DNA of 64,000 nucleotides from Halomonas korlensis (GTDB lineage: Bacteria > Pseudomonadota > Gammaproteobacteria > Pseudomonadales > Halomonadaceae), in assembly GCF_900116705.1 (NCBI RefSeq), contig NZ_FPBP01000001.1, positions 434,001 to 498,000 of the forward strand. The letters are read 5' to 3'. The translations under genes were made by a program, and so were the position numbers. Shown here one piece after another: positions 1 to 64,000 of this stretch; the first letter of the stretch is position 1, and each line of letters starts with the position of its first letter. The notes below the pieces were generated by a model. That model saw only the letters and a list, made by a program, of their open reading frames with translations, made no database searches and was not told the DNA's origin.

Positions 1-1716
1 GGCCGAAGCATCTGGTGTATCGGTGAGCCATAGCGTTCCGAGCCAGCGGCGCCCCTGGGCCATATCGACCCGCGTGCAGGCCGACGTGTCATCGGCTTCG
101 GACGGCACCGCGACCCCAAGTTCGGCCAACCACTCGGGGCTGCCGATACTCAGTCGCCTATGTTCCTTATCATCGGCGTCCGTCGGCACCAGCCAGGCAT
201 GACGCCCCCGACCTTGCCGCTCCTCGATCCGCCAGGGCGCTCCTTCCAGCGGCACGCCCTCCTCCATGGCTTGTCGTCGTATCGTCCGCCCTACCGGATG
301 CTCGCTTCCCCACTCGAGACACGCAGCAAGCCCCAGCACTTCCCCTCTGCTCAGCTCAGGGGCCGTCTCGATCGCCGTGACCGCCAGTTCACCCAGTGTC
401 AAGGTTCCCGTCTTGTCGAAGGCCACCGAGCGGACATTGCCGGCCATTTCCATGGCCGAGGGATCACGAAACACCACTCCTTGCTCCAATGCCCGGGCCG
501 TACCGCCCAGACTGGCCAAGGGAACGGCCAGTCCCACCGCACAGGGACAGGCCACCACCAGGACCGAGAGCGCACGTACCATGGCCTCGTCAATCGCCAC
601 GCCGAAGGCGAACGAGGCGCCCAGGGTCACCAGCGACAACGTGAGGGCCAACGGCGATAGCCAGGCGGCAAAACGCTCGGCCAAGGCACGGCGTCGGTTT
701 TTGGTGGCCTGAGCACGCTGCATCTCGCGATATAGCCTGTCCATGCGGCATTCACCCGCCCGAGCGGTTACCACCATGCTCAACGCCTCGCCCCGATTGC
801 GCGAACCAGCCACGACCTGGTCGCCACACGTTACCCATTGGCTGCGGCTCTCTCCGGTGAGTGGCGAGAGGTCAAGCTTTGCGGCGACATCGAGCAGCTC
901 ACCATCCAGCGGCACCATGTCCCCGGGCGCTACGCGAATGTGCTCACCAGGTTCCACCTCGGCGGGCGCCACCCAGGCGTCGCCCGCCTCGCGCAGCACC
1001 TGTATGCGCTCGGCAGCAGGAACCAATCCGCGAAGCGCCCGCAACCCCCGATAGCGCGCCAGGGTCTCGATCCAGCGCCCGGCCAGCAGCAACAGGATAA
1101 GCATCACGGCCGTATCGAAATAGACTTCGGCTTCCCCACGCCATAACAGCCAGGCCGAGACGCCCAGCGCAGCGAACACACCCAACGACACCAGTGCATC
1201 CATACCCGGCCAGCCGGCGCGCGTTGTGCGCCAGGCGGCCAGGTAAAAGGGCCGCCCGGCATATACAACGACCGGCAGGGCAAACGCGCCGGACACCCAG
1301 GCGAGAATACGCTCCAGACGTGGCTCGGGCATCGCACCTACGTAGATCAACAATGAGGCCAGCATGGTCCACATGCCGAACACCGCTGCCACGATCAGCC
1401 GGCTGGCCAGGCGATGGCTCTCGCCGTCCAGTCTCGCCTCGGCATCCGGCGCCCGCTCAAGCAGGCAGAGCCGATAGCCAAGCCTGGACACCGGCCCGGA
1501 CAAGACATCACGGCGAATCGCCCCGGACTCACCCTCGACCAGTAGCGTGGCACTGGCATAATCGACCCCGACACGGCTGATGCCCGGCAGGCCGCTCAGC
1601 CGATGCTCGATTGCCAGCGCACAGCCGCCACACCACATTCCCTCGAGCGAAAAGAGGGCTTCGGTGACAGGTGACGCATCAACCAGATCGGCCGGCAACG
1701 TAGTGGGTGACGTCAT
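1..1716 (-). CDS. ccoI: Copper-type heavy-metal P-type ATPase (CcoI/CopA-like), 3' end cut off
   Basis: This is an inner-membrane P1B-type ATPase, probably supplying or moving copper for cytochrome oxidase assembly. The N-terminus carries one HMA domain with the metal motif GMWCGGC near residue 28. Membrane helices follow, then the GMDALVSLG signature, the channel motif ACPCAVGLAVP (codons opposite bases 541-549) and the phosphorylation motif FDKTGTLT (Asp opposite 415-417). The ATP-binding C-terminal part lies beyond the left edge. The ATG start is 16 bp after the stop of the small membrane gene upstream, so it is the last visible gene of the cox operon. Being in a cox operon favours a CcoI/FixI-like assembly role over general copper export, but sequence alone does not decide this. 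At least 572 codons are open with no stop. Confidence 0.88.
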   Translation of the reverse strand, partial: MTSPTTLPADLVDASPVTEALFSLEGMWCGGCALAIEHRLSGLPGISRVGVDYASATLLVEGESGAIRRDVLSGPVSRLGYRLCLLERAPDAEARLDGESHRLASRLIVAAVFGMWTMLASLLIYVGAMPEPRLERILAWVSGAFALPVVVYAGRPFYLAAWRTTRAGWPGMDALVSLGVFAALGVSAWLLWRGEAEVYFDTAVMLILLLLAGRWIETLARYRGLRALRGLVPAAERIQVLREAGDAWVAPAEVEPGEHIRVAPGDMVPLDGELLDVAAKLDLSPLTGESRSQWVTCGDQVVAGSRNRGEALSMVVTARAGECRMDRLYREMQRAQATKNRRRALAERFAAWLSPLALTLSLVTLGASFAFGVAIDEAMVRALSVLVVACPCAVGLAVPLASLGGTARALEQGVVFRDPSAMEMAGNVRSVAFDKTGTLTLGELAVTAIETAPELSRGEVLGLAACLEWGSEHPVGRTIRRQAMEEGVPLEGAPWRIEERQGRGRHAWLVPTDADDKEHRRLSIGSPEWLAELGVAVPSEADDTSACTRVDMAQGRRWLGTLWLTDTPDASA

Positions 1717-1732
1717 CGGGCCAATGCCACCG

Positions 1733-2089
1733 TCACAGGCACGGCGGCAGCATTAATAGCGGCAACCCCACGAACGCCACACTGACGGTTGAGAAAAGAT
1801 ACAACCCTCCCGCCAGTGCGCTCATATAACGCAACCTTCCTCGCTTGCGCCGGGCCGCCGCCATGCAACGCTGGGTCATCCACGCGAGGAAACCCAGCGT
1901 CACGAGGGTCAGGCCCCCCAGCACGAGGTTGATGCCCGTCAAGGCCCCTTGCTCGGGCGCGGGCGGCGCCAACGCACAAACGACTGACAACCCGCCATAG
2001 GCCGTCACGAACCACAGGCTCCAGATCGTCAGGCCCAGCACCAGTTGCATGGGATGCTCGGTTTCCAACCAGAGAACGCGGCGCATCAT
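1733..2089 (-). CDS. Small membrane protein of the cytochrome oxidase operon (unrecognised)
   Basis: This encodes 118 residues with about three hydrophobic segments (roughly residues 15-40, 52-72 and 88-118), so it is an integral membrane protein. I chose the ATG that overlaps the ctaD stop as ATGA because it has a strong ribosome site (GGAGGTGGGG) just upstream. A second reading frame over the same bases gives no convincing protein. I do not recognise a named family. Its place between the fused subunit I/III gene and the copper ATPase suggests a small accessory subunit or assembly factor, perhaps in the role of subunit IV; that is inference from position only. Confidence 0.7.
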   Translation of the reverse strand: MMRRVLWLETEHPMQLVLGLTIWSLWFVTAYGGLSVVCALAPPAPEQGALTGINLVLGGLTLVTLGFLAWMTQRCMAAARRKRGRLRYMSALAGGLYLFSTVSVAFVGLPLLMLPPCL

Positions 2090-4623
2090 GCCCCACCTCC
2101 GATTACACGTGGCAGCACACCGAGCGACACCGCCAGGATGGCGTAAATGCCCAGTTGGTAGCGCCAGAACAGCGCCACGACCCCAGGCTCCATGGGAAGA
2201 CGGACACCCACATAGCCCAGCGCCGCGCGGCGCCCTTGCAGCGCCATGAGAAGAGTGGCCAGCAGGCCATGCACCAGCAGGTAGGCCAGCGACACCACCA
2301 GCACGGCGTCGTGGGCATTGTCGGTCGGGGCGAGATCCGCTTGCCACAACAGCGCTACCAGCAACAGGACATGCAGCCCACCGAGCGCGGCGATCAGATA
2401 GAACGCCAGCGCCAGGCGCGTCTCATCGCCGGCGTACAACCGGCGCAGCCGACGCTCCAGCCACAGCATCCCCAGAGCAAAGGCGATCCCGGCGCCGATC
2501 AGCAGCATCGGGTCGAGCGGGGATTGCTCGGGAAGTTGCCATTGGGGTGAGACGCTCCAGAGATAGAACCAGCCGAACAGCAGCGAATGAAAGAAGGCCC
2601 CATCGGCAATCAGTGACACACCCATGGTGAAGCGAGCGGGACCGCCACGGGTCCGCGAATGCAATGGCGGCGAGGTCGGTTCATCGTCGCCCAGTGGCGC
2701 TGCGATCGGATGGCCGCCATTCTCCCAGGCCCAACGCAACAACATCGCCACCGCCACCAGAAAGGCGCCCAACGCCAAGGGGTAGAGGCGCACCAGCAGG
2801 CTGATGCAGACCACCGCCAGCACCAGGGCGGCGAACAGAGGCCACCAGCTATTGGAGGGTATATGAATTCTCTCGCGCACGCGTCCGGTAAGCACCTCAC
2901 CGCCCAATATCTCACGGCGACCGTGGCTCGCATCGGCCAACGCGTGCTCGCCTCTCGCCATTTCGTCACCCAACGCCGGGTTATCCCACAGCGGGTGGCG
3001 GCTCTTGATCGTCGGCAAACTGGCAAAATTATACGGTGCTGGCGGCATCGACAGCCCCCACTCCAGCGTATCCGCTCCCCAGGGGTTGGGCGGCGCCGGA
3101 CGCCCGAAGCGCCAGTGCAACGCTAGATCGAGAAGCACCATGGCAATACCCGCGGATAACATGAAACCGCCGACGGACGAGATCAGATTATAAATGTCCC
3201 AACCCATGGCGCTGTCGTAGGTATAGACGCGCCGGGGCATGCCCAGCAGGCCCGTCCAGTGCATGATCAGAAAGGTCAGGTTGAAACCCAGGAAGGTCAG
3301 CCAGAAGCCAAGCCGCCCCAGGCGCTCCGAGGGCATACGACCGGAGACCAGCGGTAACCAGTAGACGAACCCCGCCATCAGCGGGAAGAACATTCCTCCC
3401 ACCAGCACATAATGCATGTGCGCCACCACGAAGTGGGTGTCGTGGACCTGCCAGTCGAACGGCACCAGCGCCAGCATGACCCCGGTGAGCCCCCCGCATA
3501 CGAAAATGACCAGAAACCCCAGTATCCACAGCATCGGCAGGGACATGCGCGGCCGCCCCAGCCACAGGGTCGCCAACCAGACGAACACCTGAATGGCGGT
3601 CGGCACCGCGACCAGCATGCTGGCAGCCGAAAAGAAAGCCTGGGCCAGATGCGGAATCCCCACGGTGAACATGTGGTGAACCCAAAGCCCGAAGCTGATG
3701 AAGCCGGTGATGATGACTGCCGCCACCGCCCAGCCGTAGCCGACGATGGGGCGACGCGCGAAGACCGGCAAGAGGGTCGAAACGATCCCTGCTGCCGGCA
3801 GGAAGATGATGTAGACCTCTGGATGGCCGAAGAGCCAGAACAGATGCTGCCAGAGTATCGGGTCGCCCCCCTGCTCGACGATGAAGAACGGCATGCCCGC
3901 GGCGCGCTCCAGCTCCAGCAGCACGCTGCCGAAAATCAGCGGCGGGAACCCGACCACGATCATCAATGCCATGACGAGGATGTACCAGGCGAACAGCGGC
4001 ATGCGGTGCAATGCCATGCCGTCAGCGCGCGTGCGCAGAATCGATACCGTGAGTTCAACCCCAGCCGACAGCGCCGAGATCTCGACGAAGGTGATGCCGA
4101 GCAACCAGAAATCCGAGCCTTTCCCCGGCGAATACTCGCCGCTGCTCAGCGGGGTATACATGAACCAGCCACTGTCGGGCGCCATTTCCAGCGCCATGCT
4201 CGACAACAGGATGATGCCGCCGAACAGGTAGCACCAGTAACCGAAAGCGGTGAGTCGTGGACACAGCAGGTCGCGAGTGCCGAGCATCTTCGGGATCAGG
4301 TAGATCGCCAGTCCCTCGAGAACGGGAATGGCGAACAGGAACATCATCACCGTGCCATGCATGGTGGTGATCTGGTGATAGATATCCGGGGTCATGAAAG
4401 CCTGGCTCGGCAACGCCAGCTGGGCGCGGATCAGCATCGCCAGCACGCCACCGATCAGGAAGAAGGCCAACCCGGTGGCCATGAAGCGCAGGCCCAGCGT
4501 GCTGTGATTGACCACGGTCAGCGCTCGCCAGCCACGCGGGTTGCGCCAGACGACCTCGAGTTCGCGATGCAGCTGTGCGGACTCGCTTCGTTCGTGTTTA
4601 CCGGGTGCCTGGGTGTCGCTCAT
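2086..4623 (-). CDS. ctaD: Cytochrome c oxidase, fused subunit I and subunit III
   Basis: This is the core of an aa3/caa3-type haem-copper oxidase that reduces oxygen and pumps protons in the inner membrane. The first 550 or so residues are subunit I: a haem ligand in TMHGTVMMF, the CuB/Tyr motif GHPEVYIIF, the His pair in VHHMF, and the last ligands in HFVVAHMHYVL. After a linker, residues from about 600 are subunit III-like with several helices (for example FTMGVSLIADGAFFHS). At 845 residues it is far longer than a stand-alone subunit I (about 530), so the two genes are fused. It overlaps coxB upstream and the small membrane gene downstream, both by ATGA, which indicates translational coupling in one operon. 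Confidence 0.95.
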   Translation of the reverse strand: MSDTQAPGKHERSESAQLHRELEVVWRNPRGWRALTVVNHSTLGLRFMATGLAFFLIGGVLAMLIRAQLALPSQAFMTPDIYHQITTMHGTVMMFLFAIPVLEGLAIYLIPKMLGTRDLLCPRLTAFGYWCYLFGGIILLSSMALEMAPDSGWFMYTPLSSGEYSPGKGSDFWLLGITFVEISALSAGVELTVSILRTRADGMALHRMPLFAWYILVMALMIVVGFPPLIFGSVLLELERAAGMPFFIVEQGGDPILWQHLFWLFGHPEVYIIFLPAAGIVSTLLPVFARRPIVGYGWAVAAVIITGFISFGLWVHHMFTVGIPHLAQAFFSAASMLVAVPTAIQVFVWLATLWLGRPRMSLPMLWILGFLVIFVCGGLTGVMLALVPFDWQVHDTHFVVAHMHYVLVGGMFFPLMAGFVYWLPLVSGRMPSERLGRLGFWLTFLGFNLTFLIMHWTGLLGMPRRVYTYDSAMGWDIYNLISSVGGFMLSAGIAMVLLDLALHWRFGRPAPPNPWGADTLEWGLSMPPAPYNFASLPTIKSRHPLWDNPALGDEMARGEHALADASHGRREILGGEVLTGRVRERIHIPSNSWWPLFAALVLAVVCISLLVRLYPLALGAFLVAVAMLLRWAWENGGHPIAAPLGDDEPTSPPLHSRTRGGPARFTMGVSLIADGAFFHSLLFGWFYLWSVSPQWQLPEQSPLDPMLLIGAGIAFALGMLWLERRLRRLYAGDETRLALAFYLIAALGGLHVLLLVALLWQADLAPTDNAHDAVLVVSLAYLLVHGLLATLLMALQGRRAALGYVGVRLPMEPGVVALFWRYQLGIYAILAVSLGVLPRVIGGGA

Positions 4624-5648
4624 GGGTTCAGCGTCTCCAGCCAGTTACCGAGGTCTTCAAGGGTCTCGGCATCGAGTTGATCATGGACGGGCATCAGGTT
4701 GCCGGGCTTCAAACGCTGATGGACGGCCAGCCAACGGGCGATTGCGCCATCTTCCATGGCCATCACACCGGCCCCCAGGGTGGGGCGACTGCCGACATCC
4801 GACAGATCGGGACCGACAGTTGCCTGTGACACCCCTGCAACCCGGTGGCATTGTGCACAGTGCTGAGCGAACGCCTCGCGGGCGACTTGATGCTGCTCGT
4901 CATCGCCCACGTTGGCCGGCGCCTGGCGTGCGCTCAGCCAGGTGTCGAAATCCGCGGGCGGCATCGCCTCCACGTAGAGCTTCATATGGGCATGCTGGGT
5001 ACCGCAGAATTCGGCACATTGTCCACCGAAGACACCTGGCTGGTCGGCCTGAAGGCGGATGCGATTGACGCGGCCGGGTAGCATGTCGATCTTTCCGCCA
5101 AGCCGCGGTATCCAGAAGGCGTGAATGACATCACCCGCCGAGACGTGAAAATCCACCGGCTCGCCAACCGGCATGACCAGTTGATTGGCGGTGACCACCT
5201 CACCGTCACCGGTATCCGGATAGCGCACCTCCCACCACCATTGATGTCCAATGACTTCTATCACCCGTGGATCCTCACCGCCCGGCAAGGGCAGGGTCAG
5301 CATGCGTTGCCCGACGGGCACGCCGAAGACAAGCAGGACCAGGATCGTCACGCCTGGCAGCAACAGACCACCGCCGATGATCCAGCGTCGCGAGAGACGG
5401 CGCACCTCCCCTTCACTGCGCTCACGGTGTTCATGGCGTCGAAAGGCAGCCAGCCACAGTGCGACCACCACTCCAAACACCAGCGTGAAGAAGGTCAGCA
5501 TCCCCCACCATACAAAGGCAATATCGCGGGCGGCGGGTCCGGAAGGGTCCAGCATCGAGTAGTCGCCGCTGCAACCGGCAAGCCCCAGCGTCGTCGCTGC
5601 CAGTGCTGGAAGGGCGTGCTTGACCCGCCTGCGCCCGAGGCGTTGAAT
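4620..5648 (-). CDS. coxB: Cytochrome c oxidase subunit II with fused cytochrome c domain; start uncertain
   Basis: This subunit takes electrons from cytochrome c and passes them to subunit I. It has a lipoprotein-type signal ending in the lipobox LAGC, two helices, a cupredoxin domain with the CuA motif CAEFCGTQHAHM, and a C-terminal c-type haem site CAQCH. The haem domain makes the enzyme caa3-type. No ATG, GTG or TTG occurs at the expected start of the signal peptide. I give the ATT codon at 5648-5646 as a placeholder (342 residues). The nearest in-frame ATG, at 5747, would give 375 residues with an unlikely N-terminus and would overlap the divergent gene. A frame error near the start is also possible, because an ATG at 5662-5660 lies one base out of frame. 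Confidence 0.85.
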   Translation of the reverse strand: MQRLGRRRVKHALPALAATTLGLAGCSGDYSMLDPSGPAARDIAFVWWGMLTFFTLVFGVVVALWLAAFRRHEHRERSEGEVRRLSRRWIIGGGLLLPGVTILVLLVFGVPVGQRMLTLPLPGGEDPRVIEVIGHQWWWEVRYPDTGDGEVVTANQLVMPVGEPVDFHVSAGDVIHAFWIPRLGGKIDMLPGRVNRIRLQADQPGVFGGQCAEFCGTQHAHMKLYVEAMPPADFDTWLSARQAPANVGDDEQHQVAREAFAQHCAQCHRVAGVSQATVGPDLSDVGSRPTLGAGVMAMEDGAIARWLAVHQRLKPGNLMPVHDQLDAETLEDLGNWLETLNP

Positions 5649-5684
5649 GCGAGCAGGACTCTCATTGCGATCAAGGAGGATGGC

Positions 5685-6143
5685 ATGCCCATCGTGACGC
5701 AACGCACTATCAGAAGTCGCGCCGCCATTGCCGGGCACCCGCTGCATCCAGTAATGATCCATTTCCCCGTAGCGGCGTTGCTGGCGCTGGTCGCCAGTGA
5801 TCTGGGGTATCTCTATACCCAGGACCCTTTCTGGGCCAGGGCATCGTTGTGGCTGGCGGGGGTCGGGGCCCTGGGTGGCTGGACGGCAAGCGTGGCGGGC
5901 GTCATCGACCTGGTCAGCGTGAGGCGCATCCGCCGATTGGTCACTGCCTGGAGCCACGCCATCGTCGCGGTCCTGCTGCTGTCGCTGGCATCGCTGAACT
6001 GGCTGTGGCGCCTGAATGGCGAGACCTTGCTGCCCTGGGGGCTGGCACTCAGCCTGACCACGGCGGCATTGATTACCCTGGCCGGCTTGCTGGGCGGCCA
6101 GCTCGTCTATGATCATGCCGTCGGTGTCGAAGTGGAAGAATGA
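5685..6143 (+). CDS. DUF2231-type membrane protein
   Basis: This encodes 152 residues beginning with the HPLHPVMIHFPVA motif typical of DUF2231 proteins, followed by four hydrophobic segments (about residues 22-40, 52-75, 88-108 and 117-140) and an acidic C-terminal tail. A strong ribosome site (AAGGAGG) precedes the ATG. The gene is divergent from coxB with almost no gap and convergent with the CopD-like gene. DUF2231 membrane proteins are often found beside respiratory or metal genes, and some may bind haem; the function is not established. Its ribosome site and start occupy the region where coxB should begin, which argues that the coxB start lies below 5685. Confidence 0.75.
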   Translation: MPIVTQRTIRSRAAIAGHPLHPVMIHFPVAALLALVASDLGYLYTQDPFWARASLWLAGVGALGGWTASVAGVIDLVSVRRIRRLVTAWSHAIVAVLLLSLASLNWLWRLNGETLLPWGLALSLTTAALITLAGLLGGQLVYDHAVGVEVEE

Positions 6144-6186
6144 TCCTTGGCAATCCGACATCCATGCTCTCCCTGTCTGACGTCCG

Positions 6187-6609
6187 TTACAGCTCAGGCT
6201 TGGCCAGTACCAGACCCACCACGACCAGCATACTTACACCGGCAATCATGCTGGTGACGAGTGCCACGGGTCTCACACCCTTTTGATGACCTTTTTCCAG
6301 ACGCACGAGCAACAGGGCACAGGTGCCATGCGCCGCTATCATGACAGCCACCGCCAGAAGCTTGAGCACCAGCCAGCCACTGGCGATGTTATTGAGCAGG
6401 AACAACAAGGTTCCCGAGATGATGGCAACCAGTGCCGCAGGGGTGGCAACGCTGTTGTAGAGGAAACGCGGCATGAATGGCGCGTCAATCGCATAGGCGG
6501 GGGCATCAGGCGTGGCACGCGCCGACTGAGCGATCATCGCCGGCAGGTAGAGCAGCGTGCCGCACCAGCAGACCAGTGCCACAATATGAAGAATCTTGAT
6601 CCAGGGCAT
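6187..6609 (-). CDS. CopD/HemJ-like four-helix membrane protein
   Basis: This encodes 140 residues with four membrane segments. The N-terminal pattern (W-x-K-x-L-H-I near residues 3-8, then LLYLPAMIAQSA) is that of the CopD/HemJ superfamily. HemJ oxidises protoporphyrinogen in haem synthesis, whereas CopD-type relatives are linked to copper handling; both would fit beside a haem-copper oxidase operon. The conserved His is present at position 8. I cannot tell the two roles apart from sequence. It lies 43 bp from the end of the DUF2231 gene and is convergent with it; no clear terminator hairpin is visible between them. Confidence 0.7.
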   Translation of the reverse strand: MPWIKILHIVALVCWCGTLLYLPAMIAQSARATPDAPAYAIDAPFMPRFLYNSVATPAALVAIISGTLLFLLNNIASGWLVLKLLAVAVMIAAHGTCALLLVRLEKGHQKGVRPVALVTSMIAGVSMLVVVGLVLAKPEL

Positions 6610-6719
6610 GTGCTTCCTTGCGCTAGACGCCCAACGGCACGATCGCAGACGGGCCCCTATTCACCCTAGACGAACCTCACTCAGCCCACCAGTTCCCGAC
6701 GTCCTGTTATAGGCATAAT

Positions 6720-8309
<1,590 letters not shown>

Positions 8310-8485
8310 GTAGAGGGGTCCAGTCAGATCGCAAAAGTCCGCGATTGTACCGGTTATGGGCGCTTCTCACATCGCCTTGCCCCACCTGCCCAAGGCGATC
8401 GCCCCACTGCGCAAGAAGCGGCTGAGCGATGCCTTGGCGTGGTGGGCTGGCAATGGGCTGGGTCAGTCTTGACATTCTACGGTGA

Positions 8486-8944
8486 TTAGTCTTGTCGTTC
8501 CACGGTAAAGAGACTCTGCAGCTTGTCCGTCTTGCCATAGAGATGAACGGTCGTCTCATCGAAGGGGAAGCGATCGAGATACTGACTGTGGCTATTGAAT
8601 CGCGGCTTATGGGCATTGATCATGGCCGCGGCCAAGCGCTCTCGATTGGCATGGCCCGCCAACCCCACCGAATACCACAGCTCCTCGTCGGGCTTCAAGA
8701 AGGCCCGCCAAGTCTCCCTGTCGGGATGATGCTCGATCCCATAGCGCGCACTGCGGTGCTCACCCACATACAGCAGCTGCTGAACGATCATCTCTTCGCT
8801 CTCAGGGTCCCTGGCCGCTCGAAAGACACAATAGATGCCGGACTCATCTGGCGCGTCACGTAAATGCGCATCGGTCCAGTAGCCCAGCATCTTCGGCGAC
8901 AAAAGCCCGCTCGAGGCAGGACTCAGCATGAAGTGTTCCGGCAT
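8486..8944 (-). CDS. GIY-YIG-like small protein
   Basis: This encodes 152 residues. The start is the ATG preceded by AGGAGAGA. Residues about 37-65 read GIYCVF, then LLYVGEHRS, a spacing typical of the GIY-YIG fold, followed by an Arg/His-rich stretch and a conserved-looking H-x-P-R segment (NAHKPRFNS). Whether it cleaves DNA is unclear, since the usual metal-binding Glu is not obvious. A longer reading upstream adds a Cys-rich N-terminus that looks unreal. No operon partner is evident; it stands between ybiT and an NYN-domain gene. The call is a fold-level guess from motif order. Confidence 0.55.
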   Translation of the reverse strand: MPEHFMLSPASSGLLSPKMLGYWTDAHLRDAPDESGIYCVFRAARDPESEEMIVQQLLYVGEHRSARYGIEHHPDRETWRAFLKPDEELWYSVGLAGHANRERLAAAMINAHKPRFNSHSQYLDRFPFDETTVHLYGKTDKLQSLFTVERQD

Positions 8945-9055
8945 AAGGATCTCTCCTGGGTGACGTGTCTTCCTATTCTGGCAAAAACACCCACAGTCTT
9001 CGAGGACCAACATATCGAACGCTTGGTGTAAAGCAATAAGGAGGCCCCATATCGC

Positions 9056-9556
9056 CTAAAGCAGCAACGAGGTATCAATCGGCACAAATTGACTCGCCGC
9101 ACGGATCAGTGAATCGGCGCTGAGCGATTCCACGCCCACCACGTCGACCGCGACGCCATGACGTTCGCGCATTCTCTCCACCAGGATGTCGAAGTCGCCA
9201 TCGCCGGAAACCAGCACCACACGATCGACTCGTGACGCGGCTTCGATGGCGTCAAGCGCGATCCCCACGTCCCAATCGCCCTTGGCAGAGCCATCGCTGC
9301 GCTGGATGAAGGGCTTGAGCTTCACGTCGAAACCGATGCCTCGCAGGATATTCTGAAACTGACGTTGCTTGGGATCCCCGCGTTCCACTGCGTAGGCATT
9401 GGCCACGACTACGTCTCGCCCGGCCGCGAAGCGCAACCAGAAGGCGTTGTAGTCAAAATGGCGGCCGAAGGCCTGGCGCGTAGTGTAATAGACGTTCTGG
9501 ACATCGACGAAGAGGGCGACACGCTCCACAGCGCTTTCCGCCGGCACGGTTACCAC
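9056..9556 (-). CDS. NYN-domain (LabA/DUF88-type) putative ribonuclease
   Basis: This encodes 166 residues with the acidic pattern of NYN/PIN-like nucleases: LFVDVQNVYY near the start, KGDWDVGIALDA in the middle, and VLVSGDGDFDILV about residue 112. These Asp residues form the metal site in the family. The proposed start is a GTG that overlaps the end of the DUF6586 gene by a few bases; a second GTG nine bases further in is possible. Together with the upstream DUF6586 gene and topA it forms a tightly packed minus-strand run. The RNA substrate is unknown. Confidence 0.82.
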   Translation of the reverse strand: MVTVPAESAVERVALFVDVQNVYYTTRQAFGRHFDYNAFWLRFAAGRDVVVANAYAVERGDPKQRQFQNILRGIGFDVKLKPFIQRSDGSAKGDWDVGIALDAIEAASRVDRVVLVSGDGDFDILVERMRERHGVAVDVVGVESLSADSLIRAASQFVPIDTSLLL

Positions 9557-10014
9557 TCTTCGCTGGTCTCGCGAAGCGCGGCAAGCTCCGCCTTGGCCTC
9601 ACGCAGACACCAGGCCAGCTCATCGCCCAATGCCGCGCCGCTGCCGGTGGCGATCAAGCCCTGTGCCGCCCCACTGGAGCGCCGGGCCACCCCGTCGCTG
9701 CCATGCAGGGCCTCGAGGCGAACCACCAGCCAGGCCAACCAGCTGTCGGGCCGCGAGGCCAGCTCGCGAAGACGCTGCAGTTCGGCGATCCCGGCACCTT
9801 CGTCGCCTAACAGCTCACGCCAGTCGTGACGTTCGAGCCGGGCATGCTCGGTGACCTCCCGCAGCAGCGACTCCAGCGCCAGTTCAGTCAGTGCCAGCGC
9901 GCCCTCCTCGGTCGCCATGCGACGCGGTTCGGCGTGCTCGTCCGTGCCCGGGCGCATCTGAAGCAACAATTCGGCCTGGTAGAGCAACTGATTGGTACGC
10001 GATCGCGGCGTCAC
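9550..10014 (-). CDS. DUF6586-type protein
   Basis: This encodes 154 residues, mostly helical and rich in Leu, Glu and Ala, with no signal peptide. The opening [11 protein letters not shown] pattern resembles DUF6586 proteins found next to topA in related gammaproteobacteria. The GTG start overlaps the topA stop as GTGA, so translation is probably coupled to topA. A Trp-Leu-Ala-Trp segment sits near residue 90. No catalytic motif is visible and the function is unknown. Confidence 0.7.
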
Positions 10015-12641
10015 TTGCGCTTGTCCTCCACCTGCCATTTGCCGTTATTGAAGGTCGCCTTCCAGCCGGTGGCCTTGCCGTCTTCATCGGTCATCACGAA
10101 TTGCTCCTTGGCCTTTCGTGAGAAGCGGATCTGGGCCGGACGTCCGTCGGGATCTTCGCTGGGCGCTTCGAGCAGGTAGCGATACTTCTCGGGCAGTTCG
10201 TCGCCATGGGACTTGAGTTCGCGCACCAGCGGCGGGCGCGTCTCGCGATTCTTGGGGAATTTGCTCGCCGCCAGGAAAAGGCCACTGGCGCCATCGCGTA
10301 GCACATAGTGGTCTTCCACTTTCTGGCAGGCCAGTTCCGGCATGGGAATCGGGTCCATCTTGGGTGGGGCCACCTCACCGCTTCTCAGCAGCTTGCGGGT
10401 ATTCTTGCACTCATCGTTGGTGCAGCCGAAATACTTGCCGAAACGGCCCGACTTGAGCTGCATCTCGCTGCCACACTTGTCACATTCGATGGTCGGCCCG
10501 TCGTAGCCCTTGATGCGAAACTTGCCTTGCTCGACCGCATGGCCATCACAATCGGGGCTGTTGCCACAGATGTGCAGCTTGCGGGTTTCGTCGATCAGGT
10601 AACTGTCCATGGCCGTGCCGCATTTTGGACAACGCTGCTTGGCGCGCAGCGCATTGGTCTCCGCTTCCTCTCCCGCGTCCTCGGCCACGGCTTCGTCGCC
10701 GGGGATCAGATCAATCGTAGTCTTGCAGCGCTCCTTGGGCGGGAGGTTGTACCCCGAACAGCCCAGAAATACCCCGGTGGAGGCGGTACGGATCTGCATC
10801 TTGCGGCCACAGCTGGGGCAGTCAATATCGGTGGGCACCGGCTGGTTCGGCCGCATGCCCTCTTCGCTTTCGGCCTTCTCGAGCTCGAGGCGAAACTCAG
10901 CGTAGAACGCATCCAGCAATGCCTGCCAGTTGCGCTCGCCCTGGGCGACCTCGTCGAGACTGTCCTCCATGCGCGCCGTGAAGGAGAAGTCCATCAGATC
11001 GGGAAAGGACTCCTTGAGCCGTTCGGTCACGATGGCGCCAAGCTTCTCGGCGTAGAAGCGTCGGTTGACCAGCTTCACGTAGCCGCGATCCTGAATCGTC
11101 GAGATGATCGAGGCGTAGGTGGAGGGCCGGCCGATACCGCGCTTCTCGAGCTCCTTGACCAGACTTGCCTCGGTGTAGCGGGCCGGCGGCTTGGTGAAGT
11201 GCTGCAGCGGCTCGAGACGCTCAAGCGACATGGGAGTGCCTTCGGCGAGGTCCGGCAGCGACTGGTCTTCTTCCTTGCGCCCCATGGGCTTCATCACCCG
11301 GGTGTAACCATCGAACTTGAGCACACGGCCCTTGGCCCTGAGTTCATAGCCCGCTACCTGCACGGTCAGCGTGCTGGACAGGTATTCTGCGGGAGTCATC
11401 TGACAGGCCACGAACTGACGCCAGATCAGTTCATACAAGCGCTCGGCGTCGCGCTCCATACCGGCAAGCTCTGTCGACTGGCGCGCCACGTCGGAGGGAC
11501 GAATCGCTTCGTGCGCCTCTTGGGCACCTTCCTTGCTGGAATAGCGATTAGGCTCCTTGGGAAGATAGCGGGTACCAAATTCGTTGCCGATGTAGTCACG
11601 AACACCCTCCACCGCATCCTTGGAAAGGTTGGTCGAATCGGTACGCATATAGGTGATGTAGCCCGCCTCGTAGAGGCGCTGCGCCAGGGTCATGGTCTTC
11701 TTGACCGAGAAACCCAGCCTGCCGCTGGCCGCCTGTTGCAAGGTCGAAGTAATGAAGGGTGCATTCGGTTTGGAACTGGTCGGCTTGTCCTCCCGCGAGG
11801 TAATGGCCAGCTTCGCCGTCCTCAGCGCGGCAATACGCTCAAGCGTTTCGGCCTCCGACGTGGGACGAAATGGCTTGCCGTCCTGACGAACCAGCTCGAA
11901 GCGTACCGGCTCGCCATCATTCGACACGAGCTCGGCGTGGACATCCCAGAACTCCTCAGGAACGAAGGCGTGTATCTCGCGCTCACGCTCGGCGATCAAG
12001 CGCATCGCCACGGACTGGACCCGGCCGGCAGAAAGGCCTCGGGCCACCTTGGCCCAGAGCAGGGGCGAGAGCATGAAGCCCACGACACGGTCGAGGAAGC
12101 GACGCGCCTGCTGGGCCTCTACCCGCGGAATATTGAGACTACCGGGATCCTGGAAGGCTTCCTGAATGGCGTTCTTGGTGATCTCGTTGAACACCACACG
12201 GCGATAACGGCTGTCGTCTCCGCCAATGGTTTCACGCAGGTGCCAGGCAATGGCCTCGCCCTCGCGATCAAGGTCGGTGGCGAGATAGACCGTATCGGCC
12301 TTCTCGGCAAGCTTCTTGAGCTCGGCGACCACCTTTTCCTTGCCGGGCAGAATCTCGTAATGGGCCTCCCAACCGTGATCCGGGTCGATCCCCATGCGGC
12401 GGATGAGCTGGTCGTGGGCCTTGCGTTTCTTGTAGACCGCCTTCTCGTCCGGTGACATCTGGCGCGTCAACGCCGCCTGCTTCGCCCGTTCCTTGGGGTC
12501 GGAGGCCGACTTGCCAGAGCCGCTGGTCGGTAGGTCGCGAATATGACCCACACTCGACTTCACGACGAACTCGTTGCCGAGATATTTATTGATCGTCTTC
12601 GCCTTGGCCGGCGATTCGACGATGACCAGTGACTTGCCCAT
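10011..12641 (-). CDS. topA: DNA topoisomerase I
   Basis: This is a type IA topoisomerase that relaxes negative supercoils by cutting one DNA strand. The N-terminal TOPRIM domain has ESPAKAKTI and the metal motif [12 protein letters not shown]; the active-site Tyr lies in [14 protein letters not shown]. The C-terminus has four-Cys zinc fingers ([16 protein letters not shown] and CDKCGSEM clusters between about residues 610 and 760) and a final basic domain. The length of 876 residues is close to E. coli TopA (865). Two small genes follow on the same strand, the first overlapping the stop codon. Confidence 0.97.
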
Positions 12642-12815
12642 AGTGCTCCACTATATGGTGTTCCCCTCCGATTCCCGAAGGGAGAAAAATTCGCTTACCC
12701 TACCCCAGCGCTGCCCGCCATGCCAGTCACATACATGGCCTCTCGGGCTGAGCAACCTTTCAGACCGTAGACCGGGAATACCCATGACGGCAAGCCGCCA
12801 TATTCGCGAATCATA

Positions 12816-12850
12816 TAAAAAACGCCCCTGCCGGCAAGCCGGCAGGGGCG
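12816..12850 (-). terminator. Rho-independent terminator after the DUF3141 gene
   Basis: A perfect 13-bp inverted repeat (12823-12835 with 12838-12850; arm CGCCCCTGCCGGC) has a 2-nt centre. Read on the minus strand it is followed by six T residues. It lies 25 bp beyond the stop of the DUF3141 gene and upstream of topA, so it should isolate the two. Confidence 0.9.
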
Positions 12851-12874
12851 AGGAAGGACCGTGATCCAGAAGCC

Positions 12875-15478
12875 TCAGCCTTTGTCGTCCTGCCTGGACG
12901 TCTTACGCTGACGTTTCGCGGCGGGCTTGCGAGACGGGGTCTTCTCGGCCGCGTGGCTGGTCGATGCTGGAGACTCGGCCGATGCCTTACGAGTCTCGAT
13001 CGATGCCTTACTAGCCTCGGTCGTTGTCTCACTAGTCGCCTTGCTAGCTTCATTTGGTTCCTTGACAGCCTTGGTCGCTGCTTCAGGCTGTGAGGTCGGT
13101 GTCTTTTCCTCGGCCTGAGTGTCAGGCGCTACTGCCACTGTCGATGCCTGAGGCTTGACAGAGGCTTCCGGTTTTGCTTCCTGATGGGCGTTCGTGACTT
13201 GAGGCTTGACCGTCGTTTCCGCTTTGGCAGCCGGTGGCTTCCCAGCGGGTACCGACTGGCGGGAAGTGTCGGTTTCTTCTTCCTGCGGCGCCTGCTTTAT
13301 CGCCTTGCGGAACAATGCCTTGACACGCTCGAAGCGCTGGGCAGCATGCTCGGAAAGATCGCCGCTGGCCGCCAGCACATGCTCTATATGCGCCAAGTGG
13401 TCATCGATCTGGCTAGCCGTCTGGCCTTCGAGCAACGTCGGCAATGCTTCCAGCGCCGCCTCGCGGTCCAGGCGCAGAATGAAGAACTGATCACGCATCA
13501 GCGTCTTGAAGTCCGCCAGCTGAATGTTCGGCTCCAGCTCGGCCCGCGAAGCACGCAACCGATTGAAGTTGCGCTCATCGGTAGCGGGCGCCCCGCCGAG
13601 TACATGGATCACCGAACGCATCACGGCTTCGTGGCTGCTGCCCTTGGCAATCTTCTCGCGAAATTCAGCTTGGCGTCGTTCGATGAAACGACGATGTTCC
13701 GGCTCGGCGCCCGGACGACGGCGATGCACATGGGCATCGCCCTTCAGCCCTACCAGGGCTTGCAGAAGCGGTTGGCCGTAGATGTTCATGAACATCCGCT
13801 CGGTGCTGCTGTCACGCAGGTCTCGCCAGGTATCCAGGCTTCTGGTGATCTGATCTGACATGATGCCTTCCACTGAGCGAAAGACGTTCTCGTCACCCAC
13901 CAGATGACGGTCAGCGTCTACCTGTTCGGCCAAGACCGGAATCAGGGCCATCAAAGGATTTCGGTCGGAAAGTAGGCGATACCCCAGGCGGTTGGGATGC
14001 ATGCGACGCATCCACTTGGCCGTTTCAGGGGTGGCGGTCGCCTGAATCCAAGGCTGAACGAAACTCCGATAGAGACCGAGATTGATCTCGGAGATCCGCG
14101 CCACGGTAGCGAAACGAGTATCATCCTCGATACTCGGCTTCACATCCTCGTTGAGTTCATCGATGGTGCGAGGCTCGAACTCCAGCAGATAATCGCGCTC
14201 AATCAGGTCGGCATCGTCACGCTCCGCCGCCGAGGAAATCGTGGTCTCGTAAAGGCCGGGCGGCAACACATCAATATAGTCCATGTTGGCGGTGAACTCG
14301 GTGTGCTCCTTGCGAGAGACGCTGCCCGAGACAAAGATGCCCAAGTGGCCGGTACTGTCGTGAACGCAATAGACGATCGTCTGCTCATTGGCAATGATGT
14401 CCTCGACCCCTTCATAGAGGTCGCCAACCCAGCCAAGCGCCTGAGGCGGCGGCGTGATGTCATCACCGCGCGAACAGAAAACGACTACCGGCGAGCGCAG
14501 GTTGCGCAGATCGATCCGGCGCCCGTCCGCGGTTACCAACTGGGCGGTAGAAAGCCGATTGCCGATAAAGAGATTATCGACAATGTACTGGATTTCCTGA
14601 CCGCCCAGCACCACATGGCCACCCCACCAGCGCTCGAACTCCAGATAGCGTTCAGCTTCGGTATCGACCCTGGAATAGAGCTGGTACTGCTTGTTCCACC
14701 AGGTGTTGGCGGGGTTGAGTTTCTCGAAGTTCTGCACCAGCCAGGCGCCATCGAACAAGCCAGCGCCCATGTCGCTGAGCATGGTCGTCATCCAGCTGCC
14801 CCCGGTCATGCCACCGGTATAACGCATCGGCGCCTTGCCGCGTTCCCCGGCCCAGTAGGAGAGCGGTGCTCCGGCAATCAGAATCGGGCCGAAGACATCC
14901 GGCTCGAGGGCGGCCGCCATCATTACCTGCCAGCCCGCCTGGCAATTCGCTACCACCATGGGCTTTTCGGAGGTGTCTGGATGACGCTCCATGACGTGAC
15001 GCACGAAGGCCACCTCAGCCTCGACGACATCCTCGACGGTCTGGCCAGGCACCGGGTAGGGCAAAAAGCCGATGAAGTAACAGGGATGGCCGGCGCGCAG
15101 CGCCACGCCAATCTCGCTATCTGACTTGAAACCGCCGATTCCCGGGCCATGCCCGGCACGCGGATCGACTACCACATAGGGGCGTGCCTGCGGGTCGGTC
15201 TCGACGCCGTCCGGAGGCAGGATACGCAGCAGTTCATAGTTGACCGGCCGTGGCAGCGTCCGGCCGTCCATCAATACTTCGGACTCAAAGCCGAGCACGT
15301 TGGGCTTTGTCTTCTCGATATGTTCGAGATACTGATTGCCTCGAATACGCATGACATCCATGTAGAGCACGCTGCGCTCCAGCGCATCGCGCCAGTAGTC
15401 GCCGGCGGCGCGTCCAAAGCCGAACGGGTCCATATAAGGCAGCAGAGCTGCCGGGGGAGTCGGCATCAGGGGAATCAT
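12875..15478 (-). CDS. DUF3141 protein: PHA-synthase-like alpha/beta hydrolase with long low-complexity tail
   Basis: This encodes 867 residues. The first two thirds are an alpha/beta hydrolase related to polyhydroxyalkanoate synthases. A Cys sits in the nucleophile position (VVANCQAGWQ), the acid lies in SRGDDITPPPQ, and the His in VHDSTGHLGIF. Cys as nucleophile is a mark of PHA synthases rather than lipases. The last 135 or so residues are a Lys/Ala/Thr/Ser/Glu tail with imperfect repeats such as EASKATSETTTEASKAS, ending in a basic patch (KPAAKRQRKTSRQ). That tail recalls phasin or histone-like tails that bind granules or DNA; this is inference. The gene is monocistronic, with a strong terminator after it and a divergent promoter region shared with lipA. 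Confidence 0.8.
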   Translation of the reverse strand: MIPLMPTPPAALLPYMDPFGFGRAAGDYWRDALERSVLYMDVMRIRGNQYLEHIEKTKPNVLGFESEVLMDGRTLPRPVNYELLRILPPDGVETDPQARPYVVVDPRAGHGPGIGGFKSDSEIGVALRAGHPCYFIGFLPYPVPGQTVEDVVEAEVAFVRHVMERHPDTSEKPMVVANCQAGWQVMMAAALEPDVFGPILIAGAPLSYWAGERGKAPMRYTGGMTGGSWMTTMLSDMGAGLFDGAWLVQNFEKLNPANTWWNKQYQLYSRVDTEAERYLEFERWWGGHVVLGGQEIQYIVDNLFIGNRLSTAQLVTADGRRIDLRNLRSPVVVFCSRGDDITPPPQALGWVGDLYEGVEDIIANEQTIVYCVHDSTGHLGIFVSGSVSRKEHTEFTANMDYIDVLPPGLYETTISSAAERDDADLIERDYLLEFEPRTIDELNEDVKPSIEDDTRFATVARISEINLGLYRSFVQPWIQATATPETAKWMRRMHPNRLGYRLLSDRNPLMALIPVLAEQVDADRHLVGDENVFRSVEGIMSDQITRSLDTWRDLRDSSTERMFMNIYGQPLLQALVGLKGDAHVHRRRPGAEPEHRRFIERRQAEFREKIAKGSSHEAVMRSVIHVLGGAPATDERNFNRLRASRAELEPNIQLADFKTLMRDQFFILRLDREAALEALPTLLEGQTASQIDDHLAHIEHVLAASGDLSEHAAQRFERVKALFRKAIKQAPQEEETDTSRQSVPAGKPPAAKAETTVKPQVTNAHQEAKPEASVKPQASTVAVAPDTQAEEKTPTSQPEAATKAVKEPNEASKATSETTTEASKASIETRKASAESPASTSHAAEKTPSRKPAAKRQRKTSRQDDKG

Positions 15479-15734
15479 TATCTGCTCCAGGCGTAAGGTG
15501 GCAGCCAGTTGGCCACCACGGTGAATCGTTTATGCTGCAATGCAATATAACGTACTTCATCCTTTACCGCGAGCCTGTCCAGTCCCGCCGCGATTGTGAT
15601 AAATTATAAAGCAATGACATCGTTAGCGTCTGTCATGTCTTGCGTCTCGTTGAATGCGCTGCTGTACCGCCCCATGGCGACCTTCAGCTTGCCGACAGGA
15701 AAGACAGCCGCCGAATGAAGAGGCTCACCTTGCT

Positions 15735-16787
15735 ATGAGCGACAATATCCCGAGACACGTGCCGAGCGGTGAAAAATTCCGTAACGAGCATGGTATGAGT
15801 GTCATCAAGGATGGCATGAAGCAGCGCAAACAGGCCGAGGACAGCCATGCGCTGGGCCGAAAGCCTCAGTGGTTGCGCGCCCAGATTCCTGGTGGGGAAC
15901 GCTTCGAAGCGGTCAAGAAGAACGTTGCCAAGCACCGGCTCAGCACCGTGTGTGCCGAATCCCACTGCCCTAACATGGGTGAGTGCTGGAGCAATGGCAC
16001 CGCTACCATCATGCTGATGGGGTCGGTGTGTACCCGCGCCTGCCGGTTCTGTGCCGTCGATACGGGTAACCCGCGTGGCTGGCTAGACCTCGAGGAGCCC
16101 GAGAATACCGCCAAATCGGTCGAGCTCATGGGGCTGCGCTACGTCGTGCTGACCTCGGTAGACCGCGACGATCTACCCGACGGCGGCGCCACCCACTATG
16201 CCGATTGCATTCGTGCCATCAAGTCGCGCACCCCCGAAGTGGTGGTAGAAGCACTCACGCCAGACTTCGATGCCATACCTGAAGCAATTGAACGCGTTGT
16301 CGATTCCGGGCTGGAAGTCTTTGCTCAGAACGTAGAAACCGTGGAGAGACTGACCCGTCGAGTGCGTGACCCGCGAGCCGGCTATCGCAAGACACTCGAC
16401 GTGCTGGCCCATGCCAAACGGCATCGGCCCGACGTGATCACCAAGACCAGCCTGATGCTCGGGCTTGGGGAAACCGAGGAGGAGCTCCTGGCAACCTTCG
16501 ACGACCTGCGCGCCATCGGGGTGGATATCGTGACACTGGGCCAGTACCTCAGGCCTACACGCAACCACCTGCCCGTCGAGCGCTGGGTCACGCCGCACGA
16601 ATTCGATCGCTATCGGACGCTGGGTCTGGAAAAGGGCTTCATGGAAGTGCCTTCCGGCCCTCTCGTACGCTCCAGTTACCGCGCCGACAGGGTCTTCGAG
16701 AACAACAATCTTGGACTCGCCTCGCCGGCCGACGTGCCCGGCCAAGCGCCCGACCCGGACCGGATTCCGGTCAGCCACGTCAGCTGA
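15735..16787 (+). CDS. lipA: Lipoyl synthase
   Basis: This radical SAM enzyme inserts two sulfurs into protein-bound octanoyl groups to make lipoate. It has the auxiliary cluster motif [12 protein letters not shown] and the radical SAM motif CTRACRFC, plus the RSSY motif near the C-terminus that completes the auxiliary cluster. I chose the ATG giving 350 residues; upstream in-frame codons have no support. A seven-codon mini-ORF (MKRLTLL) ends with its TGA overlapping this ATG. The gene is convergent with lipB, 76 bp apart, instead of running in the same direction as in E. coli. Confidence 0.96.
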
Positions 16788-16863
16788 GGCCTGCAATGTT
16801 CTCTATCGGCTGGCAACGACGCGCGTAGCTGGGCGAGGCGAGGTTCTATTCGGGACAAAGGGA

Positions 16864-17520
16864 CTATTCGGGAACGTATCTCAAGCACCTTCCCAGCTGA
16901 TCGGCCAGACACTCGGCCAGGCGTTCAGCGATCACGGACACATCGGGGCAGTGCGGGATGTGATCTGCCAACCGCGTCATGGCAAGCCCAGCATAACCGC
17001 AGGGGTTGATACGCGTGAAGGGTGCCAGATCCCCATTCACGTTGAGTGCTACCCCATGAAAGCTGGCGCCGCGGCGGATGCGCAGCCCTAGCGAGGCGAT
17101 CTTGCACTCGCCGACATACACGCCGGGAGCATCCGGGCGCGCCTGGGCGGTAACGCCGTACTCGGCTAACACCGCTATCACCGCCTGCTCGAGCGCGGTC
17201 ACCAGATCCCGCACGCCCAGACGAGCCCGTCGGACATCCAGTAGCGGATACAGCACGACCTGTCCCGGACCATGATAGGTCACCTGCCCGCCACGATCCG
17301 TCTGAACCACCGGAATATCACCCGGAAACAGGATGTGTTCCGGCTTGCCGGCCTGTCCCTGGGTAAAGACAGGTTCATGCTCTACTAACCAGAACTGGTC
17401 TTCGGTGGCCGGATCACGCGTATCGGTCAGCTGGCGCATCGCCTCCCATACCGGCTGATAAGGTCGACACCCGAGCGAATAGACGGCAATGGGCATCTGC
17501 ATCTCGTCGGCCGCCTTCAT
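16864..17520 (-). CDS. lipB: Octanoyl-[ACP]:protein octanoyltransferase
   Basis: This enzyme transfers octanoate from acyl carrier protein to lipoyl domains, the step before LipA. The 218 residues include the [12 protein letters not shown] motif, the catalytic Cys in [12 protein letters not shown] and the Lys in [12 protein letters not shown]. It is the last gene of the minus-strand cell-wall operon; its ATG shares one base with the ybeD stop (TGATG), suggesting coupled translation. Confidence 0.96.
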
Positions 17521-17834
17521 CAGACCACCATGTGCACGCGGCCGGTAGCCTTGAGCTCCGCGAACAGCGCCTTGATCTGCGTTTCGCCGGTAGCCCGCAG
17601 AGTCAGGCGTACCGATTGAAAACGTCCGTTGCGGCTCGCTACCACTTCAAGACCCCCGGCATCGAACGTCGCGTCGTGGCGCGTCACAATCTGACACACG
17701 GTAGCGGCGAAATCCTCCGCGGCGTCTCCGACCACCTTGATCGGATAGTCGCAGGGAAATGTGATGACGGGCGACTTGCTGGCAGACTGTGTAGTAACCG
17801 GCTGGCGCAGGTCACGCAGCGATTTTTCCTTCAT
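17520..17834 (-). CDS. ybeD: DUF493 (YbeD) protein
   Basis: This small cytosolic protein of 104 residues has an ACT-like fold, inferred from similarity to E. coli Ybe[21 protein letters not shown] followed by [21 protein letters not shown]. It sits between dacA and lipB, as in E. coli. Its role is unclear; its constant pairing with lipB suggests a regulatory part in lipoylation or in envelope metabolism, but nothing in the sequence proves it. Confidence 0.92.
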
Positions 17835-17949
17835 CCTTCCCCCATTGAAATAGCGCTAGCGACTGCCTATACCCCATGAGCTTCCACCGGGATCTTCCGA
17901 CAGGGACACTCCTGGCTCAGGCTCGCGGCATTCGCTGGTGTGGTGGGTG

Positions 17950-19158
17950 TCAATTAAACCAGTCGCCGACCAGGTTCGAGAACAGGTTGGTAAAAAAACG
18001 CTGCACCTGATCGAAAAGACGCTTGAATATCCCCCCTTCCTCGATACCTTCCAGAGCGACCAGTGATCGCTCGCCGACGGCCTCGTCGCCGAGACGAACC
18101 TCCAGGGTTCCTACCTGGTCACCAGTGCTGATAGGTGCCATCAGGTCAGGCCATATATCGAGACGCGCGGTGAGCTCGGTATTCCGAGAACGCGGGACCG
18201 TCATATGAATGTCCTGCCCGACACCGACGCGCAGCTCATTCTTGTCGCCGCCCCAGACGCGCGGAGTGTTGAGTACTGCGCCTCGCTCGTAAAGCTCCAG
18301 CGTCTCGAAATATCGAAAACCGTAGCTAAGCAGTTTCTGTGTTTCCTGTGCTCGCGCTTCCTCGGAATCCGTGCCCATTACTACCGAGATCAGACGCATG
18401 TCGTCACGCTTGGCGGACGCCACCAGGCCGTAGCCCGCCTCGGTGGTCCAGCCGGTCTTCAGGCCGTCCACGCTTGGGTCACGCCACAACAGGCGATTGC
18501 GATTGGGCTGGTTGATATCGTTGAAGGAAAACTCCTTCTCGGCGTAGATCGCGTAGTGCTCGGGATAATCATTGATGATGTGCTGGGCCAGCAGGGCCAT
18601 GTCACGCGCCGAGGAATAATGGTTGTCACCCGGCAGGCCAGTGGCGTTGACGAAATTGGTGTTCTCCATCCCCAGCCGGGTGGCGTGCTGATTCATCATG
18701 TCGGCGAAGGGCGCATCGCCTCCTGCCAGGTATTCCGCCATGGCGACGCTGGCATCGTTGCCCGAGGCGATAATGATGCCGTTAAGCAGTTGTTCCACCG
18801 AGACCTCGGTGCCAACCTCGATAAACATCTTGGAGCCACCGGTACGCCACGCTTTCTCGCTGATATCTACCATATCGTCCAAGGCGATATTGCCCCGGTC
18901 GAGTTCACGCTCGACGAGATAAGCCGTCATCAGCTTGGTCAGGCTGGCCGGAGGCAAGCGCTCGTCGGCGTTATGATCCACCAGTATTCGTCCACTGTTG
19001 GCATCCATCAATATCCACGAGCTGGCCGCAAGCTGGGGCGGCGAAGGAATCATCGTAGGTATCGGCTGAGCCAGGGCCGGCAAGGCGGCCAACAACAAAC
19101 ACAGGCATAGCGAGGCCGGATGCCGAATGGCGGATAAAACAGCAACAAACACTTTCAT
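17950..19158 (-). CDS. dacA: D-alanyl-D-alanine carboxypeptidase (PBP5/6 type)
   Basis: This periplasmic low-molecular-weight penicillin-binding protein trims the last D-Ala from peptidoglycan stems. It has a cleavable signal (hydrophobic core ending ALA near residue 30), SxxK as PASLTKLM, SxN as IASGNDA and the KTG motif GLKTGWT. A beta-rich PBP5 C-terminal domain follows, and the last 20 residues form an amphipathic anchor (FKRLFDQVQRFFTNLFSNLV), the usual way of attaching to the inner membrane. The 402-residue length matches the family. Confidence 0.95.
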   Translation of the reverse strand: MKVFVAVLSAIRHPASLCLCLLLAALPALAQPIPTMIPSPPQLAASSWILMDANSGRILVDHNADERLPPASLTKLMTAYLVERELDRGNIALDDMVDISEKAWRTGGSKMFIEVGTEVSVEQLLNGIIIASGNDASVAMAEYLAGGDAPFADMMNQHATRLGMENTNFVNATGLPGDNHYSSARDMALLAQHIINDYPEHYAIYAEKEFSFNDINQPNRNRLLWRDPSVDGLKTGWTTEAGYGLVASAKRDDMRLISVVMGTDSEEARAQETQKLLSYGFRYFETLELYERGAVLNTPRVWGGDKNELRVGVGQDIHMTVPRSRNTELTARLDIWPDLMAPISTGDQVGTLEVRLGDEAVGERSLVALEGIEEGGIFKRLFDQVQRFFTNLFSNLVGDWFN

Positions 19159-19204
19159 GGGGCAAATCTCGTCGAAATATCAGGGGGGTTGCAGGAAGAC
19201 GTAA

Positions 19205-20158
19205 TCAATCTTCGCCGTGAACGATAAAGGCTTGGGCAAAGCCCGCGCGGCGCAGTTGATCGCGCACCGGATCTGCCTGCTCCACATGGTTCAATGGGCC
19301 GACCTGGACCCGGTGCGTTCCGGTCGCGCTGGCGACCCGTACCGGTCGGGAAAGCTCACTTTCAAGCCGCGTCTTCAGTGTCCTGGCACTCTCCGCGGAG
19401 CCCAGAGCGGCCACTTGAAGAAAGACGCTACCCGCGGCGGCGCGCTCACTATTATCGCTACCGCTGGCGATCGAGGGTACGGCAGACACCACCGGTGTTG
19501 TCGCGGGTATCGATGATGCCCCTTGCGTGTCTGGCTGCCCTTGCCGCTGGGCGGGATTGCCCTTGTCGGCTAGCCATTGATCCACATTGATCGCCTCGAC
19601 CCTGACACGCCCGGTGCCGCGGTCAAGAATGCCCAGACGGGCGGCAGCAGCGTAGGAAAGGTCGATTTCACGCTCACTATGGAAGGGGCCACGATCGTTG
19701 ACGCGAACGATTACCGAACGGCCATTGTCCTGGCTGGTCACGCGGGCAAAGCTCGGCAAGGGCAGCGAACGATGGGCGGCACTCATCGTGTACATGTCGT
19801 AAATTTCGCCGTTAGAGGTGGCATAGCCGTGAAATTTCTCGCCATACCAGGAGGCTTTACCCTCTCGCACATAGCCACTGGCATCGGCGAGCACTTCATA
19901 GGATTTCCCCCAGACCTCATACGGAGAACGGTTGCCGCCCCGGGACAACGGCTCGCGCCTTGGCTCGGCATTTGGCACCTCGCTGACATCCGGCGGGTCC
20001 TCGGGATAGGCATCGCCGCTTAGTGCATAGCGCTCGCCGCTCGAGGAGGCCGTGCTATCGGCGTCCCCCTTGCCATCCGTGGCAGGTCGCGAACCGCCGC
20101 CAGCCGAGCACCCGACCAGCAGCATCAGAAATCCCACCACCAGCCCTTGGCGGATCAT
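19205..20158 (-). CDS. rlpA: RlpA septal lipoprotein, lytic transglycosylase with SPOR domain
   Basis: This is a lipoprotein: the signal ends in LLVGC, giving Cys16 as the lipidated residue. The middle holds the double-psi beta-barrel catalytic domain (GKASWYGEKFHGYATSNGE, then VRVNDRGPFHSEREIDLSYAAA). The C-terminus is a SPOR domain that binds denuded glycan at the septum. A low-complexity Ser/Ala/Pro linker joins them. At 317 residues it is shorter than the E. coli protein (362), mainly in the linker. The start overlaps the mltB stop as ATGA. Confidence 0.93.
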   Translation of the reverse strand: MIRQGLVVGFLMLLVGCSAGGGSRPATDGKGDADSTASSSGERYALSGDAYPEDPPDVSEVPNAEPRREPLSRGGNRSPYEVWGKSYEVLADASGYVREGKASWYGEKFHGYATSNGEIYDMYTMSAAHRSLPLPSFARVTSQDNGRSVIVRVNDRGPFHSEREIDLSYAAAARLGILDRGTGRVRVEAINVDQWLADKGNPAQRQGQPDTQGASSIPATTPVVSAVPSIASGSDNSERAAAGSVFLQVAALGSAESARTLKTRLESELSRPVRVASATGTHRVQVGPLNHVEQADPVRDQLRRAGFAQAFIVHGED

Positions 20159-21225
20159 AGGCTCGTTTCCTTATTTTCAACGGCGGTATTGGGAATAAGT
20201 GGCACCACCTGAAGCGCCAGAGAGTCGCGAATCGATTCTGCCAACTCGGTCACTGCCATCGCGTAAAGGTGGCTATGGTTATAGCGAGTGATGACGTAGA
20301 AGTTGTCATGACCGAAACGGTAGCGCCAGTTCGTCTCGTCGATTTCCAGCGCCAGGGGTATGACCTCCTGCGCCGCGTCGATCCCCACTTCTGGGCGAAT
20401 GCCCTTCTCGGCCAACTCCGCAACCTCGCGGTAGGGCTTGGCCGTTCGGTTGAACTCGATGTCATGAGGGGGCGCCGCTGGTCCCTTGGCCTCTTGATAG
20501 ACAGGCTCGTCGGCCTGCCAACCATGCTGCGCGAAATAGTTGCCGACACTGCCGATGGCATCTACCGGATTGGTCCATAGGTCGCGTATCCCGTCAGCGT
20601 CGAAATCGACGGCATAGGCGCGATAGCTGGTAGGAATGAACTGCGGATAGCCCATTGCACCGGCATAGGAGCCTTTCAAGCTGCCAGGATCAACGTTCTG
20701 CTCGTAAGTAATATCGAGAAACGCCGCCAATTCGCCGCGAAAAAAGCCTCCGCGCTGCGGATGGTGAAAGGCCAGGGTGGCCAGGGAATCCAGCACCCGA
20801 TGGTCACCGGTGAAGCGGCCGTAGCTGGTCTCGACCCCGATGATCGCAGCGATGACCTCGGGCGGTACACCGAACTCTGCCTCGGCACGCTCAAACGCCT
20901 GACGATGCGCCTCGATGAAGCCAACGCCACTTTGAATTCGCTCGGGGGTCAGGAAGATGGCCCGGTACTCATCCCAGCGCAGTCGTCTCTCCACCGCACC
21001 CTCCATCGCCTCCAGCACACCTTGCTGATATTCGGCCCCGCGCAGGGCATCCTCAAGCCAGCGGCGTGGGATATCCTTGTCAGACAGTTCATCGACAAGC
21101 AATCTGGCCCCGGAATGCTCGCTCGGGTCAAAGTCTGCCATTGCAGGCGTGGTGAACGAGAAAAATACCAGACTGCTGGTGGCGATAATGACTTGTTTCC
21201 ACCTTTGTGAACGGCTCACCGTCAT
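20155..21225 (-). CDS. mltB: Lytic murein transglycosylase B
   Basis: This enzyme cleaves peptidoglycan glycan strands, forming anhydromuramic ends. A signal sequence with a hydrophobic core (IIATSSLVFFSF) ends at about AMA. The catalytic Glu lies in AAIIGVETSYGR, with SYAGAMGYPQFIPTSYRAYAVDFD downstream forming the substrate groove. I chose the ATG giving 356 residues because it begins the signal sequence; longer reading runs into the end of rodA. No lipobox is visible, so it may be soluble in the periplasm, unlike E. coli MltB. It lies between rodA and rlpA, a common order in Pseudomonas-like genomes. Confidence 0.93.
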   Translation of the reverse strand: MTVSRSQRWKQVIIATSSLVFFSFTTPAMADFDPSEHSGARLLVDELSDKDIPRRWLEDALRGAEYQQGVLEAMEGAVERRLRWDEYRAIFLTPERIQSGVGFIEAHRQAFERAEAEFGVPPEVIAAIIGVETSYGRFTGDHRVLDSLATLAFHHPQRGGFFRGELAAFLDITYEQNVDPGSLKGSYAGAMGYPQFIPTSYRAYAVDFDADGIRDLWTNPVDAIGSVGNYFAQHGWQADEPVYQEAKGPAAPPHDIEFNRTAKPYREVAELAEKGIRPEVGIDAAQEVIPLALEIDETNWRYRFGHDNFYVITRYNHSHLYAMAVTELAESIRDSLALQVVPLIPNTAVENKETSL

Positions 21226-21308
21226 GCTTTTGCCTCTTCCCGATGAAAATAAGGACCTGAAAGGTGCCATGCCATCCACTCGTGCGAGCTGGTGCTTGTG
21301 AGTTAGTA

Positions 21309-22469
21309 CTAACGCGGCAGCAGTCGGCGGTGGGTGTGAATCGCCATGAGAATACCGAAACCCGCCATCAAGGTCACGCTGGAGGTTCCCCCGAAGCTGA
21401 CCAACGGGAGCGGCACCCCAACCACCGGCAGGATACCGCTTACCATACCCACGTTGACGAAGACATAGATAAAAAAAGTCAGGATGATGCTGCCCGCCAG
21501 CAGGCGGCCGAAAGTATTCTGGGCGCCACCCGCCATCACGATGCCACGCATGACGATCACCAGATAGAGCATCAGAAAAGCCAGCATACCGACCAGGCCG
21601 AACTCCTCTCCCAGCACCGCGACGATGAAATCGGTGTGGCGCTCGGGCAGGAATTCCAGCTGCGACTGGGTGCCTTGCAGCCATCCCTTCCCCAGCAGGC
21701 CGCCGCTGCCGATGGCGGTGGTAGATTGAATGATGTTCCAGCCGGAACCCAGCGGATCGCTGTTGGGATCAAGAAAGGTCAGGACACGCTGCCGCTGGTA
21801 ATTGTGCAGGTTCATCCATAGCAACGGCAGCGCTGCGGTGGCCAACAAGGCCAGGATGGCAATAAAGCGCCAAGTCAGCCCCGCCAGCAACACCACAAAG
21901 ACCCCGGCAGTCGCCACCAGTAATGAGGTGCCGAGATCGGGTTGTTTCGCTATCAACACCACCGGTAGACCGATAAGCAAGCCACAGACCGCCAGATCCC
22001 TGACCCGTGGCGGCAATTCTCGGCGGCAGAGATACGAGGCCACCATCATCGGCATCGCCAGCTTCATCAGCTCCGACGGCTGGAAACGGATGACCCCAGG
22101 AATCACCAACCAGCGCTGGGCCCCCATGCCCATATCACCGATCAGCTCCACCGCCACCAGCATCAGAACGCCAGCAAGATAGGCCGGAAAGGCCCAGCGC
22201 TGAAAGGTTGCTGGAGTGAACTGCGCCAGTACCAGCATGACCGTCAATGCCACGCCGAACCGGACACCTTGGGCAATGGGAACCTGAAGATGCTGTCCGC
22301 TGGCGCTGTAGAGCACGACCAGACCAGCCAGCATCAGCAGCAACAGCATGCCCAGCAACCAAGGGTCGAGGTGAATGCGCTCCCAAAAGCTCCGGCGACG
22401 CGCGATCCCGCTGGCAGGAGGCCGGACGGGATGACTGCGGAGCCCGCGGGTGAGATCGATCATCGCCAT
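21309..22469 (-). CDS. rodA: Rod-shape glycosyltransferase RodA (SEDS family)
   Basis: This membrane peptidoglycan polymerase works with PBP2 in the elongasome. The 386 residues hold about ten membrane segments. SEDS signatures include the WNIIQSTTAIGSGGLLGKGWLQGTQ loop region and the extracellular ERHTDFI, with the C-terminal VGVPLPLVSFGGTSSVT. The start is 3 bp downstream of the mrdA stop. A second ATG two codons later is an alternative start. Confidence 0.95.
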   Translation of the reverse strand: MAMIDLTRGLRSHPVRPPASGIARRRSFWERIHLDPWLLGMLLLLMLAGLVVLYSASGQHLQVPIAQGVRFGVALTVMLVLAQFTPATFQRWAFPAYLAGVLMLVAVELIGDMGMGAQRWLVIPGVIRFQPSELMKLAMPMMVASYLCRRELPPRVRDLAVCGLLIGLPVVLIAKQPDLGTSLLVATAGVFVVLLAGLTWRFIAILALLATAALPLLWMNLHNYQRQRVLTFLDPNSDPLGSGWNIIQSTTAIGSGGLLGKGWLQGTQSQLEFLPERHTDFIVAVLGEEFGLVGMLAFLMLYLVIVMRGIVMAGGAQNTFGRLLAGSIILTFFIYVFVNVGMVSGILPVVGVPLPLVSFGGTSSVTLMAGFGILMAIHTHRRLLPR

Positions 22470-22472
22470 CGC

Positions 22473-24383
22473 TTAGTTTCCCGCCACACTGCCATCATTG
22501 CTCTCCAGGGTTTCACGGACCTCCTCGACATCCGGCTGTTCGTCCTCATCGAGTAACCAGGCATCGGTCATCGCACGGGCCAGGTGAGCGGCATGCGTAC
22601 TGCCACCACCGGCATTCTCGACGATGACCGACACGGCAATCTGGGGATCATCCAGCGGGGCAAAGGCAATGAACAGTGCATGATCGCGAAGGCGCTCCGC
22701 CAATTCATCGGCATCATAGCGCTGGTCCTGGCCAAGGGAGAACACCTGAGCAGTGCCCGACTTGCCGCCCATTCGGTATTCAAGCCCCACTCCGGTGCGC
22801 CGGGCCGTCCCTTCGCTGCCTGATATGACCTTTTCCATACCGGCGAACACTCTGTCCCACCACGCCTCGTTGGCCAGCTCGAGATCCGGCGGAGTATCCG
22901 GCAAGTCGACTGGCACATCCTCCTCCCCGATACGCCTGGCGATACGCGGCTTAACCCATTCGCCTCGATTGGCCAGCACCGAGGTAGCTGTCGCCAGCTG
23001 CAGTGGGGTGACTTGCCAGTACCCCTGGCCGATACCCACCGAGAGCGTCTCGCCGGGATACCAAGGCTGTCCGAAGCGGTCGCGCTTCCATTCCCTGGAT
23101 GGCATCAGGGCGTTGCTCTCACCGAAGATATCGTGCCCGACACGCTTACCGAAGCCGAAGTCGCGCATTCGTTCGTGGAGCCGATCGATCCCCAACTCAT
23201 GGGCGAGCGTGTAGTAATACGTGTTGTTGGATACGGCGAGGGAGCGCTCCAGATCGACTCGGCCATGTCCCCAACGTAGCCAGTTGCGATAACGACGCGA
23301 ATCATTCGGCAACTGAAAATAGCCGGGATCATTGATGGTCTTTTCAGGGGTTATCGCCCCTTCCGCCAGCCCCGCCATGGCCAGAAAGGGCTTGATGGTC
23401 GAGCCGGGCGGATACTGACCGCGAATGGCACGATTGAACAAAGGGAGATCGAGGTCCTGCTGCAGCGCGCGGTAGGAGCCAATATCGATACCGGTCACGA
23501 ACTGGTTGCTGTCATAGCCGGGCACCGACACCAAGGCCAGTATCTCGCCGGTCGCTGGCGCCATGGCAACAATGGCGCCGCGTCGCCCGTCGAGCAGGTC
23601 GAATGCTAGCGACTGCAGCTCCTTGTCCAAGGTCAGGGTAATGTCCTTGCCCGGGACCGGGTTGGTGCGGCCAAGCTCGCTGAGCACGCGGCCGCGAGCG
23701 TTGGTCTCGACCTGACGCAGACCGGACTGTCCATGTAGCGCGTCCTCGTAGAAGCGCTCGACACCGGTCTTGCCGATGAAGTGAGTTCCGGCATAGCGTC
23801 CCGCATCGAGCGACTTCAGCTCATCGGTGTTGATGCGGCCGACATAGCCCAGGGCATGGACCAGCATCGGTGCATCGGGATAGTAGCGCAGCAGCTGGGC
23901 CTCGACCTCGACGCCGGGCAGGCGGTGGCGATTGATTGCCAGCCGGGCAATCTGCTGCTCGTTCAGATCGCTCATCAGCAGAGCGGGCTCGAAGGGTCGC
24001 TGAGGCTGGCTGGCACGCGCGCGAAAGGCCTTGGCCTCGTCACCGGAGAGCGCCAGCAACGCTTCCAGTAGGTCCAGCGTGGCGGCAAAGTCGTCGGCGC
24101 GCTCACGGACCAGCGTCAGGTTGTACGTGGGGCGATTCTCGGCAAGCAGCACCCCGTTGCGGTCGTAGATCAGCCCTCGTGTTGGCGGCAACGGCTCTAC
24201 CCTGACCCGGTTGTTTTCCGAGCGCGTGCTGTAGACCTCATGCTGGACGACCTGCAAATAAACCAGACGCCCCATCAACAGGCCGGTCAATGCGACCACT
24301 ACCAGAGCGGCGACCAGCGAACGCACCCGGAAGATTCGCAGCTCCTGCTCGGGGCTCTTCAGCTTGTCGGGGGGTTCACGCAT
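22473..24383 (-). CDS. mrdA: Penicillin-binding protein 2, elongation transpeptidase
   Basis: This bitopic inner-membrane transpeptidase crosslinks peptidoglycan during rod elongation with RodA. A short cytoplasmic N-terminus is followed by one helix (SLVAALVVVALTGLLMG), the non-catalytic PBP dimer domain, and the transpeptidase with PPGSTIKP (active Ser), SNN and KSGTAQV. I prefer the ATG giving 636 residues; a TTG 13 codons earlier would add a poor N-terminus. It follows rlmH on the same strand with a gap of about 70 bp. Confidence 0.95.
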   Translation of the reverse strand: MREPPDKLKSPEQELRIFRVRSLVAALVVVALTGLLMGRLVYLQVVQHEVYSTRSENNRVRVEPLPPTRGLIYDRNGVLLAENRPTYNLTLVRERADDFAATLDLLEALLALSGDEAKAFRARASQPQRPFEPALLMSDLNEQQIARLAINRHRLPGVEVEAQLLRYYPDAPMLVHALGYVGRINTDELKSLDAGRYAGTHFIGKTGVERFYEDALHGQSGLRQVETNARGRVLSELGRTNPVPGKDITLTLDKELQSLAFDLLDGRRGAIVAMAPATGEILALVSVPGYDSNQFVTGIDIGSYRALQQDLDLPLFNRAIRGQYPPGSTIKPFLAMAGLAEGAITPEKTINDPGYFQLPNDSRRYRNWLRWGHGRVDLERSLAVSNNTYYYTLAHELGIDRLHERMRDFGFGKRVGHDIFGESNALMPSREWKRDRFGQPWYPGETLSVGIGQGYWQVTPLQLATATSVLANRGEWVKPRIARRIGEEDVPVDLPDTPPDLELANEAWWDRVFAGMEKVISGSEGTARRTGVGLEYRMGGKSGTAQVFSLGQDQRYDADELAERLRDHALFIAFAPLDDPQIAVSVIVENAGGGSTHAAHLARAMTDAWLLDEDEQPDVEEVRETLESNDGSVAGN

Positions 24384-24455
24384 GGGGGCAAAAGACCTTG
24401 GCAACCGCCCCGGCCAACGCAAAGGTCGACCTCAGGGCAGCGGGGAAATGGTAAC

Positions 24456-24923
24456 TCAGCGGTGATAGGGATGACCGACCAGAAGCGTCCAGGCACGATA
24501 GAGTTGCTCGGCCAGCAGGATGCGCACCAGCGGATGCGGTAGCGTCAGGGGCGACAGCGACCAATGTTGATTCGCCTCGGCGGAAAGTGAGGCGTCCAGC
24601 CCATCGGGCCCCCCTACCATCAGCACCACGTCACGCCCTGCCAAACGCCAGGCGTCGGCTTCACGTGCAAGCTCCTCGGTGCTCCAGAGGCGTCCGCCGA
24701 CTTCCAGGGCAACGCGATGCTCGCCGCCCTTGAACTTGCCACGAATCCGCTCGGCTTCCAGGGTAACGGCACGTCCCACATCGGCATTCTTGCTGCGATT
24801 GCCTGGCGTGATCTCCTCGACCTCGAAGGCAAAGTCACGCGGCAATCGCTTACGGTATTCCTCGACACCCGCCGTGACCCAACTCGGCATGCGATTACCC
24901 ACGGCAAGCAAGCGGACTCTCAC
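24456..24923 (-). CDS. rlmH: 23S rRNA (pseudouridine1915-N3)-methyltransferase
   Basis: This SPOUT-class enzyme methylates pseudouridine 1915 in helix 69 of 23S rRNA. The 155 residues contain the SAM-binding knot LMVGGPDGL followed by the C-terminal LSLSPLTLPHPLVRILLAEQLYRAW, ending HPYHR, as in the family. The start is GTG overlapping the rsfS stop (GTGA). Confidence 0.96.
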   Translation of the reverse strand: MRVRLLAVGNRMPSWVTAGVEEYRKRLPRDFAFEVEEITPGNRSKNADVGRAVTLEAERIRGKFKGGEHRVALEVGGRLWSTEELAREADAWRLAGRDVVLMVGGPDGLDASLSAEANQHWSLSPLTLPHPLVRILLAEQLYRAWTLLVGHPYHR

Positions 24924-25306
24924 GTACCCCTTGCCTCGCCGCGATGAAAGGTTTCTGCCGTGACCAGCGACTCGGCATCGCTGGGTAGATCGGCCCAGAG
25001 GCGTTCGAGATCGTAGAGCTGGCGAGTCTCCGGCAGCATCACATGGATGACCATCTCACCCATGTCGACCAGCACCCAATCGGAACCATTCTCGCCCTCG
25101 ACCCCTAGTGGCTGCAGCCCCGCCGACTTGGCCTTTTCGACGAGATTATTGGCCAGTGCTGCCACATGACGCGTGGAGGTGCCGCTGGCAATGACCATCA
25201 GATCGGTGACGCTGGTCAGGCGCGAGACATCAAGCAGACTGATATCCTTGGCCTTGAGCTCTTCCAGCGCATCCACCGCTAGCGTCTTGAGTGTGTCGAT
25301 ATGCAT
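24920..25306 (-). CDS. rsfS: Ribosomal silencing factor RsfS
   Basis: This protein binds uL14 on the large subunit and blocks subunit joining when nutrients are low. The 128 residues show the family core LKAKDISLLDVSRLTSVTD, IASGTSTRHVAALA, and SDWVLVDMGEMVIHVM. It lies upstream of rlmH with overlapping codons and 78 bp downstream of nadD, the usual nadD-rsfS-rlmH order. Confidence 0.96.
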   Translation of the reverse strand: MHIDTLKTLAVDALEELKAKDISLLDVSRLTSVTDLMVIASGTSTRHVAALANNLVEKAKSAGLQPLGVEGENGSDWVLVDMGEMVIHVMLPETRQLYDLERLWADLPSDAESLVTAETFHRGEARGT

Positions 25307-25384
25307 AGTCCTTTATATAAGCCCCTCATTGAAGCGAAGTCGTCACCCACTATTGTACCCACTCATTGCCGTCCTGACAGCGTG

Positions 25385-26122
25385 TCAGGACCGGTAAAGG
25401 CCATACACGTGAATGCGCGCCTCTACCGCCTCGGGGAGCAGATAACGAACACTGGCCCTGCTTGCCAGCCGATGGCGCACGTCGGTGGCGGAAATGGCCA
25501 TGCGCGAGGGTAAGCGCAGACGCAATAAATGCCCCGCTGGCGTCGACATCAAGGCTTGCGTATCTTCTACCTCCCGGTCAGCTACCATGTCGCGCAATCC
25601 CGTCGATAGCGGTGTATCAATGCCGGGACGATCGATCACTACCACATGGGCCAGCTCGAAGAGCCGTTCCGGCTGGTGCCAATCCGCGAGGCGCAGGAAC
25701 GCATCGTGGCCTAGCGCCATGACCAGCCGCGCTGCCGGGCCGACTTCCTCGCGCAGCGAGGCCAGGGTATCGGTGGTAAAGGAAGGCCCCTCGCGGTCGA
25801 GTTCGCGCGCGTCGGCGACAAGCCCCGGGGTGTCGCCGATCCCCAGGCGCAACAAGGCCAGTCGCTCTCCCGGTGAGATACTGGGCTCACCACGCAGCGG
25901 GGGCTTTGCCGCAGGTATCATGTGCACACGATCGAGACTCAGCGCTTCGCCAAGCTCTACCGCACTGCGCAGGTGTCCGAGATGGACCGGGTCGAAGGTA
26001 CCACCAAGCATGGCAATGCGTGGAGACGCCGACAGTTCATGAGGTTCAGGGCGTGACGCGTGACCATTCTCGATCACTGGCGCACCAGTCATGGGCGCAT
26101 CTGTTGTTGACGTCCCTGTCAT
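25385..26122 (-). CDS. nadD: Nicotinate-nucleotide adenylyltransferase
   Basis: This enzyme adenylates nicotinate mononucleotide in NAD synthesis. The nucleotidyltransferase signature [12 protein letters not shown] lies near residue 40, and the family ending has [10 protein letters not shown] (the ISxTxxR-type motif). The ATG at the proA stop (ATGA overlap) adds about 35 residues before the catalytic core compared with typical NadD; an internal start nearer the core cannot be ruled out. Confidence 0.94.
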
Positions 26123-27426
26123 TGACGTACCTGGCCATCACCGAGCACCACGTACTTGCGAGTGGTCAGCCCCTCGAGGCCCACCGGGCCACGGGCGTGC
26201 AGCTTGTCGGTCGAGATACCGATCTCGGCCCCCAGGCCATACTCGAACCCATCGGCAAACCGCGTCGAGGCATTGACCATGACCGAACTCGAATCGACTT
26301 CGGCCAGAAAGCGTCGTGCCAGGCCATAATTCTCGGTAACAATGGCATCGGTATGGTGCGAACCGTAGCGCTCGATGTGTGCGATGGCCTCTTCAATCCC
26401 CTTCACGACCCGAATGGCAAGCACCGGCGCCAGGTACTCGGTGTGCCAGTCGGCTTCGGTAGCCGAGACGATGCCGCCGAGAATTGCCCGTGTCCGCTCG
26501 CAGCCACGCAGTTCGACACCATGCTCGGCGTAAGCCGCCGCGAGAGCCGGCAGCATCTCCTCGGCCAGCGAGGCGTCAATGAGCAGGGTTTCCATGGTAT
26601 TGCAGGTGCCATAGCGATGCGTCTTGGCGTTGATCGCGATGGCCAGTGCCTTTTGCGGGTCAGCGCTGGCGTCGAGATAGACATGGCAGACACCGTCGAG
26701 ATGCTTGATGACCGGCACGCGCGCTTCTCGGGAAATACGCTCGATCAGCGATTTGCCGCCGCGCGGAATGATCACATCGACATACTCCGGCATGCTGATC
26801 AGACGCCCCACCGCCGCCCGATCGGTGGTAGCCACCACCTGTACCGCCGCTTCCGGCAGGCCGGCGTCGAGAAGCCCCTGTCGAATGCAGGTCGCAATGG
26901 CGGCATTGGATTCGCTTGCCTCGGAGCCGCCGCGCAGGATGCAGGCATTGCCTGACTTGAGACACAGGCTCGCTGCTTCCATGGTGACGTTGGGTCGCGA
27001 TTCGTAGATGATGCCGATCACGCCGAGCGGCACGCGCATCTGACCGACCTGAATGCCGCTGGGGCGCGCACGCAGTCCATCGATTTCACCGACCGGATCC
27101 GGCAGGGCCGCCACCTGGATAAGTCCTTCGATCATTGCCTCCAGGCGGGCATCGTTCAGGGCCAGTCGGTCGAGCAGTGCCGCATCCAGTCCTTGGTCGC
27201 ACCCACGCGACAGGTCGCGCTGGTTGGCTTCCAGCACCCGATGCCTGGCAGACTGGAGGTGCTCGGCCATCGCCGACAGGGCCGCGTTCTTTACGGCGGT
27301 AGGGGAGCGGCGCATCTGTACGGCGGCCTGCCTGGCAGCACGACCCAGGCCATCCATGTAGGCGTCGACATCCTTGACGGCCGGGGTCGTGGAATCATAA
27401 GTCAGACGTGAAGATTGAGCAGTCAT
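26119..27426 (-). CDS. proA: Gamma-glutamyl phosphate reductase
   Basis: This NADPH-dependent enzyme makes glutamate semialdehyde for proline synthesis. The 435 residues carry [14 protein letters not shown], the dinucleotide region [13 protein letters not shown], and the catalytic Cys in [15 protein letters not shown] chose the ATG with an AGGAGG site about 11 bases upstream; longer readings give no homology. It heads the minus-strand run into nadD. Proline is a common osmolyte, which would fit a halophile, but nothing here shows special regulation. Confidence 0.95.
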
Positions 27427-27521
27427 GCCGTTGCGTGCCTCCTGGGGCGCCACCGCTGAGACAAAGGGCGCGCGAGCGTTATACTGTGCCGAGAATCGGC
27501 AAGGAAACATACTAAGCCACC

Positions 27522-28412
27522 ATGCAGAGCAAGTACAAAATCGGCAAGAGCATTCACAGGATCGGCCTGTTTCGGGGCAACCTTTTGTTGGCTGCCGTTC
27601 TTCTGGCACTGCTCGCTGCCACGGCCGACACCCTGTCCGGTGCCCTGTTGCTATGGCTGGCAGCCGGTTGGCTAGGGGTAACCGCCAGCCTGCTGGAATT
27701 CAGTAATCGCCGCTCGGCCATGCTTCCCTGGCAGTTATTGCCCAGCCTCTTGCTGACCGGGCTCCTATGGGTCGCACCCGACCGCTATCCTCTGTGGTTA
27801 TGGGCCTGGGCGATGTTGATCATGCTGCCCCAGCCACGCTGGTTGATAATCCTGACGGCCCTGCTCGCCCTGCTGAGCTGGTGGTCGCTATTGACGTGGC
27901 TTCCCCTGTATCAGGCGATGCTCTCCGGCTTGGTACTCATTGGCCTGATGGCCCTCGGCCTGGCGCGCCAGTATGGGCTACAGCCCCTTCACGGCCAGGC
28001 ACGCCAGCGCATGCGTCTGGTACCCGAGCTGAGGCTATGGCCCAGGGAACAACTTGAGAGCGACCTGATCCGCGAACGTTCCCGGGCACAGCGCGAGGAG
28101 GTCCACGCCGAACTCTTGCTGTTGCGCACCCAGCGCCATAAGCTCTGGTCGCTGGCACGCCAGCTCTGCCGTCTCACGCGGCGTTTCGAAAGTTGCTATC
28201 GCATCGACGGCCGTACCCTGGCCGCATTACTGATCAGCAAGGATGCGAACAAGGCAGTGTCACGACGCCAGCGCCTGCTGCAGAGTCTCGGCTCACCCGC
28301 CAAGTGCCGTGCCGTGCCCTTGACGAGCGCCGAATCCTTGAGCGAAGAATGCCGTGCCCTTGTATCCCAGCATGAAAGGCTCATCGTGGTCGGTAAGGCC
28401 GCCCATGCGTGA
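27522..28412 (+). CDS. Membrane protein with eroded GGDEF-like domain (first of a pair)
   Basis: This encodes 296 residues. The N-terminal 150 hold five or six hydrophobic segments. The cytosolic part after about residue 160 has the layout of a diguanylate cyclase domain: a helix with [23 protein letters not shown], then [13 protein letters not shown] where R-x-GGDEF-x-LL would be. The GGDEF loop is therefore replaced by DGRTL, so catalysis is not expected. No c-di-GMP I-site is clear. The stop overlaps the next gene by 8 bp, and the next gene has the same architecture. Similarity to GGDEF is my reading of motif spacing, not a database result. Confidence 0.55.
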
Positions 28413-29337
28413 TCCAAGAATCTGGTCGCGTACGCTGCATGCCCTGGCCTACCTGGCAGGCGCTGTGCTGCTCGTCGTACATGCCTTGTGGCTTTATCTG
28501 ATGGGCCACTACGCGAGCATCCTGCTGCCGACATTGCTGGCTCCCGTCATGCTGCTGGCCGCCCTGCTGCGGCTCGGACACAAGGATCATGCACGAGTCT
28601 CGGCCTTCTTGGTGCTGGTATGCGGGTACCTGCTGATCGCCATGGAACTGCCCCGGCAGGCGCTTCCAGCGCCGTTATGGGTAGGCATGCCGCCGGTGCT
28701 GACGCTATTGCTGCTGCCCCTTGGCCCAGCGACGCTGATCAACGTCTTGTCGACGCCCCTTTGGCTGTGGCTGGGCGAGGGTCTTCATGAGATTGACTTG
28801 CTACTCGGCTACCTGACCTTGGTCGTCGTCGCTGGCCTGGCGCCGCGCGAAGCCTTGCGGCAACAGGCCCTGCTGAAGGCTACCGTTCCTCATGACCCCG
28901 AATGTCCCGCCTTGAATCGCCAGACTCTGCATGACCGCCTTTACAGCGAGTGTGAGCGAGCCTTGCATCTCCAGCAGCGCCTCGCCGTCGTGATGATTCA
29001 CCTGCCACAGCTCGACATGGCCGGTGAGCAATTTGGCCCTGCCGCGCGTCAAGCCCTGCTCGACAGCCTTTGCCGCGAGGTATCCAGGCGCTGTCGCGAC
29101 CACGACCTGCTCGGCCGCGAGTCCCAGGCAGACTTCTGGCTGGTGCTCTCCGATACCAGCGAGAATGGGGCATTGATGGTCTGTCAGCGACTGGAGGAAG
29201 CCCTGCACCGCACGATCCTGCTCGAGACGGGCCCCGTCGAATGCCGCCTGGCAATGAGCCTCTTGCAGCCCCAGGAAACCACCGAGCGCTTCGAACAGCG
29301 CCTCGTGGCAAGCACTCACCGTCTAGCCGAAACATGA
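28405..29337 (+). CDS. Membrane protein with eroded GGDEF-like domain (second of a pair)
   Basis: This encodes 310 residues. About six hydrophobic segments fill the first 150 residues, then a GGDEF-like layout follows: PALNRQTLHDRLYSECERAL, LAVVMIHLPQLD, and LGRESQADFWLVLSDT at the place of the catalytic loop. The GGDEF motif is replaced by ESQADF, so the domain is probably inactive but could bind nucleotide or a partner. I chose the ATG inside the end of the preceding gene (8-bp overlap), which starts the first membrane helix; a longer reading is mostly inside the other gene. Confidence 0.55.
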   Translation: MRDPRIWSRTLHALAYLAGAVLLVVHALWLYLMGHYASILLPTLLAPVMLLAALLRLGHKDHARVSAFLVLVCGYLLIAMELPRQALPAPLWVGMPPVLTLLLLPLGPATLINVLSTPLWLWLGEGLHEIDLLLGYLTLVVVAGLAPREALRQQALLKATVPHDPECPALNRQTLHDRLYSECERALHLQQRLAVVMIHLPQLDMAGEQFGPAARQALLDSLCREVSRRCRDHDLLGRESQADFWLVLSDTSENGALMVCQRLEEALHRTILLETGPVECRLAMSLLQPQETTERFEQRLVASTHRLAET

Positions 29338-29365
29338 TCGCCCTTCCGAGTGATGCAATCCCGGC

Positions 29366-30769
29366 GTGAATATCCTCGATGCCTTCTATCAGCTCACCCC
29401 ATCGCCCGGCCTGCTGCTGCTGATCATCGGCGCCATCGCCCTGGTGGAATCGCTGGCACTGGTCGGCTTGCTCGTCCCCGGCGTGGTGTTGATCACGGCC
29501 AGCGCCTCGCTGGCGGGGCATCAGGATCTAGCGCCAGCCACGGTGATCCTGGTGGCGTTTCTGGGCGCCATCATCGGCGACGGCCTGAGCTTCTGGTTGG
29601 GCTATACGCAGCGGGAGAACGTGAACCGGCTGTGGCCACTGTCCCGCTACCCGGAGTGGATCGATCATGGTGAGCGCTTCTTCCAGCGTTACGGTACCTT
29701 TTCGGTCTTCCTCGGACGTTTCGTGGGCCCGGTTCGCCCCGTTATTCCGATGATCGCGGGCATGCTGCAGATGTCGCCACGCACGTTCACGCTTGCCAAC
29801 CTGCTCTCGGCCATTCTCTGGGCGCCCGCCTATGTATTGCCCGGCTACTTGCTGGGACGCACCTGGCAGGAACGCCTCGACCTTCCGAAAGCATTGGAAC
29901 ACTGGCTGATCGGCCTGGGCGTGATGATCGTCATCCTGGCGGTGATATTCTCCTGGCTTCGCCATCAAACCCACCGCAGCGGACTGGTCTACCGCGGCCT
30001 GAGCTGGCTGGCACGCCAGCACCCCCAGGGGCGTCGCCTATGGCGGCTGCTTTCATCACCACATGACAAGGACCCGCCGCTGGCCTCATGGCTGTTGTTG
30101 CTCTTCTCGCTGATGGCGCTCTCTGCCTGGACGCTGGTGATTATTCATCACCACGGACCCTTGGCCATGGACCAGCGGCTGCACGATCTGCTGGCTTCCC
30201 TGGCATTTCCCTGGATGGGCGTGCTGGGTCAGGGCCTGGCGAAGGCCGGGGATTGGCTCGGCATTGTGGTGCTGGCGCTGCCCTGGGGCATCTGGCTATT
30301 GTCACGGCGGCAAATGGCGGCATTGGGGCATCTCACGGGCGGCCTGGTCGGAATCGCCTTTCTCAATACGCTCGGCAAGGCCGTCATCGGCCGCGAGCGC
30401 CCCCACGCACCTGACTACCTCGCCGACTCGCTGGCCTACCCCAGCGCCCATACCTCTACCGCAGTGGTCGTGTTTGGGATGGCAGCCGCCTTCATCGCCC
30501 GAGAACTCTCACCCGGACATCGTTTCTGGGCCTATTGGGGGGGCATCGCCATCATCGTGCCGATGGCGCTGTCGCGCTTGATGATCGGGGTGCACTGGCT
30601 CAGCGACCTGATCGGAGGCGCCTTGCTCGGCCTGATAGTCTGCGCCCTGGTGCAACTGGCCTGGCAGCGCCGCCCACGGCGCTCGCTGACCCCTTGCCCC
30701 TGGCCACTGCTGGTGATCGCTTCGCTGACGCTGATAAGCATCCGTATCGTCTGGTTACCCCCGGTCTAG
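29366..30769 (+). CDS. DedA - PAP2 phosphatase fusion membrane protein
   Basis: This encodes 467 residues. Residues 1-200 are a DedA-family domain (E-S-L near 29, then ITASASLAG, GDGLSFWLGY, and FLGRFVGPVRPVIPMIAG), a family that flips or transports polyprenyl phosphates and phospholipids. Residues 240-467 are a PAP2 phosphatase with the three conserved motifs KAVIGRERP, YPSAHT and SRLMIGVHWLSD. The fusion suggests undecaprenyl pyrophosphate or a similar lipid is dephosphorylated and recycled by one protein. The start is GTG, 28 bp after the preceding gene. Confidence 0.88.
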   Translation: MNILDAFYQLTPSPGLLLLIIGAIALVESLALVGLLVPGVVLITASASLAGHQDLAPATVILVAFLGAIIGDGLSFWLGYTQRENVNRLWPLSRYPEWIDHGERFFQRYGTFSVFLGRFVGPVRPVIPMIAGMLQMSPRTFTLANLLSAILWAPAYVLPGYLLGRTWQERLDLPKALEHWLIGLGVMIVILAVIFSWLRHQTHRSGLVYRGLSWLARQHPQGRRLWRLLSSPHDKDPPLASWLLLLFSLMALSAWTLVIIHHHGPLAMDQRLHDLLASLAFPWMGVLGQGLAKAGDWLGIVVLALPWGIWLLSRRQMAALGHLTGGLVGIAFLNTLGKAVIGRERPHAPDYLADSLAYPSAHTSTAVVVFGMAAAFIARELSPGHRFWAYWGGIAIIVPMALSRLMIGVHWLSDLIGGALLGLIVCALVQLAWQRRPRRSLTPCPWPLLVIASLTLISIRIVWLPPV

Positions 30770-31389
30770 CCGAGTGCCAACCAGCCCCCCACGCCGATCA
30801 TCAGCGAACCGGCAAAGCGATTGAGCAGACGCAGATTGTGCGTTTTTCCGAGCAGACGTCTCAGGCTGCGCCCGCCGGCGGCATAGAGCAGCAAGCAAAT
30901 AAACTCGATGCTCAGTATCAACCCGATCAGCACCGTCAGCTGGCCGAACAGGGGACGGGCGGCATCGAGGAACGGCGGCAACAGCGCCACGAAGAAGGCC
31001 CAGCCCTTGGGGTTGGCCACCGCCGTCACGAACCCCTGCAACGCCAGTTGACCGCGCGATGCCGGCGGCATTTCCATGCTGTCCAGCGGAATCGCCATGC
31101 GCCCGCGGCTGCACCACATCATGATGCCCAAGTACGCCAGGTAGAGCCCGCCTAACCACTTGAATACCGCGAACAGCTCAGGCTGTCGCAGCATGAGCGC
31201 GGCGACCCCGGCGCCCGAGGCGGCGGCGACCAACCCCACCCCGCAGAGCTCGCCGGCCATCATCCATAGGCTGCGCCTCACGCCCTGCGTCATTCCCAGC
31301 ACCATCGACAGTGTCATGCACATGCCGGGAGTAAGCGACACCAGGAAGAAGGTCGGCACAAACACCGACAGCATCGACAGCGGGATCAA
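30766..31389 (-). CDS. LysE-family amino acid exporter
   Basis: This encodes 207 residues with six hydrophobic segments and the family opening FFLVSLTPGMCM, then GVRRSLWMMAGELCG and VANPKGWAFFVALLPPFLD. LysE/RhtB-type proteins export amino acids or small amides; the substrate is not visible from sequence. The TTG start overlaps the ubiX stop (TTGA); an internal ATG at codon 6 is also possible. It converges with the DedA-PAP2 gene, overlapping its stop region by a few bases. Confidence 0.85.
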   Translation of the reverse strand: MIPLSMLSVFVPTFFLVSLTPGMCMTLSMVLGMTQGVRRSLWMMAGELCGVGLVAAASGAGVAALMLRQPELFAVFKWLGGLYLAYLGIMMWCSRGRMAIPLDSMEMPPASRGQLALQGFVTAVANPKGWAFFVALLPPFLDAARPLFGQLTVLIGLILSIEFICLLLYAAGGRSLRRLLGKTHNLRLLNRFAGSLMIGVGGWLALG

Positions 31390-32021
31390 GGATCTTCCCC
31401 CCAGCGCGGCATCAGCCGGTGGGTAATCCCCAGCTGATTGAGAATGCGGGCTACAATGAAGTCGATCAGGTCATCGATACGGGTCGGCTGGTGATAGAAC
31501 CCCGGCGCCGCGGGCAGGATTACTGCCCCCATCCGCGTCAATGCCAGCATGTGCTCCAGATGAATGGCCGAGAAAGGCGTTTCCCGCGGCACCAGGATCA
31601 ACTTGCGCCGCTCCTTCAGCGCCACGTCGGCGGCACGCTCGATCAGGTTGTTGCTGGCGCCTGTGGCCACCGCCGACAGCGTTCCGGTTGAGCAAGGGCA
31701 GATCACCATGGCAGACGGTGCCCCGGAGCCGGAGGCCACCGGGGCCATCCAGTCCTCGCGACCGAAGCAGCGGATCTGTCCCGCGCCGGCCCCCGTGCGC
31801 CCACTCAAGGCCTCGACAAGACGCTCGGGGCGCGCCGGCAGCTCGATAGCGGTCTCGGTGGCGATGACCAGATGCGCCGCCTTGGAGATCATCACCCAGA
31901 CCACATGGTCGGCGGCCACCAGTGCCTCGATCAGACGCAACCCGTACTGGGCGCCGGACGCTCCGGTAATCGCCACGGTGACGGGCTCGTTCCAGGGAGT
32001 CGGGTGAGCGTCATCCATCAT
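31386..32021 (-). CDS. ubiX: Flavin prenyltransferase UbiX
   Basis: This enzyme attaches a dimethylallyl group to FMN, making the cofactor for UbiD decarboxylase in ubiquinone synthesis. The 211 residues include the FMN-binding AITGASGAQYGLRL, CPCSTGTLSAVATGASNNLIERAADV and LVPRETPFSAIHLEHML. It overlaps the end of mpl by 11 bp and the next gene by TTGA, forming the mpl-ubiX-lysE unit. Confidence 0.95.
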   Translation of the reverse strand: MMDDAHPTPWNEPVTVAITGASGAQYGLRLIEALVAADHVVWVMISKAAHLVIATETAIELPARPERLVEALSGRTGAGAGQIRCFGREDWMAPVASGSGAPSAMVICPCSTGTLSAVATGASNNLIERAADVALKERRKLILVPRETPFSAIHLEHMLALTRMGAVILPAAPGFYHQPTRIDDLIDFIVARILNQLGITHRLMPRWGEDP

Positions 32022-33393
32022 GCGCTATCTCCAGGGCCGACAGCAGCTTTTCATGAATTCCGCCGAAACCGCCATTGGACATCACCACGATCCGATCCAG
32101 CGGGCGCGCCTCGGCGACCAAGGCCGCCACCAGATCATCGAGGTCTTCGAACAGCCGCGACGCCACCGGGCTCGCCGCGAGCACCGGGGCGAGCGACCAG
32201 TCGAGGCCGGGTGGCTGGAACCAGAAGGCGAAGTCCGCTGCGGTTACGCTGTACGCCAGTCGTTCGCGCAGAGTGCCGAGCCGCATGGTGTTGGAACGCG
32301 GCTCGATCACGGCCAGCAGGCGACCGCGTGGTGTCGCGGCACGCAGCCCCTCCAGCGTGGCGGCGATTGCCGTGGGGTGATGGGCGAAGTCGTCGATGAC
32401 CTGGACGCCGGCGATTTCGCCGCGCAGCTCCTGGCGTCGTCGCGGCGTTTCGAAGCGAGAGAGAGCCGCCGCCCCCCGGGCCAGGTCGACACCCAGCGCG
32501 CTGGCCGCGGCGAGGGCAGCCAGCGCGTTACGGGCGTTATAGGCGCCGGTCAAGGGCCAATCAACCACCGCGTCCTCGTCGACCTCGGCCTGCTGATGGA
32601 TGACCCGGAAGCGCGACGCATCGTCTCGCTCCAGCACCAGCCGCCAGGGGCTGGTGGTCGCCGCACCGAAGCGCTCGACCGGGGTCCAGCAACCCCGCTC
32701 GAGCACCCTGTCGAGCGCCGGCTCGCCATCGGCCACCAGCAAACGGCCACGACCGGGTATCGTGCGCACCAGATGGTGAAACTGGCGCTCGATGGCGGCC
32801 AGGTCGGGAAAGATGTCGGCGTGGTCGAACTCGAGGTTACCGAGGATGGCCATCTCGGGCCGGTAATGGACGAACTTGGACCGCTTGTCGAAGAAGGCCG
32901 TGTCGTATTCATCGGCTTCCACGACGAAGGGCGCCCCTTCACCGCCGAGACGGGCCGATACACCGAAGTTCCTCGGCACCCCGCCGATCAGAAAACCCGG
33001 CATGAGCCCGGCGGACTCCAGCAGCCAGGCAAGCAGGCTCGCCGTGGTGGTCTTGCCGTGGGTACCGGCCACCGCGATCACGCGCCGCCCGGGCAACACC
33101 TGCTCGGCCAGCCACTCAGGACCCGAGAGATAGGGCAGGCCTTCGTCAAGCACCGCTTCCACCTCGGGGTTGCCTCGCGAGAGCGCATTGCCGATCACCA
33201 CGCGGTCCGGTCGCGGCTCAAGATTCGCGGGCGAATAGCCCTCGCGCAGGTCGATTCCCGCCTCCTTGAGCTGGGTGCTCATCGGCGGGTAGACATTGGC
33301 ATCCGAGCCACTGACGGTGAAACCCAGCTCTCGACCCAGCAGGGCCAGGCTGCCCATGAAGGTGCCGCAGATACCGAGAATGTGAAGGTGCAT
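32011..33393 (-). CDS. mpl: UDP-MurNAc:L-Ala-gamma-D-Glu-meso-DAP ligase
   Basis: This Mur-type ligase recycles murein tripeptide by joining it to UDP-MurNAc. The 460 residues start MHLHILGICGTFMGSLA, with the P-loop AVAGTHGKTTTASLL near residue 112 and EADEYDTAFFDKRSK typical of Mpl. The length is close to E. coli Mpl (457). Confidence 0.96.
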   Translation of the reverse strand: MHLHILGICGTFMGSLALLGRELGFTVSGSDANVYPPMSTQLKEAGIDLREGYSPANLEPRPDRVVIGNALSRGNPEVEAVLDEGLPYLSGPEWLAEQVLPGRRVIAVAGTHGKTTTASLLAWLLESAGLMPGFLIGGVPRNFGVSARLGGEGAPFVVEADEYDTAFFDKRSKFVHYRPEMAILGNLEFDHADIFPDLAAIERQFHHLVRTIPGRGRLLVADGEPALDRVLERGCWTPVERFGAATTSPWRLVLERDDASRFRVIHQQAEVDEDAVVDWPLTGAYNARNALAALAAASALGVDLARGAAALSRFETPRRRQELRGEIAGVQVIDDFAHHPTAIAATLEGLRAATPRGRLLAVIEPRSNTMRLGTLRERLAYSVTAADFAFWFQPPGLDWSLAPVLAASPVASRLFEDLDDLVAALVAEARPLDRIVVMSNGGFGGIHEKLLSALEIAHDG

Positions 33394-33598
33394 GTGCTCT
33401 CCGGGGAAGCTTGCCGCCGCAGGCCACGGCAGGGTAGCGGGAGACTAGCATGGCGGCTTCGACCGGCTCCAGCCGACCGACAGCCGAAAGCGTCTAGCAC
33501 TGCAGCAAGCCACCCGGTGCGGATGCAGCCCATGCCACTTTCGGCTAGACTCAACACCTTCCCGACCCCCTTGATGTGAGCAGGAGCAGTAAAGCCCC

Positions 33599-34858
33599 AT
33601 GGCCCAGCACAACGCCTTCTACGCCCAGTCCGGTGGTGTCACCGCCGTGATCAACGCCAGCGCATGCGGTGTCATCCAGACCTGCCGGCGCCACTCGGAC
33701 CGCATCGGTAATGTCTACGCGGGCCACAACGGCATTATTGGCGCGCTCACCGAGGACCTGATCGACGTTGGCCGCGAATCCGACGAAACCATCGCCGCGT
33801 TGCGCCACACGCCGGGTGGCGCCTTCGGCTCCTGCCGCTACAAGCTCAAGGATATCGAGACTCACCGTACCCAGTACGAGCGCTTGATCGAGGTCTTCAA
33901 GGCCCATGACATCCGTTATTTCTTCTACAATGGCGGCGGCGACAGCGCCGACACCTGCCTAAAGGTGTCGCAATTGTCTGAAAAGCTGGGCTACCCGTTG
34001 ACGGCGATCCACGTTCCCAAGACCGTGGATAACGATCTACCAATCACCGACAACTCGCCAGGCTTTGGCAGCGTGGCCAAGTACATCGCCACCTCCACCC
34101 TGGAAGCCTCGCTAGATATCGAATCCATGTGCGCCACCTCGACCAAGGTGTTCGTGCTCGAGGTCATGGGGCGCCATGCCGGCTGGATCGCCGCCTCAGG
34201 GGCGCTCGCGGGCGAAGGCGAAGGCCAGCCGCCGCACCTGGTGATCTTCCCCGAGGTCGCCTTCAACCGGGCGGCCGTCATGGCCCGGGTCGAAGATGCC
34301 GTGAAACGCTATGGCTACTGCGTGATCGTGGTATCCGAAGGAGCCCGCTACAAGGACGGCACCTTTCTGGCCGACTCCGGCAATACCGATGCCTTCGGCC
34401 ACCGCCAGCTGGGCGGCGTGGCGCCCACGCTGGCCGGCATGGTCAAGCAGGACCTGGGCTACAAGTATCACTGGGCCGTGGCCGATTACCTGCAGCGCGC
34501 CGCCCGCCACCTGGCGTCGAAGACCGACGTCGAACAGGCTTACGCCGTCGGCGAGAAAGCCGTAGAACTGGCACTCGAAGGCCAGAACGCCATGATGCCG
34601 GCGATCAAGCGCATCAGCGATACGCCCTATCAATGGCGTATCGAGGCCGCCCCGCTGGCCGAGGTGGCCAACCGCGAGAAGTTCATGCCCAAGGAATTCA
34701 TTCGCGACGATGGCTTCGGTATCACCGAGGCTTGCCGCCAGTATCTGTCACCGCTGATCCAGGGCGAGGATTTCCCCCCCTTCGTCAACGGCCTGCCCAA
34801 GGTCGCCAGGCTGGCGGGCCACAAGGTCGAGCGCAAGCTGCCCGACTTCTCTCTCTAG
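33599..34858 (+). CDS. pfp: 6-phosphofructokinase, pyrophosphate-dependent
   Basis: This enzyme interconverts fructose 6-phosphate and fructose 1,6-bisphosphate using PPi. In the donor-binding loop the ATP-type GGDGS is replaced by NGGGDSADT, and PKTVDNDL carries the Lys seen in PPi-dependent forms where ATP-dependent ones have Gly. EVMGRHAGWIAA and SEGARYKDG are also present. The 419-residue length fits the PPi class. Dependence on PPi is inferred from these residues. It is convergent with the eroded PP2C/kinase gene, only 2 bp apart. Confidence 0.9.
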   Translation: MAQHNAFYAQSGGVTAVINASACGVIQTCRRHSDRIGNVYAGHNGIIGALTEDLIDVGRESDETIAALRHTPGGAFGSCRYKLKDIETHRTQYERLIEVFKAHDIRYFFYNGGGDSADTCLKVSQLSEKLGYPLTAIHVPKTVDNDLPITDNSPGFGSVAKYIATSTLEASLDIESMCATSTKVFVLEVMGRHAGWIAASGALAGEGEGQPPHLVIFPEVAFNRAAVMARVEDAVKRYGYCVIVVSEGARYKDGTFLADSGNTDAFGHRQLGGVAPTLAGMVKQDLGYKYHWAVADYLQRAARHLASKTDVEQAYAVGEKAVELALEGQNAMMPAIKRISDTPYQWRIEAAPLAEVANREKFMPKEFIRDDGFGITEACRQYLSPLIQGEDFPPFVNGLPKVARLAGHKVERKLPDFSL

Positions 34859-34860
34859 GC

Positions 34861-36588
34861 TCACCTCAGCAGCCACGACAAGACCAGCAGCAAGAGCAAC
34901 ACTCCCGCCACTCCCTGCCAGAAACGAGCCGGCTCGCGAAACATCCGCGGGACGGCTCGGCGCCCCTGCCGCTCCTCCCCCAGGGGGCGGCGCAACGCAT
35001 GCAGGAATTCCGACAGACGCCGGTAACGCAGCGAGCGCTGAGGATCCAGGGCGCGACGCAGCGCGTCGTCCAGCGCCGGGTCGACCTCGGGATTGCGGGT
35101 ACTGGCACTACGGTAGCTGAGCTGCTCGAGATCGGTGTGGCTGCGCAAGCGGTCGGGGGTCAGCGTGTAGGGAAGCTCGTCCGTCAGCAGCCAATAAACG
35201 GTGGACGCGTACGAATACTGGTCACTGCGACGTCCCACCTCATCCCCCAGGGCATATTCGGGGGCGGTATGTTGCGTGAGCCCCACCTGATTGACCAGCC
35301 GCCGAGAGCGCTTGTGGCCATCGACCTCGCGAAGGTGGCAGGCACTGAAGTCGATCAACACCACTTGGCCGTGCGGGTCGATCAGCACGTTGCCGGGGTG
35401 GATCTGCTGATGCAGCAGGTCCCGATGATGCAGAGCCTGGATCGCCTTGCCCAGTTGGTTGGCAATGTCCAGCCGCTGCACCAGGCTGGCCTGCGGATGC
35501 TTGCGCGCCCATTCGACGAGGGTCTCGCCTTCCACATGCGCCATCAGGTAATAAAGATACCGTCGCGGCCGCGAGGACTCCATGACACGGACCACGAACG
35601 GCGACCTGACTCGCTCGACGACCCATTGTTGCAGCAAGAAATGTTCGAGGTAGGCGTTGCGGGTGGAAAGCTCGGGACTCGGTGCCTTCATTACCATTTC
35701 GCGCTCGGTGAGCACGTCGCGCACGCGATAGACGCGTGACTGCGCCGTTCGCGACAATACCGCCTGCACCTCGAGACCGTCCAGGCGATCGCCTGGTGAA
35801 AGCTCCGGCGGTATCGGCAGATCGCCGTATACCTTGCCGGGACGGTCATTCTCTTCGTCGGGTAATTGGTCGATACGCACCAGCTGGAAGCAGAACTGCT
35901 CGGCCCCGTAGCCGCGCGACTGAGCCCGTGCAATGGCCGCCTCGGTCAACCGTTCGCAGGCGGCGTCCAGGTCGCTGGCATCTTGGCGGATCAGCTGTAC
36001 GTATTCCGAAGGCATCAGCGTGCCCTGGGCGACCTGGGTGGCGAAGAGGAAAAGATCACCCTGCTTGAGCGGCATTTTTAGGTAATCAATTTCGAGACTG
36101 GCATCCATACCGAGTGCTCGAGAGGGATAACGGTAGCCTCCTAGGTCATTGACATGATCATGGGAAAGCTGCTCGAACTCGGCACCCCGCAAGCGGAACA
36201 CCAGGGTATCGCCCATGTGGAAGAGATGCGCTTCCTGACCCCGAAAGACCATTGCCGACAGCGAAGCGACATAGCTGCCCTCGTCAAGATGCTTGCTCTG
36301 ACTGTAGCACCAGCCATTGAGCGCATGGAGAACCCGCGTGGCCGAAGTCTTGATATCCCAGTGGTCCGGCGTGGAAAAGTAGTCGGCGATAAAGCCACGC
36401 ACGCTGAGATCACCCGCCTGCTTGGCGTTGGTGTTGCGCGACGTCGAATCGCTGATCAGCGCACAGGCCCCCTTCGCGCCGAGCAGCGTCGATTCGGGCA
36501 GATGCACCGACATGGAACTACGATGACGGTGTCGCTCCGGGGCAACGAAGGCCTGTCCGTAACTCAGTGACAGTTGGGCGGTTGCCAA
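34861..36588 (-). CDS. Fused PP2C-like phosphatase and Ser/Thr kinase-like protein, both domains catalytically eroded
   Basis: This encodes 575 residues. Residues 1-240 have a PP2C fold (HMGDTLVFRLR for the HvGDSrvY motif), residues 265-535 a kinase fold (Lys301, GETLVEW, TAPEYALG), and residues 553-573 one membrane helix at the C-terminus. In the kinase loop the family H-R-D-x-K-P-x-N reads HQQIHPGN, so the catalytic Asp is Gln395; DFG reads DFS. In the PP2C part the metal-binding T-D-G reads T-Q-V (Gln185) and the final D-N reads E-Q (229-230). Fused proteins of this type are normally active enzymes in relatives. This one looks like a membrane-anchored pseudo-enzyme or scaffold. It lies between pfp and ppa. 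Confidence 0.85.
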   Translation of the reverse strand: MATAQLSLSYGQAFVAPERHRHRSSMSVHLPESTLLGAKGACALISDSTSRNTNAKQAGDLSVRGFIADYFSTPDHWDIKTSATRVLHALNGWCYSQSKHLDEGSYVASLSAMVFRGQEAHLFHMGDTLVFRLRGAEFEQLSHDHVNDLGGYRYPSRALGMDASLEIDYLKMPLKQGDLFLFATQVAQGTLMPSEYVQLIRQDASDLDAACERLTEAAIARAQSRGYGAEQFCFQLVRIDQLPDEENDRPGKVYGDLPIPPELSPGDRLDGLEVQAVLSRTAQSRVYRVRDVLTEREMVMKAPSPELSTRNAYLEHFLLQQWVVERVRSPFVVRVMESSRPRRYLYYLMAHVEGETLVEWARKHPQASLVQRLDIANQLGKAIQALHHRDLLHQQIHPGNVLIDPHGQVVLIDFSACHLREVDGHKRSRRLVNQVGLTQHTAPEYALGDEVGRRSDQYSYASTVYWLLTDELPYTLTPDRLRSHTDLEQLSYRSASTRNPEVDPALDDALRRALDPQRSLRYRRLSEFLHALRRPLGEERQGRRAVPRMFREPARFWQGVAGVLLLLLVLSWLLR

Positions 36589-36751
36589 GGGGTTCTCCTC
36601 TGGTCGACACGGCCGACCATGGAGCCGGCAGGTTTACTCAAGTCACTCATGATACATGGGTCCATGGCCCCGTTGACCACCGCCCGAGACAATCGGCCCT
36701 CCCCGGCCATCGGCACCGTCGCGGGCAAGAAGACGGGCATCTAATGTCGCA

Positions 36752-36781
36752 TTGGTAATAGCCCTCGCGGCTCCGTATAAT
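36752..36781 (+). promoter_or_regulatory. Predicted sigma-70 promoter for ppa
   Basis: A TTGGTA -35 and a perfect TATAAT -10 are separated by 18 bp, 54 bp ahead of the ppa start codon. It stands in the gap between the divergent PP2C/kinase gene and ppa. Confidence 0.7.
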
Positions 36782-36834
36782 TCGGCAACTTTTTCGTCCA
36801 TTCGATTCCGATTCGCCAACCCAAGGAAGTGACG

Positions 36835-37365
36835 ATGAACTTCGACAACATCCCCTCCGGCAAGGATCTCCCCAACGACGTGTTCGTGGTGATCGAGATC
36901 CCGGCCAACCACACGCCGATCAAGTACGAGATCGACAAGGACATGGGCGCCCTGCTGGTCGACCGCTTCATGGCGACCCCGATGTTCTATCCGGCCAATT
37001 ACGGTTTCATCCCGCATACCCTGGCCGATGATGGCGATGCCCTGGATGCGCTGGTCGTGACGCCATATCCGGTGCAAGCCGGTGCCGTCATCCGTGCCCG
37101 TCCGGTCGGCATTCTCAACATGACCGACGAAGCCGGGGAGGATGCCAAGCTGGTCTGCGTGCCCCATCCCAAGCTTTCCAGCCTCTATGATGAGGTGCAG
37201 GAAGTCACGGACCTGCCCGAGTTGCTGCGCCAGCAGATTGCGCATTTCTTCGAGAACTACAAGGATCTCGAGAAGGGCAAGTGGGTCAAGGTCGAATCCT
37301 GGGAAGGCGCCGAGGCCGCACGCAAGGCCATCGAAAAATCGGTTACCGCCTTCGAAAAGGCCTGA
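36835..37365 (+). CDS. ppa: Inorganic pyrophosphatase (family I)
   Basis: This cytosolic enzyme hydrolyses PPi to phosphate. The 176 residues contain [15 protein letters not shown], the metal-binding signature [10 protein letters not shown], and the C-terminal [20 protein letters not shown] chose the ATG with AAGGAAG nine bases upstream; a GTG two codons earlier is possible. A good promoter precedes it and a strong terminator follows it, so it is a single-gene unit. Confidence 0.97.
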
Positions 37366-37430
37366 CGGATCGCACTGATTCGCCGAACGCCAAGGGCAGC
37401 CAAAGATATACTGTCGTGATGATGGCCTAA

Positions 37431-37460
37431 AAAAGGCTCGCCTCCCGGGGCGAGCCTTTT
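37431..37460. terminator. Bidirectional terminator between ppa and the DUF2333 gene
   Basis: A perfect 12-bp inverted repeat (arm AAAAGGCTCGCC, 37431-37442 with 37449-37460) has a 6-nt loop. The A-rich left arm and T-rich right arm give U tracts on both strands, fitting two converging genes. Confidence 0.92.
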
Positions 37461-37487
37461 GGTCACTGCCGGTTGTCGGGACCGGTC

Positions 37488-38690
37488 TTACGGCTGCTGT
37501 GCCGCTGAGTCCTCCTCGACACTCTCGGCTTCATTATCATTGTCGGCGGCGGGGTCGTCCGTCGGCTCATTCGGTGCATCGTCGTCTGCCGGTGGCGAGG
37601 GCGCCTCTTCGCTTGAGGGCGCTTCAGCGCTCTCGCCAGCTTCGACCGGTGCCGATGCCTCCTCGCTGCCGGCCGCCTTCCCTATCGCACCGGTTTTTTC
37701 CGCTTCCGCGACTCGCTCGGCGATCTGGCGAGTCAGGTCCCGCGCCCGAACAATATGGTTAGCCATCACCAGCGAATGGTTGGCGAATATCCCGAAACCC
37801 GAACCGTTGAGGATCATCGGACTCCACAGGCGGCGCTGGGTACGTTCCAGCTCGGCCACCAGCAGCGCCAGATCGTCGAGCGCACCAGACGCTTCGAGCA
37901 CATCGGCCTGGTCACGGCGTATCGCCTCAAGAAAGTGAATCAGCGCCCAGCCACTGCCACGCGCCTCGAAGAAGATGTTGTCGACGCGATACCAGGGCGT
38001 GCGGGACGGTAACTCCGCATCGTCGAGCCCGAGCTCTCTTAGGCGATCGCGGCTGCCTACGCTTGCCGAGAGCCTCATTCCGAGGCCATCGAGGCGCTGC
38101 CCCACCTGGTCCAGCCAGCCGGCGAGCCCTGCCCCGGCCGCAAAGCCGGCATTCTGCGAGCCCAACGCCTGCAGATAGCCTTCCAGCGACACCAGGGACT
38201 CCTCGAGCTGATCCTCGAAGGAGGGGTTGAACCATGCGCTGCTGTCGTGGGTCAAGCGCTCGGCGACCTCGTCAAGCAGGGCAAAATGGCCCTCTTCCAT
38301 CGCCGGCAAGGCGCGCGTCAGGTCACGGGCCTGATTGAGCACGCCCAGCTCCCAGCTGGGCATGTTGTCGAGCCACACACCGGGCGGCGCTATGTCATTG
38401 CGCAGGTAACCGCCCGGCTTGTCGAGAAGCGTGTCGAGCGTTGTCATCAACGCGGCGGTGGTCACGGTGCCGCGAGCCGCCGGAGACGTGTCGGTTCGCT
38501 GCACGGCGGTGGCCTGCTCCACATCGAAGGTGGCCGGGGTCCGGCTCCACCAGATGCCCAATGCCACGGCAATCAACAAGGCGATCACCAGCAGCGTCAG
38601 AAACGGCTTCCAGATCCAGCCGTAGTCTGGGCGTTCGAGCGCCTCGATTCTTTCTCGACGCCTGGCGGCGCCCTTTCTCGTCAAAGCCAT
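37488..38690 (-). CDS. DUF2333 membrane-anchored protein
   Basis: This encodes 400 residues. A basic N-terminus (TRKGAARRRERIEAL) is followed by one membrane helix (about residues 28-48) and a large, probably periplasmic domain with GGYLRNDIAPPGVWLDNMPS and HFLEAIRRDQADVLE, as in DUF2333 proteins of gammaproteobacteria. The last 70 residues are acidic and low in complexity (runs of Glu, Asp, Ser, Pro), consistent with halophilic adaptation. Function unknown. I chose the ATG beginning the basic N-terminus; reading further upstream extends over the shared regulatory gap with dsbD. Confidence 0.82.
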   Translation of the reverse strand: MALTRKGAARRRERIEALERPDYGWIWKPFLTLLVIALLIAVALGIWWSRTPATFDVEQATAVQRTDTSPAARGTVTTAALMTTLDTLLDKPGGYLRNDIAPPGVWLDNMPSWELGVLNQARDLTRALPAMEEGHFALLDEVAERLTHDSSAWFNPSFEDQLEESLVSLEGYLQALGSQNAGFAAGAGLAGWLDQVGQRLDGLGMRLSASVGSRDRLRELGLDDAELPSRTPWYRVDNIFFEARGSGWALIHFLEAIRRDQADVLEASGALDDLALLVAELERTQRRLWSPMILNGSGFGIFANHSLVMANHIVRARDLTRQIAERVAEAEKTGAIGKAAGSEEASAPVEAGESAEAPSSEEAPSPPADDDAPNEPTDDPAADNDNEAESVEEDSAAQQP

Positions 38691-38930
38691 GAGCTTGGTT
38701 CCCTGCAATGGACAAAGGTGGTGGTAGACGGCAAGCCACACCCGACATCGAAGCGGCGGCGCGACAACGCAGCGCACCCTCCGGCCCTGGTGATGGTCAA
38801 CAGTCGGCGCCTTCTGCGATATCCTAGCAGTTCGTCGATGGGTTGGGCCCGGATAGGAACCGGCAACGCCTCAACGGATCCGAGTTCACGTCAGTCGTCG
38901 TCTCATTGGAACGTAAAAAGGAAACGCGTG

Positions 38931-40802
38931 GTGAAATCCGGTCGCATGGTCTGCCTGCTGTTACTCATGCTGTTCTCGCTGTCGGTGCAGGCGCAATGGT
39001 TTTCGTCTTCTTCGCAAGATGACTTCCTGCCGGTCAACGAAGCCTTCGCGCCCAGCGCCTGGCACGATGGCGAGACACTCTTCGTGGGGTTCGAGAACGC
39101 CGAAGGCTACTATCTCTATCGCCACCAGTTCGCGGTGGAAGCCCCGGACGAGGATATAGCGCTCGGCGACCCCCAACTGCCCCCAGGGGAAGCCAAGACC
39201 GACGAGTTCCTGGGCGACGTCAACGTCTTTTACGACAGGGTTGTCTTCGAGGTGCCGTTCACCGGTGAGGTGCCACCCGGCCCCTTGTCGTTGGACCTGA
39301 CCTTCCAGGGCTGTGCCGATGCCGGGCTTTGCTACCCCCCCGAGACGCTGGCACTGCAGGCCGCGCAAGGGTCGCCACCCGCAGCGTTTGCCGATAGCTT
39401 GGCATCACCAACTTCCGCGGCATCAACTTCCGCATCGACCGTCGATGTCAGCACCGAACGATCCGGTCTTTCGCTCGTCAGCGAGGACGCCCGCTTTCGT
39501 GAGCTGATGCAGAGCGCAAGCCTGCCCCTGGTGCTGGGGCTGTTCTTCATCGGCGGCCTGGGGCTGACCTTCACGCCCTGTGTGCTGCCTATGGTCCCGA
39601 TCCTGTCATCCATCATTGTGGGGCAGAACCCCACCCGTCGGCGCGCCTTTCTCCTCTCGGCCAGCTACGTGGCCGGCATGGCGCTCACCTATGCCGTGGT
39701 AGGCGTGTTGATGGGGCTCTTCGGTGCGGGACTCAATCTCCAGGCGCACCTACAATCCGCCCCGGTGCTGATCACCTTCGCGTTCTTGTTTGGTGTCTTT
39801 GCGCTGGCCATGTTCGGTGCGTTCAACCTGAGCCTGTCTCCGCGCCTGGCGGGACGCATCGATGCCTGGCAGGCGCGGGCCCAGCACAGTGGTCCGGCGG
39901 GCCTGGCGCTTGCCGGCGCCCTGTCGGTGCTGGTGGTCTCCCCTTGCGTCTCGGCGCCTCTGGCCGGCGCACTGGTGTTCATCTCCACCACCGGTGACGC
40001 CCTGCTGGGCGGTGCTGCCCTGCTCGCCCTGGGGCTTGGCATGGGTGTCCCGCTGCTGCTGGTCGGGACCCTCGGCACCACCCTGCTGCCCCGCTCGGGT
40101 GCTTGGATGAATGGCGTCAAGATCGCCTTCGGCATCCTCATGCTGGCGGTGGCCATCTGGCTCGTCGAGCGCCTGGTCCCGGCCCCCCTCGCCCTCGTGC
40201 TGTGGGCGGCGCTTGTCGTCGGCAGCGCCCTGGCGCTGGGAGCACTGACCGTCAATCAGGCCCAAGGCTGGCCTCGGGTACGCCAGACGGCAGGCATCCT
40301 GCTGCTGGCATGGGGCATCGCCCTGATCATCGGCGCCGCCGGCGGCAGCGGGGATCCCCTGCGGCCACTGGCAGGCCTTACCGCCTCCTCTTCCACTGAC
40401 CCGCGCGGCGCCGTTGAGGACGTTGATGTCATCACCGTGACACGCCTCGACGGCCTGGAGCAGGCCCTGGCCAGCGCCGCCGACACGGGCCGCCCCTCCT
40501 TCGTGCACTTCACCGCCGACTGGTGCATCTCCTGCAAGCAGCTCGAGCGTCAGGTCTATACGAACCCGCAAGTCGCGGAACGCCTCTCTGCATTCACGCG
40601 CATCAACGTGGATGTCACCGAGACCGACGCCGCCAGTCGCCGCCTGCTCGACCACTATGGACTGTTCGGCCCCCCGAGCCTGCTGTTCTTCGATGCCAGC
40701 CGCGAGTTGCGCGAGGCACGTATCCAGGGAGAAATACAGGCAGCGCCCTTCGCGAGCCACCTCGATGGGGTAATCGGCTGGCTGGAGGAGCGGCGCGGCT
40801 GA
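38931..40802 (+). CDS. dsbD: Thiol:disulfide interchange protein DsbD
   Basis: This inner-membrane protein passes electrons from cytosolic thioredoxin to periplasmic disulfide isomerases and cytochrome c maturation. A signal peptide precedes the N-terminal domain with CADAGLC; the central eight-helix domain has Cys in FTPCVLPM and VSPCVSAP; the C-terminal thioredoxin-like domain has WCISCK. All six working Cys residues are present. I chose the GTG with an AAGGA site eight bases upstream (623 residues); an ATG five codons later is an alternative. Confidence 0.94.
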   Translation: MKSGRMVCLLLLMLFSLSVQAQWFSSSSQDDFLPVNEAFAPSAWHDGETLFVGFENAEGYYLYRHQFAVEAPDEDIALGDPQLPPGEAKTDEFLGDVNVFYDRVVFEVPFTGEVPPGPLSLDLTFQGCADAGLCYPPETLALQAAQGSPPAAFADSLASPTSAASTSASTVDVSTERSGLSLVSEDARFRELMQSASLPLVLGLFFIGGLGLTFTPCVLPMVPILSSIIVGQNPTRRRAFLLSASYVAGMALTYAVVGVLMGLFGAGLNLQAHLQSAPVLITFAFLFGVFALAMFGAFNLSLSPRLAGRIDAWQARAQHSGPAGLALAGALSVLVVSPCVSAPLAGALVFISTTGDALLGGAALLALGLGMGVPLLLVGTLGTTLLPRSGAWMNGVKIAFGILMLAVAIWLVERLVPAPLALVLWAALVVGSALALGALTVNQAQGWPRVRQTAGILLLAWGIALIIGAAGGSGDPLRPLAGLTASSSTDPRGAVEDVDVITVTRLDGLEQALASAADTGRPSFVHFTADWCISCKQLERQVYTNPQVAERLSAFTRINVDVTETDAASRRLLDHYGLFGPPSLLFFDASRELREARIQGEIQAAPFASHLDGVIGWLEERRG

Positions 40803-41004
40803 GCCTCGCCACTGCTTGGCGAACAGTGTTCTGGTAGCCGCTGGACATCCTTGGTGAACTTCGTCACACTTCGCCAACTTCCTTTTTACGGCCATTAGAA
40901 GCGACAAGAGACGCTATCTTGCCGCGATCTAGTGAGACTTGGCCCAGGTTGACAGCGCTACCGGGCCGGCGTCGACCAACGAACCCATCGATCGAGATAA
41001 CGTC

Positions 41005-41466
41005 ATGGATATCCGCAAGGTCAAGAAGCTGATCGAGCTGCTCGAAGAGTCCAACATCAGCGAAATCGAGATCCAGGAAGGCGAGGAATCGGTACGTATC
41101 AGCCGGCATCCCAACGGCACCAACTGGCAGCAGCCAGCCCCTTATGCCTACCCCCAGCCACAACAGCCGACGTCCCAGGCCCCCATCGCGGCACCCATTG
41201 CCGAATCGGTCGACGAGACCCCCGTCTTCAAGGGACATGCGGTGAACTCCCCGATGGTCGGTACCTTCTATCGCTCCCCGGCACCAGGTTCCAAGCCCTT
41301 CGTCGAGATAGGCTCGAGCGTCAAGAAAGGCGAGACGATCTGCCTCATCGAGGCCATGAAGATGATGAACCAGATCGAGGCGGACCGTGACGGCGTCATC
41401 GAGGCGATCCTGGTCGAGGATGGCGAGCCGGTCGAATTCGACCAGCCAATGCTCGTGATTGCCTGA
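41005..41466 (+). CDS. accB: Biotin carboxyl carrier protein of acetyl-CoA carboxylase
   Basis: This protein carries biotin between the two half-reactions of acetyl-CoA carboxylase. The 153 residues comprise an N-terminal helix, a Pro/Gln/Ala linker (about residues 40-70), and the biotinyl domain with the biotin Lys in EAMKMMN. It is followed 58 bp downstream by accC. The gene aroQ, often between dsbD and accB in related genomes, is absent here. Confidence 0.96.
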
Positions 41467-41524
41467 TCCGGCACCCTGCTGACTCCGGGCTCACCTTTCA
41501 CCTGACAATACTGGCGGATTCCTC

Positions 41525-42865
41525 ATGCTGGACAAGGTTCTCATTGCCAATCGCGGCGAGATCGCCCTGCGCATCCTGCGCGCCTGCAAGGAGCTGGGCA
41601 TCAAGACCGTGGCGGTTCATTCCCAGGCCGACCGCGAGCTGATGCATGTACGACTGGCCGACGAGGCCGTCTGCATCGGGCCGGCGTCCTCGGCGCTGTC
41701 CTACCTGAACATCCCGGCCTTGATCAGCGCCGCGGAGGTCACCGACTCCAGCGCCATCCACCCCGGTTACGGCTTTCTTTCCGAGAATGCCAATTTCGCC
41801 GAACAGGTCGAGCGTTCCGGCTTCACCTTTATCGGGCCGCGGGCCGAGACCATCCGCCTGATGGGCGACAAGGTCAGTGCCATCGAGTCCATGAAGAAAG
41901 CTGGTGTACCCACCGTGCCCGGCTCCGACGGGCCACTCGGGGAGGACGAGGGCGAGACGATTGCCGTGGCGCGACGCATCGGCTATCCGGTGATCATCAA
42001 GGCGGCCTCGGGGGGTGGCGGCCGCGGCATGCGCGTGGTGCATACCGAAGCCCACCTGCTTTCGGCGGTCAATGTCACGCGCACCGAAGCCCATGCCGCC
42101 TTCGGCGATGGCACTGTCTACATGGAGAAGTTTCTCCAGCGTCCGCGTCACGTCGAGGTACAGGTCCTGGCGGATGGCCAGGGCAACGCCATCCATCTGT
42201 ACGATCGCGACTGCTCGCTACAGCGTCGCCATCAGAAAGTCATCGAGGAGGCCCCGGCCCCCGGCATCAACGAGACCGCCCGCGCCAAGGTTTTGGAGGC
42301 CTGCCGCGAAGCCTGCATCACCATCGGGTATCGCGGCGCCGGCACCTTCGAGTTCCTCTACGAGGACGGTGAGTTCTTCTTCATCGAAATGAACACCCGC
42401 GTCCAGGTCGAGCATCCCGTGACCGAGATGGTCACCGGCGTGGACATCGTCCGCGAACAGTTGCTTATCGCCTCCGGCCTGCCGCTCTCGGTCTCCCAGG
42501 AGGACGTCAAGGTCAGCGGTCATTCCTTCGAGTGCCGGATCAATGCCGAGGATTCCCGTACCTTCCTGCCCTCCCCCGGCAAGGTGACGCTCTATCATCC
42601 GCCCGGCGGTCTAGGGGTTCGCATGGACTCGCATGTCTATACCGGTTACACGGTTCCGCCCCACTACGACTCGCTGATCGGCAAGCTGATCACCTGGGGC
42701 GTTGACCGCGAGACGGCACTGACGCGCATGCGCAATGCCCTGGATGAATTGCTGGTGGAAGGCATCAAGACCAATACCGACCTCCACAAGGATCTGGTGC
42801 GCGACGGCTATTTCCAGCAAGGCGGCGTCAACATCCATTATCTCGAGAAGAAGCTGGGCCTCTAA
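41525..42865 (+). CDS. accC: Biotin carboxylase of acetyl-CoA carboxylase
   Basis: This ATP-grasp enzyme carboxylates biotin on AccB. The 446 residues match the family length (about 449), with [14 protein letters not shown]-type glycine loop ([12 protein letters not shown]), [30 protein letters not shown] and [16 protein letters not shown]. It shows no sign of damage and is in the usual operon. Confidence 0.97.
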
Positions 42866-42957
42866 ACCCCTGAGCCCTCACATGGCGGGCACCGCGAGAG
42901 ACCGCAGCGTGCCCCGCCCTTATCATCCTCTCCCCATGATTCTCTAGAGACCTGCCC

Positions 42958-43869
42958 ATGCCCTGGCTGCAACTCAAGGCACGCATTGCCCCGGAGCAAG
43001 CCGATACCCTGGAAGAGCTGCTACTTGCCGAAGGCGCTACCGCCATCACCTTGCAGGACGCTCACGACGAGCCGGTCTTCGAACCGGAGCGTGGCACGAC
43101 GCCACTGTGGGAGACGACCGTGCTGACCGGGCTCTACGACGATCTGGAAGGGGTTGACGCCATGCTCGCCCAGGTGGCTGCTGCCTGGGCCGAGGTGATG
43201 CCAGAAGAGCCCTGTCCCGACATCGAGGTCGAACTGCTCGCCGACCGCGACTGGGAGCGAGAATGGATGGACGACTTCCAGCCGATGCAGATGGGCGAGC
43301 GGTTATGGATCGTGCCCAGCTGGCATGAGCCGCCGGAGCCCGAAGCGGTCAGCCTGCACCTCGACCCTGGCCTCGCCTTCGGCACCGGCACCCACCCCAC
43401 CACCGCGCTCTGCCTGGCCTGGCTCGACGACCTTGCCGTGGCCAACCGGCTGCATGGCCAGGCGGTGCTCGATGTGGGTTGCGGTTCGGGGATCCTGGCG
43501 ATTGCCGCGCTCAAACTGGGCGCGCCCTCCGCGACAGGCACCGACATTGACCCACAGGCGCTCCAGGCCAGCCGTGACAACGCCCAGCGCAACGGCATCG
43601 ATGACACCGACCTGCGGCTCTGCTATCCCGAGCAGCTCGAGGCGAGTGTCTTCTCGATCGTGGTCGCTAACATTCTCGCCGGCCCCCTGGTCGAGCTGGC
43701 CGGCGAGATCGCCGCCCGAGTGGCGCCAGGAGGACGACTGGCATTGTCGGGCATCCTGGCCGGCCAGGCCGACACCGTTCTCGAAGCCTATGCGGCCCAG
43801 GGGCTGGTCATGGAGGAGCCGACAATCCGCCAGGGCTGGGTGCGGCTCGCCGGCCAGCGGCCGAGCTGA
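42958..43869 (+). CDS. prmA: Ribosomal protein L11 methyltransferase
   Basis: This enzyme trimethylates ribosomal protein L11. The 303 residues have an N-terminal L11-recognition domain, a linker with FGTGTHPTTALCL, and the SAM motif VLDVGCGSGILAIAALKLGA, with VANILAGPL downstream. It sits between accC and dusB as in many gammaproteobacteria. Confidence 0.95.
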   Translation: MPWLQLKARIAPEQADTLEELLLAEGATAITLQDAHDEPVFEPERGTTPLWETTVLTGLYDDLEGVDAMLAQVAAAWAEVMPEEPCPDIEVELLADRDWEREWMDDFQPMQMGERLWIVPSWHEPPEPEAVSLHLDPGLAFGTGTHPTTALCLAWLDDLAVANRLHGQAVLDVGCGSGILAIAALKLGAPSATGTDIDPQALQASRDNAQRNGIDDTDLRLCYPEQLEASVFSIVVANILAGPLVELAGEIAARVAPGGRLALSGILAGQADTVLEAYAAQGLVMEEPTIRQGWVRLAGQRPS

Positions 43870-43963
43870 ACAATGTCTTGCCGGCATATCGCTTCATCGT
43901 CACCTTCACCCTTGGCGGTGGTGGGCGTATGATGTGCACCCTCTGAAGCCTGCGACCTAGACG

Positions 43964-45022
43964 ATGCCTGATACTCGCCCCCTGCCTCGTATCGGTAGCC
44001 ACACGCTGCCCAACCGAGTCATCCTGGCCCCGATGGCCGGCGTCACCGACCGTCCTTTTCGCCAGCTCTGCCGCGAATCGGGCGCGGGGCTGGTGGTGGG
44101 CGAGATGGTCACTTCCGACCCCAGCCTCTGGCATACTCGCAAATCGCGTCAACGCATGGACCACCGCGGCGAGCCAGGGCCACGCGCCGTGCAGATTGCC
44201 GGCGGCGACGCCGGACAGCTCGCCGAGGCGGCCCGTCTGAACGCCGACATGGGCGCCGAGATCATTGACATCAACATGGGCTGCCCGGCCAAGAAGGTCT
44301 GCAACAAGGCCGCCGGATCGGCGCTGCTTCGCGACGAGGCCCTGGTGGCCGAGATCCTCGACGCAGTGGTGGCCGCCGTGGACGTGCCGGTGACGCTGAA
44401 GATTCGTACCGGCTGGTGCGCCGAGAGCAACAACGGTGTGCGTGTCGCCCGCCTCGCGCAGGAAGCCGGCATCCAGGCGCTGGCCGTCCACGGGCGCCAT
44501 CGCCAGCAACGTTATACCGGCGTGGCCGAGTACGACACCATTGCCGCCATCAAATCGGCGGTCGCGATCCCGGTCTTCGCCAACGGCGATATCGATTCTC
44601 CCGAGAAGGCCGCTCGCGTCCTCGACTATACTGGTGCCGATGCAGTAATGGTGGGTCGTGGTGCTCAGGGGAATCCATGGATTTTCCGCGAGATCGACCA
44701 CTTCCTGCGGCACGGAGGGCGTCTTGCCCCTCCGTCCGATCAGGACCGCGCCGAGGCGCTGCGCGCGCATCTCGCCGCCTTGCATGAGTTCTATGGGGAG
44801 CACCAGGGTGTCCGTATCGCACGTAAGCATGTCGGCTGGTATCTGAGCGATGACAAACGTCTCGACGCGACGCTCTGTCGTGATCTAAGGGCCCGTTTCA
44901 ATGGCCTCGACACTGCCGATGCCCAGTACCGCTTCATCGACGAATGCTTTCGTTACGGCTCTCAGGCGACCCCGGTCCCCCTGACCCGTAACGTGACTTC
45001 AAAGGGAACCTGTGCCGCATGA
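43964..45022 (+). CDS. dusB: tRNA-dihydrouridine synthase B
   Basis: This FMN enzyme reduces uridine to dihydrouridine in tRNA. The 352 residues contain LAPMAGVTDRPFRQLCRE, MGCPAKKVCNKAAGSALLRD (catalytic Cys), HGRHRQQRYTG and ANGDIDSPEKA. Its stop overlaps the fis start (ATGA), the classic dusB-fis coupling. Confidence 0.96.
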   Translation: MPDTRPLPRIGSHTLPNRVILAPMAGVTDRPFRQLCRESGAGLVVGEMVTSDPSLWHTRKSRQRMDHRGEPGPRAVQIAGGDAGQLAEAARLNADMGAEIIDINMGCPAKKVCNKAAGSALLRDEALVAEILDAVVAAVDVPVTLKIRTGWCAESNNGVRVARLAQEAGIQALAVHGRHRQQRYTGVAEYDTIAAIKSAVAIPVFANGDIDSPEKAARVLDYTGADAVMVGRGAQGNPWIFREIDHFLRHGGRLAPPSDQDRAEALRAHLAALHEFYGEHQGVRIARKHVGWYLSDDKRLDATLCRDLRARFNGLDTADAQYRFIDECFRYGSQATPVPLTRNVTSKGTCAA

Positions 45023-45354
45023 CCAGCCAAGCCTTTCCCAAGAATCCCGCGCTACCCGGGCAGAATGCTCAAGCCTCCCAGGAGGTTACCGGCCTGGACG
45101 ATGCCTCGCTGGATGAGCCGGTCGCTCAGCAGCCGCTGCGCGAGGTCGTGGATGGCGCCATGCGCCGCTACTTTGCCCATCTGGACGGCGGCGACGTCAC
45201 CGGCCTCTACGCCATGGTCATGGCCGAGGTTGAGGCGCCGCTCTTCGCCACCGTGCTTGATTACGCTCAAGGCAACCAGACCCGCGCCGCCGAGATCCTC
45301 GGCCTCAATCGCGGCACCCTGCGCAAGAAACTCAAGCAATACGACCTGATTTGA
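45019..45354 (+). CDS. fis: DNA-binding protein Fis
   Basis: This nucleoid protein bends DNA and controls rRNA and many growth genes. The 111 residues end with the conserved helix-turn-helix GNQTRAAEILGLNRGTLRKKLKQY. The N-terminal 30 residues are longer than in E. coli Fis (98 residues) and of low conservation. It is translated by overlap with dusB. Confidence 0.96.
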   Translation: MTSQAFPKNPALPGQNAQASQEVTGLDDASLDEPVAQQPLREVVDGAMRRYFAHLDGGDVTGLYAMVMAEVEAPLFATVLDYAQGNQTRAAEILGLNRGTLRKKLKQYDLI

Positions 45355-45359
45355 TCCTG

Positions 45360-45403
45360 TTTCAAGACAGTTTCGAAACTATTTCGAGACTATTTCGACA
45401 TCC
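45360..45403 (+). repeat. Four tandem 11-bp repeats between fis and purH
   Basis: Units starting TTTC occur at 45360, 45371, 45382 and 45393, an exact 11-bp period (TTTCAAGACAG, TTTCGAAACTA, TTTCGAGACTA, TTTCGACATCC). They begin 5 bp after the fis stop and end 71 bp before purH. One unit per helical turn would place the same face of DNA toward a binding protein; this is inference. Confidence 0.75.
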
Positions 45404-45474
45404 ATAGAGACCCACCGAACTCCCCGTAAGCCGTTTCGTGTTTTCAAGCCCACTGCCAGCCAGAGAGTGCCCCC

Positions 45475-47061
45475 ATGGCCCCTTCCCCCTCGTCTTCCCC
45501 TGCGGTTCGCCGCGCCTTGATCAGTGTCTCCGACAAGACCGGTATCGTCGGCTTCGCTCGCGGGCTCAGTGAGCAGGGCGTTGCCCTGTTGTCCACCGGC
45601 GGCACCTACCGGCTGCTCGTCGACAGCGGCATCGCCGTGACCGAAGTGTCGGAACACACCGGTTTTCCCGAGATCATGGACGGTCGGGTCAAGACGCTGC
45701 ACCCGACGATTCATGGTGGCATTCTCGGTCGGCGTGGCCAGGACGACGCGGTCATGGCTGAGCACGGCATCGAGGCCATCGACATGGTGGTCGTCAATCT
45801 TTACCCCTTCGCCCAGACGGTCGCTCGGCCCACCTGCACCCTCGAGGACGCCATCGAGAACATCGATATCGGCGGTCCGACCATGGTGCGTGCCTGCGCC
45901 AAGAATCATGCCTATACCACCATCGTGGTGGATGCCGGCGACTATGACCGGGTACTGGCCGAGATCGTCACAGAAAACGGCGCGGTGAGTGACACCATGC
46001 GCTTCGACCTGGCCGTAAAGGCTTTCGAGCACACCGCGAGCTATGACGCCGCCATCGCCGACTACCTGGGGCAGCGGGTCAGGGGTGGAGAGGACGGCTT
46101 CCCTCGCACCTACAACCTGCAGTTTCACAAGAAGCAGTCGATGCGCTATGGCGAGAACCCGCACCAGAGCGCGGCCTTCTACGTCGAGTCCGATAACATC
46201 GAAGCCAGCGTAGCCACCGCCACGCAGTTGCAGGGCAAGGCGCTGTCCTTCAACAACGTCGCCGACACCGACGCCGCCTTCGAGTGCGTCAAGGCCTTCA
46301 GCGACACCGCCTGCGTGATCGTCAAGCACGCCAACCCCTGCGGCGTGGCGGTCGGCATCACGCCCCTGGAAGCCTACGAGAAGGCCTTCGCCACCGACCC
46401 GACCAGCGCTTTCGGTGGCATCATCGCCTTCAACGAGCCGCTCGACGCCGAGACCGCTCGCGCCATTATCGACCGTCAGTTCGTCGAGGTGATCATCGCC
46501 CCCGGCGTGGAGGACGAGGCCCTCGCCATCGTCGCCGAGAAGAAGAACATACGCCTGCTCGACGTCAGTGCGAACTGGCCCGGCGAGCGTCAGCACGCCC
46601 ACGATTTCAAGCGCGTCACCGGTGGCCTGCTGGTTCAGGATCGCGACCTCGGCATGGTCGGGCAGGACGAGCTCACCGTGGTCACCGAGCGCGTGCCGAG
46701 CGAAAGGGAGATGGGCGACCTGGCCTTCGCCTGGAAGGTGGCCAAGTACGTCAAGTCCAACGCTATCGTTTACGCGCGTGACGGCCAGACCATTGGCGTG
46801 GGCGCCGGCCAGATGAGCCGCGTCTATTCGGCGAAGATCGCCGGCATCAAGGCCGCCGACGAGAACCTCAAGGTGTCGGGCTCGGTGATGGCAAGCGACG
46901 CCTTCTTCCCCTTCCGTGACGGCATTGATGCCGCCGCTGCCGCCGGCATCGCTGCGGTGATCCAGCCCGGTGGCTCGATGCGCGATCAGGAAGTGATCGA
47001 TGCGGCCAACGAGGCCGGCATCGCCATGGTCTTCACCGGGATGCGGCACTTCAGGCACTGA
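45475..47061 (+). CDS. purH: Bifunctional AICAR formyltransferase / IMP cyclohydrolase
   Basis: This enzyme carries out the last two steps of IMP synthesis. The N-terminal MGS-like IMP cyclohydrolase domain has [17 protein letters not shown] and GGTYRLL; the C-terminal formyltransferase has the KHANPCGVA motif with catalytic Lys-His. The 528-residue length matches E. coli PurH (529). Confidence 0.97.
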
Positions 47062-47095
47062 GCGACCAAGCAGCCAAGATGATCCTCTACTGCGC

Positions 47096-47136
47096 AAAAA
47101 GTAAGCCCCGAAGGTCGCGACCTTCGGGGCTTACTT
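47096..47136. terminator. Bidirectional terminator with 38-bp perfect palindrome
   Basis: Bases 47099-47136 form a perfect 19-bp inverted repeat with no spacer (arm AAGTAAGCCCCGAAGGTCG). On the minus strand it is followed by a run of five T, so it should end gabD transcripts; on the plus strand the tail is weaker. It lies between the convergent purH and gabD genes. Confidence 0.9.
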
Positions 47137-47164
47137 GTAGCTCGGCGCTTTCAGCTTGGTGCTA

Positions 47165-48622
47165 TCAGCCCAGGTCGATGCACAGGTACTTGGTCTCGAG
47201 GAACTCATCGAGCCCCTGGTGGCCGCCTTCACGTCCCAGCCCCGAAGCCTTGACCCCGCCGAACGGCGCCGAGGCGTTGGAGATCAGGCCGGTGTTGATG
47301 CCGACCATGCCGTACTCCAGGGCATCGGCGACCCGCCACACACGACCCAGGTCGCGCGAATAGAAATAGGACGCCAGGCCGTACTGCGTATCGTTGGCCA
47401 TGGCAATAGCGTCTTCCTCATCGTCGAAGGGGAAGACGGCGGCCAGGGGGCCGAAGGTTTCCTCGTGGGCGACCTTCATCTTGTCGGTGGCGAAGCTGAT
47501 CAGGGTCGGTGTAAAATAATTGCCGCCCAGCGGATGAGGATGCCCGCCCAGCAGCAGTTCGGCGCCATTATCGACCGCATCGTGGACGTGCTCGCTGACC
47601 TTGGTCACGGCATTCTCGTCGATCAGCGGGCCGATGTTGACCCCAGCCTCGGTACCGTTACCCACCTTGAGCTCACTGTTCATGGCCACGGCGAGCTTTT
47701 CGCAGAAGGCATTGACCACACTGGACTGCACCAGGAAGCGGTTGGTGCAGACGCAAGTCTGGCCGGCATTGCGGAACTTGGCCGCCATTGCGCCTTCCAC
47801 GGCGGCGTCCAGGTCGGCATCCTCGAATACGATGAACGGCGCATTGCCGCCCAGTTCGAGCGATATCTTCTGGATATGCTGCGAGGCCTGGGCCATCAAC
47901 TGGCGCCCCACCTCGGTGGAACCGGTGAAGGTGATCTTGCGCACGATGGGCGATTCGGTCAGCGCGGCCGCAATTTCCGAGGCGCGCCCCGGTACCACGT
48001 TGAAGACCCCGCGCGGCACGCCGGCACGCTCGGCCAGCAGCGCCAGCGCCGTGGCGGAAAACGGCGTCTGGCTGGCGGGCTTGACTACGATGGTACAGCC
48101 CGCGGCCAATGCCGCGCCGACCTTGCGCGTGATCATGGCCGCCGGAAAGTTCCATGGCGTGATCGCGCCCACCACGCCAACAGCTTGCTTGGTGACGACA
48201 ATGCGTTGATTGGCCTTGGCGGCAGGCACGGTTTCACCGTAGATGCGCCGCGCCTCTTCGGCGAACCAGCGCAGGAAACTCGCCGCGTAGGCAATCTCGC
48301 CGGCGGCTTCCTTGAGCGGCTTGCCCTGCTCGAAGGTCATGATCATTGCCAGATCATCCTGATGCTCGAGCATCAAGTCGTGCCATTTCATCAGGATATC
48401 GGCACGCTCCAGCGCCGTCAGCGCCTTCCAGGCCGGCAGGGCGGCATCGGCGGCATCGATCGCGCGCTCGGCCTCCACCCGACCCAACCGTGGCACGTTG
48501 CCCATCACCTCCCCGGTGGCCGGGTTGTAAACATCGATCTGCTCGCCACTATCGGCCGCCACCCAACTACCGTCGATATAGGCGAAAGGGCAATAAAGCT
48601 GCGTTTCCTTGAGGGCTTCCAT
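47165..48622 (-). CDS. gabD: Succinate-semialdehyde dehydrogenase (NADP+ type)
   Basis: This aldehyde dehydrogenase oxidises succinate semialdehyde to succinate, typically in GABA breakdown. The 485 residues show ITPWNFPAAMITRKVGAALAAGC, FTGSTEVGRQLM, the catalytic Glu in LELGGNAPFIVF and the Cys in NAGQTCVCTNRFLV. Length and motifs fit GabD (E. coli 482). A TAGGAGA ribosome site precedes the ATG. The name among aldehyde dehydrogenases is likely but not certain. Confidence 0.88.
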   Translation of the reverse strand: MEALKETQLYCPFAYIDGSWVAADSGEQIDVYNPATGEVMGNVPRLGRVEAERAIDAADAALPAWKALTALERADILMKWHDLMLEHQDDLAMIMTFEQGKPLKEAAGEIAYAASFLRWFAEEARRIYGETVPAAKANQRIVVTKQAVGVVGAITPWNFPAAMITRKVGAALAAGCTIVVKPASQTPFSATALALLAERAGVPRGVFNVVPGRASEIAAALTESPIVRKITFTGSTEVGRQLMAQASQHIQKISLELGGNAPFIVFEDADLDAAVEGAMAAKFRNAGQTCVCTNRFLVQSSVVNAFCEKLAVAMNSELKVGNGTEAGVNIGPLIDENAVTKVSEHVHDAVDNGAELLLGGHPHPLGGNYFTPTLISFATDKMKVAHEETFGPLAAVFPFDDEEDAIAMANDTQYGLASYFYSRDLGRVWRVADALEYGMVGINTGLISNASAPFGGVKASGLGREGGHQGLDEFLETKYLCIDLG

Positions 48623-48736
48623 CGTTATCTCCTACCGGGCATGCGGACGTTATCGGTTTACCCACATGCTAAGCGCAAAGTCCCCCAGGCACCAAGGGAA
48701 GCCAGGATTAATTGCTCGCGTTGCGCGGCAGGCATC

Positions 48737-49138
48737 TCAGCGGGGGCGGCGGGAATCAGTCAGTGTGATCGAGACCGAATCGGCGAAGCGCAAGGCATGT
48801 GGCTTGTCAACCTCGACCTGGGCGGTGAGCACTGCCGCGTGGTCCATGATCAAGTCGAGTACTTCGCGGGTCATGCGCTCGAGCAACAGGAAGCGGTTAT
48901 TTTCCACCAGCGTAATGACTTGCTTGGTGATGGTGCGGTAATTCAGGGCCTGTTCGATATGATTGAACTCAACCGCCTTGTCGGCGTGGTAACCGATCAC
49001 GGCATTGATGACTACATCCTGGCGATTGCAAATCTCGTCTTCCTTGATGCCGATATGGGTGCGTAAACGCAGGTTCTTGATGCGTATTGTCGCCAGGTCG
49101 TGATCGATATACGAGTCGTTCAGGACAGGGATCGGCAT
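48737..49138 (-). CDS. folX: Dihydroneopterin triphosphate 2'-epimerase
   Basis: This FolB-like fold enzyme converts dihydroneopterin triphosphate to the monapterin form. The 133 residues have [25 protein letters not shown] and [22 protein letters not shown]. The RTHIGI and NYR patterns favour FolX over FolB, which usually reads GIhGV and DY. It lies 40 bp after folE in the same orientation; the pair would feed tetrahydromonapterin synthesis. Confidence 0.88.
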
Positions 49139-49178
49139 GGCAGAGCTCCTTGTGACAAGCGTAAGGCCGCGGATGGTC

Positions 49179-49736
49179 TCAGCGACTGTTGATCAGAGTG
49201 AGGAACTCTTGTCGAGTACTCTGCTTGTCGCGAAACGCGCCGAGCATTACCGATGAGGTCATGCTGGAATTCTGCTTCTCTACACCACGCATCATCATGC
49301 ACAGGTGGCGTGCCTCGATCACCACCGCCACCCCCTTGGCGTCTGTCACCTGCAGTACCGCCTCGGCGATCTGGCGGGTCAGGTTCTCCTGAATCTGCAT
49401 GCGCCTGGCATACATGTCGACGATGCGCGCGAACTTCGAGAGCCCCAGCACTCTCCCTGAGGGCAGGTAGGCGATATGGCACTTGCCGATAAAGGGCAGC
49501 AGGTGATGCTCGCACATGGAATACAGCTCGATATCCTTGACCAGCACCATTTCGTCGGTTTCCGACTCGAAGACGGCGCCGTTGATGATTTCCTCCAGCG
49601 ACTGCGTATAACCGTGGTTGAGAAATTGCATGGCCTTGGCAGCCCGCTTGGGTGTATCGCGCAGCCCCTCGCGCTCAGGATCTTCTCCCAGCTCAAGGAT
49701 GATCTGGCGGTAATGATTGGCGAGCGGTTCGGTCAT
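49179..49736 (-). CDS. folE: GTP cyclohydrolase I
   Basis: This enzyme makes dihydroneopterin triphosphate from GTP, the first pterin step. The 185 residues have the zinc-ligand motif [20 protein letters not shown] and the second Cys in [17 protein letters not shown] chose the ATG giving MTEPLANHY; a longer reading upstream is not homologous. A 374-bp gap lies upstream. Confidence 0.96.
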
Positions 49737-50110
49737 GATCAGGAATCCATATCCATTGTCGTTGCAGCGTAGTCTCGGAACAGCACATCGGGGGCTGGCC
49801 ATGGCAGGATGCTGACCGGCGCCGACACTTTGCTTGACGCGGCCTGTTCGCCGCTGCGCGAACAGGCCAGGAATATTGGACGCCATGCAAATTTGTACAA
49901 CGCTTATACGCAAATAATAATTCGTATAAACATGATATGCAATAGGCCTGCATTTTACCGCAACCGCTGCGTTCGTGCAGAGGCGCCCGTGACATCTTGC
50001 CGCGCGCCACGTCTGGCCCTCGTCACTCTCCGCCGAATTGCTCTGCTACAATGTGTCCCTGGATTTATCTATGCTTCCCTGCGGCGCTAAGCCACCCTCG
50101 AGAGCCTCAT
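49737..50110. other. 374-bp intergenic region between folE and the TraB-like gene
   Basis: No convincing gene is present on either strand. The middle (about 49885-49975) is much richer in A and T than the surroundings and holds the inverted repeat described separately, so both divergent promoters probably lie here. I see no riboswitch-like structure. Confidence 0.6.
49904..49929. promoter_or_regulatory. Inverted repeat in the folE divergent promoter region
   Basis: Perfect 7-bp arms TTATACG and CGTATAA are separated by 12 bp of A/T-rich sequence. The element is about 170 bp from folE and 180 bp from the divergent gene. It could be an operator; the arms do not match a regulator site I can name with confidence. 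Confidence 0.5.
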
Positions 50111-50668
50111 ATGTTCAAGATCGTCGCCCCGCTACTGGCCACTGCCTTGCTGATGCCCCTGCTGGCGTTCGCTGACACCCTGGAGCTGCCCCGCGAGGCC
50201 CAGGTAGAGTTTTCGCTCATCGCGCCACTGCTGCTGGATGCGAGCGAAAACAGCGCACGGCGCGACGATGTCATCATGCGACCGGTGACCGATGGCAGCG
50301 GCACGCATACGTTGCCGCAACATTGCGTGGTGATCGGCAGCGCCAGCCTCAATGGCGAACGCCTTAGGCTGTCAGCGACGAGCATGACCTGCATCGAAAC
50401 CGAAGGCGCCGACAGCGAGATTTACAGCAGTGACATCACGGCCGCTGCTCATGGCGCCGATGGCCGCTACGGTTTGCCGGTCTGCGGGTACGGACGTTGT
50501 GAGTTAGGCAGCGATCGCGGTTTCATGCTGCAGTTTACCGAGGCCGTCAGCATCGAGCCGCAAGCCAACCCCTCTGCCGAACTCAATGAGCAACGTCGCA
50601 AGACCAATGGCGATGGCGTGGCCAATCCAGTTCCCGCCAACTCACCGGACCCCGACGACCCCAACTGA
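50111..50668 (+). CDS. Secreted protein resembling the periplasmic core of TraB/VirB10
   Basis: This encodes 185 residues with a clear signal peptide (MFKIVAPLLATALLMPLLAFA). The mature part reads like the C-terminal domain of conjugation TraB/VirB10 proteins: LPQHCVVIGSASLNGERLRLSATSMTC, followed by HGADGRYGLPVCGY, matching the family order LPxxC, GSA, ER, L-x-C, G-x-D-G-x-x-GL. The N-terminal membrane and Pro-rich parts of TraB are absent, and no transfer genes are near. The tail is low in complexity (PVPANSPDPDDPN). The start is the ATG at the signal peptide. Family assignment is motif-level. Confidence 0.6.
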   Translation: MFKIVAPLLATALLMPLLAFADTLELPREAQVEFSLIAPLLLDASENSARRDDVIMRPVTDGSGTHTLPQHCVVIGSASLNGERLRLSATSMTCIETEGADSEIYSSDITAAAHGADGRYGLPVCGYGRCELGSDRGFMLQFTEAVSIEPQANPSAELNEQRRKTNGDGVANPVPANSPDPDDPN

Positions 50669-50690
50669 TCGACTGGCGTAGCGGTCCGAC

Positions 50691-51677
50691 TCAGTCGACC
50701 CAGTAAGTGTTTTTCGCCAATACCTGATGCTGCTGTTCCAGAAGGCGAATATGGCTGTCCCAATAACCCGCGTCGGCCAACCAGGGGAATGCCGGCGGAA
50801 AGGCCGGATCATCCCAACGGGCCACCAGCCAGGCGCTGTGTCGCAACAGACGTAACGTGCGCAGCGGCTCCATCAGGGCGAGTTCGCGACGGTTGAAATC
50901 GAGGTGCTGCTCGTAGCCTTCGATCACCTCGGAAAGCTGCATCTGACGCTCATCGTCACGCTGCGCCGTGATCAGCATCCATAAATCCTGCACCGCCGGT
51001 GCCATCAGGCAATCATCGAAATCCACCAGCGCAAAGTGCTCGTCTCGGCCCAGCATATTGCCGATATGGCAATCGCCCTGAACGCGGATCGTCTGCGCCG
51101 GTGACCAGACATGGGGTGCAAGGTCGCGCTGCAACGCCTCGGTGATGCGCTCATAGGCACCCCGCTGCTTACGACCAAGCCAGTCACTGCCGAGAATGCG
51201 CTCGCGCGCCTCGCTCGCCATGGTATCCAGCGTCAAGTGACCACGATGGACGAAGCGCCCTTGGCATCCTACCGCATGAACGGCCCCGATCAGCTCCCCC
51301 AGCGCAAACAGGTGTGCCGGGTTCTCGAGTTCCGGCGCCTGGCCCGGCAGGTGGGGAAAGAGCGCGAAGCGAAACGTCTCCTCCACGTGCAGGCTCTGCC
51401 CCGAGGCGTTACGCCAGGGTGGCGCCACGGCGATGCCCGCCTCCGCGAGCTCGGCGAGAAAGTCGTGCTCTTCGGTGATTCGGGCATCCGTCCAGCGCTC
51501 GGGGCGATAGAACTTGACGACCCAGCGACGCCGATCTTCGTCATGGACCAGATAGACGCGATTCTCGTAGCTGTTCAACGCGAAAGGCTCGCCGGGCAGC
51601 CAGAACCCCAGCGACTCCACCGCCGCCACCACACGCGACGGGTCCAGACGAGCGAAAGGGTGCGGGTGGGTCGGCAT
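50691..51677 (-). CDS. srkA: Stress response kinase SrkA (YihE)
   Basis: This cytosolic Ser/Thr kinase of the APH-like fold protects cells from stress-induced death in E. coli. The 328 residues have LNSYENRVYLVHDEDRRRWVVKFYRPERW (Lys in the ATP site), the catalytic loop VQGDCHIGNML and the metal Asp in VDFDDCLMAPAVQDLW. The length matches E. coli YihE (328). Confidence 0.94.
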   Translation of the reverse strand: MPTHPHPFARLDPSRVVAAVESLGFWLPGEPFALNSYENRVYLVHDEDRRRWVVKFYRPERWTDARITEEHDFLAELAEAGIAVAPPWRNASGQSLHVEETFRFALFPHLPGQAPELENPAHLFALGELIGAVHAVGCQGRFVHRGHLTLDTMASEARERILGSDWLGRKQRGAYERITEALQRDLAPHVWSPAQTIRVQGDCHIGNMLGRDEHFALVDFDDCLMAPAVQDLWMLITAQRDDERQMQLSEVIEGYEQHLDFNRRELALMEPLRTLRLLRHSAWLVARWDDPAFPPAFPWLADAGYWDSHIRLLEQQHQVLAKNTYWVD

Positions 51678-51710
51678 GAACGGCTCCAGAAGCGGTAATG
51701 ATGAGGCATG

Positions 51711-52436
51711 CTACCAGTGTTTCCCCTGCGGCGTACGCGCTACCGCCCAGGCCTCCACCGTCTCGGCGCCCGCCCTTCGACACGCCACGGCAAGCGCATC
51801 CAGTGTGCTGCCCGTGGTCATTACATCATCGACCAATGCGACTCTTGGCGGCAGCAGCGTTTCTACCCGGAAGGCATGACGCAGATTGGCCTGGCGTTCG
51901 CGGCGGGTTAGGCCTCGCTGGCTGCGGGTGTCACGTTCACGCTTTGCCGTCACCCAGGCGCAGCCCAGCCGCGTGGCCAGCCGTCTGGCCAGCCAGCTCG
52001 CCTGATCGAAGCCCCGTTCACGGGCACGCCGGGGATGCAGCGGCACGGGCACCAACACGTCGGGCCAGCCCTGCGCCGGCCTGCTCAAGCCCGCCGCTAG
52101 AAGCTCCACCAACACCGCGCCAGCCCGGGGTGAGGCATGAAACTTGAAGCGCTGCACCAGTGCCGCGACTTCGTCCTCATAGCGCAGTGGTACGTGGGCA
52201 AGTGAAAAACCCGGTACCTGAGCCAGACAATGACCACAACGACGCGGCTTGAGCTGGCCCATCTGGGGCTCGGCGCAGCCTGGGCAGGCCGGCAGGTTCC
52301 AGGGCAGTCGCTCGAAACAGGCTTCGCACCATGGCTCGGCGGGTCGACAGGCTGACAGGCAGAACACGCAGCGACCCGGCAAGGCCTGGCGCACGACACG
52401 GTCAACTTCTCTCAACCATGAAGTTGACACAGCCAT
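51711..52436 (-). CDS. comF: ComF-family phosphoribosyltransferase-like protein
   Basis: This encodes 241 residues. The N-terminus has zinc-ribbon Cys pairs ([18 protein letters not shown], then CPGCAEP and CGHC). The rest is a PRT fold with [18 protein letters not shown] and the PRPP loop [15 protein letters not shown]. ComF proteins are linked to DNA uptake, but this gene is commonly next to bioB in gammaproteobacteria without other com genes. I chose the ATG giving MAVSTSW; a TTG seven codons later is possible. Inverted repeat 1 of the bioB region lies inside its first codons. Confidence 0.9.
52401..52428. promoter_or_regulatory. Inverted repeat 1 between comF and bioB
   Basis: The arms GTCAACTTC and GAAGTTGAC are a perfect 9-bp inverted repeat with a 10-bp spacer. 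The right arm contains a perfect -35 hexamer TTGACA (52424-52429) for bioB. The layout is like a BirA biotin operator (core GTnAAC, split palindrome), although the spacer is shorter than in E. coli. Confidence 0.6.
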
Positions 52437-52455
52437 TCCAGACCGTAAGCTGTTC

Positions 52456-52484
52456 GTCAACTTGATGCCTTTTGTGAAGTTGAC
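52456..52484. promoter_or_regulatory. Inverted repeat 2 between comF and bioB
   Basis: The same half-sites, GTCAACTT and AAGTTGAC, recur with a 13-bp spacer, ending 16 bp before the bioB start chosen here. Two copies of one split palindrome in a divergent promoter point to a repressor binding twice. Confidence 0.6.
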
Positions 52485-52500
52485 CATAAGCGAGTTTCCC

Positions 52501-53670
52501 ATGCCTCCTGCGTCGCCCGATGTCTCGACCGCCGAGTCGCCCACTGTTTCGATCACTGACTCGACTAACCGTACCCTACCCATGCATGCAGATGATCACC
52601 AGCCACCGGTGCGTCACGACTGGCGCCTCGAGGAGATCGAAGCACTCTTCGCCCTGCCCTTCAACGATCTGCTGTTTCGCGCCCAACAGGTGCATCGCGA
52701 GCACTTCGACGCCAACGCCGTGCAGGTTTCCACGCTGCTCTCGATCAAGACGGGGGCCTGTCCCGAAGACTGCAAGTATTGCCCGCAGTCGGGCCACTAC
52801 AATACCGGCCTCGGCAAGGAGAAGCTGCTGGAAATCGAGAAGGTCGTGGAAGAGGCCAAGGCCGCCCGCGATGCCGGCGCCAGCCGCTTCTGCATGGGCG
52901 CGGCCTGGCGGAGTCCACGCGAACGCGATCTGGCGGTCGTGCTCGAGATGGTCAGCCGCGTCAAGGCGCTGGGGCTCGAGACCTGCATGACCCTGGGCAT
53001 GGTCGATACCGACCAGGCACGTCGTCTCTCGGATGCCGGGCTCGACTACTACAACCACAACCTCGACACCTCGCCGGAGTACTACGGCGAGATCATCACC
53101 ACGCGCCGTTATGCCGACCGCCTGGATACCCTGGCCAATGTGCGCCAGGCCGGCATGAAGGTCTGCTCGGGGGGCATACTGGGCATGGGCGAAGCGCCAC
53201 GCGATCGGGCAGCCCTGCTCCAGCAACTCGCTCGGCTCGCGCCGCACCCCGAATCGGTGCCCATCAACATGCTGGTCAAGATCCCAGGCACGCCGCTCGA
53301 GAACGTGGAGGATCTCGACCCCATCGAATTCATCCGCGCCATCGCCGTCGCCCGCATTCTGATGCCCGCGAGCCATGTGCGTCTCTCGGCCGGCCGCGAG
53401 CAGATGGACGATGCCACCCAGGCGCTGGCCTTTCTTGCTGGCGCCAATTCCATCTTTTATGGCGACAGCCTGCTGACCACGTCCAATCCCCAGGTCGAGC
53501 GCGACCGGGCGCTGTTCGCAAGGCTGGGTCTGCATCCCGAGCCGATGGAGAAGAACGCGCAAGAAACCTGCGACGATGATCGACGCCAGCAGGACGCCCT
53601 CACGGCCGACATCGCACGTCAGGCCACCGAACACGCCAGTGCCCTCTTCTACGATGCCACCCGGATGTAG
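52501..53670 (+). CDS. bioB: Biotin synthase
   Basis: This radical SAM enzyme inserts sulfur into dethiobiotin. The radical SAM motif [11 protein letters not shown] is present, with [28 protein letters not shown], and the [2Fe-2S] Arg in the C-terminal SAGREQM. The ATG at 52501 gives 389 residues; an ATG at 52582 would give 362, nearer to E. coli BioB (346). The N-terminal extension is Ser/Thr-rich. The next gene on this strand is a dead bioA beyond a tRNA. Confidence 0.95.
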
Positions 53671-53871
53671 CGCGTGATGTCGGCGAGCGTGCGAACGCTC
53701 GATGCTCGACGACCCGGCCGCGCTGCTGGCGTTTCAGGGTCCGTTGGCCCATGGGGTCGCCGCATAGTCTTTGCCCACCCCTTGTCTCGGCGACGTGCCA
53801 CGCCTGATAACCGCCGAACCGGCTATTATGGCCGAGACCGCGGCAGATCACCTAGAGTTGCCAGATGGCGA

Positions 53872-53899
53872 TTGACTTGCCAAGCGGCGTCCGTAGAAT
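53872..53899 (+). promoter_or_regulatory. Predicted promoter for tRNA-Leu
   Basis: TTGACT and TAGAAT are separated by 16 bp and end 20 bp ahead of the tRNA, followed by a GC-rich segment as expected of stable RNA promoters. Confidence 0.65.
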
Positions 53900-53919
53900 G
53901 TGGACGCCTGCCCGTTCGT

Positions 53920-54004
53920 GCGGATGTGGTGGAATTGGTAGACACGCCAGGTTTAGGTCCTGGTGCCTTCGGGCGTGGAGGTTCAAGTCCTCTCATCCGC
54001 ACCA
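53920..54004 (+). tRNA. tRNA-Leu, anticodon UAG, with encoded CCA
   Basis: The acceptor stem GCGGATG pairs with CATCCGC, followed by A and encoded CCA. The anticodon stem CCAGG/CCTGG frames loop TTTAGGT, giving anticodon UAG (reads CUA/CUN). The long variable arm and the GGTTCAAGTCC T arm confirm a class II leucine tRNA. Confidence 0.97.
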
Positions 54005-54136
54005 TCTCAGTCCATTATTTTCCTGTTTGCTGCTCCTTCTTCCTCCAGCGAAGTGCGGCGCTTTAGCGCGTCTATCCTTCTGGTTCCCGTTCCTCGCTTT
54101 TCTGCTTCATTCCCTACCGAACGCCTGGAGGCTCAT

Positions 54137-54881
54137 ATGACATCCCCCGTCTGGCATCCCTATACCCATCTCAAGACCCAGCGCCCGGCGCCCCAAGGTG
54201 GTCGGCGGAGAGGGGCCGCGCTTCACTCTGGAGGGCGGCGAGACGCTGCTCGACGCCACCTGTTCCTGGTGGTGCATGATCCATGGCTACGCCCACCCCC
54301 GGCTGGCGGCGGCGATCCGTGAACAGGCCAGCGAACTGTGCCATGTGATGCTCGGTGGCCTGACCCACGCGCCCGCCGACCATGCCGAGGTGACACCGAT
54401 ATCATGGTGCTGTCCAAGGGGCTCACTGGCGGGTATCTCGGCCACGCGGCGACCCTGGCCACCGACCGGGTGCACGAGGCCTTCATGGGAGACTCTCCCG
54501 ACCACGCCTTCATGCATGGCTCCACCTTAATGAGCAATCCGATGGCCTGCCGGGTGGCGCTGGATAGCCTTGCCGTCTTCGAGGAGGAGGATTATCTGGG
54601 CTAGATCGCCGATTTGAGCAAGGTATTGAACGAGGCGCTGATCGACGATGCAGCGCTGACCGCCCACCAGAGGTCGCAGACGTCCGCGTGCACGGCGCCA
54701 CCGCGGCGATCGAGGCCCGTGACGCGGCAGCGCTGGCGGGCGTCGGCGACTGGACCCGCGGGCAGGGCATCTGCTGCAACCCATCGGTCGCTGGCTCTAC
54801 ACCATGCCCGCCTATATCACCACCGAGCCCGACATGCGACGCATCACCGACGTCATGAAGGGCTGGTTCCTGGCGCACTGA
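54137..54881 (+). pseudogene. bioA: Degraded bioA (DAPA aminotransferase)
   Basis: The start reads MTSPVWHPYTHLKTQRPAP like BioA, then one extra C near 54191-54194 shifts the frame. The second frame continues as VVGGEGPRFTLEGG, TCSWWCMIHGYAHP and HVMLGGLTHAPADHAE. About 170 codons are then missing, and a third frame resumes at DTDIMVLSKGLTGG, which still has the PLP Lys, through FMHGSTLMSNPMACR. A TAG at 54602-54604 interrupts it, a further break follows, and the family C-terminus ends as MPAYITTEPDMRRI. With two frame breaks, a large deletion and a nonsense codon it cannot make an active enzyme. It lies just after tRNA-Leu. Confidence 0.93.
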
Positions 54882-54893
54882 TCGCGCCGGCGG

Positions 54894-56918
54894 CTATACC
54901 AGCCTGCGCGAAATGGTGCGATCCCAGCTACGGCAGTAGACCCGCCTTTCGCCCTCATAGGCATCCAGGGTGGCATGCAGCCGGAATTCTCTCGCATTCG
55001 AGGTCAGCACGGTGCGGGTCACCGTGCTGACCTCCCAGTCACCCCGCTTGAGCGAGCGGTCCCAGCGGGTCTCGCTCTCAAGGGAATCGAAATCATCGTC
55101 CCGGGAACGATAGGTCTCCACGGCCCGGGTCTGCACCTCGATGCCGCTGTCCTCGAGCCGAATGCGGCCGTTGTCATTGATTACCTCCAGGGTCGAGACG
55201 TCCTCTGCAAGGTCGCGGTGGACGTACCAGTTATGGTGTCCGGGCTCGAGGCGCGTCATATCGATGGTCGGGCCCGCTTCCGCTTCGGCGAACGGCGCCA
55301 GCCGGCTGTCCTCGTCACGGGGCGGTCTGACCGGCAGATGCAGGGCGCTGCCCTTGTCGAAGATAGTCAACCGCACGCGCTCGGGGGGGGGCCAGGCCAA
55401 AGGCCAGTAGGAGGTGGAAAGGGAGAGGCGCAGTCTGTGACCACGGGGAAATACCTGAGCCACGTCATTGAACGCCACCCTGGCACGATAGCGGCGGTCC
55501 GGCGCCAGGAGGCTGGGGGATTCGTGGCTCTCCCGATGGGTCAGGTTGAGCAGGCCATAGGTGACGCGAGTCGCCTTGTCGTCGGGCGCCACGTCGGAAA
55601 GTCTTACCGCCACCATGGCGACAGGGCGATCGACGGAGAACTCAAGCTCCAGTTCCGGCGCCCCCATCATCTCCAGGAAGTCCTCCAATGGCGGGCTGTC
55701 GAAGATCAGGGCTCCGCCGTCCTCCTCTCGCTGGTCGTGGGCAAGGTCGGGACCCGCGGCATAAGAACACCACTTGCCGGCGAATAGGCCACAGGTCAGT
55801 GGAGATTGCACGGTGAGGGCAGTTTCCACCTCGCAGGACTTGCCATCCATGGCCAGCCGACCACGTGCCAGCGGCAACTTGCAATGTACGATGTTGGGTG
55901 AGGGCCAGCACGGCTCGACTACCCAGCGGCCGGGGCGGTGACCGTAGCGGGTGGTCGGTGGCAGACTGTCCTGCATCCATACCTTCAGCGCCGACTCGTC
56001 TTTCACACCGGTATCCCTCCCCTTGAGCCACTGGTCCCACCAGCGCAGACACTCCTGCAGAAAGCCGATGGCCGGCCCGGGCTCTCCGAGATGGGGATAC
56101 TTGTGGCTCCAAGGACCAATCAGCCCCTGGCAAAGACCAGGCAGGTTCGCCACCAGCCGCTTGACGGCATTGGAGTAGCCGTCCGCCCAACCGCTGACGG
56201 CCAGCACAGGAACCTGCACCCGGGAGAAGTCCTCGCAGATCGAACCGTGCTGCCAATAGGTGTCCCGGTGAGGATGCTCGAGCCAGGTAGCCAGCCACAG
56301 GCCGCTGCCCTCGAGCCGTCGGTGCCACATTGCGCGCCAGGCGTCACCGACCACGCTGGGGTCCGGCGGCAGCGAGTTATAGGCGAACATGGTGGAAGCC
56401 CAGGAGAGGTTATCACCAAGCAGGCAACCGCCCATATAGTGCACATCGTCCGCGTAGCGGTCATCCGTGGAGCAGACACTAACCACAGCCCGCAGCTCAG
56501 AGGGGCGCCGGGCGGCCAGTTGCAGGCCATTGAAGCCGCCCCAGGAGATGCCGATCATACCGACCTTGCCGTCGCACCAAGGCTGGGCGGCTATCCAGCG
56601 CAGGATCGCCTCGCCGTCCACCAGCTCCTGTTCCAGGTACTCGTCAGTGAGCACACCACCGGAGTCACCGCTGCCGCGGAGGTCCACCCGCAGCGAGGCA
56701 TAGCCGTGCCCAGCAAAATAGTGGTGATGCATGGCATCACGCCGTGCCGAGCCGTCGCGCAGGCGGTAAGGGATATATTCGAGAATGGCCGGCACCGGGG
56801 CATCCGCGGCACCCTCCGGGAGCCAAAGGCGAGCGCAGAGCTCGACCCCGTCATCCATGGGGATCCAGACAGGATCCTGGCACTCGACCTCGTGAGGAAA
56901 ATCGGTCACGACGCGCAT
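54894..56918 (-). CDS. CocE/NonD-type hydrolase (S15-like alpha/beta hydrolase)
   Basis: This encodes 674 residues. An alpha/beta hydrolase domain has the nucleophile Ser125 in GISWGG, Asp246 in GWADGYSN and His272 in GPWSH, the triad layout of cocaine-esterase and X-Pro-dipeptidyl-peptidase enzymes. After about residue 380 a beta-rich jelly-roll domain follows, with FPRGHRLRLSLSTSYWPL, as in that family. No signal peptide is seen, so it is probably cytosolic. A strong ribosome site (AAGGAGG) precedes the ATG, 28 bp after the ATP-grasp gene, so the two form an operon. The substrate is likely an ester or an amide/peptide; not visible from sequence. It is convergent with the bioA pseudogene. 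Confidence 0.85.
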   Translation of the reverse strand: MRVVTDFPHEVECQDPVWIPMDDGVELCARLWLPEGAADAPVPAILEYIPYRLRDGSARRDAMHHHYFAGHGYASLRVDLRGSGDSGGVLTDEYLEQELVDGEAILRWIAAQPWCDGKVGMIGISWGGFNGLQLAARRPSELRAVVSVCSTDDRYADDVHYMGGCLLGDNLSWASTMFAYNSLPPDPSVVGDAWRAMWHRRLEGSGLWLATWLEHPHRDTYWQHGSICEDFSRVQVPVLAVSGWADGYSNAVKRLVANLPGLCQGLIGPWSHKYPHLGEPGPAIGFLQECLRWWDQWLKGRDTGVKDESALKVWMQDSLPPTTRYGHRPGRWVVEPCWPSPNIVHCKLPLARGRLAMDGKSCEVETALTVQSPLTCGLFAGKWCSYAAGPDLAHDQREEDGGALIFDSPPLEDFLEMMGAPELELEFSVDRPVAMVAVRLSDVAPDDKATRVTYGLLNLTHRESHESPSLLAPDRRYRARVAFNDVAQVFPRGHRLRLSLSTSYWPLAWPPPERVRLTIFDKGSALHLPVRPPRDEDSRLAPFAEAEAGPTIDMTRLEPGHHNWYVHRDLAEDVSTLEVINDNGRIRLEDSGIEVQTRAVETYRSRDDDFDSLESETRWDRSLKRGDWEVSTVTRTVLTSNAREFRLHATLDAYEGERRVYCRSWDRTISRRLV

Positions 56919-56946
56919 GACGGCCTCCTTCAGGTAAAACGATGGC

Positions 56947-58251
56947 TCAGCGAGACGCCTGCGAGGAAAGGGGTTCGATCTCGAAGGGCAGCATCCGTCG
57001 GCACTGCTCGATCCGATCCTTCAGCGCCTCGCGGGTCTCCGCGCCGGTAAACAGCACGCCAAGCTCCCAAGAGAAAGAATCCTGGTGGAATAGCGCCGAG
57101 AGTCGCATGCCCTCGCGCACGTTGAGATACACGAGGGTGCCCGGGAACGTTTGCTCGACCCGACGGATTTCCTCTTCAGACGGCACTCGACGCACCCACC
57201 CATCCTCGAAGACCCGCAGCATCTGCTTAGCGGCGAGGGGATAGCGGCCCTCGCGGTGCGGCATACGCGGTGGGATTCCCAGTGCCACGTCCACCATCAC
57301 TTGAAGGTGTGGCGCCCCATCGACCAACTGAAAAATCGCCGCATGGGAACGCGAGATGCGGGCGTTGATCTCGAGCAGCCAGATACGGTCGGTCTGCTCG
57401 TCCAGGTAGTACTCAATATTGAATGGCCCATCGTCGTAGTCGATCCGATCGAGGAAGCGTCGGGTGATCGCGAGTATGCGCTGCTGCACCTCATCGGACA
57501 GCGACGAGGGATACTCGTAGCGCAGCAACACAGAGGAGTGCGTAGCGTCGCGCAGGCTGTCGACGATGCCCACCACGTGGACCTCGCCACTCTGGACGTA
57601 ACCCTCCAGGGTGCACTGACGGCCGGATGAGATGATGCCCTCGGCTATGCAGTAATGTCCGGTGATCGCCGCCACCTCCTCGGGCAGCTCGGCGAGGGCG
57701 GTGATCTCATCAAAGGGTCGGCCGAAACGCCCGATCCCTTTGCGGATGACCGGCAACACCTCGCACAGCTGGTCGGCATTCTCGATCAGAAAGCCGAGGT
57801 GGGAGGAGTGGGCCTTTATCGGCTTGATCCAGAACGGGTAATCGATCACGATCGTCTCGACAGCTCGGTCGTCGAAGGGGTCCAACGCCTGGAAGGCCGG
57901 CACACACTCCGGCACGGCTCGTGCCTGCTCCAGGCGGCTCCAGTACTTATGCTCGCACTTGAGAAAGGCTTCCAGCGACGGGCCGGGCAATCCCCGCTCC
58001 CGGCGCAGCACCGGCAGCAGCCCACTGGTGGGGAAGTCCCAGTAACCGACAATGGCATCCACAGGGCCGGAGAATCGCTCGAGCTCTGCTAGAGCGTCCG
58101 CCGCCAAGTGGGCAAAGGGGTACTCCTCGGCATGCACCACCTCGTCGAACGACAATAGCTCGTGAAAGACATAGTCCTCGGCGTTCCGTAGTTTCGGTAG
58201 CAGCTCCCGAGCCAACTCATCCAACCCGATCACGAACACATTCCAGCTCAT
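56947..58251 (-). CDS. ATP-grasp ligase, first of two in the cluster
   Basis: This encodes 434 residues. ATP-grasp features are the nucleotide Lys in YPFWIKPIK (143/146), an acidic residue at Glu280 in GPFNIEYYL and the metal signature LLEINARISRSHA (Glu294, Asn296). ATP-grasp enzymes of this kind activate a carboxylate as acyl-phosphate and join it to an amine or thiol. The N-terminus has VGYWDFPTSGLL before the grasp core. It shares little visible sequence with the second ATP-grasp protein of the cluster, so it is not a duplicate. Its leader contains a 19-bp tandem duplication; the ATG used lies after the second ribosome site. An upstream reading would add MREKSADVGEKR. Confidence 0.85.
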   Translation of the reverse strand: MSWNVFVIGLDELARELLPKLRNAEDYVFHELLSFDEVVHAEEYPFAHLAADALAELERFSGPVDAIVGYWDFPTSGLLPVLRRERGLPGPSLEAFLKCEHKYWSRLEQARAVPECVPAFQALDPFDDRAVETIVIDYPFWIKPIKAHSSHLGFLIENADQLCEVLPVIRKGIGRFGRPFDEITALAELPEEVAAITGHYCIAEGIISSGRQCTLEGYVQSGEVHVVGIVDSLRDATHSSVLLRYEYPSSLSDEVQQRILAITRRFLDRIDYDDGPFNIEYYLDEQTDRIWLLEINARISRSHAAIFQLVDGAPHLQVMVDVALGIPPRMPHREGRYPLAAKQMLRVFEDGWVRRVPSEEEIRRVEQTFPGTLVYLNVREGMRLSALFHQDSFSWELGVLFTGAETREALKDRIEQCRRMLPFEIEPLSSQASR

Positions 58252-58289
58252 GCGCTTTTCTCCCACATCCGCGCTTTTCTCCCTCATCC
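58252..58289 (-). repeat. Tandem 19-bp duplication carrying the ribosome site of the ATP-grasp gene
   Basis: Bases 58252-58270 and 58271-58289 are the same 19-mer except for one base (A versus T at the 14th place). On the minus strand each copy holds GGGAGAAAAGCGC, so the Shine-Dalgarno sequence is doubled. The proximal copy is correctly spaced for the ATG at 58251. Confidence 0.85.
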
Positions 58290-58653
58290 CTAATACCGGC
58301 AATGAAGCGTCGTCCCGGCGCGATCCATGAAATAGACAATCATCTTTCAGTATGGCTGCTATCTGTCAGTCTGCCTCGACGCTCATCAATGGGCTCCAGA
58401 TGACACCCAAAGCCGCAGAGGCGTGAGGCGATAGTGATGAGGACGGCGAAGCCGGTAGACTGCCCAAAAAGGGGACAAGGGACACAGCGATGAAGGGATG
58501 GAGTATGCCGAACCCGCCCCGTTGTCGCCCCCTCGTTGCGCTTCACCTGGTACGCCGATCACAGCCCGCGCTGGGCGCTGACATTGCGCCTAGAGATGTA
58601 TTTCCTCCGCTATATAGACCGCGCCACTCTCAGTAGCGCGAAGGATGCCTCGC
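58290..58653. other. Intergenic remainder of the divergent cluster region
   Basis: This stretch lies between the two arms of the cluster, so both promoters should be here. I find no strong promoter pair. Its right end holds an MFS-like coding remnant listed separately and a GCGC-armed hairpin just before the winged-helix gene. Confidence 0.5.
58536..58643 (+). pseudogene. Possible remnant of an MFS transporter N-terminus
   Basis: One frame reads RWALTLRLEMYFLRYIDRA followed by TLSSA, which looks like the first helix and NYIDRATLSVA-type motif of MFS organic-anion permeases, then departs from the family. The reading is short and could be chance, but the YIDRATLS string is characteristic. Confidence 0.35.
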
Positions 58654-58956
58654 ATGACCCTGAGCAAGACGCAATCCAGTTTCTATCGCCGGCTTTATGT
58701 CGCCCATCTAGTAGATGCCGGCATCGCCAGCGTACCGGCCATCGTCAAGGCGACGGGCATGCCGCGGCGTACCGCTCAAGACACCCTCGGTGCGCTGGCC
58801 GAGCTGGATATCGTCTGCGCGTTCGAGAAGGCGAAGGGCGAACGCCACAACATCGGCGTTTACGTGATTCGTGACTGGGGACCGATCGACCCGAACTGGG
58901 TGGCGGTGCACGCCGATCGATTGCGAGAAGTCCTGGGCTATCCGCTCCGGCCGTGA
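58654..58956 (+). CDS. Small winged-helix DNA-binding protein
   Basis: This encodes 100 residues. A helix-turn-helix is visible at about 28-50 (SVPAIVKATGMPRRTAQDTL) followed by a wing-like segment (LDIVCAFEKAKGERHNIGVYVIRDWG). I use the ATG with AAGGA eight bases upstream; the ATG three codons earlier is within that site. As the first gene on the plus arm, it is a likely local regulator of the divergent cluster, but this is inference from position. Related proteins with the same RRTAQDT segment occur as single genes, so it may be unrelated. Confidence 0.7.
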   Translation: MTLSKTQSSFYRRLYVAHLVDAGIASVPAIVKATGMPRRTAQDTLGALAELDIVCAFEKAKGERHNIGVYVIRDWGPIDPNWVAVHADRLREVLGYPLRP

Positions 58957-59125
58957 TATGAGCGTTGAAGGACCAGTAGCCTTTTTTCCGATGCAGGTCG
59001 TAGGGTAATGGATGTACGTCCACCAGGATTCGCCGTTGCGACAATTGCTGTCGCTGCTGAATGTCCTGTTCATGACCTACCCTAGGGTTATTGACATGTT
59101 GCGAACCAGGACGGACTGTGGCTCG

Positions 59126-61114
59126 ATGAGTTTCAATACGCACGGATCGCCCCAGCATGACGATGGCGCGTCAGGCGAGCGGGTAGAGCAGCTCGACGCT
59201 GCCATTGAGCGGCTTGCCGCCGCGAACGCCATTGCAGAAGTTTCTCCTGTCTTCGAGGTTATCGATGCGGCACGTCCCCTGATGTTCGATGCCAGGGGGT
59301 TGGAAGTCCTCTACACGCGCGTGCCGGCGCTCGAGGCCGCTGGGTTGTTCGGTGGTAGCGACTGGAACCATCCCCAGACACTGGTGCCCTCGCTTGCCGT
59401 ACGTACCGTGCGTCATGGCGACCCGGTCGCCACCCTGGTCGAGTGCCTGAGTCAGATTCGCCTGCTGGCTGTTGCCAAGGGCGACTATTCGCACCCGTCG
59501 GTCTCGGCGGAGCACGCTCACCACTTTCTCGCTCAGGTGCTGGCCATGAACCTCGATCTCGTGGTCGGCGACCTGCACGAGGGCGACCGCCTGCGGCCTG
59601 ACCGGCTCGGCTACGCCGTCCAGTATCTGTATCACTACCTGCTTGAGCACCTGGGCTACGAGAATTTTCTGGAGCATCTGGTGGCCGAGGTATGGCGGAT
59701 TCTCGAGCAGCGCCCGGTCCAGGTCGATGGCATCAAGCAGATGGTGACCCAGATCGCCGCTTGCCTGAACACGCCGGACACCCTAGTGGGAGAGGTCGGG
59801 GAGGACGCCCGCAACCTCGTCAATGCCGTCTTCGGCCCCACCGCTGGCTGCCGCGAAGATCCCGGCTTTGAGGTATACACCGAGCGGCTGGAGCGCATGG
59901 ACGACGCGGCTCTGCTGCAGGAGGCCATTGCCTTTGCCGGGGCCATGCACAGCACCGGCCTGGTCTCGCCCTACATGCCGGGATTTATCCGTTACCTGCG
60001 CAGCCGATGGAACGCACTGATCCCCACGGCACTCGGCCTGAGTTATACGGGGGCCGACGCTTTTCACTGTTACCCGGCGTTGATTCACACGCTGATTGAT
60101 GAAGCCCTGTTTGCCGAAACCAGCCAGGCCGTCTATGGCCTTGCCATGATGCTCGAGCGAGGCATCCTGTACTCGCCTCCGGTGGCTCCGTCGCTGTGGC
60201 GGCAGCTGAGGCTATCGTTGTGTGATGCCGCGGCGCAGAAGATCGTGGCTGTGTTCGGGAACCGCCGCTCGCCAGAATGCTTTCTGCTCGCCGATGTTCT
60301 CAATGTGCTTGGTCGCCCGCTGGGCGTGGGACAGGGAAATTACCCCACTTGTCAGTCGACACGCGCTTTGTCCATGTGGGCCTTCAATATGCCGGCTGAA
60401 CTGCTTCGGATCGTCGCCTGGGCGGCGCGAGACGACGAGATCGTGATGCGCTTTGAAGGCAACAGCATTTCTTCCCGCGAGCTCGGCGCCGGCCTGGCAG
60501 CCGAGCCACCCGTGGATGTCGACGCCGTCTCCCTGCTTACCGTCCCCCACCTCGATCGCATCTACTTCGAAATGGGACGCCGCAGTGCCGGGCGCGGAGA
60601 GGATCCGCACAAGTGGGTCAACGCCGAGTTCCATGGCGATCATGTGGGCCATGGCTTTCGCATCGCGGTCGATGTCTTTACCGGCGGCCTGAAGGACTTC
60701 GAGGGGTTTATCCGTGACTTCTACGCCGCTTATCACCCCTTCTACAACGGCAATATACCGGTGATCAATCCACAGCCAGCGGGGATTGCCGTGACCGATA
60801 GCGCCACGCGTTTTCTTGGCTGGCACGCGATCACGATCCAGCGTCTTGCACTCGATCCGAGCCAGGTCATGCGGGTGTACTTCTTCAACCCCAACAACGA
60901 CAGTGGTCAGGACTGGGGACAAGGGATTGTCACCTCGACCCAAGGCAATGGCGAACTCTACGGCGAGGCCTCGCTACCGGTTGCCCAGTTTGCATCGCGG
61001 CTCTACGTCTTTCACTACGACCCGCTCGAAAAGGGCGAACCGACCGACATTCCCTCCGATGAAGTAGATCGGGCCATGCGTCTAGCCCAGGAGAGTTGGG
61101 CATCGGGGCGATAG
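59126..61114 (+). CDS. Unrecognised 662-residue protein with papain-like Cys-His-Asn pattern
   Basis: I do not recognise the whole protein. The first 380 residues are mainly helical. The C-terminal part has the order of a papain-fold enzyme: Cys409 at the start of a helix in GNYPTCQSTRALSMWAF (compare the QGxCGSCWAF motif), His567 in FLGWHAITI and Asn588 in VYFFNPNNDSGQDWGQG (compare kNSWGxxWGxxG). Other conserved-looking pieces are HGDHVGHGFRIAVD and YNGNIPVINPQPAG. No signal peptide or membrane segment. It may be a cysteine peptidase, a transglutaminase-like acyltransferase or an amidase. I chose ATG 59126; in-frame ATGs at 59012, 59075 and 59096 are alternatives. It is the centre of the two-ATP-grasp cluster, 85 bp before the second ligase. 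Confidence 0.7.
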   Translation: MSFNTHGSPQHDDGASGERVEQLDAAIERLAAANAIAEVSPVFEVIDAARPLMFDARGLEVLYTRVPALEAAGLFGGSDWNHPQTLVPSLAVRTVRHGDPVATLVECLSQIRLLAVAKGDYSHPSVSAEHAHHFLAQVLAMNLDLVVGDLHEGDRLRPDRLGYAVQYLYHYLLEHLGYENFLEHLVAEVWRILEQRPVQVDGIKQMVTQIAACLNTPDTLVGEVGEDARNLVNAVFGPTAGCREDPGFEVYTERLERMDDAALLQEAIAFAGAMHSTGLVSPYMPGFIRYLRSRWNALIPTALGLSYTGADAFHCYPALIHTLIDEALFAETSQAVYGLAMMLERGILYSPPVAPSLWRQLRLSLCDAAAQKIVAVFGNRRSPECFLLADVLNVLGRPLGVGQGNYPTCQSTRALSMWAFNMPAELLRIVAWAARDDEIVMRFEGNSISSRELGAGLAAEPPVDVDAVSLLTVPHLDRIYFEMGRRSAGRGEDPHKWVNAEFHGDHVGHGFRIAVDVFTGGLKDFEGFIRDFYAAYHPFYNGNIPVINPQPAGIAVTDSATRFLGWHAITIQRLALDPSQVMRVYFFNPNNDSGQDWGQGIVTSTQGNGELYGEASLPVAQFASRLYVFHYDPLEKGEPTDIPSDEVDRAMRLAQESWASGR

Positions 61115-61150
61115 TTCGAAGATGCTTGGCAGTTAAGCTCGACAGGACCG

Positions 61151-61175
61151 CAGGAAATCGAGAGTTAATTTCCTG
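61151..61175 (+). promoter_or_regulatory. Hairpin in the leader of the second ATP-grasp gene
   Basis: The 8-bp arms CAGGAAAT and ATTTCCTG are separated by 9 nt, followed by the strong ribosome site AAGGAG and the ATG 25 bp downstream. It could be an RNA processing site or set a differential level within the operon. No T tract, so not a typical terminator. Confidence 0.5.
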
Positions 61176-61199
61176 AACAATGCATAAGGAGAGCAACAT

Positions 61200-62507
61200 A
61201 TGTCGACTGTAGCAGAAACCACGACCCCCAGGGATATCTCAAGCTGGACCGACCCGACACTGGATTCGGTCCGCGGTACCGAGACGCCCAAGGATCCGAA
61301 CAAGGGCTACATCGCACTGCTGGGCTGGAGCGTGAATGCCATCAAGGCCGCGCAGAAGTTTGACCGCCGCTACGTGGTGGTGGCGCCCGATTGGGCTGCC
61401 GATTTCTGCGAAGCCAACAAGATACCGTACATTCCTTGGGACTTTGTGCGCCTGAATGATCGATCCATGGAAATTGCGGAACATCTCAAGGCGGAAGGCG
61501 TTGATGTGGCCATCCCACTCTTCGAGGAAACCGTTGAATGGTCAGGCGCGATCAACTCTGTGCTCATGGACAACCCCCGCATGTACGGGCAGTCCATCCT
61601 GTTTCGGGATAAGGCACTGATGAAACGCCGCGCCCAGCTGGGCGGTATTCGTGTAGGGATCTTCGAGGAAGCACACGAGAAAGAAGACATTATCCGCTTC
61701 ATGAAACGTGTCAACCAGACGCTCCTCAAACTCGACGGCGACCCCGATGACCCGATTCACGTCAAAGCCTTCGACAAGGCCGGTTGTCTTGGTCACCGCA
61801 TGATCCGCAAGATCGATGAGATCGACAGCATACCGGCCGAAGAATATCCGTTGCTGATGGAAAGTCACCTTGATGGCTGGGAGTTTGCCGTCGAGGCATG
61901 GATTCATGATGGTGAGATCAAGTTCCTCAACATCTCCGAGTACGTGACCCTAGGCTATTCGGTGTTCGTTCCCGCCACTAGGGAACTCGAGAGCTGGCGC
62001 GATGCCATCACCAAGCAGATTAAGAAACTGATCAAGACGTTCGATATCCAGTTCGGACTGATCCATCCCGAATACTTCGTGGCGGCAGATGGCGAGATGT
62101 ACTTCGGCGAGGTCGCCTATCGCCCGCCCGGTTTCAAGGCCTTCGAGCTCATCGAGCGCGCCTACGGGTTCAGTGCCTATCAGGCATCGATGCTGGTCTT
62201 CGATCCCAAGAGCACCAAGGAGGAGGTCGAAGCCTTCTTCCCCCGCGAAGTGGTCGACGCGAAAGGCTATGCCGGGTGTTTTGGCGTGTATCCACGGCGT
62301 CGTGTCGTCAGCAAGCTGGAGATGCCCAAGGAAACCATCGAGCACCCGTACTTCGAATCTCACGAGCTGGTGGCGCCGGCTGAAGAGACAGTGCCGGACC
62401 GCTCGGCCTTCGGCACGCACTGGGGCCTCGTGTTCTTCTTCGGTGACGATCCAATCAAGATGCGGGATCTGCTCAAGGCGCAAGAGGAACTGGACTTCTA
62501 CGTCTAG
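61200..62507 (+). CDS. ATP-grasp ligase, second of two in the cluster
   Basis: This encodes 435 residues. ATP-grasp markers are the nucleotide Lys189 in HVKAFDKAG, the loop with MESHLDGWEFAVEAWI (Glu for the adenine pocket), and the metal-binding Glu304 in YFGEVAYRPPGF with Arg308. The N-terminal 100 residues form a Rossmann-like preATP-grasp domain (KGYIALLGWSVNAIKAAQKF). The C-terminal 90 residues (from about 345) are an extension with FGVYPRRRVV and THWGLVFFFG. It has a very good ribosome site. Glu, Lys and Asp are frequent relative to neighbours. Likely reaction: carboxylate-amine ligation; substrates unknown. Confidence 0.85.
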   Translation: MSTVAETTTPRDISSWTDPTLDSVRGTETPKDPNKGYIALLGWSVNAIKAAQKFDRRYVVVAPDWAADFCEANKIPYIPWDFVRLNDRSMEIAEHLKAEGVDVAIPLFEETVEWSGAINSVLMDNPRMYGQSILFRDKALMKRRAQLGGIRVGIFEEAHEKEDIIRFMKRVNQTLLKLDGDPDDPIHVKAFDKAGCLGHRMIRKIDEIDSIPAEEYPLLMESHLDGWEFAVEAWIHDGEIKFLNISEYVTLGYSVFVPATRELESWRDAITKQIKKLIKTFDIQFGLIHPEYFVAADGEMYFGEVAYRPPGFKAFELIERAYGFSAYQASMLVFDPKSTKEEVEAFFPREVVDAKGYAGCFGVYPRRRVVSKLEMPKETIEHPYFESHELVAPAEETVPDRSAFGTHWGLVFFFGDDPIKMRDLLKAQEELDFYV

Positions 62508-62550
62508 AGACTCGTTCAAGATCGTCTCGTAACCAGACGAGATGTGACAA

Positions 62551-62574
62551 CGGGCAGGGCCTATGCCCTGCCCG
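62551..62574 (+). terminator. Strong hairpin after the second ATP-grasp gene
   Basis: Perfect 10-bp arms CGGGCAGGGC and GCCCTGCCCG have a 4-nt loop. There is no T tract on either strand, so termination may be inefficient or need Rho. It lies 43 bp after the stop and 20 bp before the stop of the converging gene. Confidence 0.6.
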
Positions 62575-62594
62575 CTGCACGGCACCTGACGCCG

Positions 62595-63755
62595 CTATTC
62601 ACCGCGCCGATCGAGGATACGATATGCGTGCGGTAACTCATCGCGCCTGTCCGCCGGGCTGAAGCGACCCGCCAGCCGATCGCCCGCGGCCATGGCGCTG
62701 GCCATGGTCCTGGCTTCGAACGTCTCGATAAGTGCCTGGTGCGCACGGTCGATCTCGTCAAGCAAGTGAGCCTGCATGGCCGGTCGATGACGCGCCTCCT
62801 GTAGCTTGAGGAGCGCATATTCACTGCCGGCGAAACCGGCCAGTGTCACAGCAGTCGTGGCCGCCCCTGCCAGCAACGCTCCTGGGCCGCTCGGCGCAGT
62901 GGCAGCCGCCACCACGCCACCCGACGTCAGCGAGCGAGCGGTGCTCACTCCCAGGCGCGCCAGCAGGCCGCGCATCGCCATGCGACCGCCCTGCATCACA
63001 ACGGCAGCGCCGAGACGCCGGGCGAGGGCTCGCCCCGTCAACATGCCAAGGCTGGCACCCCCTGCCGTGGCCGCGCGCCAGCGCGTCATGTCCATTTCTT
63101 CGCTCAGCGATCGATTCAGCACCTCGTCGAGGTCGAGCACGTACACTGCTGTGGCCGGCCGAGCGTCTTCCTGCATGCTGACCTGACGAGGCGCATAGCG
63201 CTCGTAAAGCTGTTGTGTCAGTTGATCTACCAGACGCTGCTGCATGCCGGCCAGCTGCTTCGGATAAGCCCGCTGCAGCTCGGCCAGGGCTTGCTCGATG
63301 CCGCTCGGCGTGACCAGTCGCTCGTGAAGCTGGGCCTCAAGCCATGGCTCGACATCATCGACCAGCGTCATGCCCAGGCGCGCATAGCTACCCGATAGCG
63401 AAAAATACCAGTCCAGATAACCCGGCACCGCCGCCTCGAGAGGCGCGAAGGTTATCGCCAGACGCATTCTGATCCAGGGTCGCATACGCGCCATCAGCCG
63501 CGCCTCGATATCTTCTGTCACCTCCTGCATGTCGCGGTCCAGCGCGGCGTGCGTCTTGGCGTCCAGGGTCAACGGCTGTCCATTGACGATCACGCGGTAG
63601 AGCGGGTCATCGGTGCGCTGCTCCAGCAAGCGCTGACCCATGCCAAGCAACAGCATCAGCCCCAGGACTACCAGCAACGATAGCCCCCAGCGGCCCCAAG
63701 CGCGTGGCAGATCTTGGCCTGCGGTCCTCGAGGAGGAAATATCGCCACGGCTCAT
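62595..63755 (-). CDS. Membrane protein of unknown function
   Basis: This encodes 386 residues. One helix near the N-terminus (about 22-42, GLSLLVVLGLMLLLGM) is followed by a long helical, probably periplasmic, region rich in Arg, Gln and Glu, and a second hydrophobic Gly/Ala-rich region around residues 230-315 (TAGGASLGMLTGRALARRLGAAVVMQGG). No enzyme motif. Its start overlaps the next gene's stop as ATGA, so the two are coupled. Confidence 0.7.
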   Translation of the reverse strand: MSRGDISSSRTAGQDLPRAWGRWGLSLLVVLGLMLLLGMGQRLLEQRTDDPLYRVIVNGQPLTLDAKTHAALDRDMQEVTEDIEARLMARMRPWIRMRLAITFAPLEAAVPGYLDWYFSLSGSYARLGMTLVDDVEPWLEAQLHERLVTPSGIEQALAELQRAYPKQLAGMQQRLVDQLTQQLYERYAPRQVSMQEDARPATAVYVLDLDEVLNRSLSEEMDMTRWRAATAGGASLGMLTGRALARRLGAAVVMQGGRMAMRGLLARLGVSTARSLTSGGVVAAATAPSGPGALLAGAATTAVTLAGFAGSEYALLKLQEARHRPAMQAHLLDEIDRAHQALIETFEARTMASAMAAGDRLAGRFSPADRRDELPHAYRILDRRGE

Positions 63756-64000
63756 GATGACTCATGACCTCCCGACCGCTCGGCGTCCACATCGTCATGG
63801 CGCCCTTCTCGCCGCAGCACATCGGCACCGACCAACAGGCGGACATAGGCCCAGGCGAATGCACTCTGGGTCAGCAGTAACAGCACCCAACCCAACAAGG
63901 CGGCGGGGTTGGTGACCTGAAGGTTCTGCACGGCGTTCTGCATGACCCATATCTGAGTGATCTCGGCGGTGCTGCCCAGACGCACGAAGAACCCCAGCAG
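63752..64000 (-). CDS. Membrane protein of unknown function, 5' end cut off
   Basis: The visible 82 residues are the C-terminal part of a membrane protein with one clear helix (LLGWVLLLLTQSAFAWAYVRLLVGADVL) and an acidic tail. The frame stays open to the window edge, so the start lies beyond 64000. Coupled with the gene downstream. Confidence 0.6.
   Translation of the reverse strand: MLGFFVRLGSTAEITQIWVMQNAVQNLQVTNPAALLGWVLLLLTQSAFAWAYVRLLVGADVLRREGRHDDVDAERSGGHESS

What the first reader, a model, noticed from the sequence alone, without database searches (positions are those of the whole stretch)
59126..61114. 662-residue protein with hidden Cys-His-Asn papain-like domain
Cys409, His567 and Asn588 sit in sequence settings that match the papain fold in order and context, including a WG-x-G after the Asn. 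The N-terminal 380 residues match nothing I recognise. An enzyme of this size between two ATP-grasp genes may take the ligase product as substrate.
Basis: inference. Interest (0 to 1): 0.75.

Follow-up and report, generated by a model that had tools for sequence, protein, structure and literature searches.

The report
Papain-like enzyme paired with ligase
A large, unnamed bacterial protein carries a papain-type cysteine-enzyme domain on a long helical arm and, in the genomes sampled, occurs only together with one particular bond-forming ligase, so the two probably make and break (or pass on) the same unknown amide bond.

Summary
Window 59126-61114 (+) encodes a 662-residue protein without a Pfam, NCBIfam, PADLOC or PDB sequence match. 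AlphaFold models are confident (full length pLDDT 86.5; residues 366-662 alone 90.2). The catalytic domain's best structural neighbours are papain-fold cysteine proteases, calpain cores first (Z 9.3, 206 residues, 4.4 A; Foldseek agrees but never reaches E 0.001). Cys409 starts a helix, His567 lies in a strand, Asn588 follows the next strand; with Gln403 they are invariant in 105 of 105 distinct homologues, and Cys409 is the only conserved cysteine. The N-terminal ~380 residues are helical.

The neighbourhood claim needs correcting. Only the downstream ATP-grasp gene (61200-62507) is a general partner: next to 64 of 122 distinct homologues, in four arrangements, and present in the same sampled genomes (60 of 101 in the family; 11 of 398 in the phylum, one 20-bit row set aside), also where the two genes are far apart. 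The upstream ATP-grasp is a local neighbour of one subtype.

Best reading: a cytosolic pair in which an L-amino-acid-ligase-like enzyme forms an amide bond and the papain-fold enzyme cleaves it or transfers the acyl group. The substrate is unknown. New family of a known fold; two-gene system not described in the papers seen.

The parts
59126..61114 (+). 662-aa papain-fold protein (called PAP here): N-terminal helical region plus C-terminal cysteine-enzyme domain
   Evidence: open frame; AlphaFold model pLDDT 86.5, pTM 0.83; conserved family
59126..60265 (+). residues 1-380: helical, solenoid-like N-terminal region, no sequence family
   Evidence: secondary structure; no family; only weak helical rows; less conserved than the rest (median identity to the window copy 55% for 20-380 against 68% for 381-640)
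60221..61114 (+). residues 366-662: papain-fold catalytic domain
   Evidence: model pLDDT 90.2, pTM 0.88; structural neighbours papain fold, calpain core Z 9.3; Foldseek best calpain-3, probability 0.99, E 1.4e-3
60332..60334 (+). codon of Gln403, candidate oxyanion-hole Gln (Q-x5-C)
   Evidence: invariant in 105 of 105; role by analogy to papain/calpain (recalled)
60350..60352 (+). codon of Cys409, candidate nucleophile, first residue of helix 409-421
   Evidence: only conserved Cys of 7; helix start
60824..60826 (+). codon of His567, candidate catalytic His in strand 563-576
   Evidence: invariant; strand; aligned with the His of Halomonas C1 peptidases (very weak)
60887..60889 (+). codon of Asn588, candidate third catalytic residue directly after strand 582-587
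   Evidence: invariant; position. N590 (105 of 105) and N591 (103 of 105) are alternatives
61200..62507 (+). 435-aa ATP-grasp ligase, conserved partner of PAP
   Evidence: ATP-grasp_4 E 1.4e-5, slightly under the curated cut-off; nearest solved structures include L-amino acid ligases 4wd3 and 3vot; E221, E228, E291, E304 and R308 invariant in 73 of 73; co-occurrence

Best explanation
This is a cytosolic two-enzyme amide-bond system. Supported by results: PAP has a papain-fold domain with an invariant Gln/Cys/His/Asn set; the partner ATP-grasp enzyme keeps invariant active-site-type residues; in the genomes sampled the two families occur together and are often adjacent. Inferred: the ATP-grasp enzyme activates a carboxylate as acyl-phosphate and joins it to an amine (an amino acid, peptide or other amine), as its L-amino-acid-ligase relatives do; PAP's Cys409, activated by His567 and oriented by Asn588, attacks that amide to form an acyl-enzyme, which water (cleavage) or a second amine (transfer) resolves; the N-terminal helical region selects the conjugate or acceptor. 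Paralogous PAPs in one genome (three here) would serve different acceptors or conjugates of the same kind of ligase. I favour cleavage, i.e. a dedicated amidase that reverses or trims the ligase product, by analogy with the ATP-grasp/protease pairs RimK-RimB and RloC-RloA.
For: Papain fold. Invariant residues in 105 of 105 homologues and the sole conserved Cys. Partner: identical genome sets, 60 of 101 in the family (at E <= 1e-60; set equality) and 11 of 398 in the phylum (at E <= 1e-40; one 20.8-bit row set aside); in the class sample all 6 of 258 genomes with the ligase also carry PAP. Genera g2, g421, g224 and g424 are mixed, and the genes agree in every genome listed for them. In G706, G728 and G744 the only PAP and the only ligase match lie on different contigs or over a million bases apart, and still both are present. 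Adjacent in 64 of 122 distinct PAPs: ligase upstream same strand 33, downstream same strand 24, upstream opposite 6, downstream opposite 1; gaps by my gene calls mostly 20-60 bp or about 85 bp. Ligase class. No membrane-like segment (highest 19-residue Kyte-Doolittle mean 1.2). Analogy RimK-RimB/RloC-RloA: passages of PMC12239564.
Against: No substrate or activity evidence. 58 of 122 distinct PAPs have no adjacent ligase (6 of them have it elsewhere in the same locus, and 5 sit within 1.5 kb of a locus end), and the solitary subtype of this same genome is among them. Co-occurrence can partly reflect loss of an adjacent pair as one unit. Some ligase copies have no adjacent PAP either. Foldseek gave no hit at E <= 0.001 and no sequence profile reaches a known peptidase. 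Hydrolysis and transfer cannot be told apart from sequence. Side-chain distances were not measured, and a weak profile alignment favours N591 over N588.
Confidence: 0.45

Rival explanations
1. Biosynthetic partner: PAP is an acyl- or peptidyl-transferase that takes the ligase's product (or an acyl donor) and passes it to a second acceptor, building a small conjugate (compatible solute, siderophore-like or amine conjugate), as phytochelatin synthase or BtrH do with a papain fold.
For: Phytochelatin synthase Alr0975 is among the structural neighbours (Z 7.3). PMC10318531 section 8 places BtrH and phytochelatin synthase in the same cluster of the fold as papain and calpain. Paralogues sit in different metabolic contexts: behind a putrescine-transporter-like gene set in Marinobacter (7 loci; PotF-like 410 bits and PotI-like 434 bits, both below NCBIfam's cut-offs), near a histone-deacetylase/acetylpolyamine-amidohydrolase-fold gene in several lineages.
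Against: These contexts are lineage-specific and cover few loci (HDAC-fold gene in 9 loci, at least two of them apparently one genome). Z rank favours proteases, though rows differing by under 1 are tied.
Confidence: 0.27
2. PAP is an ordinary intracellular protease (calpain-like) with a helical targeting domain, acting on proteins unrelated to the ligase; the pair is held together for another reason such as shared regulation.
For: Calpain protease cores are the top structural neighbours; a helical solenoid suits protein binding; 58 of 122 PAPs have no adjacent ligase.
Against: Genome-level co-occurrence with one ligase clade, also where unlinked, and adjacency in four arrangements.
Confidence: 0.17
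3. The papain-like fold serves as a binding or regulatory subunit of the ligase and is not itself catalytic.
For: Inactive papain-fold proteins exist (PMC10318531 names some, passages).
Against: Gln, Cys, His and Asn are all invariant in 105 of 105, which is not expected of an inactive relative (recalled).
Confidence: 0.06

Closest known systems
Calpain protease core (MEROPS C2) and papain-type peptidases (C1), clan CA
   Same: fold of residues 371-632; order Gln-Cys-His-Asn; Cys at a helix start; Cys-His spacing of 158 residues resembles calpain's (calpain numbering recalled)
   Different: no Pfam PF00648/PF00112 match; 8-15% identity in the structure alignments to calpains; long N-terminal helical region; paired with an ATP-grasp ligase
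RimK-RimB and RloC-RloA (ATP-grasp protein with a dedicated protease)
   Same: logic: a cytosolic ATP-grasp protein linked to a peptidase; several redundant peptidases (RloA, A2, A3) beside one RloC (passages of PMC12239564)
   Different: their peptidases are retropepsin-like aspartic enzymes, the Rlo ones with signal peptides; the partner here is papain-fold, without any evident export signal; no RimK structure is among the ligase's hits
Glutathionylspermidine synthetase/amidase
   Same: an ATP-grasp synthetase plus a papain-fold cysteine amidase acting on its product (recalled)
   Different: fused in one chain with a CHAP-type amidase in Gsp (recalled); separate genes here and no CHAP match; substrate unknown
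BtrJ/BtrH of butirosin synthesis; phytochelatin synthase
   Same: papain-fold transferases connected with amide ligases (BtrH and PCS: section 8 of PMC10318531; BtrJ recalled)
   Different: no Pfam match to either family
L-amino acid ligases 4wd3 and 3vot (BL00235)
   Same: nearest solved relatives of the partner ATP-grasp, with 4dim, named phosphoribosylglycinamide synthetase
   Different: weak similarity (single sequence E 1e-4 and 0.033; profile about 1e-3); substrate not transferable

Membership tests
Papain fold / peptidase clan CA | papain-like alpha/beta fold | tested here: met
   models; rows 1-24 and 49 of 50 rows (by title or recalled family) are papain-fold; best Z 9.3. Foldseek E never <= 0.001
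Papain fold / peptidase clan CA | catalytic order Cys, His, Asn/Asp with Gln before the Cys, conserved in the family | tested here: met
   Q403, C409, H567, N588 in 105 of 105
Papain fold / peptidase clan CA | three residues close in space | not testable with these tools
   no coordinates returned; position at helix start, in a strand and at a strand end fits
Papain fold / peptidase clan CA | catalytic activity | not testable with these tools
   needs an assay
Calpain family C2 (PF00648) | match to the family sequence model | tested here: not met
   no PF00648 match at E <= 1 for P0001 nor in 34 members at E <= 0.1
Calpain family C2 (PF00648) | protease-core structure | tested here: met
   18 calpain entries at Z 8.2-9.3 over 200-220 residues; three further calpain entries at 6.2-6.8
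Papain family C1 (PF00112) | match to the family sequence model | tested here: not met
   hhalign with three Halomonas C1 peptidases only 1.5% probability
Transglutaminase-like family | Cys-His-Asp triad and family sequence model | tested here: not met
   Asn, not Asp, at the assigned third position (D592 is also invariant) and no Pfam match
Glutathionylspermidine synthetase/amidase | CHAP-type amidase fused to an ATP-grasp synthetase | tested here: not met
   separate genes, no CHAP match
ATP-grasp ligases (partner gene) | ATP-grasp domain with conserved acidic residues and Arg | tested here: met
   PF13535 E 1.4e-5, just under the curated cut-off (25.2 against 27 bits); E221, E228, E291, E304, R308 in 73 of 73 (roles recalled)
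L-amino acid ligase (partner gene) | ligates two L-amino acids | not testable with these tools
   only similarity to 4wd3 and 3vot

The most novel reading that the evidence does not exclude
A previously undescribed bacterial write-and-erase (or write-and-transfer) amide-tagging system: one ATP-grasp ligase attaches an amino acid or small carboxylate to proteins, peptides or polyamines, and a family of papain-fold enzymes, each with its own helical recognition arm, removes or relocates the tag on different targets, comparable in logic to tubulin tyrosine ligase and vasohibin (recalled) but of independent origin, and confined, as far as seen here, to marine and halophilic proteobacteria.
Probability: 0.15. 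Interest if true: 0.85.

Novelty: new variant of a known kind. Interest (0 to 1): 0.6.

Why it matters
Neither 24,736 Pfam nor 18,950 NCBIfam models name this protein, yet it sits in 60 of 101 sampled genomes of its family and up to three times per genome. The pairing with one ligase clade makes a defined, testable two-gene chemistry: find the amide the ligase makes and see what the papain-like enzyme does to it. It would add a new papain-fold family, possibly a new amine-conjugate or tagging pathway, in bacteria many of which live at high salt.

Tried and rejected
Rejected as general parts: the upstream ATP-grasp (56947-58302, -) and the CocE/NonD-type hydrolase (54894-56918, -): 9 and 10 loci, against 128 loci with PAP. 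Against a clean rejection: within the window's Halomonas subtype they are in 8 and 9 of the 17 loci listed, and in L178 the pair lies near the partner ligase without PAP, so a lineage-specific role stays open. A precursor peptide substrate: among 890 candidate small ORFs, none of the 12 largest groups printed spans the subtypes. A known defence system: no PADLOC match at E <= 0.01 for PAP or the ligase. Mobile or viral origin: no phage record, none of 82 pattern matches in viral contigs was a relative, one plasmid record, the 1.8-Mb replicon of Halomonas sp. PA16-9. A biotin link: the neighbouring bio genes look like local synteny (not tested further).

Led nowhere: sequence profiles against solved structures (11 weak rows, best E 0.022, designed helical proteins first; nothing). 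hhalign with three Halomonas C1 peptidases: its single hit (probability 1.5%) pairs His567's motif with the catalytic His but pairs the catalytic Asn with N591, not N588, so N588 rests on its position after the strand and on the N-P motif shared with calpain (recalled). The N-terminal region was not folded alone, so 'no known fold' is not claimed. Families absent from the VIA lists are not excluded by that absence.

Dropped rows and limits: G540 (20.8 bits, residues 268-430, four stops) was treated as chance, which leaves 11 of 398; the profile search also gave 11. One search kept 80 of 519 confirmed loci. One search drew 258 genomes where one search drew 274; G260 and G269, which carry PAP, did not appear there, but their loci show the ligase gene. 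Whole genomes were searched only inside the window's own phylum. Gene calls are from my own simple script, not a trained gene finder; counts of loci contain duplicate stretches and genomes, whereas one search is de-duplicated by the last 250 residues of PAP and, like, leaves out the short loci L001-L003, L084-L108 and L121-L142. Names of genera come from record titles; that they are marine or halophilic is recalled.

Literature: Iyer et al. 2009 (PMC3268129, amidoligases), which might mention this pair, was not held and not read. Searches listed no paper whose title or abstract start describes this protein family or this pair (46 listed 15 of 16, 88 listed 8 of 12); beyond listings I saw passages of PMC10318531, PMC2922099 and PMC12239564 and section 8 of PMC10318531. 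PMC2922099 mentions a novel papain-like family in peptide-synthesis operons; its sequences were not compared with this one.

Full report
WHAT IS THERE. The frame 59126-61114 (+) is open for 662 codons. It matches no Pfam or NCBIfam family (best Pfam row E 0.12), no PADLOC model and no PDB sequence; a profile of 34 homologues finds only 11 weak rows, led by designed helical proteins, and scanning all 34 members against Pfam gives only single-member rows at E 0.018 or worse. The window's own genome has three copies: the window copy, one at 59% identity and one at 55%. Relatives are common: 519 confirmed stretches in the species-level genome collection, of which 80 were kept, from Halomonas, Vreelandella, Marinobacter, Halovibrio, Porticoccus, Saccharospirillum, Salinisphaera, Nitrococcus, Ectothiorhodospiraceae and others by record title.

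THE FOLD. AlphaFold on 34 aligned sequences gives pLDDT 86.5 and pTM 0.83. Residues 13 to about 396 are helical; then comes a mixed domain in which Cys409 is the first residue of helix 409-421, His567 lies in strand 563-576 and Asn588 follows strand 582-587. This is the papain arrangement (recalled). The loop 401-407 just before the Cys has low confidence in that model (pLDDT under 50). VIA-align on the whole model: rows 1-24 are all papain-fold cysteine enzymes, most covering roughly 371-632, Z up to 7.9; five of the 50 rows are other proteins matching the N-terminal helical part. Because Z under 8 can be a common arrangement, I folded residues 366-662 alone with 70 sequences (pLDDT 90.2, pTM 0.88). 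Then 18 calpain entries fill ranks 1-18 with Z 8.2-9.3 (best 206 residues, 4.4 A, 12% identity), followed by the C39 domain of PCAT1 (8.1), staphopains (7.2-7.4) and phytochelatin synthase Alr0975 (7.3); three more calpain entries score 6.2-6.8. Of 50 rows, 49 are papain-fold by title or known family (recalled for several) and one (8ssk, a CdiA-CT toxin) does not state its fold. Foldseek agrees (calpain-3, probability 0.99), but its best E is 1.4e-3, above the 0.001 line. The full-length Foldseek searches also had no E <= 0.001. I conclude that the papain fold is well supported and that the protein is not a calpain by sequence.

THE RESIDUES. In 105 distinct homologues (identity to the window copy from 40%, median 58%) Gln403, Cys409, His567 and Asn588 never vary. 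Cys409 is the only one of seven cysteines that is conserved. Other conserved residues could compete for the later roles (His123, 475, 495, 537, 630; Asn590, Asn591; Asp592), so His567 and Asn588 are assigned by position. A very weak profile alignment to three Halomonas C1 peptidases pairs the LGWHAITI motif with their catalytic-His motif but puts the catalytic Asn opposite Asn591; I report this against a firm N588 assignment. Invariant positions are denser in the catalytic part (22% of positions 381-662) than in the helical part (8% of 20-380).

THE PARTNER. Of all neighbours, only one gene family is widely conserved: the 435-aa ATP-grasp at 61200-62507 (62 loci, against 120 loci with the papain-like cluster; 74 against 128 after more loci were fetched, some of them centred on the ligase; the next largest neighbour cluster has 16 loci). 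After removing identical proteins, 64 of 122 papain-like genes have it next door: upstream on the same strand 33, downstream on the same strand 24, upstream on the opposite strand 6, downstream on the opposite strand 1; 58 do not. The arrangement broadly follows the gene tree: the window's subtype in Halomonas has the ligase downstream, a second subtype has it upstream, a Marinobacter subtype has it divergent, and a third subtype mostly stands alone, as do Marinobacter members of the window's subtype. At genome level the match is exact. In 101 genomes of the family both proteins occur in the same 60 (equality checked). In 398 genomes of the phylum both occur in the same 11, once the 20.8-bit G540 row is set aside. 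In a class sample of 258, all 6 genomes with the ligase carry the papain-like gene. Among listed genomes, genera g2, g421, g224 and g424 contain both carriers and non-carriers, and the two genes agree in each. Adjacent genes can be lost together, so the counts are not independent events. Two facts argue that the coupling is functional: the pair is adjacent in four arrangements, and in G706, G728 and G744 the single PAP and the single ligase match lie on different contigs or more than a million bases apart.

WHAT THE PARTNER IS. It hits ATP-grasp_4 slightly under the curated cut-off. Its nearest solved structures are 4dim and the L-amino acid ligases 4wd3 and 3vot (single sequence E 1e-4 to 0.033; profile E 1.7e-4 to 1e-3). 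Residues that fit the ATP-grasp metal and phosphate site (E221, E228, E291, E304, R308; roles recalled) are invariant in 73 of 73. It is better conserved (median identity to the window copy 88%) than the papain-like protein (58%).

HINTS OF SUBSTRATE. Solitary copies in Marinobacter (7 loci) follow a putrescine-transporter-like gene set, in some with one opposite-strand gene between: a PotF-like binding protein and a PotI-like permease, both below NCBIfam's cut-offs, with an ABC ATPase-cluster gene and a second permease between them. A histone-deacetylase-fold gene, related to HDAC6, less closely to the polyamine deacetylase HDAC10 and acetylpolyamine amidohydrolases, is the next gene on the same strand in two divergent lineages (L117, L118), overlaps the gene end on the opposite strand in a third (L183) and lies within 0.5-1.7 kb in five more loci, two of which (L048, L166) look like one genome. 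Other solitary copies sit near a glycine-betaine-type transporter, FAD oxidoreductases or unrelated genes. Amines are a lead, not a finding.

HOW IT PROBABLY WORKS. Ligase: carboxylate + ATP -> acyl-phosphate -> amide. Papain-like enzyme: thiolate attack on that amide, acyl-enzyme, then water or another amine. All of this is inference. I favour cleavage at 0.45, transfer at 0.27. [quoted passage not shown] That system uses aspartic peptidases and is not homologous in its peptidase part.

NOVELTY. Papain fold and ATP-grasp are known; the family and the pair are unnamed in the libraries searched, and no paper describing them was seen in nine literature searches (listings, two of them capped). 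One likely relevant paper (PMC3268129) was not available. I therefore call it a new variant of a known kind.

Noticed in passing
window 54137-54875: bioA beside bioB is degraded: five pieces at 60-79% identity to a relative's full-length class-III aminotransferase, one with an internal stop, residues 115-292 of the relative unmatched, just behind a tRNA-Leu gene at 53920-54004. Related loci hold a full-length class-III aminotransferase in the same region; the names bioA and bioB are recalled.
   Followed up: partly
window 54894-58302 (-): A CocE/NonD-type hydrolase (S15 family) and a second ATP-grasp form a pair found in 9-10 loci, nearly all of the window's subtype, and once (L178) near a ligase copy without the papain-like gene: possibly a separate small peptide or amide cluster.
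   Followed up: partly
window 58645-58956 (+): A winged-helix protein of family HTH_43 (PF09904) directly upstream of the papain-like gene; its cluster is found in 5 loci, one being the window's own stretch again; possible local regulator.
   Followed up: no
L175-L180: Ligase copies 88-90% identical to the window's lie without an adjacent papain-like gene; in G314, G573, G697 and G736 as a second ligase copy, in G706 and G744 as the only one.
   Followed up: partly
L118:342-5437: In a divergent lineage the order is papain-like gene, HDAC-fold gene, ATP-grasp gene with overlapping ends by my gene calls: a possible three-gene operon.
   Followed up: partly
window 62595-63755 (-): 386-aa protein without Pfam or NCBIfam assignment, in a cluster of 4 loci.
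   Followed up: no
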